Shown here one piece after another: positions 1-64,000 of a stretch of 64,000 bases of DNA (the first letter of the stretch is position 1; each line of letters opens with the position of its first letter). The stretch is from Dermabacter sp. (GTDB lineage Bacteria; Actinomycetota; Actinomycetes; Actinomycetales; Dermabacteraceae), in NCBI GenBank assembly GCA_030538475.1, contig JAUNTX010000006.1:3593-67592 (forward strand), read 5' to 3'. The notes below the pieces were generated by a model that was not told the DNA's origin, ran no database searches, and was given only the letters and a program-made list of their open reading frames with translations. The translations under genes were made by a program, and so were the position numbers.

Positions 1-1113
1 GGCACCTTGGATATCCAGGTCGATCAGGACAGCCAGGACAGTCAGGATGCTCAGGAGGGCGAGGCCGGAGCGGGCTTTGCCACGGTCCAGGAGCGCCAGA
101 AGCATCTGCGCGACACCGCGCGCGCCAGCGATCAGCGGGCCACGGCCCTCGCCACGGCGCTGCGCGCCCACGCCGACCACGAGGCTCTCGCGGCAGCTGC
201 GGCCGCGCTCGTCGCCAGTGGCGATGTGGACACCGATGCCGCGGTGCGCGAGGCGCGCCGCAGTGCGGACGAACGCGCTGCCCTGAGCGCCGCCGTGACG
301 GAGCACGCGAGCCTCACCGCCCAGATCGCCGAGGCCGCGGAGGATCCCGCGCTCGCGGAGTTCACGGCGGATGAGGACCGCGCCGCCCAGATTGGTGAGG
401 AAGCCGAGGCGGCGGAGGCCGCGCTCGTGGCCGCCCGTGCCGCCCTCGCCCAGGCGGGGGAGCAGCGGGCCTGGCGCGACCGCCTCTACGACCGCACGGC
501 GGCAGCCGCGCTCGCTTTCGCCCAGGTGGTGACGCGGCACAACGCCACGAGCGCCCGGCAGGCGGAGGTGGTGCATCTGGCGAACATCGCCACTGGCAAT
601 TCGTCGGATACGAGCGCGCGGCTCACCCTGTCTACGTTCGCGGTGATGCAGCGCTTTGGTTCCGTGGTGCAGGCTGCGAACGCGCGGCTGGCCACGCTGT
701 CCGGAACCGACCTCGAACTCGTGCTCAGTGACCTTGCGGGGCCCCGCAATCGCCAGGTGGGCCTCGGGCTCGATGTGATGGATCGGCGCACCGACACGGC
801 CCGCGATCCCCGCACCCTGTCCGGCGGCGAAACCTTCTTCGTTTCCCTGGCCCTCGCGCTGGGATTGGCCGACATCGTGAGTGCCGAAAGCGGCGGGGTC
901 CACATGAACACCCTGTTCATCGACGAAGGTTTCGGATCGCTCGATCCCGAAAAACTCGACGGCGTGATCGCGGAAATCCGCCAGCTCGCCCAGCACGGCC
1001 GCACGGTCGGCATCGTCTCCCACGTGGCCGAACTGAAGAACCAAATCCCCGAGAAGATCCACGTGCAGCGCACTGCTTCCGGCACCTCGACCGCGCGCCT
1101 CACCGTGGACTAG
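1..1113 (+). CDS. sbcC: Exonuclease SbcC, C-terminal part (5' end outside window)
   Basis: This is the C-terminal portion of an SMC-like DNA repair ATPase, the partner of the SbcD nuclease that processes hairpins and double-strand ends in the cytoplasm. The reading frame is open from base 1, so the N-terminal Walker A half and most of the coiled coil lie upstream. The visible part has an Ala/Glu/Arg-rich coiled-coil segment (about residues 30-170). It then has the C-terminal ATPase half with the ABC signature LSGGETF, the Walker B stretch LFIDEGFGSLD and the switch region GIVSHVAEL. Codon use matches the neighbours. No partner sbcD is visible, but it would be expected upstream. Assignment to SbcC rather than RecF or SMC rests on the LSGGETF and IDEGFGSLD motifs. 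Confidence 0.93.
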   Translation, partial: GTLDIQVDQDSQDSQDAQEGEAGAGFATVQERQKHLRDTARASDQRATALATALRAHADHEALAAAAAALVASGDVDTDAAVREARRSADERAALSAAVTEHASLTAQIAEAAEDPALAEFTADEDRAAQIGEEAEAAEAALVAARAALAQAGEQRAWRDRLYDRTAAAALAFAQVVTRHNATSARQAEVVHLANIATGNSSDTSARLTLSTFAVMQRFGSVVQAANARLATLSGTDLELVLSDLAGPRNRQVGLGLDVMDRRTDTARDPRTLSGGETFFVSLALALGLADIVSAESGGVHMNTLFIDEGFGSLDPEKLDGVIAEIRQLAQHGRTVGIVSHVAELKNQIPEKIHVQRTASGTSTARLTVD

Positions 1114-1216
1114 CGATACCGAAACCCTGACCCGCAATCCGAAGGACCAGAACCTCCCTTGGGGTGTTACTGGTTTCCGATCTAGACTGATTCAGCACAA
1201 TCGCTAGGAGGACTCC

Positions 1217-1465
1217 ATGAGCGAGCAGGACACGACGATGAACCTCGATGGCCGGTGGCCCGACCTGTTCGAGCCCCTGACCCCGCAGCAGCGTCGCGCC
1301 GTCGTGCAGGTCTTCGCGGCCTCGTGGCATGAGGGGTGGGAGCCCAACCGCGAGGACGTGCAGAACCTCGTCGATGAGACGACCGGAGCGATCGGTGCTG
1401 AGGAGTACGAGCGCCGGGTGCTTAAGCTCGCCCAGGAGCGAGCAGCCGCAGCGCACGCCCTCTGA
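1217..1465 (+). CDS. VbhA-type antitoxin of a Fic toxin-antitoxin pair
   Basis: This small 82-residue protein has the layout of the VbhA antitoxin family, which blocks Fic-domain AMP-transferases by inserting an inhibitory helix next to the ATP site. The core reads R-R-A-V, then HEGWEP, then a G-A-I-G-A-E-E-Y-E-R-R stretch. This aligns with the EGLEP and G-E-L-E-T segments known for VbhA. The Glu-Gly of the inhibitory (S/T)xxxE(G/N) motif is kept, but the Ser/Thr position is Ala and a Ser sits one residue later. A strong ribosome binding site (AGGAGG, 7 nt before ATG) supports the start. The stop codon overlaps by one base (TGATG) the start of a broken fic gene, the usual antitoxin-toxin coupling. 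Family assignment is by motif reading, not by a search. Confidence 0.72.
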   Translation: MSEQDTTMNLDGRWPDLFEPLTPQQRRAVVQVFAASWHEGWEPNREDVQNLVDETTGAIGAEEYERRVLKLAQERAAAAHAL

Positions 1466-1650
1466 TGCCCGAGGGTGACCCCTGGGAGGCGTACTTCTAC
1501 CCCGAGACCATCGACGCGATGGGGCAGGGGACCCTTCACAGTTCTTCCGGGGCATCGCGGAGACCTTCGCGTGGCTGAACCACGCTCATCCCATCCCGGG
1601 AGGGCAACGGGCAACCGTGCAGTGACTGCACGCATGAGAGCGCTCGTTTA
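1465..1650 (+). pseudogene. Remnant of a Fic/Doc toxin gene
   Basis: The ATG overlaps the antitoxin stop by one base and opens with M-P-E-G-D-P-W-E-A-Y-F-Y-P-E-T, a Fic-type N-terminus. After about 23 codons the frame runs into unrelated residues and a stop at 1576. In another frame (1542-1595) the sequence continues as F-F-R-G-I-A-E-T-F-A-W-L-N-H-A-H-P-I, the helix that leads into the Fic motif. A further frame change back (1597 onward) gives R-E-G-N-G, completing HPx-REGNG, the signature of the Fic active site (HPFxxGNGR). Only about 60 codons remain of a domain that normally needs about 150-200, so both an internal deletion and a one-base insertion inside the motif have occurred. No functional toxin can be made from this sequence. 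Confidence 0.75.
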
Positions 1651-1684
1651 TCTCGGCACGCATAGGATGATGGATAGCCCTGCT

Positions 1685-1785
1685 TCTGCGCCAGCGCCGA
1701 AGTTTCCGTGCCACCGCCGGACTCTCCGCGCTAGCGCCGAACTGTCTGCGCCACGTATCGAACACTCCGTTCCACCCAGCACTTC
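1685..1785. repeat. Tandem array of about five degenerate 20-nt units
   Basis: Four units fall at an exact 20-nt period (1685, 1705, 1725, 1745) and a fifth, more decayed, starts at 1766. Units share TCYGYGCCASCGCCGRA-type sequence; units 1 and 3 differ at only a few positions. The period is not a multiple of three and the array lies in the gap between the fic remnant and the DUF456 gene, so it is not coding. No spacers are present, which excludes a CRISPR array. Confidence 0.7.
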
Positions 1786-1807
1786 CCGCCCCCAGTGAGG
1801 ACGCCCC

Positions 1808-2305
1808 ATGACTGCCGAAGTGATCGTCACGATCATCGCCGCCCTCGCCTTCGCCGTGGGCATCACCGGGATCGTGGTCCCCATCCTGCCGGGCTCCATC
1901 CTCATCATCCTCGGCACCCTCGCCTGGGCCATCGTCGTCGGAGGCTGGGGCGCCTGGATCCCCTTCGCCCTCATCCTCGTGTTCTCCCTGCTCGGCATCA
2001 CGTGCAGCTACGTCCTCACGGGGCGCAGGCTCAAACAGAACGAAGTGCCCGGCTGGGCCATTTTCGTGGCCGTGCTCGGCGGCGTTCTCGGAATCTTCCT
2101 CCTGCCCGGCCCGGGCCTCATCCTCGGCTTCATCGCCGCACTCTTCCTCGTGGAATACTCGCGCCGCAAAGACCCGCGTGAAGCGTGGGCGTCCACGTGG
2201 GTGGCGCTCAAAGCGCTCGGCATCGGCATCCTCCTCGAACTTCTCCTCGCGATGGCCAGCGCCACCGTCTTCATCGTCGCCGCAGCCTTCGCCCTCTTCG
2301 GATAA
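1808..2305 (+). CDS. DUF456 family membrane protein
   Basis: This 165-residue integral membrane protein has four to five hydrophobic helices. It carries the DUF456 pattern: a GITGIVVPILPGS motif in the first helices and a second LPGPGLILGF motif near residue 103. The two Pro-Gly loops between helices are characteristic of the family, whose function is unknown. A GAGGA Shine-Dalgarno sequence lies before the ATG. It stands alone, 69 nt ahead of the ABC exporter pair on the same strand, and could be cotranscribed with it. A transport or membrane-remodelling role would be speculation. Confidence 0.85.
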   Translation: MTAEVIVTIIAALAFAVGITGIVVPILPGSILIILGTLAWAIVVGGWGAWIPFALILVFSLLGITCSYVLTGRRLKQNEVPGWAIFVAVLGGVLGIFLLPGPGLILGFIAALFLVEYSRRKDPREAWASTWVALKALGIGILLELLLAMASATVFIVAAAFALFG

Positions 2306-2374
2306 ACGTCGGCCCCACCCCTGACCTCCCGCTCCCGGCGCCGCTCGCACGGCCGAAAGGACCGCCCGCCCCTC

Positions 2375-4435
2375 ATGACACTCCCGGCAGGCCACTCATC
2401 CAAGGAATCGGCGCCCCCGCGCCCCACCCGGCGCATCCTCATTCCGGGGCTCGCCCTGCTCACTCGGCTCACGTTCGCGTCGCCGTGGTACTTCGGGATC
2501 GCGATTGTGGGCGGCATTATTTACGCGCTGCTGCTCGTGTTCACGAGCACGCTCGTGGGCGAGGCGTCGGAGCGGGCGATCATCGCCAGTTTCGAGCAGG
2601 GCAACGTCGTGGTGGGGGCCACGTGGGGCCTCGCCGCGGCGATCCTTGGGGTGGCGGCGCTGCGGGCCGCGATGCTCGTGGCGCGGCGCGTGTTCACGAT
2701 GTACGGGATTTTCGATATCCAGGTGCAGATGCGCGAACGGCTCCTGCGGGCCTTCGCACGCACGCCGCTGCAGTGGCATCGCAACCGGTCCACGGGCACG
2801 CTGCTGTCGGCCGTGTATGCGGATGCCGAAGCGGCCGTGCAGGCCCTCGCGCCGTGGGCGTTCGCGGTGTCCACCGTGGTGATGCTCGCGTACGTGGTGG
2901 TGAAGGTCGCGCTGATCGACTGGGCGATCCTGCTGGTCATGCTGGTGATGCTGGCCCTGCTGATCGGCCTGAACCTGGCGTTCCAGGTGAAGGTCACGCC
3001 CGTGGTGACGCGGATTCAGGAGCTGCGCAGCGAGGTGTCCTCGATTGCTCACGAGTCGTTCGATGGCGCGAACGTGGTGAAGGCGCTCGGCCGGGAAAGC
3101 GATGAGGAGGCCCGGTTCACGCGGGCCGCGAACGATCTGCGCGATAGCGGGATCCGCTTCGGGTATTTGCGCGGCTGGTTCGATCCGCTGATTGACGCCC
3201 TGCCGAACATTGGCATCATCCTGTTCGCGCTGCTGGGGGCGTGGCGCATTTCGGACGGGTACTTGACCACGGGTGAGCTCGTGGAGATTTCCTACCTGTT
3301 CACCCTCATGGCGCTGCCGCTGCGCTCGTTCGGCTGGGTGCTCGGCAGCCTGTCCCGCACGGTCATTGGCGCCGAGCGGGTGGAGGAGATTGCCGCGGCG
3401 GAGGCGGGCGATGCGCACCGGCCTGCCCCCGGCCACACGGAGCACCTCGTGAAGACCGACCGCTCGGCCGTCCTCGCCTTTGAGAACGTGAGCCTCGAGT
3501 ATGACGACGATGTGCCGCGCGAGGATGGCGAGCCGGCCCTGCACGCCGTGAACCTGACCGCCGATCCGCGCGAGGGTTCGCGGGTGCTCGCCGTCGTCGG
3601 TGCCACCGGCAGTGGAAAGTCCACGCTGACGCTGCTCGCGGCGAGGCTGCTGGATCCCACCGCGGGCCGCATCACGGTGGATGGGCACGACTTGCAGCGC
3701 GTGGATGCGGACTCGCTGTATGGCTCGGTGGCGCTCGTGCTGCAGCAGGCGTTCGTGTATGACGACACGGTGCGCGGCAACGTGGCCCTCGGGGCCGACG
3801 TCACGGACGCCGAGGTGTGGCGGGCACTCGAGATCGCGCAAGCGCGCGCGTTCGTGGAAGCCCTGCCCGACGGGCTGGACACACGGCTGGGGGAGCGCGG
3901 CGGAACGCTCTCCGGCGGGCAGCGCCAGCGCATTGCCCTTGCGCGGGCGCTCGTGCGCGAGCCGCGCCTTCTGATCCTGGACGATGCCACGAGCGCGTGC
4001 GATCCCACCGTGGAGGCCGCGATCCTTGACGGCATCCGCACGCACATGACCGGTTCCACCCTGCTGGTCGTGGCGTACCGGAAGTCCACGATCTCGATTG
4101 CGGATCGGGTGGTGTTCATGGCGGGCGGCACCGTGCAGGCCGAAGGCACGCACGCCGAGCTGAGCCGCACGAGTCCGGAGTATGCGGCGCTGGTCAACGC
4201 GTATGACGAAGCGGCCATCGCCCACGGCCTCTTGGAGGCCGAAGGCTCCGGGCGGCGCCGGTCGCCATACAACATGGGCACCAAACGCGACGCCGACGAC
4301 GCCGCCCACACCGCCCTGGAGACGGGCCACACCCCCGTGGCCGATGCCCTTGAGCGCGCCGAATGCGAGCCCGGGCGCGAGACGGGGAGCATGCCCACGA
4401 TCGATGATTCCTCGAACCCGGGAGGCCGCAAGTGA
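2375..4435 (+). CDS. ABC exporter subunit with degenerate ATPase site (permease-ATPase fusion)
   Basis: This half-transporter of a heterodimeric type IV (multidrug-type) ABC exporter has 686 residues, with a six-helix membrane domain (about 30-330) followed by the nucleotide-binding domain (about 370-610). It has Walker A GATGSGKST, signature LSGGQRQR and Walker B LLILDDATSACD. The catalytic glutamate after Walker B is replaced by Asp, and the switch His is replaced by Tyr (VVAYRKST). This site is therefore probably weak or non-hydrolysing, as in many heterodimeric exporters. The 70-residue C-terminal tail is hydrophilic. The next gene starts within the stop codon (GTGA, 4-nt overlap) and supplies the canonical ATPase site. 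The substrate is unknown; a drug, lipid or peptide are all possible. Confidence 0.9.
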   Translation: MTLPAGHSSKESAPPRPTRRILIPGLALLTRLTFASPWYFGIAIVGGIIYALLLVFTSTLVGEASERAIIASFEQGNVVVGATWGLAAAILGVAALRAAMLVARRVFTMYGIFDIQVQMRERLLRAFARTPLQWHRNRSTGTLLSAVYADAEAAVQALAPWAFAVSTVVMLAYVVVKVALIDWAILLVMLVMLALLIGLNLAFQVKVTPVVTRIQELRSEVSSIAHESFDGANVVKALGRESDEEARFTRAANDLRDSGIRFGYLRGWFDPLIDALPNIGIILFALLGAWRISDGYLTTGELVEISYLFTLMALPLRSFGWVLGSLSRTVIGAERVEEIAAAEAGDAHRPAPGHTEHLVKTDRSAVLAFENVSLEYDDDVPREDGEPALHAVNLTADPREGSRVLAVVGATGSGKSTLTLLAARLLDPTAGRITVDGHDLQRVDADSLYGSVALVLQQAFVYDDTVRGNVALGADVTDAEVWRALEIAQARAFVEALPDGLDTRLGERGGTLSGGQRQRIALARALVREPRLLILDDATSACDPTVEAAILDGIRTHMTGSTLLVVAYRKSTISIADRVVFMAGGTVQAEGTHAELSRTSPEYAALVNAYDEAAIAHGLLEAEGSGRRRSPYNMGTKRDADDAAHTALETGHTPVADALERAECEPGRETGSMPTIDDSSNPGGRK

Positions 4436-6282
4436 GCCAGAGCGCATCGAGCCTGCAGGAAAACTCGACGGCGAGCGAGGGCACGCTCTCGATCATCCGC
4501 CGCGGCTTCTCCGTGACCCCGGAGATTAAGAAGGGCCTGTGGCTCACGTTCGCGCTTGCGGGCATAGCCACGGCGGGCAAGGTGGTGGTGCCGGTCGCGG
4601 TGCAGCGGATCATCGATCACGGCATCGTGGGCCCGCCCACCCCGAATTTCTCCCTCATCATGTCCACGTCGCTCGTGGCCATCGCCGTGCTCGTGGGCAC
4701 GATGCTCGCCAATATCGTCATGAACCGTCGCCTGTTTCGCGCGGCGGAAACGGCGCTCGCGGTGATGCGCGAGCGGGCGTTTCGGCACATTCACGACCTC
4801 TCGCTGCTCACGCAGGGCACGGAGAAGCGCGGCTCCCTCGTGTCCCGCGTGACGAGCGATATTGACACGGTGGCCCAGTTCATCGCGTTCGGCGGCATCA
4901 TGCTCATCATCATGGTGTTTCAGCTGCTCATCGCCACGATTGTGATGCTCGTGTATTCGCCGGTGCTGGCCCTCATCGTGTGGCTGTGCTACCTCCCGGC
5001 GTTCCTGCTGATCCGCACATTCACGGGGATCGTGCGCAAGCGTTTCCAGGTGGTACGCACGGCTACGGGCGACATGCTGGGTACGATTTCGGAGTCGCTC
5101 GTGGGGGCGGCCACGCTCAGGGCCTACGGGGTCCAGGAGCGCAGCGAGCGCCGCAGCCGTGAGTCGGTCCACGAGGTGCTGGCGGCGTCCCGGCGGGTGC
5201 AGCGCCCGCAGGCGGTGACGATGGTGCTCGCGGAAATGTCCGACGGGATCGCGACCGCGGTGGTGATCGTGGCCGGAATCTACCTGGGCACGGGCATGCA
5301 GCTGGTGAGCGCGGGTGAACTGATCGCGTTCGTGTTCCTCATTTCGCTGTTCTCGATGCCGGTGCGCATGCTCATCGAAATGCTCAACGAGGCGCAGAAC
5401 GCCGTGGCGGGGTGGGGGCGCGTGCTCGGAGTGCTGGATACTCCGGCCGACGTGGCCGATCCCGGCGGGGCGAAGGATCCGTTCACGGGGGCGGTGCTGC
5501 CGCCCGTGGAGGGCGCCGAGGATCTTCCCGCGGGCGCGCTCGGGGTGCGGGTGCGCGATGTGCGCTACCGGTATCCGGGCGGTCCCGAGGTGCTGCACGG
5601 GGTGAGCGTGGAGATTCCGCCGCGCGCGCACGTGGCGATTGTGGGGGAGACCGGCAGCGGGAAGACCACGCTCGCGAAGCTCCTGACCCGGATGATGGAC
5701 CCCACGTCCGGCGTTGTCGAGGTGGGTGGGCGGCCCCTGGCCACGGTGCCGTTCGCGTCGCTGCGCGCCCGCGTGATCCTCGTGCCCCAAGAGGGGTTCC
5801 TGTTCGATGCGAGCGTGCGGGAGAACCTGCGTTTCGGGCGCCCGTCGGCCACGGATGCGGAGCTGGTGCAGGCGCTGGATGAACTGGGCCTGTCGGCGTG
5901 GTTCGCGTCGCTGCCGCGGGGGTTGGATTCGCCGGTGGGGCAGCGGGGTGAGGCGCTGAGTGCGGGGGAGCGGCAGCTCGTTTCGCTGGCCCGCGCCTAC
6001 GTCATGGATCCCGATGTGATCGTGCTGGATGAGGCCACGTCGGCGGTGGATCCTGCCGCCGACGTGCGCTTGCAGGCCGCCATCGAGGGGCTGGCGCGGG
6101 GGCGCACCACGATCACGATTGCGCACCGGTTGTCCACGGCGGAGCGGGCCGACGTGATCCTCGTGCTCGAGAACGGGCACCTGGCGGAGCAGGGCACGCA
6201 TGCCGAACTGGTGGGGATACGGGGCGGCATTTACGCGGGCCTGCACACCTCGTGGGTGGCGCACCGGGACCAGGCCCCGTGA
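4432..6282 (+). CDS. ABC exporter subunit with canonical ATPase site (permease-ATPase fusion)
   Basis: This is the second half of the heterodimeric exporter, 616 residues. The membrane domain spans about residues 35-330 and the ATPase domain about 365-600. Its motifs are complete: Walker A GETGSGKTT, signature LSAGERQ, Walker B VIVLDEATSAVD with the catalytic Glu, and the switch His in IAHRLST. The start is GTG overlapping the upstream stop by 4 nt, with a GGGAGG ribosome binding site inside the previous gene. Its stop overlaps the next ATPase gene by one base, so three to four genes appear to form one transcription unit. The pairing of a degenerate and a canonical site predicts asymmetric ATP hydrolysis. 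The substrate cannot be read from the sequence. Confidence 0.9.
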   Translation: MSQSASSLQENSTASEGTLSIIRRGFSVTPEIKKGLWLTFALAGIATAGKVVVPVAVQRIIDHGIVGPPTPNFSLIMSTSLVAIAVLVGTMLANIVMNRRLFRAAETALAVMRERAFRHIHDLSLLTQGTEKRGSLVSRVTSDIDTVAQFIAFGGIMLIIMVFQLLIATIVMLVYSPVLALIVWLCYLPAFLLIRTFTGIVRKRFQVVRTATGDMLGTISESLVGAATLRAYGVQERSERRSRESVHEVLAASRRVQRPQAVTMVLAEMSDGIATAVVIVAGIYLGTGMQLVSAGELIAFVFLISLFSMPVRMLIEMLNEAQNAVAGWGRVLGVLDTPADVADPGGAKDPFTGAVLPPVEGAEDLPAGALGVRVRDVRYRYPGGPEVLHGVSVEIPPRAHVAIVGETGSGKTTLAKLLTRMMDPTSGVVEVGGRPLATVPFASLRARVILVPQEGFLFDASVRENLRFGRPSATDAELVQALDELGLSAWFASLPRGLDSPVGQRGEALSAGERQLVSLARAYVMDPDVIVLDEATSAVDPAADVRLQAAIEGLARGRTTITIAHRLSTAERADVILVLENGHLAEQGTHAELVGIRGGIYAGLHTSWVAHRDQAP

Positions 6283-6962
6283 TGGGCGCGCCGGATGCGG
6301 CAGCGAGCGCGGCAGAGGGCGCAGCGGCCCCTGCCGTGATGCTGCGCGCGGAAGGCGTGAGCCTCGGCTACGGCGCCACCACGATCGTCGATGCCCTCAC
6401 GGTGAGCGTCCCGCGAGGGCAGATCCTCGCGCTGACGGGGGAGAACGGGAGCGGGAAGTCCACGCTGCTGCGCGGCCTCGCCGGTCTGCAGCCGATGGCG
6501 TGTGCGGCCTATGAGCTGGCCGGGGCGAGCGATTCGGTGAACTCGGCCCGGCATCGCCGCCTCACGTTCGCGATCATGGATCATCACGCGTGGCTCAGGG
6601 ACCTCACCCTTGCCGATCACCTCCATGCCGTCCACGCCCCGGGCGATTCGGCGATGGCGCCCGGTGAGGCGCTCGAGGTGCTGGGCCTCGGCGCGCTCGC
6701 GGCGCGGCCCCCGCATGCGCTGAGTTCCGGGCAGCGCCAGCGGGCGGCCCTCGCGCTCGCGTGTGTGCGGCCGTGGAGCGTGCTGTTTCTTGATGAGCCG
6801 GAGCAGAGGCTCGATGCCCGCTACGGGCCCGTGGTGGCCGGTGTTCTGCGGCGCCTCGTGGGCACGGGGAGCAGGGCGATTGTGATGGCCACGCATGCGC
6901 CGGGTTTTCGTGCCGAGTGCGGCGCGCGGGAGTTCCCGATGCCGGGTGGGGGCGAGGGGTAG
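6282..6962 (+). CDS. ABC transporter ATP-binding protein
   Basis: This stand-alone ATPase of about 226 residues has Walker A GENGSGKST, signature LSSGQRQR and Walker B VLFLDEPEQRLD. The ATG at 6282 overlaps the preceding stop by one base (TGATG). An in-frame upstream ATG (6252) would sit inside the exporter gene and is less likely. The protein ends just before the GTG of a 468-residue membrane protein, so the two probably form one transporter. The Q-loop and switch regions are short compared with importer ATPases, which fits an ABC-2-like exporter or an uncharacterised actinobacterial type. The substrate is unknown. Confidence 0.85.
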   Translation: MGAPDAAASAAEGAAAPAVMLRAEGVSLGYGATTIVDALTVSVPRGQILALTGENGSGKSTLLRGLAGLQPMACAAYELAGASDSVNSARHRRLTFAIMDHHAWLRDLTLADHLHAVHAPGDSAMAPGEALEVLGLGALAARPPHALSSGQRQRAALALACVRPWSVLFLDEPEQRLDARYGPVVAGVLRRLVGTGSRAIVMATHAPGFRAECGAREFPMPGGGEG

Positions 6963-6963
6963 C

Positions 6964-8370
6964 GTGCGGGCCGACGGGCAGGCGCGGGCGGGCGGCGGCA
7001 TGGAGGCCGACGGGAGTGCGCGTGCCGACGGGGGAGCGCACGGTTCGGGGCATGTCGCGGAAACGGTGTGGATGGCGGTGGTGAGCGCCGCGGTGCTGCT
7101 CGGGGTGTGGGGCACCACTGCGTTTGCGGTGGCGGGCAGCCTGGTCGCGGAGCTGGGTGGCGCGCCGACCGCGGTGGGCGCCCTCGTGGTCGCCGCGGGA
7201 GCGCTAAGCCTTGCCGCGCAGGCAGTGGTGACGTATCACCTAGGGCCGCGTCGAGCTTCGCCCGCGCGCCTGCTCGTCACGGGCGGGCCCGAACACCCGC
7301 GCAGGCAGATCGTGGTGGCCGTCGGCGCTGCCGCGGCTGTGGCGGTGCTCGTGGGGTGCGTGATGGTGGGCTTTGCCGCTCACCTCGGCGCCGTGACCCC
7401 GGTCGTGATCGGGGCCCTCGCCGTGGGGTGCGCGGGGGCGGTGACGCTTCCGCTTCTTGCCGCGTGGGTGCAGCGTGGCGGGCAGGAGTTGGTGCCGCGC
7501 TGGCGGCTGATCGCTGCCGACGCGCGGGCAAGCGCCCTCACGATGAGCGTCGCGAGCCTGAATACTGACGCCATGCGCGCCACCGGGGAACTGGGGCGCG
7601 CGTCGAGGCCCCGGCGGCCGCTCACTCCGCCCGGCGGGCCGGGCGTGCGCCTGATGATCCTCACGTGTGTGCGCGCCAGTCAGGCGCGCCTTCCGCTCAT
7701 GCTGTCCGTGGCCGCCACCGGCCCGCTCGTGGTGCTGCTGGGCAGCGTGCGCCTGGCGCTCGTCGCGATGGTGTGTGCTGCGGTGGTGGCTGCGGCGTCG
7801 TGGGCCCGGCCCGTGATGGATGCGGCAGGTTCTGCGCATCTTCGGCGCCTGTTGGGTGGCGCTCGCGGCACCGCGGCCCTGCCGGTGGCCGTCGCTGCTG
7901 TGTGCGCAGGGCAGCTTCCCCTGCTCGTGGGGCTCGTCGCCACTGTGGGGCTCGCCGCGTGGCTCGTGCCCGGCGGCGGCGGGCCGTGGGGGCCGATGGC
8001 GAGTGAGCAGTGTCCGTTGACGCTTGCCGCCTGGGTAGCGGTGCTGGGGGCCGCCCACGTGTGCGGTGTGCTGGGCAGGACCGCGGGTGTGCTCGCAGCG
8101 CAGCGCATGGGGGTGCGGGTGATGACCACGAACGAATTTGGGCCGGTGCCGCTGGATGTGCTGCAGCGCCTTAGCGCCGGTTGGGTGGGGCCCGTGATCG
8201 CGGCGGTGCTGCTCGTGCAGGGCTTCGCCGCGCTGGCGCTCGCCGTGGGCATCGGCGCGGCGCTCTACAGTGCGTGGGCATGGCGGTCGGAAGTCATGGA
8301 GCAGGAGCGAGTGCGCGAGCTGGCCGTGCAGGATGTTGCCGTTCAAGGCGCGGTGAGGGACTGGGAGTGA
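6964..8370 (+). CDS. Large membrane protein, probable permease partner of the adjacent ATPase
   Basis: This protein of about 468 residues has roughly ten hydrophobic segments of about 20 residues rich in Ala, Val, Leu and Gly, with an Ala/Gly/Arg-rich N-terminus. I chose the GTG at 6964, two bases after the previous stop; an ATG at 6895 would require a 68-nt overlap with the ATPase gene. No recognised catalytic motif is visible. The coupling to an ABC ATPase points to a permease made of two fused units. It could belong to an uncharacterised actinobacterial family such as DUF6297, but this was not checked. The gene is followed four bases later by a methyltransferase gene. Confidence 0.6.
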   Translation: MRADGQARAGGGMEADGSARADGGAHGSGHVAETVWMAVVSAAVLLGVWGTTAFAVAGSLVAELGGAPTAVGALVVAAGALSLAAQAVVTYHLGPRRASPARLLVTGGPEHPRRQIVVAVGAAAAVAVLVGCVMVGFAAHLGAVTPVVIGALAVGCAGAVTLPLLAAWVQRGGQELVPRWRLIAADARASALTMSVASLNTDAMRATGELGRASRPRRPLTPPGGPGVRLMILTCVRASQARLPLMLSVAATGPLVVLLGSVRLALVAMVCAAVVAAASWARPVMDAAGSAHLRRLLGGARGTAALPVAVAAVCAGQLPLLVGLVATVGLAAWLVPGGGGPWGPMASEQCPLTLAAWVAVLGAAHVCGVLGRTAGVLAAQRMGVRVMTTNEFGPVPLDVLQRLSAGWVGPVIAAVLLVQGFAALALAVGIGAALYSAWAWRSEVMEQERVRELAVQDVAVQGAVRDWE

Positions 8371-8374
8371 ACCG

Positions 8375-9277
8375 ATGAATGGGACGAAGCCCGAAGATGA
8401 GGCGACACCGCCAGTGCCGCCAGTGCCGCCTGTGTCGCGTGCGTCGCGGCCCAGGTTCGCCACGCGTGAGCGCCGCGACGAGTTGGCGAAGGCGTATGAG
8501 GCAGGTGGCGCGCAGTATGAGGAGCTGCGGCCCGGATACCCCGCGGCGGTGGTGGATCGGATGCTTGCTGCCGCCGGGGCGCGTGAGGGAGATACCGCGA
8601 TTGATGTGGGCGCGGGCACGGGCAAGCTCTCCCGGGCGCTTGCCGCGCGCGGGATGAACGTGACGGCGGTGGATCCGAGCGCGGCCATGCTCGATGTGGC
8701 GGCCCATCCGCGCTATAGCGGCGAGAATCCCGGGCACGGCTCCGTGACGCTGCACGAGGGAACGGCGGAACACACGGGGCTACCGGCCCATGGAGCGCGG
8801 CTGGTCACGGCGGCGCAGGCGTGGCATTGGTTCGATGCCGAGGCCGCGACCAGGGAGGTGCTGCGCCTGCTGGCACCCGGAACGGCGGAAAGGCCTCCGG
8901 GGGTGCTCGCGCTCGTGTGGAACACGCTCGATGTGAGCATCCCGTGGGTGCACCGCTATTCCCGGATCGCGCACGCGGGCGATGTGTTGCGCGAGGATTT
9001 CACTCCTGCCACGGGGCCGGGCCTCGAGATGATCGACAGGTTGTCGCTGCGCTGGGAGGATCACCGCACCACGGACGAACTGGTGAACCTGGCACGCACC
9101 CGCAGCTACGTCATCACTGCCACCGAGGATCGGCGGCGCCGAGTGCTCGAGAATCTGGACTGGTACCTCCACGACCACCTGGGCCACACACCCGGGACCT
9201 CCATCCCCATGGTTTACCGCTGTGACCTGGTTGTTTACGCTCCAAAAGCCAATGCTGGCTGGGGTTCGCAGGGCTGA
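8375..9277 (+). CDS. Class I SAM-dependent methyltransferase
   Basis: This 300-residue soluble enzyme has a methyltransferase-11-type Rossmann fold. Motif I reads AIDVGAGTGKLS (about residue 70), followed by the acidic loop VTAVDPSAAML and motif III-like segments around residues 120-140 (AQAWHWFD). The N-terminal 35 residues are Pro/Thr-rich and precede a short R-D-E-L-A-K-A-Y-E stretch typical of small-molecule methyltransferases. A GGGAGTGA ribosome binding site lies before the ATG. It sits four bases behind the membrane protein gene, so it probably closes the operon. The substrate is not predictable. Confidence 0.85.
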   Translation: MNGTKPEDEATPPVPPVPPVSRASRPRFATRERRDELAKAYEAGGAQYEELRPGYPAAVVDRMLAAAGAREGDTAIDVGAGTGKLSRALAARGMNVTAVDPSAAMLDVAAHPRYSGENPGHGSVTLHEGTAEHTGLPAHGARLVTAAQAWHWFDAEAATREVLRLLAPGTAERPPGVLALVWNTLDVSIPWVHRYSRIAHAGDVLREDFTPATGPGLEMIDRLSLRWEDHRTTDELVNLARTRSYVITATEDRRRRVLENLDWYLHDHLGHTPGTSIPMVYRCDLVVYAPKANAGWGSQG

Positions 9278-9443
9278 AAATCACTGCCCGGAGGTCTTCC
9301 CTGGGAGCATGCGCGAAGAAACTTTGAAGCAATATTTGCGGATCCGTGGCGGCGAGGGCAGGCGCAGGTAAGCTTGATCACGAGCACGCAGACACCTACC
9401 GCGCGACCCTCGTGAAGAGCGCCGATCCAGACAAGGACGTTTG

Positions 9444-9554
9444 ATGATGAAGCATACGAGAGCTCGTCGCGAGGCAGAGCGCTTGGAGGGTTGGTTCGCC
9501 GCAGAGGTGGCCGATCGCAACTTGGGTGCCAAATGCCAGTTGGGCGGTAGCTGA
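9444..9554 (+). CDS. Possible 36-residue peptide gene ahead of the low-GC ABC module
   Basis: A 36-codon ORF begins M-M-K-H-T-R-A-R-R-E-A-E-R, is basic in its first half, and ends with A-K-C-Q-L-G-G-S, with a single Cys near the C-terminus. It has a good ribosome binding site (AAGGA, six bases before the ATG). It ends three bases before the start of the first membrane protein of the ABC module, which itself has no clear ribosome binding site, so translational coupling is plausible. It could be a leader ORF, a secreted or modified peptide precursor, or a remnant of a decayed gene. The preceding 150 bases hold other short open fragments in two frames. No family is recognised. Confidence 0.35.
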   Translation: MMKHTRARREAERLEGWFAAEVADRNLGAKCQLGGS

Positions 9555-9557
9555 ACT

Positions 9558-10400
9558 ATGCGTTCAAAGAGTACTCAAAGTGCTGGACTAATGCGCTGGG
9601 GCTGGCTCGCGATCTGTGTGGTCGCGGGCCTCGCCCTCGGCGCGTCAGCATCTCTTGGAGTCTATTTAGAACGAAGTTCCTTTGCCAACTGGGGATTTGC
9701 CGATGTGTACATCACCGCCTTTGACTATAAAAGTATCGTTACCCAGGGTCTCCCGGTTGTTATTGGCCTTTTTGTAGCGGCACCACTAGCGGAGCTGGCG
9801 ACCGGAGGGGCATTCCGCTCCATGTGGAACCGCGTTGATAGAAGGCAGTACCTCATCTCGTCAATGGTGAAAGCGGCAGTCTCCGGATTCGTCGTGGCGT
9901 TTTCGGCGATGATTACCATTTCGCTACTTGTGTGGGCCATGACTGCATGGGGATCGGGCTTTATCTTTGCCGTGGACGCAGACCACATCGAAGGATACTA
10001 TTCACCGCAAATTGAAGCGGCTGCGTGGGATCGCCTCGGAGGCATTCCTGCTCTCTTCGCGCAAGTGTCTCCCGGAATATCACTTTTCGTGATGTCCCTA
10101 TGGGTCGGATTCTCTGGTGCTATCTTTGGCCTCTTCGCTGCAGTACTAGCGCTCCTAGTCCCCTGGCCGCGATTGGCTTTCCTCGGGCCAGTCATATGGT
10201 TTCAATTTTGCTTGCTTGCCACGGGCTCCATGCTCTCGCCTATTGGCTGGGTCAGTCCGCACGATGCCCTTTATCCGTGGAACCTTTCCTTGCTCCTTAT
10301 TCCCGGGCGTGTTGTCGGGCTTGCGATGTACACTGCTCCACTCATCGTGGGAATATGGTTTATCTTTCGGCGAACTGAACGCATAGCGAGTATGCAATGA
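9558..10400 (+). CDS. ABC-2-like membrane protein of the low-GC module
   Basis: This 280-residue protein has six hydrophobic helices and short loops, the size and layout of an ABC-2-type permease subunit. A helical segment with A-A-P-L-A-E-L-A-T-G-G precedes a basic cytoplasmic loop (M-W-N-R-V-D-R-R-Q-Y), the pattern seen in BcrB-like permeases. Base composition is clearly lower in GC than the flanks (27 of 60 bases in the line at 9721, against 43 of 60 at 8641). The stop overlaps the next ATG (ATGA), so the three genes of this module are translationally coupled. The likely role is export of, or immunity to, a peptide or small molecule, by analogy only. Confidence 0.65.
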   Translation: MRSKSTQSAGLMRWGWLAICVVAGLALGASASLGVYLERSSFANWGFADVYITAFDYKSIVTQGLPVVIGLFVAAPLAELATGGAFRSMWNRVDRRQYLISSMVKAAVSGFVVAFSAMITISLLVWAMTAWGSGFIFAVDADHIEGYYSPQIEAAAWDRLGGIPALFAQVSPGISLFVMSLWVGFSGAIFGLFAAVLALLVPWPRLAFLGPVIWFQFCLLATGSMLSPIGWVSPHDALYPWNLSLLLIPGRVVGLAMYTAPLIVGIWFIFRRTERIASMQ

Positions 10401-11902
10401 GCAACCGCGGGGCCGCGTCCTGGATTGCCGCCATGGGGTTCCTGGTGGTCGCCGGGGCCGTTGATGCGGCAGGGCTTGAGAAGTGGACCCTCATCGCAGC
10501 CGAGCGAGCGGCACTGGACTCGGTTTCTTACTTGGAGCGTTTAGCGTTCTTTCTATCCGGTACCGCAGGAAGAGTCGTTCCGATTCTTGCCGCCATCATC
10601 TTCGTGTTCTCAGTGCCGAATCCCGAGAATGCCATCCTCCTGCCACGGCGCCAGAACCTTACCGTTTCGCTTCTACGCATGTCTATCTCGATGATTCCTA
10701 GGATCTTCACGGCATGTGCTGCGTGGGCATTGGGTGGGGTGCTGTACTACCTGGGTAGCCCCAGCGGGTCCAGCTGGGGGCCAAACCTCGGAATTGATAA
10801 TCTCCGAGACTTCGCCTGGGATGGCATCGGTTTTGAGAGTGCACAAGTATCACCCATCGCCTTAATTTTCATGTCTGTCGCGAGTGCCGGCGCTTACATC
10901 GTCACCTTTACCATCGTGTGCTGCTTCGCGGCACTCGTGCTCTCCCAGCGGTGGGCGCAAGCTCTGACTGTCCTTGTAGCGCTGCTTTCGTGGCTTTCCA
11001 TCGAGTTTCCGGGAGTTCTACTGTGGGTTTCTCCAAAGTTATGGAGTGGGACTCCTGCCACGATCATAGATTTGCCATCGGCGCTGTCTTATTCTCTCGT
11101 TGTCGTGGCGGTGGGAGTTGCTGTTCTGCTCGTGGCCGTCGTCGTGGATGCCGTACGCGCCGGGAGGTTACTGCCCGAAGGTGTTACTATCCTGGCGATT
11201 GTGGGTGGGGCGTACATGCTGGCCACGTTGCTCTTCCCGTACCTGAGCTTCTCGCAGAGCGTGATGGCCGCGCTCGAATGGGCCATGGGTGGCGGCCGAG
11301 TGGGATTGGAAAGCCCCAAGGAGCTCTCACTTACCGAGTTGGGCTTCTTGGCAGCCCAGTGCCTCGTGGCAATCCCGGCTGTCTTTGCATACTTCTATGC
11401 TGAGTCGATCCGCGATCTGGGACCTGGAATGTGGGTGCGCGGGGGTGCGCAGTGGCGGCTCGTCACCCAGTACTTCCCGTCGATCCTGCGAGTGAGCGGC
11501 CTCGTGCTCGGCGTGCTCGTCGGTGTGGTGGTGCTCGGGCTGCTCGGGGTACCGGCCGCGATCACGAACCTCACCTGGCCAGAACTGGCTGATGTGGCGT
11601 GGGTGCTGATCTTGACATTCGGCCAGATGGTGTTCGGTGCGACCCTCGTGATGGTGGTGCGAGCCCACACGAACGGCCCGTTTCCCGCTGTGGCCATCGG
11701 AATTATCTTGTTTGCACTGCCAATGTTTGTGCAGACCCGTTTCGTGCCCAGCGGCCAAGGGCATCCAATGTATGTAGCGCAGTCTTCGACTGTTGAGAAC
11801 CTGATGAGTGCTGGCGTTCTGCTGGTCAGTATCGCCATGGCGCTTGCGCTTGCTGTGTTGTTCCCCCGTCTTCGTTTCCGATCCTTGGAGGATGCCTCAT
11901 GA
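10397..11902 (+). CDS. Large membrane protein of the low-GC module, apparently two permease units fused
   Basis: This 501-residue protein has about 12 hydrophobic segments. The first half (to about residue 240) resembles an ABC-2 permease unit of six helices, and the second half (about 260-495) has the same size and layout, with a basic loop (G-G-A-Q-W-R-L) before the last set of helices. Together with the preceding 280-residue protein and the following ATPase, it suggests a transporter with unequal membrane subunits. The start overlaps the upstream stop by 4 nt, and the end overlaps the ATPase start by 4 nt. GC content rises toward the 3' half. No family name could be assigned with confidence. 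Confidence 0.65.
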   Translation: MSNRGAASWIAAMGFLVVAGAVDAAGLEKWTLIAAERAALDSVSYLERLAFFLSGTAGRVVPILAAIIFVFSVPNPENAILLPRRQNLTVSLLRMSISMIPRIFTACAAWALGGVLYYLGSPSGSSWGPNLGIDNLRDFAWDGIGFESAQVSPIALIFMSVASAGAYIVTFTIVCCFAALVLSQRWAQALTVLVALLSWLSIEFPGVLLWVSPKLWSGTPATIIDLPSALSYSLVVVAVGVAVLLVAVVVDAVRAGRLLPEGVTILAIVGGAYMLATLLFPYLSFSQSVMAALEWAMGGGRVGLESPKELSLTELGFLAAQCLVAIPAVFAYFYAESIRDLGPGMWVRGGAQWRLVTQYFPSILRVSGLVLGVLVGVVVLGLLGVPAAITNLTWPELADVAWVLILTFGQMVFGATLVMVVRAHTNGPFPAVAIGIILFALPMFVQTRFVPSGQGHPMYVAQSSTVENLMSAGVLLVSIAMALALAVLFPRLRFRSLEDAS

Positions 11903-12555
11903 CCGTGGCAACGTTCACAAACGTTAGTAAGACCCTGAAGAAGCGAACGCTGTTCTCGGGAGTGAATCTGGAGATCGAGGAAGGCGTCACCTACGCGGTG
12001 GAAGGCCCGAACGGCACCGGAAAGTCCGTGTTCCTCCGGCTACTGTGCCTCATGATGGAGCCCAGCAGCGGGACTGTCACCATTGACCCGCAGTACCTCT
12101 CCGACAACGGGAAGTTCCCGGAACAGTTCGGCGCGATCATCGACCGCCCCGGATTCATCCCCACGAAGAGCGGGTTCGGGAACCTGAAGTTCCTGGCATC
12201 ATTCCGGAAGGTCATTGGTGACGAGGCCATCAAGGACACCATGCAGCGAGTGGGGCTGGATCCGTCCTTGCGCACGCTCGTGCACCGGTACTCCCTCGGG
12301 ATGCGGCAACGACTGGCACTCGCGCAAGCGATCATGGAAGACCAGAAGGTGCTCGTGCTCGACGAGCCGTTCAATGCGCTGGACCACAGCGGCGTGGAGA
12401 TGGCGTACGGCGTGATTCGCGACGCGCAAGCGGCAGGGAAAACCGTGGTGTTTACCTCGCATGATCGCGAGCACGTCAAGGACTTGGCCCAGGTGAGGTT
12501 ACTCCTGGATGCCGGAACGATTCGTGAGGTCGAATACGAAGCCCCGGCTGCCTAG
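11899..12555 (+). CDS. ABC transporter ATP-binding protein, BcrA-like
   Basis: This 218-residue ATPase has Walker A EGPNGTGKSV, signature YSLGMRQRLALAQA and Walker B VLVLDEPFNALD, with the switch His in VFTSHDREH. The SLGMRQR signature is typical of ATPases that drive ABC-2 exporters in antibiotic resistance or bacteriocin immunity (BcrA/LptB-like drug branch). It is translationally coupled to the upstream membrane protein (ATGA). Its TAG stop is interlocked with the stop of the convergent DUF6318 gene through the four bases CTAG. The substrate is unknown. Confidence 0.9.
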   Translation: MTVATFTNVSKTLKKRTLFSGVNLEIEEGVTYAVEGPNGTGKSVFLRLLCLMMEPSSGTVTIDPQYLSDNGKFPEQFGAIIDRPGFIPTKSGFGNLKFLASFRKVIGDEAIKDTMQRVGLDPSLRTLVHRYSLGMRQRLALAQAIMEDQKVLVLDEPFNALDHSGVEMAYGVIRDAQAAGKTVVFTSHDREHVKDLAQVRLLLDAGTIREVEYEAPAA

Positions 12556-13151
12556 CTCACGGTCATCGAGGTGATGAGCCAGCGCCCACCCTCGAAGCGC
12601 AGGTTTACCGTGAACTGGCCCGAAGATGGCTCCCGGGAGACAGCTTCGCGCGTGGGGTCATCCACCAGGGTTGCCGCTGCCTCATGGAACGTGGCGGCAA
12701 CACTCGCCGTATCGCCCTCGATGCTCACCTGCTGATCACTCAGCGTGATCTCGCCGCCCACGATCCAGCCGCCCTGGGCATGCAGACCCTCCGCATTCGC
12801 GGAAAAAGCCGTGCACTGTTCACACTCGGGAGCGCTCAACTCACGCCACTGCGACGTATCACCCGTCGCAATCATGTAGGCATACGTGGCGAACAGATAA
12901 TCGGTCGTGGCTAGCGCCCCCGCCTCCGTCGGCTCACCCATCGCCGCAAAAGCCGCCGCATCAGGCGGTGTTGTCGCCGTCGGCTGAGGCTGCGTGCCCG
13001 GATCCACCGTGGGCCGCACATCCTGCGCCGAATCCGGCACCACCTGCTCCTCACTCCCACCGGATAGCTGCCCGAGGCCCACGAGGCCCATGGGAATGAC
13101 GAGGGCCAAGGCCACGAGAAGGATGACGACGCGCTGGGTGGTTCTGCTCAC
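12552..13151 (-). CDS. Membrane-anchored DUF6318-like protein
   Basis: This 199-residue protein has an N-terminal hydrophobic helix (about residues 8-30), a Pro/Thr-rich linker, and an extracellular domain with a C-E-Q-C pair near residue 113 after T-G-D-T. That layout is typical of actinobacterial DUF6318 proteins. It is probably a membrane-anchored or exported protein on the outer face of the membrane. The GTG start is preceded by TAGGGT six bases upstream with no ribosome binding site, suggesting a leaderless transcript. The function of the family is unknown; the fold is reminiscent of NTF2-like or Mce-associated domains. Confidence 0.65.
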   Translation of the reverse strand: MSRTTQRVVILLVALALVIPMGLVGLGQLSGGSEEQVVPDSAQDVRPTVDPGTQPQPTATTPPDAAAFAAMGEPTEAGALATTDYLFATYAYMIATGDTSQWRELSAPECEQCTAFSANAEGLHAQGGWIVGGEITLSDQQVSIEGDTASVAATFHEAAATLVDDPTREAVSREPSSGQFTVNLRFEGGRWLITSMTVS

Positions 13152-13157
13152 CGCGCC

Positions 13158-13163
13158 ACCCTA
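13158..13163 (-). promoter_or_regulatory. -10 box (TAGGGT) for the DUF6318-like gene
   Basis: TAGGGT on the minus strand lies six bases before the GTG at 13151. The gene lacks a ribosome binding site, consistent with a leaderless start. Confidence 0.5.
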
Positions 13164-13363
13164 GCGGGCCGCCCTGGATCCACCCGCCCCCGAGAACGCG
13201 GGCCGACTTGCTCACACCCCGCCGGGACCCCTGCCACCCGCCCACCGCGAGGAGTAGGGTATGGAAGCTATTGAACCGCGCGCACCGCGCCCAGGCACCC
13301 GGACGGCACCCCGGGCGGCCCGCGCGACACCGCGGCGAGGATGAGAAAGGTCCACTCCTCACC

Positions 13364-15124
13364 ATGACTCTTGTGAGACTCTCCTGGCGGTACATGAAAC
13401 CGTCGATCTGGGCACTGATCATCGTGGTCGTGTTCCAGAGCCTCGGCGTCATCGCCGCCCTCTACCTCCCCACCATCAACGCCGACATTATCGACGACGG
13501 CATCGCCAAAGGCGACGTGGGCCTCATCTGGCGCCTCGGCGGCTTCATGCTGCTGGTCAGCTTCGGCAACATCATCGCGATGATCGTGGCGAACTACTTC
13601 TCCGCGCGCGCCTCCATGAAGGCCGGCAAGGACCTGCGCACCGACGTGTTCGATCGAGTGCAGACCTTCAGCAAGACCGAAATCAGCCACTTCACCCCCG
13701 CATCGCTCATCACCCGCAACACGAACGACGTTCAGCAAGTGCAAATGCTGAACTTCTTCGCCCTCAACTTCCTCGTGCAGGCCCCCATCACCGGTATCGG
13801 CGGCGTGATCCTCGCGCTGCGCCAAGAACCCCAACTGGCGTGGCTCATCGCCGTCATGGTGCCGATCATGCTCGTGGCCATCGGCATCCTCGTGGCGAAA
13901 GCCGCGCCCCTGTTCCGCGCCATGCAGGAGAGGATCGACGATCTGAACCTCATCCTGCGCGAACAGATCACCGGCATCCGCGTGCTGCGCGCCTTCGTGC
14001 GCGAAGGCTTCGAGCGGGAACGGTTCGAGACCTCCAACCAGAAGTTCACGCGCATCAACCGGCAGGTGGGGCACATCATCGCCCTCATCAACCCGATCAT
14101 CATGTTCGTGCTGTCCATCAGCAGCGTCGTGGTGCTGTTCGTGGCCGCCGGCCCCGTGGACCGGGGCGAGATGCAGATCGGCTCCATCACCGCGTTCATC
14201 GCCTACCTCATCCAAATCCTCATCGCGGTCATGATGGCCACGTTCATGACCATGATGATTCCGCGCGCCATGGTCTCCGCCGAACGCATCCAGGAAGTGC
14301 TCGACACCGACACGTCGGTCACGCTCCCGGGCCCCGAGAGGGCTGTGCTGCCGGGCGATCCGCGCGTCACCCCCCGCGCCCACCTCGAGTTCGACCAGGT
14401 CACCTTCTGCTACCCGGGCGCGGAACGCCCCGTGCTGAGCGACATTTCGTTCGAGGCCAGCGCCGGGCACACCGTCGCGATCATCGGCGGCACCGGCAGC
14501 GGCAAAACCACGCTACTCGGGGCCGTGGCCCGCCTATTCGACGTCACCTCCGGCAGCGTCCGCGTGAACGGCGTGGACGTGCGCGACGCCTCGCCCGAAC
14601 TCCTGCACGGCACGCTCGGCTACGTGCCGCAGCGGCCCTACCTATTCAGCGGCACCGTGGGCTCCAACGTGCGGTTCGGACGGCCCAGCGCCACCGACGA
14701 AGAGGTGTGGCACGCCCTCAGCGTGGCCCAGGGCCGCGACTTCGTGGCCGCCATGCCGAAGGAACTGGACTCCGAGATCACCCAAGGCGGCACGAACGTG
14801 TCCGGCGGGCAGCGCCAGCGCCTCTCCATCGCCCGCGCCCTCGTGGCCCGCCCGAGCATCTACCTGTTCGACGATTCGTTCAGCGCCCTGGACCTCACCA
14901 CAGATGCGAAGCTGCGTCACGCGCTCGCCCCCGAAACCCGCGACGCGCTCGTGGTGATCGTGGCCCAGCGCGTCTCCACCATCACGAACGCCGATCTGAT
15001 CCTCGTGCTCGATCACGGGCGCGTGGTGGGCCGCGGCACGCACGAAGAACTGCTCGCGACCAACGCGACGTATCAGGAAATCGCCCATTCGCAGGGCGCC
15101 ACCGAGGAAGGGGCCGCACGATGA
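13364..15124 (+). CDS. ABC exporter subunit with degenerate ATPase site, BmrC/YheI-like
   Basis: This is the first half of a second heterodimeric exporter, about 586 residues. The membrane domain covers about residues 15-320 and the ATPase domain about 345-570. Walker A is GGTGSGKTT and the signature is VSGGQRQR. Walker B is IYLFDDSFSALD, with Asp in place of the catalytic Glu, and the switch His is Gln (VIVAQRVST). FDDS and AQR are hallmarks of the degenerate partner in the YheI/YheH (BmrC/BmrD) group of multidrug exporters. The ATG at 13364 is chosen because the membrane domain begins right after it (M-T-L-V-R-L-S-W-R-Y) and GAAAGG lies upstream. The longer in-frame extension to 13208 is Arg/Pro-rich and non-homologous in style. 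The stop overlaps the next start (ATGA). Confidence 0.92.
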   Translation: MTLVRLSWRYMKPSIWALIIVVVFQSLGVIAALYLPTINADIIDDGIAKGDVGLIWRLGGFMLLVSFGNIIAMIVANYFSARASMKAGKDLRTDVFDRVQTFSKTEISHFTPASLITRNTNDVQQVQMLNFFALNFLVQAPITGIGGVILALRQEPQLAWLIAVMVPIMLVAIGILVAKAAPLFRAMQERIDDLNLILREQITGIRVLRAFVREGFERERFETSNQKFTRINRQVGHIIALINPIIMFVLSISSVVVLFVAAGPVDRGEMQIGSITAFIAYLIQILIAVMMATFMTMMIPRAMVSAERIQEVLDTDTSVTLPGPERAVLPGDPRVTPRAHLEFDQVTFCYPGAERPVLSDISFEASAGHTVAIIGGTGSGKTTLLGAVARLFDVTSGSVRVNGVDVRDASPELLHGTLGYVPQRPYLFSGTVGSNVRFGRPSATDEEVWHALSVAQGRDFVAAMPKELDSEITQGGTNVSGGQRQRLSIARALVARPSIYLFDDSFSALDLTTDAKLRHALAPETRDALVVIVAQRVSTITNADLILVLDHGRVVGRGTHEELLATNATYQEIAHSQGATEEGAAR

Positions 15125-17145
15125 GCGACGAGAAAGCGACCGAGCGCGGGCTGCGCCCCGGACAGCGCTCCCGCAACTTCTTCCCCTCCGTCAAGCGCCT
15201 GCTGGGCACGCTCATGGTGGATCGATGGCTCCTGCTGGGCGCAACCGCGATCGGCGTCATCTCCGTGGTGCTGGCCGTCGTGGGCCCGAAGATCCTGGGC
15301 CAGGCCACCGACATCATCTTCACGGGCGTCATCTCGAAGAACATTCCCGCGGGCACCACGCAGGCGCAGGTCGAGGCGGGGCTGCGGGCCGAAGGCAACA
15401 CGCAGCAGGCCGATCTCATCTCCGGCATGGTGCTCACCCCCGGGCAGGGCGTGGACTTCGACGCCCTCAACCGGGTGCTGCTGCTCGTGACCCTCCTATA
15501 CGTGGTGTCGGCCCTGTTCTCGTGGCTGCAAATCCGCATGCTCATGCGCGTGGTCTACCGCGGCGTCTACCGCCTTCGCCGCGACGTTGAAGAAAAGCTG
15601 CACCGGCTCCCGCTCAGCTACTTCGATTCGATGCGCCGCGGCGAAATCCTCTCGCGCGTCACGAACGACGTGGACAACATTCAAAACACGCTCAACAACA
15701 CCCTGGGCGGGCTCATCACCTCGATCCTCACGGTGATCGGCACGATCATCATGATGCTGTGGATCTCTCCCATGCTCACGCTCGTGGCGATGATCGTGAT
15801 CCCGCTCGCCGGGGTCATCACCGCCGTGATCGGCAAGCGCTCCCAGCGCCTGTACGGCGAGCAGTGGGACGCCACCGGCGAGGTGAACTCCGAGGTGGAA
15901 GAAGCCTTCAGTGGCCACGAACTCATCAACGTGTTCGGCCGCGCCCAGCAGTCCCGCGACGCGTTCGAGACGAAGAACCAGGAGATGTACCGGGCCTCGT
16001 TCGGCGCCCAGTTCGTCTCCTCGCTCATCATGCCGTTCATGATGTTCGCCGGAAACCTCTCCTACGTGGCCGTCGCGGTGGTGGGCGGCCTGCGCGTGGT
16101 CTCCGGCACCCTCACGCTCGGCGATGTGCAGGCGTTCATCCAGTACTCCCGCCAGTTCACGCAGCCGATCAGCCAGATCGCGTCGATGGCCACCATGCTG
16201 CAATCCGGCGTGGCCTCCGCCGAGCGCGTGTTTGAGCTGCTGGATGCGGACGAGCAGCTTCCCGACGGCTACCGGCAGGAAAGCGCGGGCCAGCGCGAAG
16301 CCGAGGCTCACCCCGAGACGGCGGGGACAGACGCGGGATCGAGCGCGGGCATTCACCGCGGTGAGGTCCGCTTCGAGCACGTCGCGTTCTCCTACGACCC
16401 GAAGAACCCGCTCATCCGCGACCTCTCGCTCGTGGCCAGCCCGGGCGCGACGGTGGCGATTGTGGGGCCGACGGGCGCCGGGAAGACCACGCTCGTCAAC
16501 CTCATCATGCGGTTCTACGAGATCGACGCGGGCCGCATCACGATTGATGATCGCGACATTCGCGAACTCACCCGCGATCAGTTGCGCTCGCGCACCGGCA
16601 TGGTGCTGCAGGATACGTGGCTGTTCAAGGGCACGATCATGGAGAACATTCGCTACGGGCGCCTCGGCGCGAGCGATGACGAAGTGATCGAGGCGGCGAA
16701 GGCCACGCACGTACACGACTTCGTGCAGCAGTTGCCGGACGGCTACGAGACGATCATCGACGATGAGGGATCGAGCGTGTCGGCGGGCGAAAAGCAGCTG
16801 CTCACCATCGCCCGCGCGTTCCTGGCCCACCCCGCCCTCCTGATCCTCGATGAGGCCACCTCGAGCGTGGATACGCGCACCGAGGTCCTGGTGCAGCGGG
16901 CAATGAACGCGCTGCGCGAGGGCCGCACCTCGTTCGTCATCGCCCACCGCCTCTCCACGATCCGCGACGCGGACCTCATCCTCGTGATGGAGCAGGGCGA
17001 CATCGTGGAGCAGGGCACGCACGATGAGCTGCTCGCGGCAGGCGGGGCGTATGCCGCGCTGTACCAGTCGCAGTTCGAGCACGGGGCCCGGGGCGACGAG
17101 TTGGATCCGGCACACGAGGGCGCGGAGACCACCCCGAACCTTTAG
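15121..17145 (+). CDS. ABC exporter subunit with canonical ATPase site, BmrD/YheH-like
   Basis: This second half of the exporter has 674 residues, with a membrane domain at about 30-370 and an ATPase domain at about 400-650. A roughly 60-residue extracytoplasmic insertion after the first helix (I-P-A-G-T-T-Q-A-Q-V region) is common in actinobacterial members. It has a complete ATPase site: Walker A GPTGAGKTT, signature VSAGEKQ, Walker B LLILDEATSSVD, and switch His in IAHRLST. The start overlaps the upstream stop by 4 nt. The open frame continues upstream to 13840 antiphase to the partner gene, but that part is a shadow. Export of a drug or peptide is likely; the substrate is unknown. Confidence 0.92.
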   Translation: MSDEKATERGLRPGQRSRNFFPSVKRLLGTLMVDRWLLLGATAIGVISVVLAVVGPKILGQATDIIFTGVISKNIPAGTTQAQVEAGLRAEGNTQQADLISGMVLTPGQGVDFDALNRVLLLVTLLYVVSALFSWLQIRMLMRVVYRGVYRLRRDVEEKLHRLPLSYFDSMRRGEILSRVTNDVDNIQNTLNNTLGGLITSILTVIGTIIMMLWISPMLTLVAMIVIPLAGVITAVIGKRSQRLYGEQWDATGEVNSEVEEAFSGHELINVFGRAQQSRDAFETKNQEMYRASFGAQFVSSLIMPFMMFAGNLSYVAVAVVGGLRVVSGTLTLGDVQAFIQYSRQFTQPISQIASMATMLQSGVASAERVFELLDADEQLPDGYRQESAGQREAEAHPETAGTDAGSSAGIHRGEVRFEHVAFSYDPKNPLIRDLSLVASPGATVAIVGPTGAGKTTLVNLIMRFYEIDAGRITIDDRDIRELTRDQLRSRTGMVLQDTWLFKGTIMENIRYGRLGASDDEVIEAAKATHVHDFVQQLPDGYETIIDDEGSSVSAGEKQLLTIARAFLAHPALLILDEATSSVDTRTEVLVQRAMNALREGRTSFVIAHRLSTIRDADLILVMEQGDIVEQGTHDELLAAGGAYAALYQSQFEHGARGDELDPAHEGAETTPNL

Positions 17146-17178
17146 TTTATGCGGCCGCATGCATATACTTGCATGCAT
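17141..17178 (+). promoter_or_regulatory. Leaderless promoter and putative operator of the amino-acid importer operon
   Basis: TATACT (17164-17169) is a good -10 box placed seven bases before the ATG at 17177, with TTTAGT (17141-17146) 17 bases upstream as a weak -35. The -10 box is exactly the spacer of an inverted repeat, GCATGCA (17157-17163) and TGCATGC (17170-17176). A perfect 12-bp palindrome, ATGCGGCCGCAT (17149-17160), lies just before it. A protein bound there would mask the promoter, so repression is the simplest reading. Confidence 0.55.
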
Positions 17179-18148
17179 GAGTGATCCGTTCCCCGTCGGC
17201 CCCGCACCGCGCCCCCGTGGCGTGGCGGGGCCGCGCCCCACCCGGCGCACCCTCTTGCGCTCCGTGAGCGCGGCGCTCGCCCTGCCCGCCGCGGGCGGCG
17301 CCCTCGCCGGCTGCACCTACGCCTCCGAACGCCTCGCGGAAGAAACGAACGCCGTTCCAGAAGTGGACCTTAGCGGCATCGAGGAACAGCCCGAGATCGC
17401 GGCCCTGGTCCCAGACGCCATCCGGGAGCGCGGCGAACTGGTCAACGGCGCCGCCACCAACTACCCGCCCGGCGAGTTCCTCAGCAACGGCGTTCCCGTG
17501 GGCTACGACATCGACATGCTCGCCGCGATCGGCCGCGTGCTGGGCCTTCACACCCGCACCGAATCCGCCGTGTTTGCCCAGATCATCCCGAGCGTCGGCA
17601 CGAAATACGACGTCGGGATTTCCAGCTTTACCGTGAGCCCCGACCGTCTCGAATCGGTCACCATGATCAGCTACTTCCAAGCGGGCATGGCCTACGCCGT
17701 CAAGACCGGCAACCCCTACGGCGTGGACCCCCACCACCTCTGCGGCACGAAGCCCGCCGTGCAGGTGGGCACGTCGATGGAGGAAATGGCCTACGCCGCC
17801 GAAAGCACCTGCCGGGCCGACGGCCAGCGCGGCGTCGAGGTGCTCAGCTATGCCTCCAACTCCGACGCCGCCACGAACGTGGCCGGAGGCAAAGCCGATC
17901 TGCTCATCTCCGATTCCCCCGTCGTGGCCTACGCCATCGCTCGCTCCCGCGGCACGCTCGAACAGGTGGGCGGCATCGACGAGGCCGCCCTCAGCGGGAT
18001 CGTCGTCGCCAAAGACGACCCCGAGCTGGCCGAAGCGCTCCGGGCCGCCGTCCAGTACCTCATCGACTCCGGGCACCTGCGAGCCATCTTCGCCGCCTGG
18101 GGCAACGAATCCGGCATGATCGAGACAGCGGAGGTGAACCCGGCATGA
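17177..18148 (+). CDS. Amino-acid ABC transporter substrate-binding lipoprotein
   Basis: This 323-residue periplasmic-binding-protein type 3 domain captures a polar amino acid outside the membrane and delivers it to the permease encoded next. The N-terminus has twin arginines (R23-R24) before a hydrophobic stretch and the lipobox L-A-G-C with Cys46 as the lipid site, so export may be through Tat. The binding domain includes the G-Y-D-I-D-M-L-A-A-I-G segment and the later D-L-L-I-S-D-S-P-V hinge region typical of this family. The start at 17177 has no ribosome binding site but has a well-placed -10 box seven bases upstream. An ATG at 17159 is the alternative. The stop overlaps the permease start by 4 nt. 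Confidence 0.9.
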   Translation: MSDPFPVGPAPRPRGVAGPRPTRRTLLRSVSAALALPAAGGALAGCTYASERLAEETNAVPEVDLSGIEEQPEIAALVPDAIRERGELVNGAATNYPPGEFLSNGVPVGYDIDMLAAIGRVLGLHTRTESAVFAQIIPSVGTKYDVGISSFTVSPDRLESVTMISYFQAGMAYAVKTGNPYGVDPHHLCGTKPAVQVGTSMEEMAYAAESTCRADGQRGVEVLSYASNSDAATNVAGGKADLLISDSPVVAYAIARSRGTLEQVGGIDEAALSGIVVAKDDPELAEALRAAVQYLIDSGHLRAIFAAWGNESGMIETAEVNPA

Positions 18149-19134
18149 GCCAGGAGGCACACGCCCCATCCCCCCACGCCAGCACCACGGATCCGGTCCC
18201 GAACCGGATCCGGGCCCGCAAGGCGCCCCGACCCGGCACGTGGATCGCCGCGGTGATTGTCATCATCGCCGCGCTCAGCCTGCTCAACTTCGCCGCCACG
18301 AACCCCGTGTTCGAATGGGGCCTCGTGGCCGAATACATCCTCGATGTCAAAGTCATCCAGGGCGTCGGCTGGACCCTCGTCATCACGTTCGCCTCGATGC
18401 TGCTCGGCACCGTCCTCGCGCTCACCGCCGCGGTCATGCGACGCTCCGACAACCCCGTGCTGCGGGGCGTGAGCTGGGCATACATCTTCGTGTTCCGCGG
18501 CACCCCCGTCTACACCCAGCTCGTGTTCTGGGGCCTGTTCACGGTCATCGTGCCGAAGATCGCCGTCGGCGTCCCCTTCGGTCCCGAACTGTTCAGCTTC
18601 ACCACGCGCGACTACTTCACGGCGCTGTGGGCCGCGATCATCGGGCTGGGCCTCAACGAAGGCGCCTACCTCGCCGAAATCGTGCGCTCTGGCCTCAACT
18701 CGGTGGATCGCGGCCAAACCGAAGCCTCCAAGGCGCTCGGCATGGGCAACTCCCTGATCCTGCGCCGCATCATCGTGCCCCAAGCGATGCGAGTCATCAT
18801 CCCGCCGCTCGGCAACGAAACCATCGGCATGCTGAAAACCACGTCGCTCGTGCTCGCCGTCCCCTTCACCCTGGATCTCACGTTCGCCTCCAACTCCATC
18901 GCGAACATGCTGTTCAAACCCGTGCCCATGCTCATCGTGGCCGCGTTCTGGTACCTCGCCGTCACGAGCGTGCTCATGGTGGGCCAGTACTTCCTCGAAC
19001 GCTACTTCGGCAAGGGCTTCGATGACCGATCGGGCTCCGCCACCGGGCCCGGCGCCTCCCGCGCCACCCGCCAAAGCTCCGTCAACGCGGCGGGCACCAC
19101 CCCGAAAGATCCCCTGCCGGAGGTAGAACTGTGA
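18145..19134 (+). CDS. Amino-acid ABC transporter permease (HisM/GlnP family)
   Basis: This 329-residue permease has five to six transmembrane helices in the middle (about residues 30-280). It carries the EAA loop characteristic of binding-protein-dependent importers: [18 protein letters not shown], where the cytoplasmic loop contacts the ATPase. The family signature of an [10 protein letters not shown] helix is present. The C-terminal 40 residues are a polar, low-complexity tail. It is coupled to both neighbours by 4-nt overlaps, forming a three-gene importer for polar amino acids. The exact substrate (for example Glu, Gln, Cys or His) cannot be told from sequence. Confidence 0.93.
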
Positions 19135-19916
19135 GCACACCGGAACCCCGCGTCATGATCGACATTCAGGACCTCTACAAGTCCTTCGGGAACGTGAATG
19201 TGCTGCGCGGCAACAGCCTCACGATCCGCGAGGGCGAAGTATGCGTGCTCGTGGGCCCCTCCGGCTCCGGAAAATCCACCCTGTTGCGCTGCATCAACCA
19301 GTTGGAGGAGCCGACGGGTGGGCGCGTGGTCATCGACGGCGACGTGCAGGGATATGAGAACGAGCCCCTGGCCGACGGCCGCTGGCAGAAGCTCTCACCC
19401 GCGAAAATCGCCGAGCAGCGCGCCCGCGTGGGCATGGTGTTCCAGCGCTTCCACCTGTTCCCGCACATGACCGCGGTCCAGAACGTCATGGAGGCACCCG
19501 TCCACGTGCGCGGCCTTAGCAAGGCCGAGGCCCGACGCAGCGCCCTCGACCTCCTGGACCGCGTGGGCCTCGCCGACCGCGCCGACCACTACCCGAGCGA
19601 ACTCTCCGGCGGCCAGCAGCAGCGCGTGGCGATTGCCCGGGCGCTGGCGATGGAACCCGAGCTGATGCTGTTCGATGAGCCCACCTCCGCGCTCGATCCC
19701 GAACTCGTGGCCGAAGTGCTGCAGGTACTCAAGGACCTGGCCCGCCAGGGCCTCACGATGGTCGTGGTGACGCACGAAATGGGCTTCGCCCGCGAGGTCG
19801 CGGACCGGGTGGTGTTCATGGCCGACGGCATCATCGTGGAAGAAGGCACCCCCGCCGAGGTGATTGACAATCCCCGTTCCGAGCGGCTCCAGGGGTTCCT
19901 CGCGAGCGTGCTCTAG
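19131..19916 (+). CDS. Amino-acid ABC transporter ATP-binding protein (GlnQ family)
   Basis: This 261-residue ATPase has Walker [10 protein letters not shown], the Q-loop in [11 protein letters not shown], signature LSGGQQQR, Walker [13 protein letters not shown] and switch His in VVTHEMGFA. All of these are diagnostic of the polar amino-acid uptake subfamily. A short insertion around residues 75-90 (E-N-E-P-L-A-D-G-R) is typical of actinobacterial members. The GTG start overlaps the permease stop by 4 nt. The TAG stop is interlocked with the stop of the convergent App1-GNAT gene via CTAG. Confidence 0.94.
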
Positions 19917-21772
19917 GAGCCGAGCGGCTTCACCATTTCGATCCAGCGCATGTTCTCTTCGCGCGGGAACGATGGCGACGTGGTGGGAAAGCCCGAGCTT
20001 TTGCCCGTGGTCGCAAAACCGAGGCGGCGATACCACGCGTGAATCTCCGGCCGGTGATCGAGCACCATGAGCCGCACGGCCTCAAAGCCCCGGCTCGCGG
20101 CCTCCGCTTCGAGCGCGGCCACGAGCGCGCGCCCGATCCCGCGGGCTTGCAGGGTGGGCTCCACGGCAAAAAGGCCCAGCTCCGGGATGGCTTCGCCCGA
20201 GCGCATCTCGAGCATGATGCAGCCGTCAATCGAATCCGGCGTGCGGTAGCCGCGCGCCACGAGCAGCTGCATCTCGGGATCGGCGATGAGGGCGCGGATG
20301 CCGTCGGCCGTTTCCCGCGGCCCGCCCACGCGCCCTTCCTCCGTGGTCCACGCGCCCGGCACGCGCTGGCGATACGCGCGGTCCACGAGCGTGGCCAGGG
20401 CGTCGGCATCGGCGTCCGTCGCCGCGTCGATGCGCTCCGTAGGGGCCACCCCGGCGAGCGCGGCGTTTGCGCCCTCCATGAGGCCCAGCGAGCGCAGGGC
20501 GCGGATGAGGCTGAAGCCGTCGGGCCCGCTCACCCACGGCACGCCCGTGCGGGCCGCGGCCGGCGGCGCCGACGATGGCGAGTGGTGCGGGGGAGTGTCC
20601 GCGTGCGTCGTTGTCGCGGACGGCGCGCCTGCTGCTGCGTGAGTGCCTGCTGCTGCGTGCGCACCGGCGTCGGCCCCCTCGGTGCCTTCGCCCCCGCACT
20701 CGCTCCCGTCACCGCTGGCCTTCCCGGCCCAGAACTTCGGCACGAGCCCCGCAAACGCCCGCGCCGCGGCACCCACCGCGCGCACGGGCCGGGTGGCGCC
20801 GTGGGCAAGATCCTGCTGATCGTCCGTGAGCTCCCGAATCAGCACGGCCCGCACCGCCTCGGGATGCTCCGCCGTGAAGTCGCCGTAAATATCGGGATCG
20901 TGCTGGCCATCATCGCCCACCAGGATCCACTGAATATGCGGAAACATCTCGCGCAGGGAGCGCAGCGAAGAATCCTTGTGCTGCTGGCCTGAACGGAAGA
21001 ACCCCGTGTTGGTGGGGCCCCAGTCCGTGAGCAGAATCGGGCCGTCGGGGTAGCCGTTCTTGAACAGGAAACGCTGCAGGAACGGCGAGACGTTCCACGC
21101 GCCCGTGGAGAGGTACACGAACGGCATATCCTCGCCGAACTCGCGGCGCAGCTTCTGGTACAGCACCGGCATCCCGGGCACGATCCGGCGCGATCCCTGA
21201 TTGATGACGAACGCGTTCCACGCGGCCAGCAGAGGCCGCGGCAGCAGGGTCACCATGACCGTATCGTCCACGTCGCTCACCACGCCCACCTTGCGGCGGT
21301 CGTCCGCGAACACGTGCAGGGGCGCGCTCACCTCGTTGCCGCGCCCCGCGCGCAGCGTGATGTGGTGACGGCCCGGCGCCATCGGGGCCGGGATCGTGAC
21401 GTCGATCAGGCCCGAACGATCCGTGCGCACGCGCGTGGTGAGGGGGCCGTCGAGCGTCTCCAGCTCCACGTCGATCACGCGGTGCGGATCCACTTGCGAG
21501 AGGAAGTTGCGAAACCCGCGCCGTGCGAGCGAACGCATGTCATGCACCGGCTGATCGTGGTGATTTGCGGCCGACGACGGCCGGGCAAACAGCACCCGCC
21601 CGAGCACCCGCACCTGCGAGGGCGAACCATAGGAGGCGTACGGCTGGATGCGCGGCTGAAAACCGGCAGCTTCGGCGGCGGCCGCCGCGAGGGCGTTCTT
21701 CTTGTCTTCGATCTGGGCGGCCCAGTGGGGCCGATCAACCTTACCGTCGAGCGTGGTAAGAATCGGAGACAC
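19913..21772 (-). CDS. App1-like phosphatidate phosphatase domain (DUF2183) fused to a GNAT acetyltransferase
   Basis: This 619-residue protein has two clear domains. Residues about 1-330 are a DUF2183/App1-type HAD-like domain with the catalytic VVSDVDDTV (DxDxT) motif near residue 160, preceded by a beta-rich segment. Known members dephosphorylate phosphatidic acid. After an Ala/Thr/His/Pro-rich linker (about 380-440), residues about 470-619 form a GNAT domain with the acetyl-CoA loop Q-A-R-G-I-G-R-A-L. The GTG start at 21772 follows the GNAT gene stop by one base and has no clear ribosome binding site, so coupling is likely. An in-frame extension upstream would run through the neighbouring gene and is rejected. 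The fusion links a lipid-phosphatase-like and an acyl-transfer activity. The substrate of either domain is unknown. Confidence 0.82.
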
Positions 21773-21773
21773 G

Positions 21774-22259
21774 CTAGAGCGCTCGAGCCATCTTGATCCA
21801 GTCGGACGTGGGATCGTCTTCATCGACCTTCCAGCGCGTACCGGTGTCGGAGAAGCCCAGACCCTCATACAGGGTGATCGCGCTCTGATTACCGGGGTGG
21901 ATGTAGAGGGCCACGCTCGAGGCGCCATCGCCGCGTGCCCACTCGAAAACAGCTTCGGCAAGTTCCTGGGCAAGGCCGCGGCGGCGGAAGTCCGACTGCA
22001 CCCACATGGCCTGCAGTTCGCGCTCCGACTCCGGGGCGTCGCTTTCGTGGCGGGAGGCCACAACACCCACTGGCGAGCCGTCGTCCAGGGCCAAGAACCA
22101 GGCCACGCTTTCGACGCGATCAATCCACCGCGACTCGTCGTACGCGGACTCCGTGTCCCAGCTCTGCCCGAAAGCAGCGGGATCAGCGCTGAGGGCGCGC
22201 AACCGAATTTCGCGCACCTGAGACCAGTGCTCACGTGTGGCGTGAACGATATCCGTCAT
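21774..22259 (-). CDS. GNAT family N-acetyltransferase
   Basis: This single-domain 161-residue acetyltransferase has the acetyl-CoA pyrophosphate loop F-R-R-R-G-L-A (about residues 93-99) followed by the motif B region N-Q-S-A-I-T-L-Y-E-G-L-G-F, which is diagnostic for GNAT. A strong ribosome binding site (AGGAGGT on the minus strand) precedes the ATG. It is the first gene of a two-gene unit with the App1-GNAT protein one base downstream. It may act on a small molecule or on a protein N-terminus or lysine; the substrate cannot be inferred. Confidence 0.9.
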   Translation of the reverse strand: MTDIVHATREHWSQVREIRLRALSADPAAFGQSWDTESAYDESRWIDRVESVAWFLALDDGSPVGVVASRHESDAPESERELQAMWVQSDFRRRGLAQELAEAVFEWARGDGASSVALYIHPGNQSAITLYEGLGFSDTGTRWKVDEDDPTSDWIKMARAL

Positions 22260-22389
22260 GCGGCTCTACCTCCTGCAATAGACCTTGCTCCATAGTACGG
22301 GACCATTCCTTGACGCCACGCGGGCCCGCGCCAGGCGGCGTCCGAGGGTCCGTGGGCCGCAGTCCCAGGGCCCGGATGGCCGGTGCATC

Positions 22390-22405
22390 GGCACCCCGGG
22401 GTGCC
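22390..22405. repeat. Perfect 16-bp palindrome in the divergent intergenic region
   Basis: GGCACCCCGGGGTGCC is fully self-complementary. The 265-bp gap around it (22260-22533) also carries paired CCCAGGG(T)CCCGGAT copies about 60 bases apart and several CCGGTGC motifs. It lies between the divergent GNAT and tyrosine phosphatase genes, so it could be a regulatory or structural element, or a bidirectional hairpin. No protein is coded there. Confidence 0.5.
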
Positions 22406-22533
22406 GGGTTTCCGGTGCCGAAGGCCCAGGGTCCCGGATCGTGGCGTCCACCTCCCAGGCCCCGCGTTGTTCGCCATGTGAGATGCGGCCCGGGAACCTC
22501 CCGCACGCGCGGTTGCCTGCCACAATGGAACAC

Positions 22534-23067
22534 GTGAGTAAATATCGGGTGTTAACGGTGTGTACAGCGAATGTCTGTCGCTCTCCCGCCGCGGCGGTGA
22601 TGCTCAAGACCGGGCTCGAAAAAGTGCTGCTGGACCACCTGGTCGAGGTCGAATCGGCGGGTACCAGCTACGAATCCGAGGGCTTCCCCATGGATGATCG
22701 CACCGTGCTCGCGCTCGAGCGCGCGGGCTACCGCCCGGACGATCACGTGGCCCGCAGCGTGGTGGTGCATCAACTGGCCCAGTGGGACCTCGTGCTGCCC
22801 ATGACCGCCCGGCACCTCGAAGCCATCGAACGCAAAGTGGACGCCCTCGGGGACGATGCCGCGCTTCCCGCGATCCACATGTGGGGCGAATTTGATCCGG
22901 CGAAGCCCGCGAACGCCGCCCGCGCCGATCTCGACGTGCCCGACCCCTGGTATCTGGGCCAGAAGGGGTTTGACCGCACGATTCTGCGCATGGAACGGGC
23001 CATACCCTCGATCGTTCTCTACATTCGCGCGCGACTGCGCGAACGCGGCGCGCTCGACATCGACTAG
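22534..23067 (+). CDS. Low-molecular-weight protein tyrosine phosphatase
   Basis: This cytoplasmic phosphatase of about 177 residues has the active-site P-loop V-C-T-A-N-V-C-R-S-P (CX5R) within the first 20 residues and the general-acid Asp in V-P-D-P-W near residue 140. The canonical P-loop is CxGN; here the Gly is Ala. The GTG at 22534 gives the usual short N-terminus (S-K-Y-R-V-L-T-V-C) and has CACAAT seven bases upstream. An in-frame ATG at 22525 would add three residues. In actinobacteria such enzymes often oppose bacterial tyrosine kinases in polysaccharide synthesis or are secreted effectors. No kinase gene is adjacent here. Confidence 0.9.
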   Translation: MSKYRVLTVCTANVCRSPAAAVMLKTGLEKVLLDHLVEVESAGTSYESEGFPMDDRTVLALERAGYRPDDHVARSVVVHQLAQWDLVLPMTARHLEAIERKVDALGDDAALPAIHMWGEFDPAKPANAARADLDVPDPWYLGQKGFDRTILRMERAIPSIVLYIRARLRERGALDID

Positions 23068-23112
23068 AAGCTTGGGGCTGCCCGGCGAGGGCTCGGCCTC
23101 GGCCGTGCGTTT

Positions 23113-24189
23113 CTAGCCGCGGCGGCGGGCCCGCAGCGTCACCGCGCCGCACCCGGCGGCCACCACAATCCCGATGCCCATGGTCGTGGCCAGCAGCGTC
23201 TTCAGGGTGCCGAGCGCGCTCGGATCATTCGACCACAGCGACACCAGCGTGGAGGATTCGCTCGCATCGGTCGCGCCTATCGCTTGCGAGGACAAAGAGA
23301 GGGGCAGGGGTGCCGCCTTCTGAGCCTCCGGGGCCGCAGGTGCCTCGGGGGCCGACGGGGTGCCGGGGCCGGTGGCGCCAGTGGATGCCCTCGCGGCGTC
23401 CTCATGGGCGCCGAGCTGGGCGTCGGAGGTCTCCAGCGTGGGGCGCGGGGCCGTCGCGTGAGCGGTGTGCAGGACCGCGGGGGTCGACTCCGACGGGGCC
23501 AATCCCGCATGGGCCAACTCCGACTGGGCTGAGGTCGCGGCCGCGGGATCGGTGGCGGCGGCAAGAAGTTCCGCCGACGGCGCCGGGGACTCCGGGGAGC
23601 CTGCTCCCGGCCTGACCTTTCCGGGCCTGACGGTGCCGGGCTTACCCTTGCCTGGCGTGCCGGAACCAGCATGTCCAGCGCCGGGCTTGCCCGGCCGTGG
23701 CTTCTTCGGACCCTCCGCGCCCGGCGCGGGCGACGCTTCGCCGCCCTCAGTGGGCGGGCACTCGGGCTCCGGCGACGTCTCCGGGGCAACCGGAAGCACG
23801 AGGGCGAGCCCGCTGTCCGTGTCAGGATCGGCGGGATCAGCGGGATCGACCGGATCGGTGGGGTCAGCCGGCTCCGCGGGGCCAGCCGGATCGACTGGTT
23901 CAACCGGCTCCGTCGGATCAGCCGGGTCGACCGGAGTCTCGGGCTTCGTCGGTTCAGCGGGCGCCGCGGGGTCAGCCGGATCTACTGGCTCAACCGGCTC
24001 CGTCGAGTCTGTGGGTTCGACCGGGGCCGAAGGCTCCTCCGGGGCGGCCGCCTGCGCGGACGCTTCCACCTCGCCCGCGGGTTCGTCGGCGAGGGCGGCG
24101 GGCATCGCCATGACCGTACACAGGGCAGCCGCGGCGCTCATGCCCGCAAGGCGGCGCGTGAGGGCGGTGCAGCGGCGATGAGCGGCCAC
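23113..24189 (-). CDS. Proline-rich surface or cell-wall protein with PVDPADP repeats
   Basis: This 358-residue secreted protein has a signal peptide (about residues 1-34, M-S-A-A-A-A-L-C-T-V core). A long low-complexity region (about 55-130) is built from V-D-P-A-D-P-T-E-P-V-E-P-type units, followed by a Gly/Lys/Pro segment with repeated K-P-G and R-P-G. A C-terminal hydrophobic helix with a basic tail (R-A-R-R-R-G) ends the protein. The layout resembles wall-spanning sortase substrates, but no LPXTG-type motif is visible before the helix, so it is more likely membrane-anchored. The start is GTG after GGGAGGGA. No enzymatic domain is present. A wall-spanning stalk or adhesin is possible. Confidence 0.7.
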   Translation of the reverse strand: MAAHRRCTALTRRLAGMSAAAALCTVMAMPAALADEPAGEVEASAQAAAPEEPSAPVEPTDSTEPVEPVDPADPAAPAEPTKPETPVDPADPTEPVEPVDPAGPAEPADPTDPVDPADPADPDTDSGLALVLPVAPETSPEPECPPTEGGEASPAPGAEGPKKPRPGKPGAGHAGSGTPGKGKPGTVRPGKVRPGAGSPESPAPSAELLAAATDPAAATSAQSELAHAGLAPSESTPAVLHTAHATAPRPTLETSDAQLGAHEDAARASTGATGPGTPSAPEAPAAPEAQKAAPLPLSLSSQAIGATDASESSTLVSLWSNDPSALGTLKTLLATTMGIGIVVAAGCGAVTLRARRRG

Positions 24190-24495
24190 GTATCCCTCCC
24201 TCTGACGCGTGCCCGCAGCGCTTTAACACCAGCGCGAGGCCCGTCCTTGACGATTTCTTGACCCATGACACTTTACGGAATGCGCCCACGCCGTGCCAGG
24301 GCCTCGGTCACGATCAGGGCGAATCCTCGCCTCCCTGACAGCAGCCTGACGGCGCCCGCCCCCACGCGCGAGAGGTCATACGTCTGCGACCTGCGGCTTT
24401 GGAATCGATACCCATTGGGCCATCAGGTACCGTCGGCCCCGTGATCTGACTCTCATAGTGAGCGGTAAGGAGCCTGACGGGACCCGGAAGAGGGC
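24190..24495. other. 306-bp intergenic region without a gene
   Basis: It separates the Pro-rich protein start (minus strand) from the 3' end of pgm (also minus). It must hold the promoter of the Pro-rich protein and probably the pgm terminator, but no strong hairpin with a U-run is seen. The most regular signal is a direct repeat of CTTGAC (see 24246-24262). No ORF with coding character is present. Confidence 0.6.
24246..24262. promoter_or_regulatory. Direct CTTGAC repeat at 11-nt spacing
   Basis: CTTGAC at 24246-24251 recurs at 24257-24262, an exact 11-nt period. One helical turn between direct repeats is the usual geometry for OmpR/PhoB-type response regulators. It lies about 57-73 bp upstream of the Pro-rich surface protein start. 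The assignment is inference only. Confidence 0.3.
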
Positions 24496-26133
24496 CTACG
24501 ACTCGAGCGCCCGATCCACGACCTCCTTCGCCGCCGCCTGCACCTGGGCCAAGTGATCGGCCCCCTTGAACGACTCGGCGTAGATCTTGTAGATGTCCTC
24601 CGTGCCCGACGGCCGCGCCGCAAACCACGCATTCTCGGTCGTGACCTTGAGGCCGCCAATCGGATCGCCCGACGGCGCGTTCGTCATGATCGCCGTGATG
24701 TCCTCACCGGCCACGCTCGTGGCCGTGACATCCTCGGGCGACAGCTTCTTGAGCTTCGCCTTCGCCTCGCGCCCCGCGGGCGCGCTCACGCGGTCGTAGG
24801 CGCTCGATCCGAACTCGGCGGTGAGCTCGAGCAGATGCTCGTGCGGGTTCTTCCCCGTGACCGCCGTAATTTCCGAGGCCAGGAGCGTCATGATGATCCC
24901 GTCCTTATCGGTGGTCCACACCTCGCCGTTCTTGCGCAGGAAGGACGCCCCCGCGCTTTCCTCGCCGCCGAAGCCCACCGAGGCATCGAGCAGGCCCGGC
25001 ACGAACCACTTGAATCCCACGGGAACCTCCCGCACCGTGCGGCCCATCTTTCCGGCCACCCGATCAATGAGCGAACTCGACACGAGCGTCTTGCCGATCT
25101 GCGCGCTCGCGGGCCACTCGGGCCGATGCTCGAACAGGTACTGGATCGCCACCGCAAGGTAGTGGTTCGGGTTCATCAGGCCGCCGTCGGGCGTAACGAT
25201 CCCGTGCCGGTCCGCGTCCGTATCGTTACCCGTCGCGATGTCGTACGCATCCTTCTGCGCGAGCAGGGAGGCCATCGCCCACGGGCTCGAGCAGTCCATG
25301 CGAATGATCCCGTCCGAATCCAGGGTCATGAACGCGAACTGCGGATCCACCTCCGGGTTCACCACCGTGAGATCTAGGTCGTGCATCTCCGCGATGGCCG
25401 CCCAGTAGTCCACGGCCGCGCCGCCCAGTGGATCGGCGCCGATGCGGATGCCCGCGCGGCGAATCGCCTCGATGTCCAGCACGTTCGGGAGGTCCTGAAT
25501 GTAGTGGAGCAGATAGTCGTGGCGCTCGGCCGTGTGGAGGGCCTGCTGCCGCTCAATGCGGCGCACGTCGCGCAGCCCGTTCGCCAAAATCTGGTTCGCG
25601 CGATCCGCGATCCACCCCGTCGCGTCCGTATCCGCGGGGCCGCCGTTCGGCGGGTTGTACTTAAACCCGCCATCGCGCGGCGGATTGTGGCTCGGCGTCA
25701 CCACGATGCCGTCGGCCCTGGACGGATCCGTCTCCGACTTCCCGCGGTTGTGCACGAGGATCGCGTGGGAAATCGCGGGAGTGGGGGTGTAGGTGTCCTG
25801 CGCGTCGATGAGCGCCGTGACGTGATTGCCGGCGAGCACCTCGAGGGCCGTATCGAACGCGGGGCGCGACAGCGCGTGCGTATCGCGGCCAATGTAGATG
25901 GGCCCCTGGATGCCCTGGGAGGCCCGGTACTCCACGATGGCCTGCGTGGTGGCCGCGATGTGGTCCTCATTGAAGGCCGTATCGAGGGAGCTTCCGCGGT
26001 GACCCGAGGTCCCAAACGCGACCGCTTCGTCGGGATTCGAGGGATCGGGGTGGCGATCGTAGTAGGCGTCCAGGACGGCCTGGACATCAATGAGATCGTC
26101 GCTGCTTGCAAGCTGACCGGCGCGAGGATGCAT
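24496..26133 (-). CDS. pgm: Phosphoglucomutase (alpha-D-glucose-1-phosphate specific)
   Basis: This 545-residue cytoplasmic enzyme interconverts glucose-1-phosphate and glucose-6-phosphate, linking glycogen and nucleotide-sugar metabolism with glycolysis. It has the phosphoserine loop V-V-T-P-S-H-N-P-P (about residue 145), the metal loop G-N-D-T-D-A-D-R-H-G (about residue 305), the sugar-binding G-G-E-E-S-A-G (about residue 390) and the phosphate-binding R-P-S-G-T-E-D-I-Y near the C-terminus. These motifs and the length match the Pgm family rather than phosphomannomutase. An in-frame extension to 26253 exists but the ATG at 26133 has a good ribosome binding site (AAAGGAAG) and is preferred. 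Confidence 0.95.
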   Translation of the reverse strand: MHPRAGQLASSDDLIDVQAVLDAYYDRHPDPSNPDEAVAFGTSGHRGSSLDTAFNEDHIAATTQAIVEYRASQGIQGPIYIGRDTHALSRPAFDTALEVLAGNHVTALIDAQDTYTPTPAISHAILVHNRGKSETDPSRADGIVVTPSHNPPRDGGFKYNPPNGGPADTDATGWIADRANQILANGLRDVRRIERQQALHTAERHDYLLHYIQDLPNVLDIEAIRRAGIRIGADPLGGAAVDYWAAIAEMHDLDLTVVNPEVDPQFAFMTLDSDGIIRMDCSSPWAMASLLAQKDAYDIATGNDTDADRHGIVTPDGGLMNPNHYLAVAIQYLFEHRPEWPASAQIGKTLVSSSLIDRVAGKMGRTVREVPVGFKWFVPGLLDASVGFGGEESAGASFLRKNGEVWTTDKDGIIMTLLASEITAVTGKNPHEHLLELTAEFGSSAYDRVSAPAGREAKAKLKKLSPEDVTATSVAGEDITAIMTNAPSGDPIGGLKVTTENAWFAARPSGTEDIYKIYAESFKGADHLAQVQAAAKEVVDRALES

Positions 26134-26453
26134 GGCGCTACTTCCTTTGGTTGCTGGGGCGGTGTGTGGAGAATCGTGTGCGGTGACCGCGGCCGTTCGC
26201 ATCGCCCGGCTCACCCACGAGCCGGGGGCGGCGAGGCCGCGCACCTTCCCCACCCACTGTAACGGCGCTCACGTGCCCGAGTCCCGTCGAGGTCCCGGAA
26301 ATGAGATGACGGCGCGGGACTGGCCCATCGCGCCCGGTATCCCCGTCGCACCCCGCACGCCCCTTTGCGCCCCGCCCATGCCGTACGACACGGCAAAACC
26401 CCCGCCTCCCAGGGCAATGCTGGGGGGCGGGGGCCGTTGAACAAAGAGCGGTG
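26134..26453. other. 320-bp intergenic region with a terminator
   Basis: It holds the terminator of the 26454-27311 gene (26395-26433) and, nearer to pgm, the unassigned pgm promoter and leader on the minus strand. No coding ORF with a ribosome binding site is seen. Confidence 0.6.
26395..26433 (-). terminator. Rho-independent terminator of the DUF-like membrane protein gene
   Basis: A 14-bp stem pairs 26399-26412 (CCCCCGCCTCCCAG) with 26420-26433 (CTGGGGGGCGGGGG), with one mismatch and a 7-base loop. On the minus strand it is followed by TTTT (26398-26395). It lies 21 bases after the stop of the 26454-27311 gene. Confidence 0.8.
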
Positions 26454-27311
26454 TTAGCTCTGCACCGCCCGGCGGCGACGCGAGGCGCGCACGATCATGA
26501 CGATCACGCCAGCGAGCGCGAGGAAGAAACCGCCAATGGCGATGATGCTGCCCACGATCGGCAGCGCCACGAGCCAACCGAGCACGCCCGGCACGCTGAT
26601 CGGGCCCACCACGGCGAGCGGGCCGCTCACGTTCTCGCAGGTCACGGTGATGGTATCCGCGCGCTCTGCGACAAAGCCCGAGCTGTACAGAATGTAGGGC
26701 TGGCCATCCACATTCACGGTCGGGTTGCTCGAGGCATTGGAATCCCCGGCCTCCAGCGGTGAGCCGTCGGCGTATGCGGCGCTGCACGTGGCCGTGGAAT
26801 CTGCCGCGGGGACGTACACCATCACCAACTCCCAGTCGTCAACCGCGAGCGACTGGGCAGAGGTGCTGCCCTCAAAGGAACTGTTCGAGGTGACGGGGCT
26901 GTCCAGGCCGCTCGCTTGATCCGCGAGGCTGCCGAAGCCGCGCACGAGGCCCACGACTACCAGGATGATGCCGAGGATGAGCCCGAGCACGCCCAGCACC
27001 GTGAGGATGATGCCTACGGGCTTCTGCTTCTTCGGCGGACCACTCGCCACGGCAGCGCCACCCGCGCCGCTCCCGTACCCACCAAACGGCTGCTCGGCGC
27101 TAGCGGTTGGTTCCTGCGCCGCGTACGCGGGAGCGGAAGTGCCGTACCCCGCGGCGGGATCGGACGCCGACGACTGCCCGTACTCGGGTGCGGAACCGTA
27201 GGCGGAACCGGGCGCCTGGTTCGCCGACGACGCCGACGAATCCGCCGGGATCCCAAACGACGGGCGGGGCCTTTCGGTGCCGGAGCCGGAACCGTGGGGA
27301 GAATCAGACAT
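26454..27311 (-). CDS. Unknown membrane protein with Gly/Ser/Tyr-rich N-terminus
   Basis: This 285-residue protein has no recognised family. Residues 1-95 are low complexity, rich in Ser, Gly, Ala and Tyr (repeated S-A-Y-G-S, P-A-Y-G). A transmembrane helix (about 98-122, V-L-G-V-L-G-L-I-L-G) follows a P-P-K-K-Q-K-P basic stretch. An external domain of about 110 residues holds two Cys (about 175 and 222), and two further hydrophobic segments (about 235-275) end in R-A-S-R-R-R-R. The low-complexity cytoplasmic arm before a membrane helix is common in actinobacterial proteins of unknown role. It has its own terminator and a GAGAGG ribosome binding site. Confidence 0.6.
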   Translation of the reverse strand: MSDSPHGSGSGTERPRPSFGIPADSSASSANQAPGSAYGSAPEYGQSSASDPAAGYGTSAPAYAAQEPTASAEQPFGGYGSGAGGAAVASGPPKKQKPVGIILTVLGVLGLILGIILVVVGLVRGFGSLADQASGLDSPVTSNSSFEGSTSAQSLAVDDWELVMVYVPAADSTATCSAAYADGSPLEAGDSNASSNPTVNVDGQPYILYSSGFVAERADTITVTCENVSGPLAVVGPISVPGVLGWLVALPIVGSIIAIGGFFLALAGVIVMIVRASRRRRAVQS

Positions 27312-27469
27312 GTCAACCTCTCAGTATGCGTGCAACCCGTCTATCTTAACGGACGGCACCTTGGCACAGACCGAAGGCCCGGGGCTCGCGCCGCAGGTGA
27401 GCGGGGTGCCGGGGTGGCGGCAGCGCCGCAGGAGATTGCAAGAGGCTGGGCCGTCACACGATGCGGCCG

Positions 27470-28552
27470 TCACACGACGCGCGCGAGGATGAACGCCAAT
27501 GCGGCGCCGCCCATGGCCGCGACGAGGGGCGTGGCCACCCACCACGCGAAAATCCGGCCAAATACCGGCCACGCGACGGCCCGTCGAGACAGCGCGAGAG
27601 CCGATCCCACAATCGATCCCGTGATCGTCTGCGAACTGGACACCGGCACGCCGAGCCCCATCGAGGCCACGTACATGAGCGCCGCCGTTGACGATTCCGC
27701 GGCGAGCCCCTGCGCCGCCGTGAGGTCCGTGAGCTTGCGCCCGAGCGTGTGAATGATGCGCCGACCGCCCGCATACGTGCCAAGACCCATCGCAAGCGCC
27801 ACGAGCACCACCACCCACGGCGGGATCGGTACGCCGCTCACGCTCTGGGCCAGCGGCGCCGGATCGAAGGCGGCCGTCGGCCCCGAAGACTCCTGGCCCG
27901 CAGTCCCCGGCCCCGCGGCCCCGGACTCGGCCTGGGCCATGAGGGCGAGCACGATAAACCCCATCGGCATGCGCCCGTTGCTGATCCCGTGCCCCGCCGC
28001 CACGAGGCCCGCCGAAAGAGTCTGCGCCGACCGCATCGCCGGGAACGTGACCAGTCGCTTCGAGCGCAGCCCCTGGATCGCACGCGTGAGCACAAAGCTG
28101 AGGCCGCCGCCCAGCAGGGGAGACAGCACGATTGGGACCATCGCCGCCGCAATCACGCCGAGCGGCACGGTGCCAAGGCCCACGCTCGCGGTGCCCCCGG
28201 CGAGGGCCGACAGGGCCGAACTCCACCCCGATACCGGCATCCCCGCCCACCACGCGGCGAGGCTCCACGCAATCGTGACTATGAGCGCGCCCACGAGCAC
28301 CACCTCGATCCGCTCCCCGGCCTCCGCGACGAACGCGGGCAGGCCCAGCATGCTCAGCAGCGTCGCGTGCGTGAAGGCGAACAGCACCACCCCGGCGAGC
28401 ACGCCCGCCACGTTGAGCACCGCCGCATACGCGAGGGCCGTGCGCTCACTGAGCGACTTCGTGACAATCGACGTGGTGATCGCGTTGGGCGCATCCTGCA
28501 AGCCGTTCACCCAGGCCAGCGCGATGCTCAGCAGCACGATGGCAAGCAGCAT
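27470..28552 (-). CDS. pit: Inorganic phosphate transporter, PiT family
   Basis: This 360-residue low-affinity phosphate permease has about ten helices. The two inverted PiT signature repeats are visible: G-L-Q-D-A-P-N-A-I-T-T near residue 17, and S-M-G-L-G-V-P-V-S-S-S-Q-T-I-T-G near residue 300. The paired segments carry the Asn/Asp and Ser residues that bind cation and phosphate. A long loop (about 210-235) is Gly/Pro/Ser-rich. It begins with one-base overlap (TGATG) at the stop of the DUF47 gene, so the two are translated as an operon. DUF47-PiT pairing is a conserved arrangement; the partner probably regulates the transporter. Confidence 0.93.
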   Translation of the reverse strand: MLLAIVLLSIALAWVNGLQDAPNAITTSIVTKSLSERTALAYAAVLNVAGVLAGVVLFAFTHATLLSMLGLPAFVAEAGERIEVVLVGALIVTIAWSLAAWWAGMPVSGWSSALSALAGGTASVGLGTVPLGVIAAAMVPIVLSPLLGGGLSFVLTRAIQGLRSKRLVTFPAMRSAQTLSAGLVAAGHGISNGRMPMGFIVLALMAQAESGAAGPGTAGQESSGPTAAFDPAPLAQSVSGVPIPPWVVVLVALAMGLGTYAGGRRIIHTLGRKLTDLTAAQGLAAESSTAALMYVASMGLGVPVSSSQTITGSIVGSALALSRRAVAWPVFGRIFAWWVATPLVAAMGGAALAFILARVV

Positions 28553-29172
28553 CAGGAATCCTTGACGCGCAGCAGGTCAATGGCTTGCGCCACCTGATCG
28601 AACCGCGCCATCACCTGATCGAGACCGGCGATCACTTCGCGCTCGCGCAGCGCCACGAACACGTCCGTGGAGCCTTCCAGGCACGTGGCGAGGGCGGAGC
28701 GCAGGTGGCTCTGCGCGTGGTTTTCGATCCGATGCACCTCTTCGTAAAAATCGGTGAGGGCGCCCGCGTGCCCCAGCTCCCACGACGCCTGTACGGTCAG
28801 TTCCGCGAGGCGCTCCACGAGCACGAGCACTTCCATGAGCGGGTTCGGGATCGTGCCCACGCGCAGCCGCACCACCAGATCCACGGTGCGTTCGATGGCG
28901 TCCACCGTCGCGGTCATCGCGAGGGACAGCATGTGCAGGGCGTCGGCCTCGAACGGCGTGATGAGGCTCGTGGCCAGGCGATTGGCGATGCGACGGTTGA
29001 GCGCGGCGGCATCGGTCGCGCACGCGTGCAGCGCGGTGGCGAGCCGCGGCCTCTCGCTCGGGGACTCCCCGAGGGTGCGGGACATGATCTCCGCGCTCGT
29101 GCTCACCGTTTGCGCCATATCCCCGAAAAGATCATCGACGGATCTCTCGCGCGTGAGGGAAAAAAGTCGCAT
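28552..29172 (-). CDS. DUF47 family PhoU-like regulator of the PiT transporter
   Basis: This 206-residue all-helical cytoplasmic protein has the DUF47/PhoU-like layout. It starts M-R-L-F-S-L-T, the helices carry an E-x-x-A-D-x-L segment near residue 82, and a D-F-Y-E-E-V-H-R-I-E metal-binding-type stretch lies near residue 145. It probably regulates or gates the downstream PiT transporter in a phosphate-dependent way, as in other DUF47-PiT operons. The ATG at 29172 is preferred over in-frame upstream starts because M-R-L-F is the usual family N-terminus and TACCCT lies six bases before it. The stop overlaps the pit start by one base. Confidence 0.88.
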   Translation of the reverse strand: MRLFSLTRERSVDDLFGDMAQTVSTSAEIMSRTLGESPSERPRLATALHACATDAAALNRRIANRLATSLITPFEADALHMLSLAMTATVDAIERTVDLVVRLRVGTIPNPLMEVLVLVERLAELTVQASWELGHAGALTDFYEEVHRIENHAQSHLRSALATCLEGSTDVFVALREREVIAGLDQVMARFDQVAQAIDLLRVKDS

Positions 29173-29178
29173 GACCCC

Positions 29179-29184
29179 AGGGTA
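29179..29184 (-). promoter_or_regulatory. -10 box (TACCCT) for the DUF47-pit operon
   Basis: TACCCT on the minus strand is six bases before the ATG at 29172. It sits inside a short inverted repeat (CCAGGG / CCCTGG, 29177-29193), a possible operator. Confidence 0.45.
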
Positions 29185-29323
29185 CAGCCCTGGGCACGGG
29201 GGAAGAGTGAAGCGCCGGACCGGGGGCGCCTGTCGGCGCGAAGGCCGCTCGAAGCGGCAAATGTTGGAGCCCGGGGCCACCGCGGCCCGACGCGAGAAAG
29301 AGCCTAACAGGATTCCCTGAACG

Positions 29324-29360
29324 CCGCCCGTCGGCGAAAGATAACGGGGCCGACGGGCGG
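29324..29360. terminator. Stable hairpin, possible terminator of the 29406-30053 gene
   Basis: CCGCCCGTCGGC (29324-29335) pairs perfectly with GCCGACGGGCGG (29349-29360) over 12 bp with a 13-base loop. A third GCCGACGGGCG-like copy lies near 29380. No U-run follows, so it is a putative terminator of the non-canonical actinobacterial kind. Confidence 0.45.
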
Positions 29361-29405
29361 GCGCGGGAGTAGGCGGGCGCGCCGACGGGCGCGAACGCGC
29401 GACGG

Positions 29406-30053
29406 TTAGTCGAGCGTGCCCAGCAGCGCCGAGCGCGACGCCGCATCGAGCGCCTCACCCATCGCGAGCAGGCGATGCGCCGAATCCGTGAGGGCCTGCG
29501 GGGTGAGCGGCACGTCCTCGTGAGCGGATAGCTCCGCGATGGAACTCGAGGAATCGGCCGCGTGAGCGGTGCCGTACGCCACGAGCATCGCGATGGCGGA
29601 TGCCCGCTTGAGGGCAATCGACAGATCGCCCGTGAACGCGCCCCGCAGAATTTCATCGAGGGTGTCGCGCATCGAATCAATGTCCGGCGGCTCGGGGAAG
29701 CCCGCCAGGTACGTGAGGCCCGGGGCCGTCGAGCGGCCCAGCTCGAAGCGCTGCTTCACCTGGGAGGGATCGCCGTGCACCCACGCGTGCAGCACATACA
29801 GGCGCCACAGGGCGCCGGGCAGTGAAGACGGCTCGGCGCCGGACCACAGGGCCGCCAGATCATCGAGCCCTTCGTGCTCCGCGAGGCGCACCACGCGTTC
29901 CACCACCTCGGGCCGAACGCTCTGGCGGGTGGCGTGCAGGAGTGCGGCGGCCGATTCGTGGGCGGCCTCATCGCGCCGCGCGGGATCGATCCCGCCTTCG
30001 ATCTCATCCTGCTTCTGCGGGGACAGGGATGCGGGTCTGCGAAACTGTGCCAT
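29406..30053 (-). CDS. Conserved actinobacterial protein of unknown function
   Basis: This 215-residue soluble, mostly helical protein has a charged N-terminus (M-A-Q-F-R-R-P-A-S-L), a W-R-L-Y-V-L-H-A-W-V segment near residue 83, and a P-G-L-T-Y-L-A-G segment followed by acidic helices. No catalytic motif or membrane segment is visible. Its Trp/Tyr/His-rich core suggests a folded, conserved protein rather than a spurious ORF. It has its own leaderless-type promoter and a hairpin downstream. I do not recognise the family with certainty. Confidence 0.6.
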   Translation of the reverse strand: MAQFRRPASLSPQKQDEIEGGIDPARRDEAAHESAAALLHATRQSVRPEVVERVVRLAEHEGLDDLAALWSGAEPSSLPGALWRLYVLHAWVHGDPSQVKQRFELGRSTAPGLTYLAGFPEPPDIDSMRDTLDEILRGAFTGDLSIALKRASAIAMLVAYGTAHAADSSSSIAELSAHEDVPLTPQALTDSAHRLLAMGEALDAASRSALLGTLD

Positions 30054-30059
30054 GGACTC

Positions 30060-30065
30060 ACTCTA
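30060..30065 (-). promoter_or_regulatory. -10 box (TAGAGT) for the 29406-30053 gene
   Basis: TAGAGT on the minus strand lies six bases before the ATG at 30053 with no ribosome binding site between, consistent with a leaderless transcript. Confidence 0.5.
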
Positions 30066-30172
30066 GGCTTGTCAGCTGGTGCGGGGGTGGGAAACGGGCA
30101 TCCGGCCCGGTACGCTCGCAGAAGACAGTGCCCGGCCACGGTGGCGCGCGGCACCCACACCCGGGAGGTGCC

Positions 30173-30760
30173 ATGGAAGCACTGATGATGACCCTCAGCT
30201 CCGGCGTCGTGAGCGGCGTGCGGCCCTACCTCATGCTGTTCGTGCTCGGCATCGCGGGCCGATTCTTCGGCATCGAGCAGGTGCCCGAGGTCATGCAGCG
30301 CACCGACGTGCTGGTGATCGCCGCCGTGCTCGTGGTTGTGGACTTCCTGGCCGACAAAATCCAGTTCCTCGACTCCTTCTGGGACGCCCTGCACACCGTG
30401 GTGCGGCCCGTCGCCGGTGGCGCCATCGGCTTCCTCATGGGCGGCGAAACGGACACGACCACCGCGATTGTGCTCGCCGTGATCGGCGCCGTCTCCGCGC
30501 TCGGCACCCACACCGCGAAGGCCACCGTCCGGGCCGCCGTCAACGTGTCGCCCGAACCGGTCTCCAACGTGCTCGTGAGCGGCGCCGAAGACATTGGCGC
30601 CGTCGGCCTCGCATTTGCCGCGGTGCTCCTGCCGATCCTCGCGGGACTGTTCGCCATCGCGTTCCTCGTGACCGCCGCCGCGGCGACCATCCTCATCTGG
30701 AGGGCCATCGCGCGCAGGCGGGCGGCCGCGAGGGACGTCGTGGTGCTCAGCGCGCCGTAA
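30173..30760 (+). CDS. DUF4126 family membrane protein
   Basis: This 195-residue integral membrane protein has four or five helices. It shows the DUF4126 pattern: S-G-V-R-P-Y-L near the N-terminus, V-V-D-F-L-A-D-K near residue 58, a G-A-I-G-F-L segment, and the conserved H-T-A-K-A-T-V-R-A-A-V-N-V-S-P-E-P stretch around residue 115. The function of the family is unknown. The ATG at 30173 has a GGGAGGT ribosome binding site; longer in-frame starts upstream lack one. The 3' end overlaps the 3' end of the convergent peptidase gene by 14 bases. Confidence 0.85.
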   Translation: MEALMMTLSSGVVSGVRPYLMLFVLGIAGRFFGIEQVPEVMQRTDVLVIAAVLVVVDFLADKIQFLDSFWDALHTVVRPVAGGAIGFLMGGETDTTTAIVLAVIGAVSALGTHTAKATVRAAVNVSPEPVSNVLVSGAEDIGAVGLAFAAVLLPILAGLFAIAFLVTAAAATILIWRAIARRRAAARDVVVLSAP

Positions 30761-32804
30761 GGCCCCGGCGCTCCAGCAGCGGCTCGATCCGCGCCTCGCG
30801 GCCCGTCATCTGCACGAACGCCTCGGGAATCGGCAGCGTGGAGCCAATCGCGAGAATGTGATCGCGGAACTTCTGCCCGCTTTCCCGCGTGAGCCCACCG
30901 TTGTCCTCATACCAGGCCACGGTGTCCGCATCGAACACCTCCGCCCACAGGTAGGAGTAGTAGCCCGCGGCATACCCGCCGCTGAACGTGTGGTTGAGGT
31001 AGCTCGTGCGGTAGCGGGTCTGCACGAGAGGATGCAGGAGCCCCGCCTCCTCGAGCGCGGCGGTCTCGAAGCTCACCGGATCCTCGATCGGTTCGGCATC
31101 GAGCGCGGCCGGGCGGCGGTGCCACGCCCAGTCCAGCGCCGCGGCCTGCAGGTATTCCACCGTGCCAAAACCTTCGCCCCACATGTCGGCCGCGCGCACC
31201 TTCTCGATCAGATCGGCCGGCACCACCTCGCCCGTCTCCACGTGCCGCGCGTAGTTCGGCAGGATCTCCGGGTGCAGCATCCACATCTCGTTGACCTGGC
31301 TCGGATACTCCACGATGTCCCGCTCGACCGACAGGCCCGAGAGACTTTCGTACTCGACGCTCGAGAACAGGCCGTGCAGGGCGTGGCCGAACTCGTGGAA
31401 CAGGGTGCGAGTTTCATCCAGGCTCACGAACGCGGTGCCGCCCGGCGCCGGGGCGGAAATGTTGAGGTTGTTGACCACGATGGGCTTCGTGCCCTCACCG
31501 AGGGACTGGTCCACGAGCGTGTTCATCCACGCGCCGCCACGCTTCGTATCGCGCGTGAAGAAATCGCCCACGAACAGGCCGAGGCCCGAACCGTCGGCAT
31601 CGAACACCTCCCAGATCCGCGCCTCGGGGTGGTAGCCCACGAGGTCCTCGCGGCGCTTGAACGTGATGCCGTAGACGCGTTCGGCGGCGTAAAACACGCC
31701 GTCCTCAAGCACGCGGTCCAGCACGAAATAGGGCCGCAGCTGGGCGGTATCCACCGCGTACTGTTCGGCCTTCACCTTCTCGCTGTAGTAGCTCCAGTCC
31801 CACGGCGCCAGATCCTCAATGCCATCCTCGCGCGCGCGGGCGGCAATGATCGCAGCCTCGCGGTCCGCGTTGGCCATGGCCGGGGCAATCGTCTGGGCGA
31901 ACAGCCCATCCACGGCCGACGGGGTGCGCGCGGTGCGGGAGGCCACCGCGAGCGCCGCGAAGTCTTCGTACCCGAGCAGCGCGGCCTTCTTCGCGCGCAG
32001 GGCGGCGATGCGGGCGGCCATCTGCCACGTGGCATCGCCCCGCTCGAAGCTCGCCGTGAGCAGCCGTTCGCGAACATCGCGCCGCTCGAGGGACTCCAGG
32101 AGCGGCTGCGTCGTGGGCAGGATGAGGGTGAGCAGCCAGCCGTCGGCGTGCCCGGCCTCGTCGGCGGCGCGGCGCGCAGCGGCGATCTGGGCGTCGCCAA
32201 GGCCCGCGAGTTCGGCCTCGTCCGTGATGAGCACCGCGGCGGCGTTGATGTCGCGCGTGACCTGCTGGGAGTACTCGGTTTCGGCGGCGGATAGCTCGAG
32301 GTTGAGGGCGGCCAGGCGCTCGCGGTCGGCATCGCTCAGGGCGGCGCCCGCGAGCGTGAAGTCGCGGTGGAACTTTTCGGTGAGCGCGATCTGCTCCGCG
32401 GTGAGGCCCGCCTCGTGCCGGGCGGTGTGGACGGCGTCGAGCCGCGCGAAGATCGCGGGGTTCAGGTGCAGCTCGTTGCTGAGCTGGGCGAGCAGCGCGG
32501 AGACTTCCGATTCGATGGCGAGCAGGCTCTCGGTGCCGTCGGAGCTGACCTGGTTGTAGAAGACCGTGACGGCGCGGTTCAGGGTGCGGCTGGGCTGGTC
32601 CAGGACGGCAATGACGTTCGCGAAGGTGGGTTCGTCGCTCGATTCGGCGATGCCGGAGTAGGCAGCGCGGGCCTCGGCGATGCCTTCGGTGATGGCCTCG
32701 AGGTAGTGCTCGTCGCGGATCGCCGCGAAATCGGGCAGGTGGTAGGGCAGCGGGGACAGGGAGGTGAGGGGATTGGCGGCGGTGCCGGTGCTCGGTGCAG
32801 TCAT
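30747..32804 (-). CDS. dcp: M3 family oligopeptidase (peptidyl-dipeptidase Dcp type)
   Basis: This 685-residue cytoplasmic zinc metallopeptidase has the catalytic motif L-F-H-E-F-G-H-A-L-H (HExxH) around residue 470 and the downstream Glu ligand region E-Y-P-S-Q-V-N-E-M-W. The N-terminal half is a helical, coiled-coil-like prelude typical of M3 enzymes that close over the substrate. It degrades short peptides from protein turnover or import. The ATG at 32804 is preferred over the GTG at 32813 because TAGCGT lies seven bases before it, matching the leaderless pattern of the window. The gene is monocistronic and convergent with the DUF4126 gene. Confidence 0.93.
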   Translation of the reverse strand: MTAPSTGTAANPLTSLSPLPYHLPDFAAIRDEHYLEAITEGIAEARAAYSGIAESSDEPTFANVIAVLDQPSRTLNRAVTVFYNQVSSDGTESLLAIESEVSALLAQLSNELHLNPAIFARLDAVHTARHEAGLTAEQIALTEKFHRDFTLAGAALSDADRERLAALNLELSAAETEYSQQVTRDINAAAVLITDEAELAGLGDAQIAAARRAADEAGHADGWLLTLILPTTQPLLESLERRDVRERLLTASFERGDATWQMAARIAALRAKKAALLGYEDFAALAVASRTARTPSAVDGLFAQTIAPAMANADREAAIIAARAREDGIEDLAPWDWSYYSEKVKAEQYAVDTAQLRPYFVLDRVLEDGVFYAAERVYGITFKRREDLVGYHPEARIWEVFDADGSGLGLFVGDFFTRDTKRGGAWMNTLVDQSLGEGTKPIVVNNLNISAPAPGGTAFVSLDETRTLFHEFGHALHGLFSSVEYESLSGLSVERDIVEYPSQVNEMWMLHPEILPNYARHVETGEVVPADLIEKVRAADMWGEGFGTVEYLQAAALDWAWHRRPAALDAEPIEDPVSFETAALEEAGLLHPLVQTRYRTSYLNHTFSGGYAAGYYSYLWAEVFDADTVAWYEDNGGLTRESGQKFRDHILAIGSTLPIPEAFVQMTGREARIEPLLERRGLTAR

Positions 32805-32811
32805 GGCGGAC

Positions 32812-32817
32812 ACGCTA
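32812..32817 (-). promoter_or_regulatory. -10 box (TAGCGT) for the dcp gene
   Basis: TAGCGT on the minus strand is seven bases before the ATG at 32804, with no ribosome binding site. Confidence 0.45.
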
Positions 32818-32934
32818 CGCGAGGGTGCCGGGAGGTGGATGAATGGCGATCAGGGTGGCGAGCCGTGCGTGAAATCTACGAGATGACGGCGTTTTCGAGA
32901 TTTATCGCGCAGCACCCGGTAGTCTCGAGGGGAT

Positions 32935-32952
32935 ACATCTGACATCCGATGT
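32935..32952. promoter_or_regulatory. Inverted repeat ACATC-N8-GATGT upstream of the sialidase
   Basis: ACATC (32935-32939) and GATGT (32948-32952) form an inverted repeat 22 bases before the sialidase start, with an extra ACATC (32942-32946) inside. The position fits an operator for a GntR- or ROK-type sugar regulator. No such regulator gene is in the window. Confidence 0.3.
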
Positions 32953-32974
32953 TCTCCTGTTGAAAGGGACCACA

Positions 32975-35338
32975 ATGACGTTCTCCTTCGCCCGACGTGC
33001 CACGCTCGCAGCCTGCGGCCTGGTCACGGGGCTCGCCCTCGTCGTGCCGTCGGCCATCGCCGCGCCCGCCGCACCCGATTCCGACGGCTCCTACACCGAA
33101 CAGCGCATCGCGCTCGGCGGCGATGGCGCCTTCACCAACTACCGCATCCCCGCGATCATCCAGCTGAACAACGGCGACATCCTCGCCAGCTACGACGGCC
33201 GCCCCACCGCGACCGACGCCCCCGGCCCGAACTCGATCATCCAGCGCCGATCCACCGACGGCGGCAAGACCTGGCAGGAGCCCACGGTGGTGGCCGCGGG
33301 CAAGAGCGCCGAGCCGAAGCACGGATACTCCGACCCCAGCTACGTCTACGACGCCGAAACCGGCACGCTGTTCAACTTCTTCGTGTACTCGAAGGACACC
33401 GGGTTCTGGAACAGCGCCTACGGCAACGACGATGAGGACCGCCAGGTCATGAGCGCCGCCGTGGCCGTTTCGACCGACGACGGCCACACGTGGGAGCTGC
33501 GCTCCCTCACCGACGTGGTGAAGCCCGACGATGTGCGCGCCACGTTCGCCACGAGCGGCCACGGCATCCAGATCACGCGCGGCCCCTACAAGGGGCGCCT
33601 GGTCCAGCAGTACGCGGGCGGATTCCGCGACGGCGGCGTCAAGGCGTACTCCGTCTACTCCGACGATCACGGCGCCACGTGGCAGATGGGCAAGCCCGTC
33701 GGCCGCCTCATGGACGAAAACAAGGTCGTGGAACTGTCCGACGGCACGCTCATGATGAACTCCCGCGCCCACAACACGCACAATGGCCGCTGGGTGGCCT
33801 ACTCCCACGACGGCGGGCACACGTGGAGCGAGCCGGTCATGGACAACCGGCTCGTGGATCCCCGCAACAACGCCTCGATCATCCCGATGAACCCGGGCGC
33901 GCCCGAGGGCAGCCGCGAGGCGAAGGAACTGCTGTTCTCCAACGCCAACAGCACCACGGGGCGCAGCAACGGCACGGTGCGCTACTCGTGCGATGACGGC
34001 AAGACCTGGCCCGTGGCCACCGTGTTCGAGCCCGGTGCGATGTCCTATTCGGACCTCGTGGCGCTCGAGGACGGCACCTACGGCGTCCTGTACGAAGGGG
34101 CGAACAGCGAAATCCGCTACGGCGCGTTCGATGAGGACTGGCTCAACCCGTTCTGCGCGGCCTTCGAGGGCGCGAGCGCCGAGGTCGATGCCGGGGCGAG
34201 CACCGACCTCACGTTCACCCTGCGCAACGACGACGACCACGCGCTGCCCGCGGGCGTCGCCTCCGCCTCGCTCGGCAACGGCTGGAACGCGACCGAGGTG
34301 GAGACCCCCGCGCTGGCCCCGGGCGACAGCGCGGAGGTGACCGTGCGCGTGAGCGCCCCCGTCTTCGCCGCCCTCGGCACGAAGCGTGGCGACATCACGG
34401 TCAAGGCGGGCAGCTACGAGCTGCGCGGCGACGCCAGCGTGAACGTCCTGAACGCCGCCCCGAGCCAGGTGGGCGCCTCGGTCGTGGGCCGCCCCGGCGA
34501 CCCGGGCCGCGACCTCGCGCAGAACCCCTACCGCGTGGGCGACAAGGTGCCCTACTCCTTCCGCGTCACCTCCGAGGCGAACGTGGCGCAGACCGTCACC
34601 CCGATCTCAGGAAACCTGGCGCCATTCGTGCCGCCGGGCCAGGGCAACTGCCGCTGGGGCAACCTGCCCGTCGGCGATGCCTACAACTGCCACACCCCGC
34701 GCTTCACCGTGACCGAGGAATCCCTGGCCGACGGCTTCTTCGTGCCCCGCACCGAGTGGGAGCTGACCGCCGCCGGGCTGGATGCGAAGCGGATCGAGGT
34801 GGTGGGCGACGAGGTGAACCTCATCGAGCGCGCCCCCGACCTGAGGCGCGGCGAGGCCACGGTCAGTATCGAGGACACCGACGGTGACGGCTACACCTCC
34901 GCGGGCGACACCGCCACGGCGACGGTCGAGTTCACGAACACCGGCAACGTGCGCCTGACCGACGTGCGCGCGGGCGGCGAGGTCGTGGCCGAATCCCTCG
35001 CCGTGGGCGAGTCCGTCACCGTGACCCGCACCGTCCAGCTCACGGGCGCGGACCTGAAGAACCGCACCGTGAGCATCGACCTGGGCGATGCCTCCGCGAG
35101 CAACGGCGCCCTCAGCGTTGCGCTCGACGGCCAGGCCGCCACAGCGGAGCTCACGAACCTGGCCCCGGCTCCCGAGCCGACCCACCCCGGCAAGGGCAAC
35201 GGCAAGGGCAAGGGCAACGGGAAGGGCGCGGGCAAGGAGAACGCACCCGGCCAGAACAAGAACCCCGGCGAACCCGCGAAGGGCAAGGGCCAGGGCAACA
35301 ACCCCGGCAACAACGGCCGGGGCGGCCCGAACCGCTGA
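32975..35338 (+). CDS. nanH: Secreted sialidase (GH33 neuraminidase) with C-terminal beta domains and Gly/Lys tail
   Basis: This 787-residue exo-sialidase removes terminal sialic acid from host glycans outside the cell. The signal peptide is about residues 1-31. The six-bladed propeller (about 40-400) starts with the Arg-triad motif Y-R-I-P (56-59) and contains five Asp boxes, including S-T-D-G-G-K-T-W (93-100), S-T-D-D-G-H-T-W, S-D-D-H-G-A-T-W and S-H-D-G-G-H-T-W. A NEW3-like domain (about 400-490), two further beta domains with a D-T-D-G-D-G-Y calcium-type loop (about 630-740), and a Gly/Asn/Lys-rich tail (about 740-787) follow. No LPXTG motif is present, so the basic tail may bind wall polymers. 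The start has a GAAAGGGA ribosome binding site. Confidence 0.93.
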   Translation: MTFSFARRATLAACGLVTGLALVVPSAIAAPAAPDSDGSYTEQRIALGGDGAFTNYRIPAIIQLNNGDILASYDGRPTATDAPGPNSIIQRRSTDGGKTWQEPTVVAAGKSAEPKHGYSDPSYVYDAETGTLFNFFVYSKDTGFWNSAYGNDDEDRQVMSAAVAVSTDDGHTWELRSLTDVVKPDDVRATFATSGHGIQITRGPYKGRLVQQYAGGFRDGGVKAYSVYSDDHGATWQMGKPVGRLMDENKVVELSDGTLMMNSRAHNTHNGRWVAYSHDGGHTWSEPVMDNRLVDPRNNASIIPMNPGAPEGSREAKELLFSNANSTTGRSNGTVRYSCDDGKTWPVATVFEPGAMSYSDLVALEDGTYGVLYEGANSEIRYGAFDEDWLNPFCAAFEGASAEVDAGASTDLTFTLRNDDDHALPAGVASASLGNGWNATEVETPALAPGDSAEVTVRVSAPVFAALGTKRGDITVKAGSYELRGDASVNVLNAAPSQVGASVVGRPGDPGRDLAQNPYRVGDKVPYSFRVTSEANVAQTVTPISGNLAPFVPPGQGNCRWGNLPVGDAYNCHTPRFTVTEESLADGFFVPRTEWELTAAGLDAKRIEVVGDEVNLIERAPDLRRGEATVSIEDTDGDGYTSAGDTATATVEFTNTGNVRLTDVRAGGEVVAESLAVGESVTVTRTVQLTGADLKNRTVSIDLGDASASNGALSVALDGQAATAELTNLAPAPEPTHPGKGNGKGKGNGKGAGKENAPGQNKNPGEPAKGKGQGNNPGNNGRGGPNR

Positions 35339-35364
35339 GCTGACGCCCGTCAGTCCCCGCCCCC

Positions 35365-37656
35365 TCAGTCCCCGGTCACGCGCGTGAAGTGAAACAGCAC
35401 GCTCGTGTCGGGGCTGAGGATCGGGGTGGTGAATCCCGCGAGCTCCCACGCTCGCCCCGTGAGCACCGGTGAGGATTCCTCGCCGGTGCTCACTGCTGCC
35501 CCGTGGGCGGCGCGCTCGCGGGCGTTGGCGGGCGTGGGCGCGATCTCGCCGCGCGCGGCCGCCATGACGGGAGAGGGCACGAGCCCGAACGGATCGGCGC
35601 CCGGGTTCACGATGTCGAGGCGGTAGCGGGCCTCGGGCAGAAGGCCCGGGAAGCGCATCCGGCCCGTCTGCGCGGCGCCGCTGCGCTCCATGGCCGTGAG
35701 GCTGTAGAGCGCCTCGGAGCCGTCGGCCGCGACCACCCCGTGCCCCCACAGGGACGGATCGCCGAGGCTCACGCGCACGCGCGTGCCCGTGAACAGCAGC
35801 TCCCGCACCTGCTTGTAGAGCGCGACCCACCCGGCCAGCTCCTCGAGCTCGCCCGGCGTTGCTTCCCGCAGGTCCCACTCGATGCCGAGGTGGCCGAACA
35901 GGGCCGTCGCGGCCCGGTAGCCGAGCGAGTGGAGCCTGCCGGTGGTGTGCGAGGCGCCCGAGGCCACGTGGGATCCCATGAGTTCGAGCGGAATGAGCTG
36001 GTTGGTCCACCGGTTCATCACCTGCCGCTCGTGCGGGTCGATGCAGTCCGAGACCCACACGCGATCCGCCCGCTCGAGCACGCCGAGGTCCACGCGCGCG
36101 CCACCCGACGCGCACGCCTCGATTTCGAGCCCCGGGAATCGCGCCCTCAGTTCGTCGGCGAGCCGGTAGGCCGCGAGGCTCTGTTCGCGGACAGTCGGCG
36201 CGCCCGTGGCCCGAATGCCCGACTCGATGAAGTCGCGGTTGCAGTCCCACTTGATGTAATCGATCGGGTGCGCCTCAAGCACCGCGACCATCTGATCGCG
36301 CACGTGCGCGTAGGCCTCCTCGATCGCGAGGTTGAGCACCTGCTGGTGCCGGGATTCGCGCGGCAGCCGGTCCGGACTCGGGCCCGCGATCCACTCGGGG
36401 TGCGCGCGAGCCACGTCGGAATCCTCGTTGACCATCTCCGGCTCGAACCACAGCCCGAACTCCATGCCGAGCCCCCGCACGTGCTCGATGAGCGGGCCAA
36501 GCCCGTTCGGCCATGCCGCCTCGCTCACCACCCAGTCGCCGAGGCCCGCGTAGTCGTCCCGCCGGTCCCCGAACCAGCCGTCGTCGAGCACGTACCGCTC
36601 CACGCCGAGCGCGGCCGCGCGATCCGCGAGGTCCTTGAGCCCATCGAGGTCGTGATCGAAATAGACCGCCTCCCACACGTTGAGGGTCACGGGCCGACGG
36701 GTGCTCGGGTGGTGGGGCCGTGCGCGCAGGTGCCGGTGGAAGCGCTCGGCGATGGCATCGAGCCCGTCCCCGTAGGCCGCGTACAGCGCGGGGGAGGAGT
36801 AGGTCTCGCCTTCGTCGAGCGTGACCTCGCCCGGCCAGAGGCCCTCGCCGCCCGCGAGGATCGTCTCGCCCGCGCTCGTGCGCTCGACGGCGTGCCGGTG
36901 GCCGCCGGAAAACGCGGTGTGCAGGGCCCACACCTGGCCCTCGTCCCACGTGAACCCGGGGGTGCCCACGTGCATGAGGTAGGCGGAGTCGGCGCCCGTG
37001 CGGCCCCGGCGGTTCTCCCGCAGGTGTTGGCCGACGGCCACCGGGAGGCGCTGCGGTTCGCGCTCGCGGGTCCAGCGGCCCGCGAAGTCGAGGATCTCCG
37101 CCGCTTCGGCGGGCACCGGGAGGGCCAGGGTGAAGGAGCGGAGATGGAAGGGTGCGCCCGCGAGGTTTGTGAGGGAGCCCTGCAGGCGCACGAGGCCGGT
37201 CTCGAGCAGGTCGAGCTCGAGGAGGGCGCCGAGCCTGAGGTCGGGATCCTCGAGGTGCAGAGCGAGGTGATCGGCCGGGCCGCCGCTCGCCGCGTCCTCG
37301 GTGTCGGTCGTGAGGTCGGCGCGCGTGAGGCCGAGGCGCGGGGCGAATCCGGCGCCTCCCGTGCGGGCGCCGACGATGCCCGGCTCACCGAGCCAGCCGT
37401 CGGCGCTTTGCGGCAGGAGGCCGAGGCGCGGGGGCACATCGAGGGCGTTTTGGTTCGGGGCAACGACGGCGGCCTCGCACAAGAGGTCCACCTCGGCGGT
37501 GGTGAGGGTGCCGAGGGCGCGGCCCCAGTAGGCCACCGCGGGCATGCGGCCCATCGTGAGGTCCAGGACGAGCGAGACGCCTGCGCGACTGAGATGGAGG
37601 CCGCGAGCGCCGCGGACGGAGCGATGGAGGGCGGGGGTGTCGGCGGTGACGGGCAT
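35365..37656 (-). CDS. Alpha-galactosidase, glycoside hydrolase family 36
   Basis: This 763-residue cytoplasmic enzyme hydrolyses alpha-galactosides such as melibiose and raffinose. It has an N-terminal beta-supersandwich and a central (beta/alpha)8 barrel. The nucleophile Asp471 lies in Y-I-K-W-D-C-N-R-D and the acid/base Asp537 in V-S-D-C-I-D-P; both motifs are diagnostic for GH36. The substrate-site W-F-E-P-E-M-V is also present. There is no signal peptide. The ATG at 37656 has AGAGGA upstream and gives the typical length; in-frame starts farther upstream are less likely. It is convergent with the sialidase gene. No transporter for its substrate is adjacent. Confidence 0.94.
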   Translation of the reverse strand: MPVTADTPALHRSVRGARGLHLSRAGVSLVLDLTMGRMPAVAYWGRALGTLTTAEVDLLCEAAVVAPNQNALDVPPRLGLLPQSADGWLGEPGIVGARTGGAGFAPRLGLTRADLTTDTEDAASGGPADHLALHLEDPDLRLGALLELDLLETGLVRLQGSLTNLAGAPFHLRSFTLALPVPAEAAEILDFAGRWTREREPQRLPVAVGQHLRENRRGRTGADSAYLMHVGTPGFTWDEGQVWALHTAFSGGHRHAVERTSAGETILAGGEGLWPGEVTLDEGETYSSPALYAAYGDGLDAIAERFHRHLRARPHHPSTRRPVTLNVWEAVYFDHDLDGLKDLADRAAALGVERYVLDDGWFGDRRDDYAGLGDWVVSEAAWPNGLGPLIEHVRGLGMEFGLWFEPEMVNEDSDVARAHPEWIAGPSPDRLPRESRHQQVLNLAIEEAYAHVRDQMVAVLEAHPIDYIKWDCNRDFIESGIRATGAPTVREQSLAAYRLADELRARFPGLEIEACASGGARVDLGVLERADRVWVSDCIDPHERQVMNRWTNQLIPLELMGSHVASGASHTTGRLHSLGYRAATALFGHLGIEWDLREATPGELEELAGWVALYKQVRELLFTGTRVRVSLGDPSLWGHGVVAADGSEALYSLTAMERSGAAQTGRMRFPGLLPEARYRLDIVNPGADPFGLVPSPVMAAARGEIAPTPANARERAAHGAAVSTGEESSPVLTGRAWELAGFTTPILSPDTSVLFHFTRVTGD

Positions 37657-37709
37657 GGGGCGGCATCCTCTGCGAGACATAATTTCGGCGCAAAAATAAG
37701 TACCGTTCC

Positions 37710-37739
37710 AGCGTAGGGTCCGAACGCGCAGCCGGTCAA
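37710..37739 (-). promoter_or_regulatory. Probable promoter of the alpha-galactosidase gene
   Basis: On the minus strand TTGACC (37739-37734) and TACGCT (37715-37710) are separated by 18 bases, a near-consensus pair about 55 bases before the start codon. AT-rich sequence follows. Confidence 0.45.
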
Positions 37740-37752
37740 GAGCAGCCAGGAC

Positions 37753-37758
37753 TACACT
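37753..37758 (+). promoter_or_regulatory. -10 box (TACACT) for the aminotransferase gene
   Basis: TACACT is seven bases before the ATG at 37766, with no ribosome binding site between; a leaderless transcript is likely. Confidence 0.5.
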
Positions 37759-37765
37759 CGCACCC

Positions 37766-38977
37766 ATGAGATTCACCCAGTCCGACAAGCTCCGCAACGT
37801 CTGCTACGACATCCGTGGCCCCGTCCTCGACGAGGCCGCCCGCATGGAGGCCGAAGGGCACCGAATCCTCAAGCTCAACATCGGCAACCCCGCCCCCTTC
37901 GGGTTCGAGGCCCCCGACGAAATCCTCGTGGACTACATCCGCCAGCTCTCCACCGCGCAGGGCTACAGCGACTCCAAGGGCATCGTGAGCGCCCGCCGCG
38001 CCGTCGCCCAGTACTACCAGACCCGCGACATGCCCGGCATCCACCTGGACGACGTCTACCTGGGCAACGGCGTCAGCGAACTCATCCAGCTCACCGCCCA
38101 GGCGCTCGTCAACGACGGCGACGAAGTGCTCATTCCCATGCCCGACTACCCCCTGTGGACCGCCTCGATCACCCTCGCGGGCGGGCGGGCCGTCCACTAC
38201 CGGCTCGATGAGGACAACAACTGGTGGCCGGACGTCACGGACATCGCCGACAAGATCACGCCGCGCACCAAGGCCATCGTGGTCATCAACCCCAACAACC
38301 CCACGGGCGCGGTCTACCCCCCGCACGTGCTTGAGCAGATCGTGGACGTGGCCCGCAAGCACGGCCTCATGATCCTCGCCGACGAAATCTACGACAAGAT
38401 CCTCTACGACGACGCGGTGCACACCCCCATCGCCTCGCTCGCCCCGGACCTCTTCACGATCACCTACAACGGCCTCTCGAAGTCCTATCGCGTGGCGGGC
38501 TTCCGCGCGGGGTGGATGGTGCTGTACGGCCCGAAGGAAGATGCGCGCAGCTTCATCGAGGGCCTCAACGTGCTCTCCAACATGCGCTTGTGCGCGAACG
38601 TTCCCGCCCAGCACGTCATCGCCACGGCGCTCGGCGGCTATCAGAGCATCGACGATCTGGTGCTGCCCGGCGGGCGCCTGCGCGAACAGCGGGACGTGGC
38701 CTACGACGGGCTCTCGCAGATCCCCGGCGTTACGGTCAATAAGGCCATGGGGGCGCTCTACATGTTCCCGAAGCTCGATGTTGAGATGTACCGGATCGAC
38801 AGCGACGAACAGTTCGCCTTCGACCTGCTGCGCACGAAGAAAATCCTCGTCACCCACGGCACGGGCTTCAACATCCCCACGAACGATCACTTCCGGATCG
38901 TGACCCTGCCCGACGTGGAGATGCTGGCCGACGCTGTGGATCGGATCGGCGACTTCCTGGGCAGCATTCGACGCTGA
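37766..38977 (+). CDS. Pyridoxal-phosphate aminotransferase, alanine transaminase (AlaA/AlaT) type
   Basis: This 403-residue class I/II aminotransferase opens with S-D-K-L-R-N-V-C-Y-D-I-R-G-P-V. It has the cofactor-binding N-P-N-N-P-T-G segment (about residue 175), the A-D-E-I-Y-D stretch and the catalytic Lys in G-L-S-K-S-Y-R-V-A-G-F-R-A-G-W (about residue 240). The N-terminal signature and the S-Y-R-V-A-G-F-R-A-G sequence match glutamate-pyruvate aminotransferases that make alanine. The substrate assignment to alanine is by family resemblance only. The gene is monocistronic and convergent with the ferredoxin reductase gene 65 bases on. Confidence 0.88.
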   Translation: MRFTQSDKLRNVCYDIRGPVLDEAARMEAEGHRILKLNIGNPAPFGFEAPDEILVDYIRQLSTAQGYSDSKGIVSARRAVAQYYQTRDMPGIHLDDVYLGNGVSELIQLTAQALVNDGDEVLIPMPDYPLWTASITLAGGRAVHYRLDEDNNWWPDVTDIADKITPRTKAIVVINPNNPTGAVYPPHVLEQIVDVARKHGLMILADEIYDKILYDDAVHTPIASLAPDLFTITYNGLSKSYRVAGFRAGWMVLYGPKEDARSFIEGLNVLSNMRLCANVPAQHVIATALGGYQSIDDLVLPGGRLREQRDVAYDGLSQIPGVTVNKAMGALYMFPKLDVEMYRIDSDEQFAFDLLRTKKILVTHGTGFNIPTNDHFRIVTLPDVEMLADAVDRIGDFLGSIRR

Positions 38978-39042
38978 GGCGTCGGGTGGCACGGCGGGTG
39001 CAGCGCTAAGAGCCGCCCCGCCGCCGGGGTGTTCGAGGCGCT

Positions 39043-40494
39043 CTACTCGCCGCGGGCGATTCGTACCATTTCTTCGCGGTCGATCACCTTGACCGACGGG
39101 CGGGCCTCGCCGCGCGCATCGGTGCGTTCGGCGCCGCGCGCTACTTCGGCCTCGTGCAGGCGATGCCAGCCGTCCCAATCGGTGAAGCGGACCCCGCGCT
39201 CCTCCAAAAGGCGCACGATGGAGTCCGGGTCCCGATCCGGCGCGGGCGTGAGGGCGCCCGCCTCGATGTCCTCGATCATGTGGGTCACGGTCTCGATCGC
39301 GTCGGACTTCGTGGCGCCAATGAGACCCACCGGGCCGCGTTTGATCCACCCGTTCGCGTACACGCCCGGCAGCACCCGGCCCTCGGCCGTCGTCACGCGG
39401 CCGCCCGCGTTGTGGATGACCCCGCGCTCCGCGTTGAAGGGGACGCCGGGAAGTTCGGAACCGAAGTAGCCGACGGCGCGATACACCTGGCCCAGCGGAT
39501 AGTCCACGAACTCGCCCGTGCCCACGAGCCCGCCGTTGTCGGCGAGCGCCGTGCGCTCGAACCGCATGCCGCTCACGCGCCCGTCGGTCCCGAGCACCTC
39601 GACGGGGTTGTGCCAAAAGTGCATGTGCAGGCGCCGCTTCACCGGGCCGCCGTGCTGATCCGTCGGCTCCTCGCCCGCCGCCTCCCGCGCTTCAGCGTCG
39701 TGCAGCCAGCCCTCGAACGTCGAGACGATCTGGTCGGTGCGCTTGTCGGCGCGGATCTGCGCCCACTCGTCGTCCGTGATCTGCGCGAGGTCCCGCGGGT
39801 CCACGATCACCTGCACCCCCTCGGGGTGGGCGAGCTCGCGAATCTCGAGCGGCGAGAACTTCGCCTGGGCGGGGCCGCGGCGTCCAAACACGTGAACGTC
39901 GGTGATCGCGGAGGCTTCGAGGCCCGCCGCCACCGAGTCGGGGATTTCGGTCGCGAGCAGTTCGCTCGCGCTCTTGGAGAGCATGCGGGCCACGTCGAGG
40001 GCCACGTTGCCGTTGCCGATCACCGCCACGGCGCTCTGATCCAGCGGCCACGTGCGCGGATAGTCCGGGTTGCCGTCGTACCACGCCACGAAATCGGCCG
40101 CGCCGAGGCTGCCCTCGAGATCGATCCCCGGGATGTCCAGCTCGGCATCGCGCAGCGCGCCGGTGGCGAAAATGACCGCGTCGTAGCGCGCGTGGATGTC
40201 CTCGAACGTGAGGTCGGTGCCGAACTCGACGTTGCCGAAGAAGCGCATGTCGCGCCGGTCCAGGATGCGGTGCAGCGCGGTCGTGATGCCCTTGATGCGC
40301 GGGTGATCGGGCGCCACCCCGTAGCGGATCAGGCCGAACGGCGTGGGCAGGGCATCGAAAATATCGATCTCGAGGGCCAGATCGCCGCGCTTCGCGTGCG
40401 GGGTGCGCTTGAGGGTTTCGGCGGCATACACGCCTGCCGGGCCGGAGCCGATGACGGCAACGCGAAACGGGGTGTCGGTGAGAAAGGGAGTCAC
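39043..40494 (-). CDS. fprA: Ferredoxin/adrenodoxin-type NADP+ reductase, FprA family
   Basis: This 483-residue FAD enzyme passes electrons between NADPH and ferredoxin, for example for cytochrome P450s or iron-sulfur biogenesis. The FAD Rossmann motif V-A-V-I-G-S-G-P-A-G-V-Y-A-A-E lies at the N-terminus. L-P-T-P-F-G-L-I-R-Y-G-V-A-P-D-H-P and V-A-V-I-G-N-G-N-V-A-L-D-V-A-R (second nucleotide fold) follow, then G-W-I-K-R-G-P-V-G-L-I-G near residue 405. These are diagnostic for the adrenodoxin-reductase group. The GTG at 40494 has GAAGGG upstream; a longer version to 40536 is possible. The C-terminal 40 residues are charged and variable. Confidence 0.92.
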   Translation of the reverse strand: MTPFLTDTPFRVAVIGSGPAGVYAAETLKRTPHAKRGDLALEIDIFDALPTPFGLIRYGVAPDHPRIKGITTALHRILDRRDMRFFGNVEFGTDLTFEDIHARYDAVIFATGALRDAELDIPGIDLEGSLGAADFVAWYDGNPDYPRTWPLDQSAVAVIGNGNVALDVARMLSKSASELLATEIPDSVAAGLEASAITDVHVFGRRGPAQAKFSPLEIRELAHPEGVQVIVDPRDLAQITDDEWAQIRADKRTDQIVSTFEGWLHDAEAREAAGEEPTDQHGGPVKRRLHMHFWHNPVEVLGTDGRVSGMRFERTALADNGGLVGTGEFVDYPLGQVYRAVGYFGSELPGVPFNAERGVIHNAGGRVTTAEGRVLPGVYANGWIKRGPVGLIGATKSDAIETVTHMIEDIEAGALTPAPDRDPDSIVRLLEERGVRFTDWDGWHRLHEAEVARGAERTDARGEARPSVKVIDREEMVRIARGE

Positions 40495-40592
40495 GCGGGG
40501 CCCTTCGTGGAGAGTCGAACGGAAGGCCGCCTGCACGGCGCCTGCAACGAGGGCGCACCATAAAGCAAGGCGGCGCTTTCGTTAAAGAATAG

Positions 40593-40620
40593 CGGCCGCA
40601 CCTGAACACAGGTGCGGCCG
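40593..40620 (-). terminator. Terminator of the AIM24 gene
   Basis: CGGCCGCACCTG (40593-40604) pairs perfectly with CAGGTGCGGCCG (40609-40620) around a 4-base loop. On the minus strand it is followed by CTATTCTTTAAC, a moderately U-rich run. It lies 20 bases after the AIM24 stop. Confidence 0.75.
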
Positions 40621-40640
40621 AGTGACGAGGCTGGCAGGAC

Positions 40641-41324
40641 TTAGCCGGCGGCGAGCTTCGGGCCCTCCGACGGCTGTACGACCACGAAGCCGGGCCCGTG
40701 GAAGGCCAGCTGGAAGGACTCGCCGGAACCGCGGCCAATGAGCGATCCCATCTTGAAATCGTTCTTCACCGTGGGCTGGAGGTTCGCTGACCAGCACACC
40801 ACCGCTTGCGGATCCACGAACGTGGGCTGCTGCGAGCAATCGAGCAGCAGCGGCGGGCCATCGGAGGTGATGGCCACCATGCCGGTGCCCTGCAGCACGA
40901 GGTTGAAGAACCCGCCCGCGAGCAGGCCCGTTCCCACGCCGCCGCCGATCGACTTGATGTCCCACGAGATCGAGGAGTCGAACGCGAGCATGTTGCGGGT
41001 GTTGAGGGTCAGGGACTCGCCTTCGAGCTGCACGAGGAACACGTAGTTGGAATCGCGCGCGAAGAAGATTTCGCCGTTGCCGCGCGTGCGCATCATGTTG
41101 CCGCCCTCGCCGGTGGCCATCTTCTTCAGCAGCTTCATGCCGCCGCCGCTGCCCTGGTAGGAGAAGTCCATCTGCCCCTGGTAGGCCACCATCGCGCCCT
41201 GCGACGAAATGATCTCGGGAGCATCGGGGGTGAGGCGGCAGCGCAAGAGGCGTTTGGATTGCAGCGCCCAGCGCTGATCCGACTGGATTTCTTGGTTTTC
41301 GGGGGCGAAGAGTTCAGATCTCAT
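40641..41324 (-). CDS. AIM24 family protein
   Basis: This 227-residue beta-rich protein has the Gly-rich AIM24 core (about residues 60-160: Y-Q-G-S-G-G-G, G-G-V-G-T-G-L-L-A-G-G-F-F-N-L-V-L-Q-G-T-G). Bacterial members are of unknown biochemical function, and the mitochondrial relative is linked to cristae formation. There is no signal peptide or membrane helix. The ATG at 41324 has TATGCT six bases upstream and no ribosome binding site, so it appears leaderless. A clean terminator follows, making it a single-gene unit. Confidence 0.87.
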   Translation of the reverse strand: MRSELFAPENQEIQSDQRWALQSKRLLRCRLTPDAPEIISSQGAMVAYQGQMDFSYQGSGGGMKLLKKMATGEGGNMMRTRGNGEIFFARDSNYVFLVQLEGESLTLNTRNMLAFDSSISWDIKSIGGGVGTGLLAGGFFNLVLQGTGMVAITSDGPPLLLDCSQQPTFVDPQAVVCWSANLQPTVKNDFKMGSLIGRGSGESFQLAFHGPGFVVVQPSEGPKLAAG

Positions 41325-41330
41325 ACGCTC

Positions 41331-41336
41331 AGCATA
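41331..41336 (-). promoter_or_regulatory. -10 box (TATGCT) for the AIM24 gene
   Basis: TATGCT on the minus strand is six bases before the ATG at 41324 and is close to the TATAAT consensus. Confidence 0.5.
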
Positions 41337-41410
41337 GGAGCGGCCCCGCGCCCTGACCATGGGCAGTGTTGCCCGAGTGCGGTCATGGCGCGGGGCGCAG
41401 TCAGCGCGCG

Positions 41411-42415
41411 TCAGCCAAGCTTCGCGGTGACATCGTTCGCGCTCGTGCCGGTGGTGACCACCTCGACCGCGTTATCGAGACCCGTGGTCACGAGGTTGTG
41501 GACCGCGGTGTCGGTGTAGAACGCCACGTGCGGGGTCACGAGCACGTCGGGACGATCCAAGAGCTCCTCGAGGACCGGATCGCCCAGGTCCTTGCCGGAC
41601 CAGTCGAAGCGGAAGTACTTCTGCTCGTTCTCGTAGGTATCGAGCGCCGCCCCGGCCAGGTGGCCCGAGTTCAGCGCCTCGATGAGCGCGCCCGTATCCA
41701 CGAGCCCGCCGCGACCGGCGTTGACGAGGATCGAGCCGGGCGCCATGAGCGCGAGCTTGTCGGCGTTGATGAGGTGGTGGTTGTCGGCCGTGAGCGGCAC
41801 GTGCAGGCTCACCACGTCGGCCCCCGTCAGGGCCTCCTCGAGCGTGTCCGCGTACGTGCCGATCTCCTCGAACGCCGCGTTCGGGAACAGATCGAAGCCC
41901 ACGATCTCGGCGCCGAGGCTGCGGAACAGCTGCGCGGTGATCCGGCCGATCATGCCGGTGCCGATGATCGCGACGCGCATCGTGGCGATCTCGCGGCCGA
42001 TCATGCCCGCGAAGCGGAAGTCGCGCGAATCGTTGCGCTCGAGGATCACGGGGAAGCGGCGCGTGAGGAACAGCGTGCTGGCCAGCGCGAACTCGGCGAT
42101 CGCGTTCGGCGAATACGCGGGCACGTTCGTCACGATGATGCCGCGCTCGCGGGCCGCCTCGAGGTCGATCATGTCCACGCCCGCGGTGCGGCTGGAAATC
42201 TGCCGGATGCCCGCGGCAGCCACGGCGTCCAGGAGGTCCGCGCCAATCGGCAGCACCTGCTGGAGGGTCAGCGCCTCGAAACCGTCGAGCATCCCCACCG
42301 TGTCGGCCGACAGTACCTCGGTGCTGACCGTGACATCGTGCTCGGGGTGCTCCGCAATCCAGGTCTCGATGGCGGGCTTTTCATCGTCGCGGACGCCCAA
42401 AAACAGAATCTTCAT
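41411..42415 (-). CDS. D-2-hydroxyacid dehydrogenase, D-lactate dehydrogenase type
   Basis: This 334-residue NAD-dependent enzyme probably reduces pyruvate to D-lactate. It has the nucleotide-binding motif V-A-I-I-G-T-G-M-I-G (about residue 148). The active-site Arg is in N-A-G-R-G-G (about 234), the Glu is in D-T-Y-E-N-E (about 262), and the His is in V-T-P-H-V-A-F-Y-T (about 295). The S-S-R-T-A-G-V-D and A-F-Y-T-D-T-A segments are typical of fermentative D-LDH/VanH-like enzymes. It is 66 bases downstream of the orphan PTS IIC-like gene on the same strand and probably cotranscribed. The substrate could be another 2-oxoacid. Confidence 0.88.
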   Translation of the reverse strand: MKILFLGVRDDEKPAIETWIAEHPEHDVTVSTEVLSADTVGMLDGFEALTLQQVLPIGADLLDAVAAAGIRQISSRTAGVDMIDLEAARERGIIVTNVPAYSPNAIAEFALASTLFLTRRFPVILERNDSRDFRFAGMIGREIATMRVAIIGTGMIGRITAQLFRSLGAEIVGFDLFPNAAFEEIGTYADTLEEALTGADVVSLHVPLTADNHHLINADKLALMAPGSILVNAGRGGLVDTGALIEALNSGHLAGAALDTYENEQKYFRFDWSGKDLGDPVLEELLDRPDVLVTPHVAFYTDTAVHNLVTTGLDNAVEVVTTGTSANDVTAKLG

Positions 42416-42481
42416 TGCTCTCAGTTCTCTCTTTCAGTATCTCTTCACATCGGTGTCGTTGTGCAGTGTCGTGGTGCGGGC

Positions 42482-43654
42482 TCAGGCGCGCGCCGGGGCA
42501 GCGTCCGCGGTGTCGTCGGCCGCATCCGTGCGCTCCTTGGCGTCGGATTCGTCCAGGTTGCTGTCGGCCGCCCCGGGGCTCTTGACGGAGCCCGCGGCCG
42601 TGAACTCGAAGATGCTGGCCGGGATGAGGCCGCTCTTGTTGCCCACGAACTGCACGAGGATCGCGAGACCGATGGGCAGGACGAAGTAGACGAGGGCGAG
42701 GACCACGATGGTCATGAACGGCCCGTAGTCCAGCCCGGCAGCGGCGGCGATGGGGCCGACGAGGCCGGAGTGGCCGAAGCCCGCGGAGGCGGGGGTGCCG
42801 GTGATACCCACGAGGGCGCCGACGAGGCCGGTCACGCCCGCCACGAGGCTCAGCGGGAGAATCATGATCGGGTGCTTGAGGTAGTTGCCCATCATCATCT
42901 TCATGGCGCCGAGGAACACGGACCAGGTGACGCCCGCGTTGTTGACCCGGAGGCTGCCGATCATGAGGACGGCGGCCGCGGCGGCGATGCCCACGTTGGC
43001 GGCGCCCGAGGCGGGGCCGGTGATGCCGATGGCGAGGGCCACGCCGACGGTGGAGATGGGCGAGACGATCATGTTGGCGAAGATGATGGCGATGAGGACG
43101 CCGGCGAAGACGCCGAGGCCCTGCATTTCGGCGATGGCGTTGACCAGGGAGCCGATGCCGGTGGTGATCCAGCGGATGTAGGGCAGGATCAGGATGCCGA
43201 GCAGGCCGGAGATGCCGCCGCCGAGCACGGGCAGGAATAGCACCGTGAGGCTGCCGAGTCGGTCGCCGATCCACACGAGGATGAGCACGGCGATGGACGC
43301 GGTGATCATCGTGTTGATGAGGTCGCCGATCCCGACGAGCATGACTCCGGATTCGGTGAAGTTCATGGCGCCGGAGCCCACGAAGCTCGCGGTGCCCACG
43401 ATGACCGTTTGCACGGCGGTGAGGCTGAACTGCATGCCGATGAGGATGCCGACGATGACGGGGACGGTGAACTGGAGGCCCGCCACCACCTGGCCGAGCG
43501 TGACGAAGAGGTCGATGCCGGGGAAGAGGCGAGCGAGCAGCTTCCACAGTTCTCCGGTGATGGCGTTCGGGATGAGGCCCACGACGATGCCGATGGCGGC
43601 GCCGTTGAGCACGCGATCAAAGAAGAGTTTGGGGGTCATGGGGGTGTCAAACAC
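42482..43654 (-). CDS. Orphan PTS IIC-like membrane protein (PTS_EIIC_2 family)
   Basis: This 390-residue integral membrane protein has about ten helices and a hydrophilic, acidic C-terminal tail (about 355-390). It begins F-F-D-R-V-L-N-G-A-A-I-G-I-V-V-G-L-I-P-N-A, the start typical of the PTS_EIIC_2 group, and has several G-F-G-H-S-G-L and N-A-G-V-T-W-S-V-F-L-G-A segments. No IIA or IIB domain, and no phosphorylatable His or Cys motif, is present here or in neighbours, so a classical sugar PTS role is doubtful. The GTG start has AAAGGA upstream. Linkage to a D-lactate dehydrogenase hints at transport or sensing of lactate, pyruvate or a related acid, but this is inference. Confidence 0.75.
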   Translation of the reverse strand: MFDTPMTPKLFFDRVLNGAAIGIVVGLIPNAITGELWKLLARLFPGIDLFVTLGQVVAGLQFTVPVIVGILIGMQFSLTAVQTVIVGTASFVGSGAMNFTESGVMLVGIGDLINTMITASIAVLILVWIGDRLGSLTVLFLPVLGGGISGLLGILILPYIRWITTGIGSLVNAIAEMQGLGVFAGVLIAIIFANMIVSPISTVGVALAIGITGPASGAANVGIAAAAAVLMIGSLRVNNAGVTWSVFLGAMKMMMGNYLKHPIMILPLSLVAGVTGLVGALVGITGTPASAGFGHSGLVGPIAAAAGLDYGPFMTIVVLALVYFVLPIGLAILVQFVGNKSGLIPASIFEFTAAGSVKSPGAADSNLDESDAKERTDAADDTADAAPARA

Positions 43655-43787
43655 GCGAGTGTCCTTTATGCGTAAGCCGCGACGCGAGGGGCGAGCGCGG
43701 GGCCGGGTCAGGCGCGCGGGATCGAGGAGGATTGTTGGGTCCTCATCGGTCCGTGCACCTTCGAGCCTAGGAACTTACGTTGGTAGT

Positions 43788-43823
43788 CACGGGGGACAAA
43801 CGGTACCGACAACCACCCCCGTG
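43788..43823. terminator. Hairpin downstream of copA, possible terminator
   Basis: CACGGGGG (43788-43795) pairs with CCCCCGTG (43816-43823) around a 20-base loop that contains GGTACC. It lies 47 bases after the copA stop and also upstream of the PTS-like gene, so an operator or attenuator role is equally possible. Confidence 0.4.
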
Positions 43824-43869
43824 TCCGGCCACTCGGACGCGTGGAATGGGGCACAGGAATGGCGGGATG

Positions 43870-46248
43870 CTAACGGCCGAAGCGGCGAAGGCGCAGCGAA
43901 TTGGTCACAACAAACACGCTCGAAAACGCCATCGCGGCGGCCGCGACGAGCGGCCCCAGGAAGCCAGCGATCGCCAGTGGGATCGCGATGACGTTGTAGA
44001 TGAACGCCCAGAACAGGTTCCAGCGGATCGTGCGCAGCGTGGCCCGCGCGAGCTTGACCGCGACCGGGATCTGCGAGATCTCGCCACCGGCCAGCACGAT
44101 GTCGCCGGAGGCCATCGCCGCGTCGGTCCCCGTGCCCATCGCGATGCCCAGATCGGCCTCCGCGAGCGCCACCGTGTCGTTGATGCCGTCGCCCACCATC
44201 GCGATCCGCGTGCCGTCCTCGCGCAGGTCCTTGATGAGCGCGAGCTTCGCCTCTGGGGCGAGGGAAGCGTGAACGTCCTCGATGCCCACCTGCGCGGCCA
44301 CGTGGCGTGCCGCCTCGGGGTTGTCGCCGGTTGCCATGACCGGGCGAATCCCGAGCGCCTTCAGCTCGGTGACGACCCGCGCGGCCTCGGGCCGCACCGT
44401 GTCGGAAATCTGCACGATGCCGAGCACGACGGAATCGACAGCGACGCTCGAGACCGTGTAGCCGGCCGCGGCGGCGTCGGTCACGGCGCCCGCGAGGGCC
44501 GGGGGCACCGAGGCGGGGTCCTTGATCGCGGAGATCTCCACGAGGAAGGAGCGGTCCTCGCCGCTCACCCGGGCGCTGAGGCCCTGGCCCGCGAGGGCCG
44601 TGGACTGCTCAAGCGTGAGGGTGCCCATGAGTGCGGCGGCGTCCGCGTCGGCCGCGGCGCCGTCAACGATGGCGGTGGCGATGGGGTGTTCGGAGCCGGA
44701 TTCGGCCACGGCGGCGAGCGCGAGCACGAGGGCCCGGTCGCTGTCGTCGATCACGTTGACGCCCGCGAGGGCCATGCGGCCCGTCGTGAGCGTGCCGGTC
44801 TTGTCGAGCACGATGGTCGCGATTTTCTGCGAGGCCTCGAGGGTCTGGGCGGAGCGGATGAGGATGCCCAGTTCGGCGCCGCGGCCCGTGCCCACCATGA
44901 TCGCGGTGGGCGTGGCGAGCCCGAGCGCGCACGGGCACGCGATGATGAGCACCGCGACTGCCGCGGTGAACGCCTGCTCCCACGTGCCGCCCAGCAGCAC
45001 CCAGCCGCCGAGCGTGAGCAGGGACAGCACGATGACCACCGGGACGAAGACCGAGGAGATCTTGTCCACGAGCCGCTGCACCGGCGCCTTCGAGGTCTGT
45101 GCTTCTTCCACGAGGTGCGCGATGTGGGCGAGCTGCGTGTCCGCACCCACGTGAGTGGCGCGGGCCAGTAGGCGGCCGGTGGTGTTGACGGTCGCGCCCA
45201 CCACCGCATCGCCCACGCCCACGTCTTCCGGCACGGGCTCGCCGGTGAGCATCGAGCGGTCAATGGCGGAGTGGCCGTCGATCACCACGCCGTCGGTCGC
45301 GATCTTCTCGCCGGGCTTCGTCACGAACACGTCGCCCACGGCCACCTGGTCGATATCCACCTGGCGTTCCACCGTGGTGCCGTCGGCCCCGAGCTCCAGG
45401 ATCGTGGCCTGCTTCGCCCCGAGGTCCAGGAGGGCGCGGATGGCCGCGCTGGACTGATGGACCGCGCGGGCCTGGGCGTAGCGCCCGAGCAGCACGAGCG
45501 TGGTGATGACCGCGGCGGACTCGAAGTAGATTTCGTGCATGCCGCCGTGCGCGGCCCCGCCGGAGAGGGCGGGGGAGAGCCCCATGTCCATCTGCATCCC
45601 GATGTGCCCGGCGCCGCCGAACAGGAGCGCCCACACCGACCAGAAGTAGGCGGCGAGGGTGCCGAGGGTGACGAGCGTGTCCATCGTGAACGAGCCGTGG
45701 CGCAGGTTGGCCCACGTGGCGCGGTGGAACGGCAGGCCGCAGTAGAAAACCACGGGGGTCGCGAGCGCCCACATGGCCCACTGCCACCCGGGGAACTGGA
45801 GCGCCGGAATCATCGAGATGAGGAAGATCGGCACGGAGAAGATCGCGGCCACGACCGTGCGATGCAGCGCGTCGGCCTTGTCGCGCGCCGCCCGCTCTTC
45901 CGCATCGGTGCTTGCGCCCGGCTGCCCCGCGGCCGACGACGCTCGGGTGCGCACGTTCGCCTCGTAGCCCGCGCTCTTCACGGCCGCCACGAGGGCGTCG
46001 TCGGTGATCGCGGGATCGTCCACGCTCACGCTCGCGCGTTCGAGCGCGAGGTTGACCACGGCGTTGACATCCCCCACCCGGTTGAGTTTCTTCTCCACGC
46101 GCGCCACGCAGCTCGCGCAGGTCATGCCGGAGATGTCGAGATCCACCCGGCGCGGGCCGGGGGTGTGATCGGGCTCGGCCGTGGTGGTCTGGCCGACGGG
46201 GGTGTCACCCGTGGCCGGTGCGGACGACGGGGTGGGGGTGGTGGACAT
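43870..46248 (-). CDS. copA: Copper-exporting P1B-type ATPase
   Basis: This 792-residue P-type ATPase pumps Cu(I) out of the cytoplasm. An N-terminal heavy-metal domain (about residues 33-100) has the metal-binding G-M-T-C-A-S-C (Cys44, Cys47). The membrane metal site is C-P-C followed by A-L-G-L-A-T-P-T. The phosphorylation motif is D-K-T-G-T-L-T, the TGE loop is M-L-T-G-E-P-V, the nucleotide-domain dipeptide is S-G-S-E-H-P, and the hinge is M-V-G-D-G-I-N-D. A His/Met-rich loop after the second helix (about 205-225: [13 protein letters not shown]) may be a copper entry or release site. It lies downstream of copZ, with 17-nt repeats in the gap. Confidence 0.96.
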
Positions 46249-46289
46249 GGGGCATCCTTTGCTGGTGCGGGCGATGCGGAGGAGCGAGT

Positions 46290-46357
46290 GGTGCTCAGCG
46301 GTAGTTGGCGCTCAGCGGTGATTGGTGCTCAGTGGGGGCCGACGCTCAGGGTTGGAG
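46290..46357. repeat. Four tandem 17-nt repeats between copA and copZ
   Basis: Units start at 46290, 46307, 46324 and 46341 with exact 17-nt spacing. The first three read GGYGCTCAGYGG and so on, and the last is more diverged and runs into the copZ stop codon. The array is intergenic on the copZ-copA transcript. Confidence 0.7.
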
Positions 46358-46567
46358 CGCGTAGGCGTCGCCCGCTTCGGCGAGCGCGCCTTCGATGCCC
46401 TCGCGCGTCACGTCCGCATCCGAGGTGACGGTGAGCGTGGAGGCGCCGCCGGTGACCAGATCGACCTCGACGCCGGTGACGCCGGGCAGGGCGCCCACTT
46501 CGTCCTTGATCGCGTTCGCGCAGTGGCCGCAGGTGAGGCCGGTGACCTGGAAGGTGCTGGTTGCCAT
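46346..46567 (-). CDS. copZ: Copper chaperone (heavy-metal-associated domain)
   Basis: This single 73-residue HMA domain has the metal-binding loop G-L-T-C-G-H-C (Cys13, Cys16) right after the first beta strand. That is the expected size and layout of CopZ, which hands Cu(I) to CopA. The strong ribosome binding site AAGGAGA precedes the ATG at 46567. It is the first gene of the copZ-copA unit and follows a promoter overlapped by a CsoR-type operator. Confidence 0.93.
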   Translation of the reverse strand: MATSTFQVTGLTCGHCANAIKDEVGALPGVTGVEVDLVTGGASTLTVTSDADVTREGIEGALAEAGDAYALQP

Positions 46568-46619
46568 GACTGTTCTCCTTAAACGACGGGTGGCGGGTGC
46601 GGTGTGCACCCACTCCTTC

Positions 46620-46648
46620 ACCATACCCCTAGGGGGTATTGGGTGCAA
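46620..46648 (-). promoter_or_regulatory. copZA promoter with CsoR-like operator in the spacer
   Basis: On the minus strand TTGCAC (46648-46643) and TATGGT (46625-46620) are 17 bases apart. The spacer contains ATACCCCTAGGGGGTAT (46623-46639), with 7-bp inverted arms ATACCCC / GGGGTAT, the form of known CsoR operators. A bound apo-repressor would block RNA polymerase, and copper would release it. No csoR gene is in the window. Confidence 0.8.
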
Positions 46649-46676
46649 GGGGTGAGAGCCTTCAGAAGCTCCTCGA

Positions 46677-46682
46677 TACGAT
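46677..46682 (+). promoter_or_regulatory. -10 box (TACGAT) for the kinase gene
   Basis: TACGAT ends six bases before the ATG at 46689 and there is no ribosome binding site, pointing to a leaderless transcript divergent from copZA. Confidence 0.5.
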
Positions 46683-46688
46683 GGGCAC

Positions 46689-48842
<2,154 letters not shown>

Positions 48843-48964
48843 GCGCGCGCCCGGGCTTATCCTGCGTCGCTTTGATCCCACCCGGGCCGCCTGGAAGGGC
48901 GCCCTCCCGCGCCCGTGTGGCACTCTTGTGCCCGAACAGGTGAAGCCAAGTCTTTGGAGGATCA

Positions 48965-49759
48965 ATGGCGGAGAACACGTCGGCCCAGGATAAGCGGGCG
49001 GCCCAGCGCGAAGCCCTTCGCAAGCAGCGGGCCGCGGAGCTCGCCCGCCAGCGCCGCGTGCGCACGATCGTGTATTCGGTGGTCACCGTGGTGGCCCTCG
49101 TGGTCGTGGCTGGCGCGGGTTACCTGCTGTACCAGGCGTTCAAGCCCGAGCCGGAGCTCGAACTGCACCAGCCCACCTCCATCTCCAACGAGGACCCCTA
49201 CCTTCAGGTGGGTGCCGCCTCCGACGCCCCCGTGGTGGATCTCGTGCTGGACTTCATGTGCCCCTACTGCGGCCAGTTCGAGCAGGTGAACGGCACCGAC
49301 ATCGCTGATCTCGCGAACGGTAACGAGGCCACGGTCCGCTTCCATATCCGCTCCTTCCTCAACGCCGCCTCCACCACCGACTACTCGGGCCGCGCGGCCG
49401 GGGCCGCGGTCTGCACCTACGAACAGTCACCCGAGACGTTCCTCGCGTTCCAGGCCCTCCTGTTCGAGAACCAGCCCCAGGAAGGCACGGCCGGTCTCAG
49501 CGATGCCGAGATGGTCGCGTTCGCTCGCGATGCCGGAGCCACCGACGCCACCGCCGAGTGCATCACGAACCGCACCTACCAGCGCTGGGCCCAGGAAACC
49601 ATGGAGCCCGCAGGCCAGGAGATCGCGAACGCCACCCCCGCCGTGCGCATTAACGGCGAGGTGTGGAGCGAAAACCAGAGCCTGTGGATGACCCCCGGCC
49701 TGTTCGCCCAGACCGTCCGCTCCGCCGGTGCCGGTGCCGCGAGCGACTCCGGTCAGTAA
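48965..49759 (+). CDS. Membrane-anchored DsbA-like thiol-disulfide oxidoreductase (CPYC)
   Basis: This 264-residue protein has a basic, coiled-coil-like N-terminus (about residues 8-32), one transmembrane helix (about 35-57) and an extracytoplasmic thioredoxin-like DsbA domain. The redox pair is C-P-Y-C (Cys99-Cys102), and a cis-Pro region A-T-P-A-V-R-I lies near residue 223. It probably forms disulfides in exported proteins. GGAGG precedes the ATG. It is followed by tRNA-Thr and then a second DsbA-like gene. Confidence 0.9.
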   Translation: MAENTSAQDKRAAQREALRKQRAAELARQRRVRTIVYSVVTVVALVVVAGAGYLLYQAFKPEPELELHQPTSISNEDPYLQVGAASDAPVVDLVLDFMCPYCGQFEQVNGTDIADLANGNEATVRFHIRSFLNAASTTDYSGRAAGAAVCTYEQSPETFLAFQALLFENQPQEGTAGLSDAEMVAFARDAGATDATAECITNRTYQRWAQETMEPAGQEIANATPAVRINGEVWSENQSLWMTPGLFAQTVRSAGAGAASDSGQ

Positions 49760-49887
49760 CCGCCTCCAGGGCGGCAGCGGCGCCTGATGCGCGCCCTTTC
49801 GCGGCGCTCGCGGTCGGCTAGACTTGTGCGAGCGCCGCGGGCCACCCGCCCGTCGCAACCAGGGCGCACCCCACCGGGTGCCCCTTC

Positions 49888-49960
49888 GCTGAAGTAGCTC
49901 AGTTGGTAGAGCAGCTGTCTTGTAAACAGCAGGTCGTGGGTTCGAGCCCCATCTTCAGCT
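49888..49960 (+). tRNA. tRNA-Thr (anticodon UGU)
   Basis: This 73-nt cloverleaf has a 7-bp acceptor stem (GCTGAAG / CTTCAGC), a D-arm with AGTTGGTA, an anticodon stem GCTGT / ACAGC with loop CTTGTAA (anticodon TGT at 49921-49923), and a T-arm with TTCGAGC. The discriminator base is T and CCA is not encoded. The anticodon reads ACA and ACG threonine codons. Confidence 0.97.
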
Positions 49961-49997
49961 CCCCGAGGCCCCTGGTACGCCACGACGAAGGGACATC

Positions 49998-50789
49998 ATG
50001 CCCCAGAACGCCGTTCGCCGCTTCGCTATCCCCGCCGCCATCCTGGCGCTTGCCGCTCTGCTCATCGTCCTGGTGGTGGTGCTCGGCTCCGGGCGCGACG
50101 GTTCGGCCCCGTCGTCGGCTCCCGCGAGCGACACGGGTGGGCAGTCGGCCGCGGCGTCGGCCACCGCGCACCCGAGCGATCCGGCCCTGGATGCTCCCGG
50201 GGCGCCCGCCCCGAAGGATGTCGCGGTGCGCATCGACGGGGTCGAGCGGCGCGACGCGGACGATCCCATGGCGTACGGGGACGCCGACGCCCCCGTCGTG
50301 ATCGTCGTGTTCTCCGACTACCAGTGCACGTTCTGCGCCCGCTTCAGCGCCGACACCCTGCCCGCCCTGAAGAAGCGCGCCGACGCCGGTGAGCTGCGCA
50401 TCGAACACCGCGACGTCAACGTGTACGGCGACGCCTCGCGCCTCGCGGCACAGGCGAGCGTAGCCGCGGGAGACCAGGGCAAGTTCTGGCAGTATCACGA
50501 CGCACTCTTCGCGGGCGGCACCCCCCGCGGCGCGGGCGACCTCAGCCGCGCGTCCCTCGTAGCGCTCGCCGAGGAGGTGGGCCTCGACGTACCCCGCTTC
50601 GAGGCAGCGCTCGATGCCGACGCCACCGCCGCGACGGTGCGCACCCAGGAAGAACAGGCCCGCGGCCTCGGGGTGGGATCCACGCCGTCGTTCCTCATCA
50701 ACGGGACGCCGATGGTGGGCGCGCAGCCGCTGCCCGTGTTCACGGCCCTGATCGACGAAAAGCTCGCCGAGGCCCGAGGCGGGCAGTAA
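49998..50789 (+). CDS. Membrane-anchored DsbA-like thiol-disulfide oxidoreductase (CTFC)
   Basis: This 263-residue protein has an N-terminal transmembrane helix (about residues 9-31), a Ser/Ala/Pro-rich linker (about 32-72) and a DsbA/thioredoxin-4-type domain. The redox motif is C-T-F-C (Cys110-Cys113), and the cis-Pro segment G-V-G-S-T-P-S-F-L-I-N-G is near residue 230. It ends four bases before the ccdA start, so the two are a unit. CcdA could recycle this protein by passing electrons across the membrane. A GAAGGGA ribosome binding site precedes the ATG. Confidence 0.92.
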   Translation: MPQNAVRRFAIPAAILALAALLIVLVVVLGSGRDGSAPSSAPASDTGGQSAAASATAHPSDPALDAPGAPAPKDVAVRIDGVERRDADDPMAYGDADAPVVIVVFSDYQCTFCARFSADTLPALKKRADAGELRIEHRDVNVYGDASRLAAQASVAAGDQGKFWQYHDALFAGGTPRGAGDLSRASLVALAEEVGLDVPRFEAALDADATAATVRTQEEQARGLGVGSTPSFLINGTPMVGAQPLPVFTALIDEKLAEARGGQ

Positions 50790-50793
50790 CGGC

Positions 50794-51654
50794 ATGGAGA
50801 TCGGATTCCTCGCCGCCTTCGTGGGAGGCGCCCTCGCGCTCTTGAGCCCGTGCGGCGCCCTCCTCATCCCCGCCTACCTGGCCTCGACCGTCGGCTCCGG
50901 CCAGGGCGCCGCCCGCGGCGTGCTGCGCCACGGCACCGTCTTCTTCGCCGGTCTGCTCATTACCCTCGTCCCGCTCGGGCTCGGCGCGGGCGCCGTCGGC
51001 GGGCTCCTCATCGATTACCGGCCCCTCATCGTCGCCGCCACGTCCCTCCTGCTCATCGTGCTGGGCCTCCTGCAGTTCTTCGGGGTGGGCGTTGACCTTT
51101 CCACGGTGCTGCCCGGCGCCAAGGACGTGCGCCGCGCCTCCGGGCAGGGCGGCGGCTACCTTCGCTCCCTCCTGCTCGGCATGGCCAGCGGCGTCGCCGG
51201 ACTGTGCGCTGGGCCCCTGCTCGGCGCGATCCTCACCCTCGCCCTCACCCAGGCCAGCCTCGTGTTCTCCGCCGCCCTCATGGTCGCCTACGCGCTCGGC
51301 ATGGTGGTCCCGCTCGTGGCCATCACCCTCGCCTTTCACCGCCTGGGCGTGCGCGGCAGGCGCCTACTGCGCGGCCGCGGCTTCCAGTGGGGAAAGCTCA
51401 CCCTGCACACCACGAACATGGTCGCGGGCGTCCTCATCGCGGGCCTCGGCGTGCTCATGTGGGCCACGAACGGCCTGGTCAGCGCCCCCTCCCTCCTGTC
51501 CAGCGCGCAGCAGGCACGCCTCCAAGAAGCCACCGCCCTGCTCGCCCAGCCCGGCCTCGACATCGCGGTCATCATCGTCCTCGCCATTGCCGGCCTGGCC
51601 CTGTGGTGGCGCGCCGATAGGCGCCGGGCCCGCGAGAGTGGCGAGACCCCATGA
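50794..51654 (+). CDS. ccdA: Cytochrome c biogenesis / thiol-reductant membrane protein CcdA
   Basis: This 286-residue member of the DsbD/CcdA transmembrane family has about six to seven helices. The two conserved Cys-Pro-type helices are L-L-S-P-C-G-A (Cys20) and V-A-G-L-C-A-G-P (Cys138), the pair that carries electrons from cytoplasmic thioredoxin to extracytoplasmic partners. The upstream DsbA-like gene four bases away is its likely partner. The stop overlaps the start of the following lipoprotein by 4 nt (ATGA). No cytochrome c maturation genes are adjacent, so a general thiol-reduction role is more likely. Confidence 0.93.
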   Translation: MEIGFLAAFVGGALALLSPCGALLIPAYLASTVGSGQGAARGVLRHGTVFFAGLLITLVPLGLGAGAVGGLLIDYRPLIVAATSLLLIVLGLLQFFGVGVDLSTVLPGAKDVRRASGQGGGYLRSLLLGMASGVAGLCAGPLLGAILTLALTQASLVFSAALMVAYALGMVVPLVAITLAFHRLGVRGRRLLRGRGFQWGKLTLHTTNMVAGVLIAGLGVLMWATNGLVSAPSLLSSAQQARLQEATALLAQPGLDIAVIIVLAIAGLALWWRADRRRARESGETP

Positions 51655-52838
51655 ACGCCGTCGACGCCCCGCAGCGGCCCGCCAGTGCACGCACCGCGCT
51701 GCCCCGCCGCGGCTTCGTCATCACCGGCGCGGCCCTCGCCCTCACCTCCCTCGCCGCCTGCACGGGCGGGGGCGAGCCCGCGGATGAGGCCAGCGCGAGA
51801 GCCTCGGCCGCATCCGATGCCGGTCAGGGCCACGGAGCCAGCCCCACCGCCTCCTCGAGCGGCCCGGGCATCGTGCGCACCCGCACCCCCGTGGCCGTCA
51901 ACGCGCCCGCAGAAACCGTCCCACCCACCGACCTCCGCCTGCCCGACACCCTCGATCCGCTCCGCACCGTCGAGACCCCGTGGCAGGGACGGCCGCACTA
52001 CCTCGCAGGCGTCTACGTGGGCCCGCACGCCTCGGAGATGAACGTGGTCCTCACCGCGATCCGCGAAGACGGCACTGTGCTGTGGCGGGCCGAACGCCCG
52101 CTCGGGCACGGCACGGTGCGCCTCGTGAATGGCCCCGCGGGCGCGCTCGCGGTCCTCACCGACGAAGCAGAACCCGGCCACGTGAGCGCCTCCGCATTCG
52201 ACCTCGGCACCGGCGCCCCCGCGTGGGGGCCGGTCGCCGTGCCGGGAGCTTTCGCGGCGCCCGGCCTCGTGTTCGGTGCGGCGGGCGAAGGCCCGGACAG
52301 CTGGGTGGCCCTCGGGGCCGACGGCGCTGCCACGGAGCTGCCCGCCGCGCTGGAAGGCGACCCCGAGGCGCGCGCCGCCATCGACGGCAAGGGCATGGGA
52401 CTACTGAGCGGCGGCCGGGTGATCGGCGCCGAGATCCCGGACCAGCAGGGCGCGAGCGCGGCCCCCGAGCTGGGGGAAGGCCTCGAGGAGTTCGTGATCG
52501 AACGCTCCCTGGGCCGCGTCATCGCCCGCGCGCAGAATCAGGCCGTCGGGTACGAGGCCGACGGGCAGGAGGCCTGGCGCACCGACGTGGGCGAAGCGTT
52601 CACCCTGATCAGCGCGGGAGACTTCCTCGCCTACGGCCTGCGCGTGAGGGATGCGGCAGCGCTCGTGTTCGACGTGCGCGATGGCCGGATGGTCGATCCC
52701 TACAATGCCGATAGTCGCGGCGCCGCCCCCATCGCCGTGCCCGAAGTGTTCGGGGACGTGGCGGGCGCGGCCGTGCGGCCGGAAGGGCGGCGCTGCCTCG
52801 TCACCACCGAGGTGATCCTCGGCTACGGCGCCCCGTGA
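51651..52838 (+). CDS. Tat-type lipoprotein with predicted beta-propeller
   Basis: This 395-residue exported lipoprotein has the N-terminal signal P-R-R-G-F-V-I-T-G, a twin-arginine (Arg19-Arg20) context, and a lipobox S-L-A-A-C with Cys37. After a Ser/Ala-rich linker (about 38-80), the rest is beta-rich with repeated G-A-x-A-W or A-V-L-T-D-type blades, resembling a PQQ-like or quinoprotein beta-propeller. No active-site motif is visible. It is translationally coupled to ccdA, suggesting a function in the same extracytoplasmic redox or folding pathway, but the family is not recognised. Confidence 0.65.
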   Translation: MNAVDAPQRPASARTALPRRGFVITGAALALTSLAACTGGGEPADEASARASAASDAGQGHGASPTASSSGPGIVRTRTPVAVNAPAETVPPTDLRLPDTLDPLRTVETPWQGRPHYLAGVYVGPHASEMNVVLTAIREDGTVLWRAERPLGHGTVRLVNGPAGALAVLTDEAEPGHVSASAFDLGTGAPAWGPVAVPGAFAAPGLVFGAAGEGPDSWVALGADGAATELPAALEGDPEARAAIDGKGMGLLSGGRVIGAEIPDQQGASAAPELGEGLEEFVIERSLGRVIARAQNQAVGYEADGQEAWRTDVGEAFTLISAGDFLAYGLRVRDAAALVFDVRDGRMVDPYNADSRGAAPIAVPEVFGDVAGAAVRPEGRRCLVTTEVILGYGAP

Positions 52839-52871
52839 TGCCCGGGGGTGAGGGGCGTGAGTGCCCGGGCG

Positions 52872-54308
52872 TTAGCCCCGTCGGTCCCCGCGCCCGCCCG
52901 AGGAGCGCTGGCGCGAGCCACCGGAGCGACCGGAACCACCGGACCCGCCGGAGCGGCCCGCCCCACCCGAGCGGCCGGAACCGCCAGAACGGCCCGAGCC
53001 ACCCGAGCGACCGGACCCGCCAGAACGGCCAGAGCCGCCGCCGCGCTGGCCTGAGCCGCGCTGCCCACCGCGACCCTGCGCGGGGGCGGCGATCTCCTCG
53101 GGGATCTCGCCGAACACGCGCTCGCCCGGGGCGAGCACCCGCAGGACCTCGCTCGTGGCATCGACGCCGTGATGGATCGTGGGCTTGATCTTCGCGGCGC
53201 GCATGAGGTCATGCACGTCCTTCTTCTGATCCGGCTGCTGGACGGTGATGACCGTGCCGGATTCGCCCGCGCGGGCGGTGCGGCCGCTGCGGTGCAGGTA
53301 CGCCTTGTGTTCGATCGGCGGATCGGCGTGCACCACGAGGCCCACATCGTCCACATGGATGCCGCGGGCGGCAATATCGGTGCACACGAGGGTGCCGACG
53401 GTGCCCGCGTGGAAGGCGTCGAGGTTGCGCACGCGCGCGCCCTGGGAGAGGTTGCCGTGCATTTCCACGGCGGGAACGCCGGAGCGGCTGAGCTTCTTCG
53501 CGAGGTTCTTCGCGCCGTACTTCGTGCGCGTGAACATGATGGTGCGCCCGGGCGCCGCGGCAAGGTCGCGTAGCACGTCGAAGCGGGCGTCGCGGTCCAC
53601 TTCGAGGACATGATGTTCCATCGTGGTCACCGACGCGGCCGACGGATCGGCCGAATGCGTCACCGCATCGTGGAGGTACTGGCGCACCACCTTGTCCACC
53701 GCGGCATCGAGCGTGGCAGAGAACAGCATCCGCTGCCCGTCCGCGGGCGTCTTGTCGAGGATGCGGCGCACCATCGGAAGAAAGCCCATGTCGCTCATGT
53801 GGTCGGCTTCGTCGAGCACGGTGATCTCCACCGCCCCCAGATCGCAGTAGCCCTGCCCCATGAGGTCCAGGAGGCGGCCGGGGCACGCGATCACCACGTC
53901 CACGCCCGATTCGAGGGCCTTGACCTGGGGGTTTTGGCCGACGCCGCCGAAGATGACGGTGAACTTGAGGCCCGTGGCGTGGGCGAGCGGGGCGAGGGAT
54001 TCGCCGATCTGCGAGGCCAATTCGCGCGTGGGCGCGAGCACGAGGGCGCGCGGCTTCCGGGCGAGCGGGCGGCGCGGGCTTTCGACGAGGCGTGTCACCG
54101 TGGGCAGGAGGAACCCGAAGGTTTTCCCGGAGCCCGTGCGTCCGCGCCCGAGCACGTCGCGCCCGGCGAGGGCGTCGGGCAGCGTGGCCTGCTGGATGGG
54201 GGTCGGGGTGGTGATGCCGAGGGAGGCGAGGGCGCTCTCGAGGACTGCGGGCAGTCCGAGTGCGCGGAAAGTCGTGGTGGCGGGAGTGCCGGAAATATCA
54301 GAAGTCAT
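52872..54308 (-). CDS. DEAD-box RNA helicase with Arg/Gly/Ser-rich tail
   Basis: This 478-residue ATP-dependent RNA helicase has the Q motif near P-T-P-I-Q, motif I G-R-G-R-T-G-S-G-K-T, motif II V-L-D-E-A-D, motif III S-A-T, and C-terminal domain motifs through S-G-R-T-A-R-A-G. The tail (about 405-478) is built of G-G-S-G-R-S units, an RGG-like RNA-binding region with an 18-nt DNA period. Members unwind RNA in ribosome assembly or mRNA decay and often act at low temperature. Motif I reads G-R-G-R-T-G-S-G-K-T, close to the usual A-x-T-G-x-G-K-T. Confidence 0.92.
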   Translation of the reverse strand: MTSDISGTPATTTFRALGLPAVLESALASLGITTPTPIQQATLPDALAGRDVLGRGRTGSGKTFGFLLPTVTRLVESPRRPLARKPRALVLAPTRELASQIGESLAPLAHATGLKFTVIFGGVGQNPQVKALESGVDVVIACPGRLLDLMGQGYCDLGAVEITVLDEADHMSDMGFLPMVRRILDKTPADGQRMLFSATLDAAVDKVVRQYLHDAVTHSADPSAASVTTMEHHVLEVDRDARFDVLRDLAAAPGRTIMFTRTKYGAKNLAKKLSRSGVPAVEMHGNLSQGARVRNLDAFHAGTVGTLVCTDIAARGIHVDDVGLVVHADPPIEHKAYLHRSGRTARAGESGTVITVQQPDQKKDVHDLMRAAKIKPTIHHGVDATSEVLRVLAPGERVFGEIPEEIAAPAQGRGGQRGSGQRGGGSGRSGGSGRSGGSGRSGGSGRSGGAGRSGGSGGSGRSGGSRQRSSGGRGDRRG

Positions 54309-54335
54309 AGGCTTCCCACCATAGGGGCCCGGCTG

Positions 54336-54971
54336 CTAGGCGAGGGCTCCACGGATGATGCCAGAGGTGTAGGTCTCACATTCGCCTGCCGCGAGCCTGC
54401 CCTGCAATTCGAGCACCACCCAGCCGTGCACCGGCACCCACACCGCATTCAGTACCGATTCGGGATCGGCGCCCGGCCGCGCGGCCACGGCGGCGGCCTC
54501 GCGCATCGGCTGAAGGGCCGAGCGCAGGGAGCTTTCCACCAGGTCCTCCAGTTCCAGGGCGCGCTGGTTGCGGGCCGACGGGCCCCACGGCATCGGCGCG
54601 GAACTCGTCGAGGTGAGTGAGAACATGGCGGTAAAGAGCGCGGGATGGGCGAGCGCCCACTGCCGGTAGGTGGCGGCGAGGACGGTCAGTGCGTGGGCGG
54701 CGCGCTCGCGGTCGCCGTCGGCCCCGGGCAGCTCTGCCGACGGCACCGAGGCGAGGGTGATCGCGAGGTCGGCGAAACCTTCGGCGGCGACGGCGTAGAT
54801 GAGCTGCGACTTCCCGCCGAACAGCGAGTAGATCGCCGTGGTGGAGGTATTGCACGCGCTCGCGACTTCGCGCAGCGATACCGCGGTGGGCCCACCGGAG
54901 GCGATGAGCAGGGCGGTCGCGTGTATGAGGTCCAGACGCAGGGCGTCGTCGTGGGGGCGAGGAGTGGTCAT
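54336..54971 (-). CDS. TetR family transcriptional regulator
   Basis: This 211-residue repressor-type protein has an N-terminal helix-turn-helix (about residues 15-60: S-L-R-E-V-A-S-A-C-N-T-S-T-T-A-I-Y-S-L-F-G-G-K). A ligand domain follows that resembles the TetR_C_13/WHG type (about 85-200). AAAAAGGA precedes the ATG. A 12-bp inverted repeat about 70-105 bases upstream of the start is a good candidate for its operator. The regulated genes may be itself, or others elsewhere. Confidence 0.9.
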   Translation of the reverse strand: MTTPRPHDDALRLDLIHATALLIASGGPTAVSLREVASACNTSTTAIYSLFGGKSQLIYAVAAEGFADLAITLASVPSAELPGADGDRERAAHALTVLAATYRQWALAHPALFTAMFSLTSTSSAPMPWGPSARNQRALELEDLVESSLRSALQPMREAAAVAARPGADPESVLNAVWVPVHGWVVLELQGRLAAGECETYTSGIIRGALA

Positions 54972-55042
54972 GGGTGTCCTTTTTCAGATCACACAGCAGC
55001 GAGGATTCCTCCTCACCTGCAATGTTTCTGAGAGTAACATTA

Positions 55043-55075
55043 CCGAGTGTTCGGCGGACGCTACCGAACACTCGG
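55043..55075. promoter_or_regulatory. Perfect 12-bp inverted repeat, probable TetR operator
   Basis: CCGAGTGTTCGG (55043-55054) and CCGAACACTCGG (55064-55075) are exact reverse complements with a 9-base spacer. The site lies upstream of the TetR start. The same stem could serve as the terminator of ung on the minus strand. Confidence 0.6.
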
Positions 55076-55121
55076 CAGGAGGCTCACACGGCGTCGAAGG
55101 GCCCCGCACCCGCCCATGCCC

Positions 55122-55805
55122 TCACGTGATCGCCCAGTCGATCGGCGCGGCACCCTGCTCCTGAAGAAGCGCATTGACCTGCGAAAACGGGCGCGAGCCG
55201 AAAAATCCGCGCCGAGCCGACAGCGGCGAGGGATGAGCGGACGCAATGTGGGGCACATCGCCCAGCATCGGTGCGAGGGATCGCGCATCCCGGCCCCACA
55301 GCACAGCCACGAGCGGGCCGCCGCGCTCCGCGAGGGCCCGGATCGCGCACGCCGTCACGTCCTCCCAGCCCCGGCCCCGGTGCGAGCCCGGCGCGCCCGG
55401 CGTCACGGTGAGCACTCGGTTCAGCAGCATGACCCCCTGATCGTGCCAGGCCGACAGGTCCCCGTGCGGCAAGAACGGCACGTCGCAATCCTCGTGTAGT
55501 TCGCGCGCGATGTTCTGCAGCGACCTCGGCAGGGGCCTGACGCTGCGCTCGACCGCGAAGCTCAGCCCGATGGGGTGGCCCGGCGTGGGATAGGGATCCT
55601 GGCCGACGATCAGCACCCGCACGTCCGCGAGCGGCGTCTGGAAAGCGCGCAGGATCTGGTCGCCGCGCGGCAAAAAACTGCGACCCGCGGCCAGTTCGTC
55701 ACGCAGAAACTGCCCGAGCGCGCGCAGCGTGGGCTCCACGGGAGCGAGGGCCTCGGCCCAATCGGGAGCCATGGCGTCGGCGAGCGGGGGCACGGATGAA
55801 GTCAT
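55122..55805 (-). CDS. ung: Uracil-DNA glycosylase
   Basis: This 227-residue family 1 enzyme starts base-excision repair by removing uracil from DNA. The catalytic water-activating loop G-Q-D-P-Y-P-T-P-G is near residue 70, and the DNA-minor-groove loop [14 protein letters not shown] is near residue 190. The ATG at 55805 is preferred over an in-frame start 18 bases upstream because TAGGCT lies seven bases before it. It diverges from the DUF3263 gene. Confidence 0.95.
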
Positions 55806-55812
55806 GCGCCCC

Positions 55813-55818
55813 AGCCTA
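55813..55818 (-). promoter_or_regulatory. -10 box (TAGGCT) for ung
   Basis: TAGGCT on the minus strand lies seven bases before the ATG at 55805, without a ribosome binding site. Confidence 0.45.
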
Positions 55819-55851
55819 GCCACGCGACCGCGCTCGTTTGGGGTGCCCCCG

Positions 55852-55857
55852 TAGAAT
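55852..55857 (+). promoter_or_regulatory. -10 box (TAGAAT) for the DUF3263 gene
   Basis: TAGAAT is seven bases before the GTG at 55865 with no ribosome binding site, a good leaderless promoter. Confidence 0.55.
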
Positions 55858-55864
55858 TGCGGGT

Positions 55865-56083
55865 GTGAGTACCCGATCGCTGAGCGACACCGACCGTGCG
55901 ATCCTCGACCTCGAGGCCCGCACCTATCGCACCGTGGGCGCGAAAGAGCGCGATATTCGCCGCGAACTGGACCTCAGCCCCATGCGCTACCACGTGCTGC
56001 TCAGCCGCCTGATCGACCTGCCCGAGGCGCTTGCCTACGCGCCCGCCGTGGTGCGCCGCGCCCGCGAACGTACGGGCCGCTGA
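55865..56083 (+). CDS. DUF3263 family protein
   Basis: This 72-residue protein is the actinobacterial DUF3263 type: [12 protein letters not shown] at the N-terminus, the G-A-K-E-R-D-I-R helix, and the [11 protein letters not shown] segment ending in P-E-A-L. It probably forms a helix-turn-helix-like DNA-binding fold; the function is unknown. It precedes a LytR_C-domain protein gene, the usual context of DUF3263 in this phylum. The GTG start is supported by the -10 box seven bases upstream. Confidence 0.9.
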
Positions 56084-56139
56084 CGGTCGGTCGCGCGCCA
56101 ATGCGGGGGCTGCGCGCACCGTTGGGCTTTAATGGGGGC

Positions 56140-56721
56140 GTGGCTAGCGCAGACAACGAATACCCCTTCCCGCCCGATCAGTTCGATCAGGAGGCGGATG
56201 CCGTGGGCGCCCACGGTGCCCACCGGGTCGATGAACCGTTCTGGAAGCAGAACCGCACGGCGATCATCGTCATCGTCCTCGCGGTCCTCGCATGCGTGGC
56301 CGCGTTCTGGGTGACGAGCATGGTGGTGGGCCAGGATGGCACGCCCGCCCCCGCCACGCAGTCCGCCCCGCCCGCCTCCGATGCCGGAGGTGCCGCTCCC
56401 GAGCAGGCCGAAGGAGCCGACGGAACCGAAGAGGAAGCGGCGCCCGCCCAGCCCGATCTTTCCCGCCCGATCCTGGTCCTCAACGGCACCCGCACCAACG
56501 GGCTCGCGGGCCAGTGGAAGAGCACCCTCGAAGCGGCCGGGTGGCAGTCCGTGGATACCGACACGGGCCCGCGCTCCGAGACCGGCGGCGTGTACTACCG
56601 CACCGAAGAAGACCAGGCCACGGCGGCGGCGCTCGCCGAAGCGCTCGGCGTGGAGGCCGTGCAGTCCGATCAGTTCGAGTCGAGCATTACGGCGGTCGTC
56701 ACCGAGCGTCCCCAGCAGTAG
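56140..56721 (+). CDS. LytR C-terminal domain (LytR_C) membrane protein
   Basis: This protein of about 193 residues has a cytoplasmic N-terminus containing D-N-E-Y-P-F-P-P-D-Q-F-D, one transmembrane helix (about residues 40-62), a Pro/Ala/Glu linker, and an extracellular LytR_C domain (I-L-V-L-N-G-T-R-T-N-G-L-A-G, then A-G-W). It lacks the LCP catalytic domain and is probably an accessory cell-wall protein. The GTG at 56140 has TTTAAT six bases upstream; an ATG at 56101 is the alternative. It follows DUF3263 and precedes the potassium transport genes. Confidence 0.85.
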   Translation: MASADNEYPFPPDQFDQEADAVGAHGAHRVDEPFWKQNRTAIIVIVLAVLACVAAFWVTSMVVGQDGTPAPATQSAPPASDAGGAAPEQAEGADGTEEEAAPAQPDLSRPILVLNGTRTNGLAGQWKSTLEAAGWQSVDTDTGPRSETGGVYYRTEEDQATAAALAEALGVEAVQSDQFESSITAVVTERPQQ

Positions 56722-56755
56722 TCGCGCGCACGCGCCACCGCGTGCCGGCCAGGCG

Positions 56756-56761
56756 TAGGGT
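56756..56761 (+). promoter_or_regulatory. -10 box (TAGGGT) for ktrB
   Basis: TAGGGT is six bases before the GTG at 56768, without a ribosome binding site. Confidence 0.45.
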
Positions 56762-56767
56762 GAGCTC

Positions 56768-58123
56768 GTGCAGCGTTTCTCCCGGGCGTTTGATCGCCCC
56801 GCCGTCGTCATCACGGTGACCACCCTCGCGGTGCTCGCCGCGGGCACCGCCCTGCTGCTCGCCCCCTTCTCGTGGCGCGGCCGCGCCCCCTCCGTGATTG
56901 ACGCTCTGTTCACCACGGCGTCGGCCCTGTGCGTGACGGGCCTGACCACGGTGGATACCGAACACCAGTGGACCGCCGCCGGGCACGCCGTGATCCTCGT
57001 GCTCATGCAGATCGGCGGGCTCGGGGTCATGGTCATCATCTCGATGGTGGCGCTCGTGACCGCGCACCGCCTCGGGGTCCGCCAGCGCCTCGCGGCAAGC
57101 ACGCTCACGCCGTCCACCGCCCACCACGCCCCGCGACTGTCCGCGGTGATGCGCGGGGTCTTCCTCACCACGATCATCGTCGAGGGTGTGGTCACGGCGA
57201 TGCTCACGTGGCGCTTCGCCGATCACTACGACCTCTCCCTCGGGCGGGCCGCGTGGTTCGGCCTCTTCCACACCGTCTCCGCCTTCAACAACGCGGGCTT
57301 CGGCCTGCTGTCCGACAACCTCATCCCGTTTGGCCGCGACCCGTGGATCCTGCTGCCGATGGCGGGGGCGATCATCCTCGGCGGCATCGGCTTTCCCGTC
57401 ATCATCGAAGTGGTGCGCCACCTGCGCACGGGGCGCAGCCGCGGCGCCCACCTGTCGGTCCACTCCCGCATCATGCTCGCGGGCACGCCCGTGCTCCTGC
57501 TGCTCGGCACCCTGCTCACCCTCGCGAGCGAGTTCACGAACGCGAAGACCCTCGGGCCGATGCCGTGGGCAGACAAGATCGTCGCGGCCCTGTTCCACTC
57601 CACCACGTCCCGCACCGCGGGCTTCAACGCGATCGACCTCTCCGTCGCCCACAGCGAAACGTGGTTCATCACCGACATCCTCATGCTCATCGGCGCAGGT
57701 CCCGCGGGCACCGCCGGGGGACTCAAGGTCACCACGTTCGTGATCCTGCTGGCCGTGATCGTGAGCGAGGTGCGCGGCGAGCGGGACGTGCGGCTCTTTC
57801 ACCGCCGCATCCCCGACCCGGTGATCCGGCAGGTCGTGGCCCTCGTCGGCCTCTTCGCCCTGCTCATCATCGCCGCGACCCTCACGATCTCCGCCCTCGA
57901 GAGCGCGGGCGTCGAACGCGTGCTCTTCGAGACCATTTCCGCCCTCACCACCACGGGCCTCAGCACCGGGATCACGATGGACCTCTCCTGGCCCTCGAAA
58001 CTCGTGCTCATCGTCCTCATGCTCCTCGGCCGCGTCGGCCCCGTGACCCTCGGCGCCGCCTTCGCGCTGCGCGAGCGCCCGCTCCTGTTCACCCCACCGG
58101 CAGAAAGGCCGATCATTGGCTAA
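56768..58123 (+). CDS. ktrB: KtrB/TrkH-type potassium-translocating subunit
   Basis: This 451-residue channel-like subunit takes up potassium together with the RCK protein encoded next. It contains four repeated pore units with selectivity-filter segments, including C-V-T-G-L (about residue 58), F-N-N-A-G-F-G (about 176), S-R-T-A-G-F-N (about 283) and T-T-G-L-S (about 400). The length is that of KtrB rather than the longer TrkH. It overlaps the ktrA start by 8 bases. The GTG at 56768 is supported by the -10 box six bases upstream. Confidence 0.92.
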   Translation: MQRFSRAFDRPAVVITVTTLAVLAAGTALLLAPFSWRGRAPSVIDALFTTASALCVTGLTTVDTEHQWTAAGHAVILVLMQIGGLGVMVIISMVALVTAHRLGVRQRLAASTLTPSTAHHAPRLSAVMRGVFLTTIIVEGVVTAMLTWRFADHYDLSLGRAAWFGLFHTVSAFNNAGFGLLSDNLIPFGRDPWILLPMAGAIILGGIGFPVIIEVVRHLRTGRSRGAHLSVHSRIMLAGTPVLLLLGTLLTLASEFTNAKTLGPMPWADKIVAALFHSTTSRTAGFNAIDLSVAHSETWFITDILMLIGAGPAGTAGGLKVTTFVILLAVIVSEVRGERDVRLFHRRIPDPVIRQVVALVGLFALLIIAATLTISALESAGVERVLFETISALTTTGLSTGITMDLSWPSKLVLIVLMLLGRVGPVTLGAAFALRERPLLFTPPAERPIIG

Positions 58124-58901
58124 CTCGCTCTTTCGATCACCGCGCGACCAGCGGGCCACCGGCGAAAGCACGGACCCCGCAGGCCCCGCCGACGGTCTTC
58201 CCGGCATCCACCGCCCCGCCCCCGCGCCGCAGCTGCGCGCCGAGGCCCGGGTCCGCTCCGTGCTCGTGCTCGGACTCGGCCGCTTCGGGTCCGCCCTCGC
58301 GCGCGAACTGGCCGCCATGCGCATCGATGTCGTAGGCGTCGATGCGAGCATGGAGCGGGTGGACGAACTCGCGAGCGACCTCACGCGCGTGGTCCAGGGC
58401 GACATCACGCAGCCCGGGCTGCTCGAACAGCTGGGCATGAACGACGTGGACCGCGTGGTGGTCGCGCTCTCCAACCCGCTCGAAGCCAGCATCATCGCCA
58501 CCACCACGCTGCTGCAGGCGGGCGTCGAGCACGTGTGGGCGAAAGCCTCGAGCGCGCAGCACGAACAGATCCTCCGCCAGCTCGGCACCCACCGCATCGT
58601 GAGCCCCAACCGCGACACGGGCGTGCGCAGCGCCCACCAGATCGTGAGCTATGCCGACGACTGGATGGCGGTGGGTGCCGGATACGCGGTCCTCAAGATG
58701 CCCGCCCCCGATGTTCTCGTGGGCCGCAACCTTGCCGAAGCGCGGATTCACGAACGGGACGGCATGAGCGTCATCGCCCGGTATCGCCGCGGCGCCGCGG
58801 CGTGGGACAAGGTCACGCACACCACCGTGTTCGAGGCGGGCGATCACGTGCTGCTCGCGGGCCGCGCGGCGCTCCTCGAAGAGTTCGCCCGGCGCGGCTG
58901 A
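58116..58901 (+). CDS. ktrA: KtrA/TrkA-type RCK regulatory subunit of potassium uptake
   Basis: This 261-residue cytoplasmic gating protein has an N-terminal extension of about 47 residues and then the RCK_N Rossmann fold: V-L-V-L-G-L-G-R-F-G-S-A-L-A-R, binding ATP/ADP or NAD(H), with the acidic end V-V-G-V-D-A-S. An RCK_C (TrkA_C) domain is at about residues 180-260. The start is TTG with AAAGG seven bases upstream, overlapping ktrB by 8 bases. It forms a ring beneath the KtrB dimer. Confidence 0.92.
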   Translation: MANSLFRSPRDQRATGESTDPAGPADGLPGIHRPAPAPQLRAEARVRSVLVLGLGRFGSALARELAAMRIDVVGVDASMERVDELASDLTRVVQGDITQPGLLEQLGMNDVDRVVVALSNPLEASIIATTTLLQAGVEHVWAKASSAQHEQILRQLGTHRIVSPNRDTGVRSAHQIVSYADDWMAVGAGYAVLKMPAPDVLVGRNLAEARIHERDGMSVIARYRRGAAAWDKVTHTTVFEAGDHVLLAGRAALLEEFARRG

Positions 58902-58974
58902 GCCCCGCGAACACCCCGCCTCGCGGGCCCGGATTTCGCCCGTGGCTGAGCGGCGAGAGAACTCCCAGCAATCA

Positions 58975-59001
58975 TTAGCACTCTCGGGCATCGAGTGCTT
59001 A
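58975..59001 (+). promoter_or_regulatory. CIRCE element 1 (HrcA operator)
   Basis: TTAGCACTC (58975-58983), nine bases, then GAGTGCTTA (58993-59001), against the CIRCE consensus TTAGCACTC-N9-GAGTGCTAA with one mismatch. It lies about 190-215 bases upstream of groEL and should bind the HrcA repressor. Confidence 0.93.
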
Positions 59002-59005
59002 TGAT
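59000..59005 (+). promoter_or_regulatory. Probable groEL -10 box (TATGAT)
   Basis: TATGAT overlaps the right end of CIRCE 1 and lies just before CIRCE 2, so both operators flank it. TTAGCA (58975-58980) is a weak -35, 19 bases upstream. Confidence 0.5.
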
Positions 59006-59008
59006 GGG

Positions 59009-59035
59009 TAAGCACTCGCCGGGGGTGAGTGCCAA
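59009..59035 (+). promoter_or_regulatory. CIRCE element 2 (HrcA operator)
   Basis: TAAGCACTC (59009-59017), nine bases, then GAGTGCCAA (59027-59035): 16 of 18 arm positions match the CIRCE consensus. Its centre is 34 bases from that of CIRCE 1. Confidence 0.85.
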
Positions 59036-59182
59036 CGCGGCCCGGCACTCGTCGGCCCCGCGAAGGCGCCCCCGGAGACCTCCAGCAAGGTGAGAGTCCA
59101 TCCGCGCCGTGACGTGAACGGCCGGGGAAGGCTCGTCCGTCGCGGGCACCGCGCTGGAACAACCGCAACACTTGGGAGTTAA

Positions 59183-60823
<1,641 letters not shown>

Positions 60824-60861
60824 TGCGCCCCGCGCGCACGCCTCAGCCCCGCTGAACACCC

Positions 60862-60900
60862 GACAGAGCCCGGATCGTCACCGACGGTCCGGGCTCTGTC
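60862..60900. terminator. Terminator after groEL
   Basis: GACAGAGCCCGGA (60862-60874) pairs perfectly with TCCGGGCTCTGTC (60888-60900) around a 13-base loop, 38 bases after the groEL stop. It has no U-run and lies between convergent groEL and the EcfT gene, so it may serve both. Confidence 0.65.
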
Positions 60901-60936
60901 ATGCGTGCCGCGCTCCACGTGGGCGGGACCGCGGGC

Positions 60937-61770
60937 TCAGGCGAAGGGGTTCCAGAACCGCGCGCCGTCGATCACGACGAGCGCGATGGGGGTGGCGAGC
61001 ACCGCGACCGAAAGGGCGATGAGCGCCCAGTCCCACGGGCCGAGCGGGCGCTTCCCGTACCAGGTGCGGCGCTTCCCGCGGCCAAAACCGCGCAGTTCCA
61101 TCGCGCTCGAGACCTCCTCGATCCGGTCGAACGCCCCGAGCAGAAGCGGCACGATCACCCGCACCACGTTGCGGGCCCGCTCCGCGAGCCCCACGGCTGC
61201 CGACGAGTCGCGCCCGCGGGCCTGCTGCGCCTTCGAGATCGTCACGAAGTCGCGCTGCACATCGGGAATGTAGCGCAGGGCGATGGAGACCGCGTACGCC
61301 ACCCGGTAGGGCACCCCGATGCGGTTCAGGCTCGAGGCGAACTCGGGCGGCCGGGTGGTGGCGATGAACAGCAGCACGGGCGGCAGCACCGCGAAGTACT
61401 TGAGCGTGATGATCCCCTGGTAGAACAGCTGCTCGGCGGTGAGGTCCCAGCGCCCGGGGCCATCGAGGAGCACGGTGCGACTGCCGTACAGCTCGGTGCC
61501 GTATCCGGGGGCGAAGAGAAAGATGAAGACATTGTTGAGCACCATGAGCGCGCCGATGATGACGAGCACAACAGCGAGGTCCCGCAGCCGCACGCGGCTG
61601 ATGATCCACAGCGCCACGTTGAGCACGAGCATCGGCACGAGGTAGCGGGGATCGAACCCCACAATCGCGCCGCTCACGCACGCGATGACGAAGATGAGCT
61701 TCGAGGTGCCGCCCAGGCGGTGCAGGGGGCTCTGGCGATCCACGTAGCCGAGCACGGAGTTAGCGGCCAC
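60937..61770 (-). CDS. ecfT: Energy-coupling factor transmembrane protein EcfT (CbiQ family)
   Basis: This 277-residue transmembrane subunit connects the ATPases to the substrate-specific S component. It has about six helices. The coupling-helix signature region carries A-R-G motifs: A-Q-Q-A-R-G-R (about residue 184) and M-E-L-R-G-F-G-R (about 230), which contact the ATPases. The GTG at 61770 has GGGAGG upstream and overlaps the end of the ATPase gene by 11 bases, so the genes are coupled. Confidence 0.92.
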   Translation of the reverse strand: MAANSVLGYVDRQSPLHRLGGTSKLIFVIACVSGAIVGFDPRYLVPMLVLNVALWIISRVRLRDLAVVLVIIGALMVLNNVFIFLFAPGYGTELYGSRTVLLDGPGRWDLTAEQLFYQGIITLKYFAVLPPVLLFIATTRPPEFASSLNRIGVPYRVAYAVSIALRYIPDVQRDFVTISKAQQARGRDSSAAVGLAERARNVVRVIVPLLLGAFDRIEEVSSAMELRGFGRGKRRTWYGKRPLGPWDWALIALSVAVLATPIALVVIDGARFWNPFA

Positions 61771-63631
61771 CTCTCGCCTCCCTCGCCTCGCGGTCCACCG
61801 CGATGATCGTCTCCACGAACTCGGTGCGGCCAAACACGTCGCCGCCCCCGCCCGTCCGAGCCGCAGAGGCGGGTAGCCCGAGGCGTTCGGCGAGCGCATC
61901 GAGGCTCGTGCGCACGAGGTTCGCCCGCTCGCACACGGCGTCGTCGGCCAGGATCCGCGCCGGGGCATCGTCCGCGATGATCTGCCCACCGGAGAGCACG
62001 ACCGCGCGCGGGGCGTATTCGAGCGCGAGGTGCATGTCGTGCGTGATGAGCAGGACCGTGGTGCCCGCCCGGTTGAGCGAGCGCACCACCTCCATGAACT
62101 CGGTGTAGTGGCGGAAGTCCTGCCCGGCCGTGGGTTCGTCCAGGATGAGGATGCCGGGGCGCAGTGCGAGGGCCGCGGCGATGCACACGCGCTTCTTTTG
62201 GCCGTGGCTGAGCGCGCTGATGGGCCACGTGCGATACGGCAGCAGGCCGCACACCCGCAGGGCGTGCTCGACGCGGGCGGCCACCTCGTCGGCGCCAAGC
62301 CCGTGGGCCTCGGGACCGAGCGCCACCTCGTCGCTCACGAGCGGGGAGGAAATCATGTGCCCGGGCTCTTGCAGCACGAACCCCACGTCCATGCCGATCT
62401 GGGCGAGGCTCATCGGCGCCGTCGGCTGGCCCAGCACCCGCACCTCGCCCTCGGTGGGGCGGTCGAATCCGGCGATGACGCGGGCGAGCGTGGATTTTCC
62501 GGCGCCGTTGTTGCCCACGATGGCGAGCATCTCCCCGCGCTTGATCGTGAGGTTGGCCCCGCGCAGCGCGTGCGTGCCCGAGCGGTCCTTCCCGCCGTGG
62601 CGCACGTGGACTCCGCGTAGTTCGATGGCCGGATCGCCCTCTGCGCTCGGCGACGGGACGGCGGGGGAGGGGGCTTCGCCCGATGGGCTGCCCGCCATCT
62701 GATCGAGGGCTCGACCCTCGCGCGCCACCTTGCCGCGCCACGTCTCTTCCGCCCACCGCCGCACGTGCCGCGCCTTCTCGGGGTCAAGGCGCAGCGTGGA
62801 TAGCCGTGCCGGATGATCCGCCGCCGCGGGTTCGAGACCGGCGTAGGCGAGGGCGCTCAGGTGCAGGGGCCGGCGAATCCCGTGCTCGGCCAGTAGGGGC
62901 GAGGCCACGAGCTCATCGGGGGTCGTATTCGCCACGAGCCGCCCGCCCGCCATGAGCAGAATCCGATCCACGTCGCGGTGCAGCACATCCTCGAGGCGAT
63001 GCTCAACGATGATGACGGTGGCGCCCGCCTCGCGGTTCAGATCGTCGGCCAGCTCGATCATCGCGCGGCCCGTGAACGGGTCGAGGCTCGCGAGCGGCTC
63101 GTCGAACAGGAGAATCGGCACGTCATCCACGAGCACGCCCGCCACCGCGACGCGCTGCTTCTGCCCACCGCTCAGATCGTGGGGCGAGGCGGACAGGAGC
63201 GTGCCGAGGCCCACGCGCTCCGCGACGCGCTGCACGAGCGGCGGCATGTTCCCCGTCGGCACCTCCTGGTTTTCGAGCGAGAACGCGATGTCTTCGGCCA
63301 CGGTGAGCGCCACAAACTGCGCGCTCGAATCCTGCAGCACCGTGCCGAGCGTGGCCGAGGTCCGCACGAGCGGGGAGGTCACCGGATCGATCCCACCCAC
63401 GCGCACGCTGCCGCCCACCGCCGCCTCGAAACGGTGCGGGATCAGCCCGTTCATCACGTGCACGAGCGTGGACTTGCCCGAACCGCTGGCCCCCACAATC
63501 GCCACCTTTTCGCCCCAGCCCACCGTGAAGCTCACGCCGGTGACCGACGGGGACTTCTGGGTGCGGTAGTGCACGCTCACGTCGTCGAAGACGACGGCGT
63601 GGGCGGGGCGTTCGGGAACGGGTGAAGCCAT
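61760..63631 (-). CDS. ecfA: ECF transporter double ATPase (fused EcfA1-EcfA2)
   Basis: This 623-residue protein has two ATPase domains in one chain. Domain 1 (about 10-245) has Walker A GASGSGKST, signature LSGGQKQR and Walker B ILLFDEPLASLD. Domain 2 (about 340-570) has Walker A GNNGAGKST, signature-like LSHGQKKR, Walker B ILILDEPTAGQD and switch His T-H-D-M. A Pro/Ser-rich linker (about 305-335) joins them. It is the YkoD-like form of the ECF ATPase pair and drives uptake with EcfT. The substrate is set by the S component upstream. Confidence 0.94.
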   Translation of the reverse strand: MASPVPERPAHAVVFDDVSVHYRTQKSPSVTGVSFTVGWGEKVAIVGASGSGKSTLVHVMNGLIPHRFEAAVGGSVRVGGIDPVTSPLVRTSATLGTVLQDSSAQFVALTVAEDIAFSLENQEVPTGNMPPLVQRVAERVGLGTLLSASPHDLSGGQKQRVAVAGVLVDDVPILLFDEPLASLDPFTGRAMIELADDLNREAGATVIIVEHRLEDVLHRDVDRILLMAGGRLVANTTPDELVASPLLAEHGIRRPLHLSALAYAGLEPAAADHPARLSTLRLDPEKARHVRRWAEETWRGKVAREGRALDQMAGSPSGEAPSPAVPSPSAEGDPAIELRGVHVRHGGKDRSGTHALRGANLTIKRGEMLAIVGNNGAGKSTLARVIAGFDRPTEGEVRVLGQPTAPMSLAQIGMDVGFVLQEPGHMISSPLVSDEVALGPEAHGLGADEVAARVEHALRVCGLLPYRTWPISALSHGQKKRVCIAAALALRPGILILDEPTAGQDFRHYTEFMEVVRSLNRAGTTVLLITHDMHLALEYAPRAVVLSGGQIIADDAPARILADDAVCERANLVRTSLDALAERLGLPASAARTGGGGDVFGRTEFVETIIAVDREAREARGGR

Positions 63632-63643
63632 GAATGGTGGGGG

Positions 63644-64000
63644 TCAGGCGCCAGCTTCGAGCGAGCCGGTGCGCGTGCGGGTCTTCGCGTACAGGGCGAG
63701 GATGAGGGTGCCGAAGACGCACGTGAGGATCGAGTTGGACACGAACGCGACGAGGCCCTGCACGATCACCTTGTTGAACGGTTCGCCCATGAACGTCACG
63801 TCCAGAATCCACGCGAGCAGGCCCCACGCGACGAAGTGAGCCACGATCACGGCGACGTTGAAGCGGATGGCGGTTGCCCGCGGGAACTCGCCCTCCTGGA
63901 CGCGGTTGCCGAGCATCCACCAGCCCACCAAGAGCCCAAACACCGCCGTCGGGATCTCCCACGACAGCCACACCATGTTGCCGGCGGCGTCGGCGAGGAT
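63644..64000 (-). CDS. UPF0397-type ECF S component (5' end outside window)
   Basis: This is the C-terminal about 118 residues of an integral membrane S component; the frame is open to the window end. It shows the UPF0397 pattern: S-W-E-I-P-T-A-V-F-G-L near the middle, then the F-N-K-V-I-V-Q-G-L-V-A-F-V-S-N-S stretch, and the end K-T-R-T-R-T-G-S-L. It captures the substrate for the ECF importer encoded downstream. The N-terminal substrate site is missing here, so the ligand cannot be guessed. Confidence 0.85.
   Translation of the reverse strand: MLADAAGNMVWLSWEIPTAVFGLLVGWWMLGNRVQEGEFPRATAIRFNVAVIVAHFVAWGLLAWILDVTFMGEPFNKVIVQGLVAFVSNSILTCVFGTLILALYAKTRTRTGSLEAGA

What the first reader, a model, noticed from the sequence alone, without database searches (positions are those of the whole stretch)
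9278..12555. Low-GC ABC module with a peptide-sized ORF in front
The region drops to about 45 percent GC in places, against about 70 percent outside. Its three transporter genes are joined by 4-nt overlaps, and a 36-codon ORF with a good ribosome binding site ends three bases before the first. The layout fits a horizontally acquired peptide export, immunity or resistance cassette not matched to a known family.
Basis: partly seen in the sequence, partly recalled or inferred. Interest (0 to 1): 0.55.

Follow-up and report, generated by a model that had tools for sequence, protein, structure and literature searches.

The report
Acquired orphan ABC peptide-resistance pump
A three-gene membrane pump was inserted between two ordinary genes of an actinobacterium; in about half of its close relatives the same kind of pump sits beside a gene for a small secreted, bacteriocin-like protein, which this copy lacks, and the short reading frame in front of it is probably not a real gene.

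Summary
Checked: three genes (9558-10400, 10397-11902, 11899-12555) joined by 4-nt overlaps; a 36-codon ORF (9444-9554) ending 3 nt before them; lowest GC of the 64-kb window at each of five scales (44% in the worst 100 bp, 58% over 3.3 kb, median 69%). Insertion is supported: in 3 of 3 other genomes of the genus the flanking methyltransferase and DUF6318 genes converge with 9 bp between stops; here 3.27 kb lies between. The module is an ABC exporter: a roughly 6-TM permease, a roughly 12-TM protein with two profile-similar halves, and an ATPase nearest the lantibiotic-protection class. It belongs to a family without Pfam or NCBIfam models in Actinomycetota and Bacillota, also on plasmids. In 9 of 18 members of its ATPase clade a gene for a signal-peptide-bearing ~105-residue beta-sandwich protein lies nearby; 3 of 18 show remnants. 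The window genome has none. Best reading: an orphan immunity/resistance exporter for a secreted bacteriocin-like protein or another surface-acting peptide. The 36-codon ORF has no homolog, an ambiguous codon signal and ordinary length; a peptide role is unsupported. Interest lies in the uncharacterised secreted-protein/pump family more than in this copy.

The parts
9278..12551 (.). Inserted low-GC segment between two genes that are adjacent in congeners (ends approximate, judged by eye: left about 9240-9278, right about 12540-12552)
9444..9554 (+). 36-codon ORF of unproven translation; SD-like AAGGA at 9433-9437
9558..10400 (+). P0001, 280-aa permease of a family whose members have about 6 TM
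10397..11902 (+). P0002, 501-aa membrane protein with about 12 long helices; two profile-similar halves
11899..12555 (+). P0003, ABC ATPase (218 aa); its stop codon overlaps the stop of the convergent DUF6318 gene
8375..9277 (+). Flanking methyltransferase gene, neighbour of the DUF6318 gene in congeners
12552..13151 (-). Flanking DUF6318 gene

Best explanation
The module is a horizontally acquired three-gene ABC exporter that sits as one insertion between two genes that are neighbours in the rest of the genus. Shown by sequence: an ATPase with the ABC motifs, a permease and a longer membrane protein in one overlapping operon. Shown by comparison: it belongs to a family in Actinomycetota and Bacillota, also on plasmids, in which half of the window's ATPase clade has nearby a gene for a small secreted beta-sandwich protein, and some members keep only remnants of it; this genome has none. 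Inferred: the secreted protein is a bacteriocin exported by Sec; the ABC pump is the producer's immunity, working like LanFEG/CprABC by taking the agent off the outer face of the membrane or protecting its target; the window's copy is an orphan resistance pump kept by a non-producer. The 36-codon ORF is most likely not a functional gene, at most a translated leader that couples expression of the first permease.
For: Insertion: flanking genes are convergent with 9 bp between stops in 3 of 3 congeners and 24-67 bp apart between match ends in four loci of three other genera; GC minimum of the window. Exporter: ABC_tran E 2.8e-25; best NCBIfam model the lantibiotic-protection ATPase TIGR03740, 124.5 bits, under its 309.75 cut-off. 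Permease nature: the two halves of the P0002 family align with each other (hhalign E 6e-7), the P0001 family with the N-half (E 1.3e-5); the C-half of a low-confidence model lines up best with PmtCD (Z 13.9, 3.0 A over 202 residues), then NosDFY and ABCG5/8. Family: the window ATPase lies in an 18-row clade (100/95), inside a 9-row set of actinobacterial rows (98/97). Partner: the secreted gene lies in the fetched stretch of 9 of the 18 rows (seven of these nine already by a 4-row profile that did not contain them); three further Dermabacteraceae genomes, outside that tree, have all four genes. Loss: a broken partner gene beside an intact module in D. hominis L121 (BLAST pieces), and weaker traces in L087 (E 0.035) and L099 (by eye); no partner in the window genome at E up to 0.1. 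Precedents: Lcn972, a bacteriocin with putative ABC immunity genes (PMC4055356, passages); mediterrocin, predicted Sec-dependent, with an ABC gene in its cluster (PMC12345188, passages); LanFEG-type pumps without bacteriocin genes, CprABC giving resistance in C. difficile (PMC4239024, passages).
Against: No activity of the secreted protein or pump was tested in anything I found. In 5 of 18 clade rows, the window among them, neither partner nor remnant is seen, and a sixth (L125) cannot be judged. In L058, L092 and L094 the partner gene is on the opposite strand, so not in the pump operon. P0002 has no BLAST similarity to its congeneric counterpart, and the window is a long branch. Streptococcin B inhibits strains with scbBC but a non-producing locus, and the authors say that the B and C functions are unverified (PMC11796350, passages and section 12), so a pump left behind need not protect.
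Confidence: 0.55

Rival explanations
1. The pump is a resistance exporter for peptides made by other organisms (LanFEG/BcrAB-like), never tied to its own secreted partner in this lineage.
For: ATPase closest to the lantibiotic-protection model; partnerless modules follow sensor genes: L095 (histidine kinase) and L098 (response regulator) in the window's own clade, L097 and L155 outside it (L102 and L118 look alike by eye).
Against: Half of the window's clade has the partner and three rows show remnants; no sensor gene was recognised directly beside the window's module.
Confidence: 0.27
2. The 36-codon ORF encodes a real peptide (leaderless bacteriocin, signal or pump cargo) that has replaced the secreted protein, and the pump exports it.
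For: Position 3 nt before the first permease and SD-like AAGGA; codon positions ordered GC3>GC1>GC2; in several relatives the partner gene sits in the same place; place plus SD reached in only 288 of 5000 shuffles.
Against: No match better than E 0.056 in 57 other genomes or E 8 in 72,556 plasmids; codon log-odds -0.053, at about the 90th percentile of wrong frames and under 25 of 26 true-frame chunks, with two reverse frames of the same stretch scoring higher; no family hit; no signal peptide by eye.
Confidence: 0.08
3. The pump serves a housekeeping substrate (lipid, cell-wall precursor) and the low GC reflects old permease genes, not transfer.
For: The ATPase GC3 (0.81) equals the window mean.
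Against: Absent at this place in 3 of 3 congeners; modules of this kind are patchy in the genus, with a P0001-type match in G000, G001, G003 and none in G002; grouping with the congeneric modules rejected, p-AU 0.004, though the group was chosen after a first tree and branches are long.
Confidence: 0.08

Closest known systems
LanFEG-type lantibiotic immunity exporters (NisFEG, CprABC)
   Same: One ATPase and two different membrane proteins; ATPase nearest to TIGR03740; also found without a bacteriocin gene
   Different: Second membrane protein is about 500 aa with two similar halves; ATPase far below the family cut-off; no Pfam or NCBIfam family for the permeases
Lactococcin 972-type clusters (Lcn972 orf2-orf3, streptococcin B, mediterrocin)
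   Same: In relatives: small beta-rich protein with a signal peptide beside putative ABC immunity genes
   Different: No Lactococcin_972 match over cut-off in 7 genomes including the window's nor in the partner proteins scanned; different membrane part; the window copy lacks the secreted gene
PmtCD of Staphylococcus (phenol-soluble modulin exporter; substrate from recall)
   Same: C-half of the P0002 model lines up best with PmtCD (Z 13.9)
   Different: A shared arrangement only, on a model with mean pLDDT 59.6
Uncharacterised modules of Priestia plasmids, Clavibacter, Brachybacterium-type genomes and Dermabacter
   Same: Same gene order: short permease, long permease, ATPase
   Different: Many encode the secreted partner; the window copy does not

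Membership tests
ABC exporter with ABC-2-like permeases | ATPase with ABC_tran domain in an operon with membrane subunits | tested here: met
   PF00005 E 2.8e-25; Walker A, SLGM signature, LDEP and H-loop read by eye
ABC exporter with ABC-2-like permeases | Permease fold of the ABC-2 (type V) kind | tested here: inconclusive
   top rows PmtCD, NosDFY, ABCG5/8, but pLDDT 59.6 and 0 Foldseek matches with E up to 0.001
LanFEG lantibiotic protection | ATPase above the curated cut-off of TIGR03740 | tested here: not met
   124.5 bits against 309.75
LanFEG lantibiotic protection | Lantibiotic genes nearby or proven immunity | not tested
   lanthipeptide genes were not sought; function needs experiment
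Lactococcin 972 clusters | Secreted protein of the Lactococcin_972 model | tested here: not met
   PF09683, 0 of 7 genomes over cut-off, best E in the window genome 0.235, far from the module
Lactococcin 972 clusters | Seven-TM DUF1430 membrane protein | tested here: inconclusive
   no such Pfam hit for P0001 or P0002 at E up to 10; that the library holds the model was not checked
Unnamed short-permease/long-permease/ATPase module family | ATPase inside the 18-row clade | tested here: met
   support 100/95 (78 of the 80 fetched loci plus three rows)
Unnamed short-permease/long-permease/ATPase module family | Short and long permease genes directly upstream in that order | tested here: met
Unnamed short-permease/long-permease/ATPase module family | Secreted partner gene nearby (9 of 18 rows, so not strictly defining) | tested here: not met

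The most novel reading that the evidence does not exclude
The window holds the cheater form of an undescribed two-part antagonism system: a Sec-secreted beta-sandwich bacteriocin (C-terminus like SGxWRSN) with a dedicated pump built from three related permease units and one ATPase, carried on plasmids and chromosomes of Bacillota and Actinomycetota, from which non-producers repeatedly keep the pump while the secreted gene decays.
Probability: 0.42. Interest if true: 0.6.

Novelty: new variant of a known kind. Interest (0 to 1): 0.4.

Why it matters
If right, it adds an uncharacterised family of secreted bacteriocin-like proteins and their pumps to the few known Sec-secreted bacteriocins, shared by actinobacteria and bacilli, and gives natural examples (intact, decaying and lost partner within one bacterial family) for testing whether orphan pumps protect non-producers.

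Tried and rejected
Homology for the 36-codon ORF: best outside match E 0.056 in 57 other genomes; plasmids E 8 at best. RNA element in 9100-9800: no Rfam match at E up to 1; leader fold z-score 0.31. Promoter and terminator scans: 3 and 3 sites against 1.1 and 3.0 expected; the promoter-like sites are all on the minus strand. Mobile-element ends: no convincing terminal repeats; a GGCTG seen by eye at both ends is too short to count.

Order-level matches: of P0002, L005 looks by eye like an antiporter gene, L003/L004 were opened and showed no recognisable ABC module, L006 was not opened; of P0001, L010 looks like a P-type ATPase gene, L011 was not opened. P0002 as a single query misses the sister modules, so its 4 of 396 (own genome included) says little about spread. 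PADLOC hits of the ATPase are taken as generic ATPase similarity. PDB matches of the secreted profile to two designed immunoglobulin-like proteins (E 1.4e-4 and 2.1e-4) cover 21 residues and are taken as chance. Fold matches of the secreted model (Foldseek best E 1.9e-3; VIA-align GOLD domain Z 8.9, carbohydrate-binding modules, PirA) are middling and show no function; lactococcin 972 is not among the 50 rows shown in either list. A pattern scan with P0001 in genome contigs confirmed nothing; P0001 and P0002 had no plasmid match. The concatenated tree does not resolve the window's place (46/62; long branches meet). Eight paper searches listed no title or abstract start that names this module; only five papers were opened: passages of PMC4055356, PMC10598978, PMC4239024, PMC11796350 (with section 12) and PMC12345188 (with its abstract).
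Full report
OBSERVATION. The window is G000:C4:3593-67592 of a 2.53-Mb genome. The three ORFs, their 4-nt overlaps and the 36-codon ORF that ends 3 nt before them are as described. The segment is the GC minimum of the window at each of five scales: 44% over 100 bp, 58.3% over 3278 bp, medians 69%.

INSERTION. The genome shares its genus with G001-G003. G003 contig 2 (319,830 bp) has the same length as a contig titled Dermabacter hominis NBRC 106157, and the module lies at the same place in both, so this is the Dermabacter group. The flanking methyltransferase (8375-9277) and DUF6318 (12552-13151) genes are convergent with 9 bp between stop codons in 3 of 3 congeners (read). In the family, 44 of 47 genomes have a DUF6318 match and the 30 best loci were fetched. 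Of the 29 besides the window's own, 14 show the methyltransferase inside the 1.5-kb flank, 13 of them convergent; gaps between match ends are 21 bp in the three congeners, 24, 34, 49 and 67 bp in four loci of three other genera, and 189 to 1411 bp in the other seven; 15 do not show it within the flank and say nothing. In the 14 the gap is too small for the 3.3-kb module. The methyltransferase is about nine residues longer at its end than in congeners (by eye), and the ATPase stop overlaps the DUF6318 stop, as for an insertion at the junction. No clear terminal repeat was found.

WHAT THE GENES ARE. P0003 is an ABC ATPase; its best NCBIfam model is the lantibiotic-protection ATPase, well below cut-off. 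P0001 and P0002 hit no Pfam or NCBIfam family but for three chance-level entries of P0001 (E 0.13 to 5.8). Congeners G001 and G003 carry a distant module of the same gene order elsewhere: ATPase 43% identical over 211 residues, P0001 30% over 150 residues, E 2e-7; P0002 shows no BLAST similarity and is placed in its family by position, length and multiple alignment. G002 has no match to the P0001 profile. Hydropathy gives 6 TM for the short and 9-12 for the long protein in Priestia, G001 and G003. Profile comparison finds the two halves of the P0002 family alike (E 6e-7, 10% identity) and the P0001 family like the N-half (E 1.3e-5); membrane proteins can match so by make-up alone. The AlphaFold model of P0002 is weak (mean pLDDT 59.6) and gives 0 Foldseek matches with E up to 0.001. 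The five best VIA-align rows are ABC exporters (PmtCD Z 13.9, NosDFY, ABCG5/8), the next four one mycobacterial efflux pump; the tool warns that helical models can reach such Z without kinship. I take P0002 as two fused ABC-2-like units, so three units with P0001: inferred.

FAMILY AND PARTNER. A tree of 81 ATPases (78 of the 80 loci, the window, G001, Priestia) puts the window in an 18-row clade (100/95), within nine actinobacterial rows (98/97). A gene for a small protein with a signal peptide (by eye) was seen in G001 and Priestia and aligned. Profiles of these proteins find it in the fetched stretch of 9 of the 18 rows (L024, L058, L086, L088, L090, L091, L092, L093, L094); the larger 16-row profile contains these sequences, but seven of the nine were found first by a 4-row profile without them. 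In L058, L092 and L094 it is on the opposite strand. Three rows show remnants: L121 by BLAST pieces (two at combined E 1e-9), L087 at E 0.035, L099 by eye only. Five show neither (window, L089, L095, L098, L114); L125 is a 3.6-kb contig that cannot be judged. Outside the clade L128 and L132 have it. Of six plasmid records with the long permease, five have the secreted gene; in one of these, Planococcus, the ATPase is annotated in two pieces. Of 58 related genomes four have a strong partner match: G001, G021, G027, G028; the last three carry all four genes. The partner hits no Pfam or NCBIfam family except chance-level entries and no genome of seven, the window's included, has a Lactococcin_972 match over cut-off. 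It is predicted as an eight-strand beta sandwich, pLDDT at least 90 for 85 of 126 residues. The window genome has no partner match at E up to 0.1, and nothing in 9000-12700 scores with the larger profile (best 3.4 bits).

REGULATION. Partnerless modules L095 and L098 of the window's own clade follow a histidine kinase or a response regulator, as do L097 and L155 outside it. This favours resistance to outside agents over a lost partner in such cases; after checking it I lowered the best reading from 0.60 to 0.55, the novel case from 0.45 to 0.42 and raised the rival to 0.27.

DESCENT. Holding the window with the two Dermabacter modules as one clade is rejected (p-AU 0.004), holding it with all six rows of the bacterial family is not (0.45). 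The groups were chosen after a first tree and the window's branch is long, so this only weakly supports a separate acquisition.

THE SHORT ORF. No homolog, no family; codon log-odds -0.053 per codon against 0.137 (sd 0.094) for 26 true-frame chunks and -0.255 (sd 0.165) for wrong frames; two reverse frames of the same stretch score higher. Length is ordinary for chance; place plus SD-like motif arises in 288 of 5000 shuffles. Translation is untested; I hold it as probably not a gene.

MECHANISM. Shown: insertion, operon, family, frequent partner, absence of the partner here. Inferred: the partner is a bacteriocin exported by Sec; the pump is immunity, as proposed for Lcn972 orf2-orf3 (PMC4055356, passages); an ABC gene also lies in the mediterrocin cluster, whose product is predicted Sec-dependent (PMC12345188, abstract and passages); this copy is an orphan, as LanFEG-type pumps can be (PMC4239024, passages). 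Caution: streptococcin B inhibits strains with the D39-type scbBC locus, and B and C functions are unverified there (PMC11796350, passages and section 12).

NOVELTY. The kind, an ABC pump tied to a bacteriocin-like secreted protein, is known; the permease make-up and the partner have no Pfam or NCBIfam model, and eight paper searches listed nothing that names them. Hence a new variant of a known kind.

Noticed in passing
L121:3513-3677 (Dermabacter hominis): Secreted-partner gene reduced to its signal peptide, a short piece and the last residues beside an intact pump module, while G001 keeps it whole
   Followed up: yes
L110:3123-3509 and the stretch upstream of the ATPase in L096: Other small secreted proteins precede related ABC modules in Bacillota (L110 a weak profile match, L096 by eye), so the partner may be one branch of a larger set
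   Followed up: no
window:3292-6264 (-) and 6895-8370 (+): Two long ORFs (990 and 491 aa) near the module without a Pfam hit at E up to 0.1; also no NCBIfam hit at the limits used
   Followed up: no
window:13840-17145 (+): 1101-aa ORF with an MsbA-like ABC exporter from about residue 476 on; the part before it is unassigned and the start may be wrong
   Followed up: no
G000 contigs C4, C6, C7, C9: The window genome has 9 DUF6318-like matches against 2 to 3 in each of the three congeners, perhaps a lineage-specific expansion
   Followed up: no
L095, L097, L098, L155: Related modules directly follow histidine-kinase or response-regulator genes instead of a secreted-protein gene
   Followed up: partly
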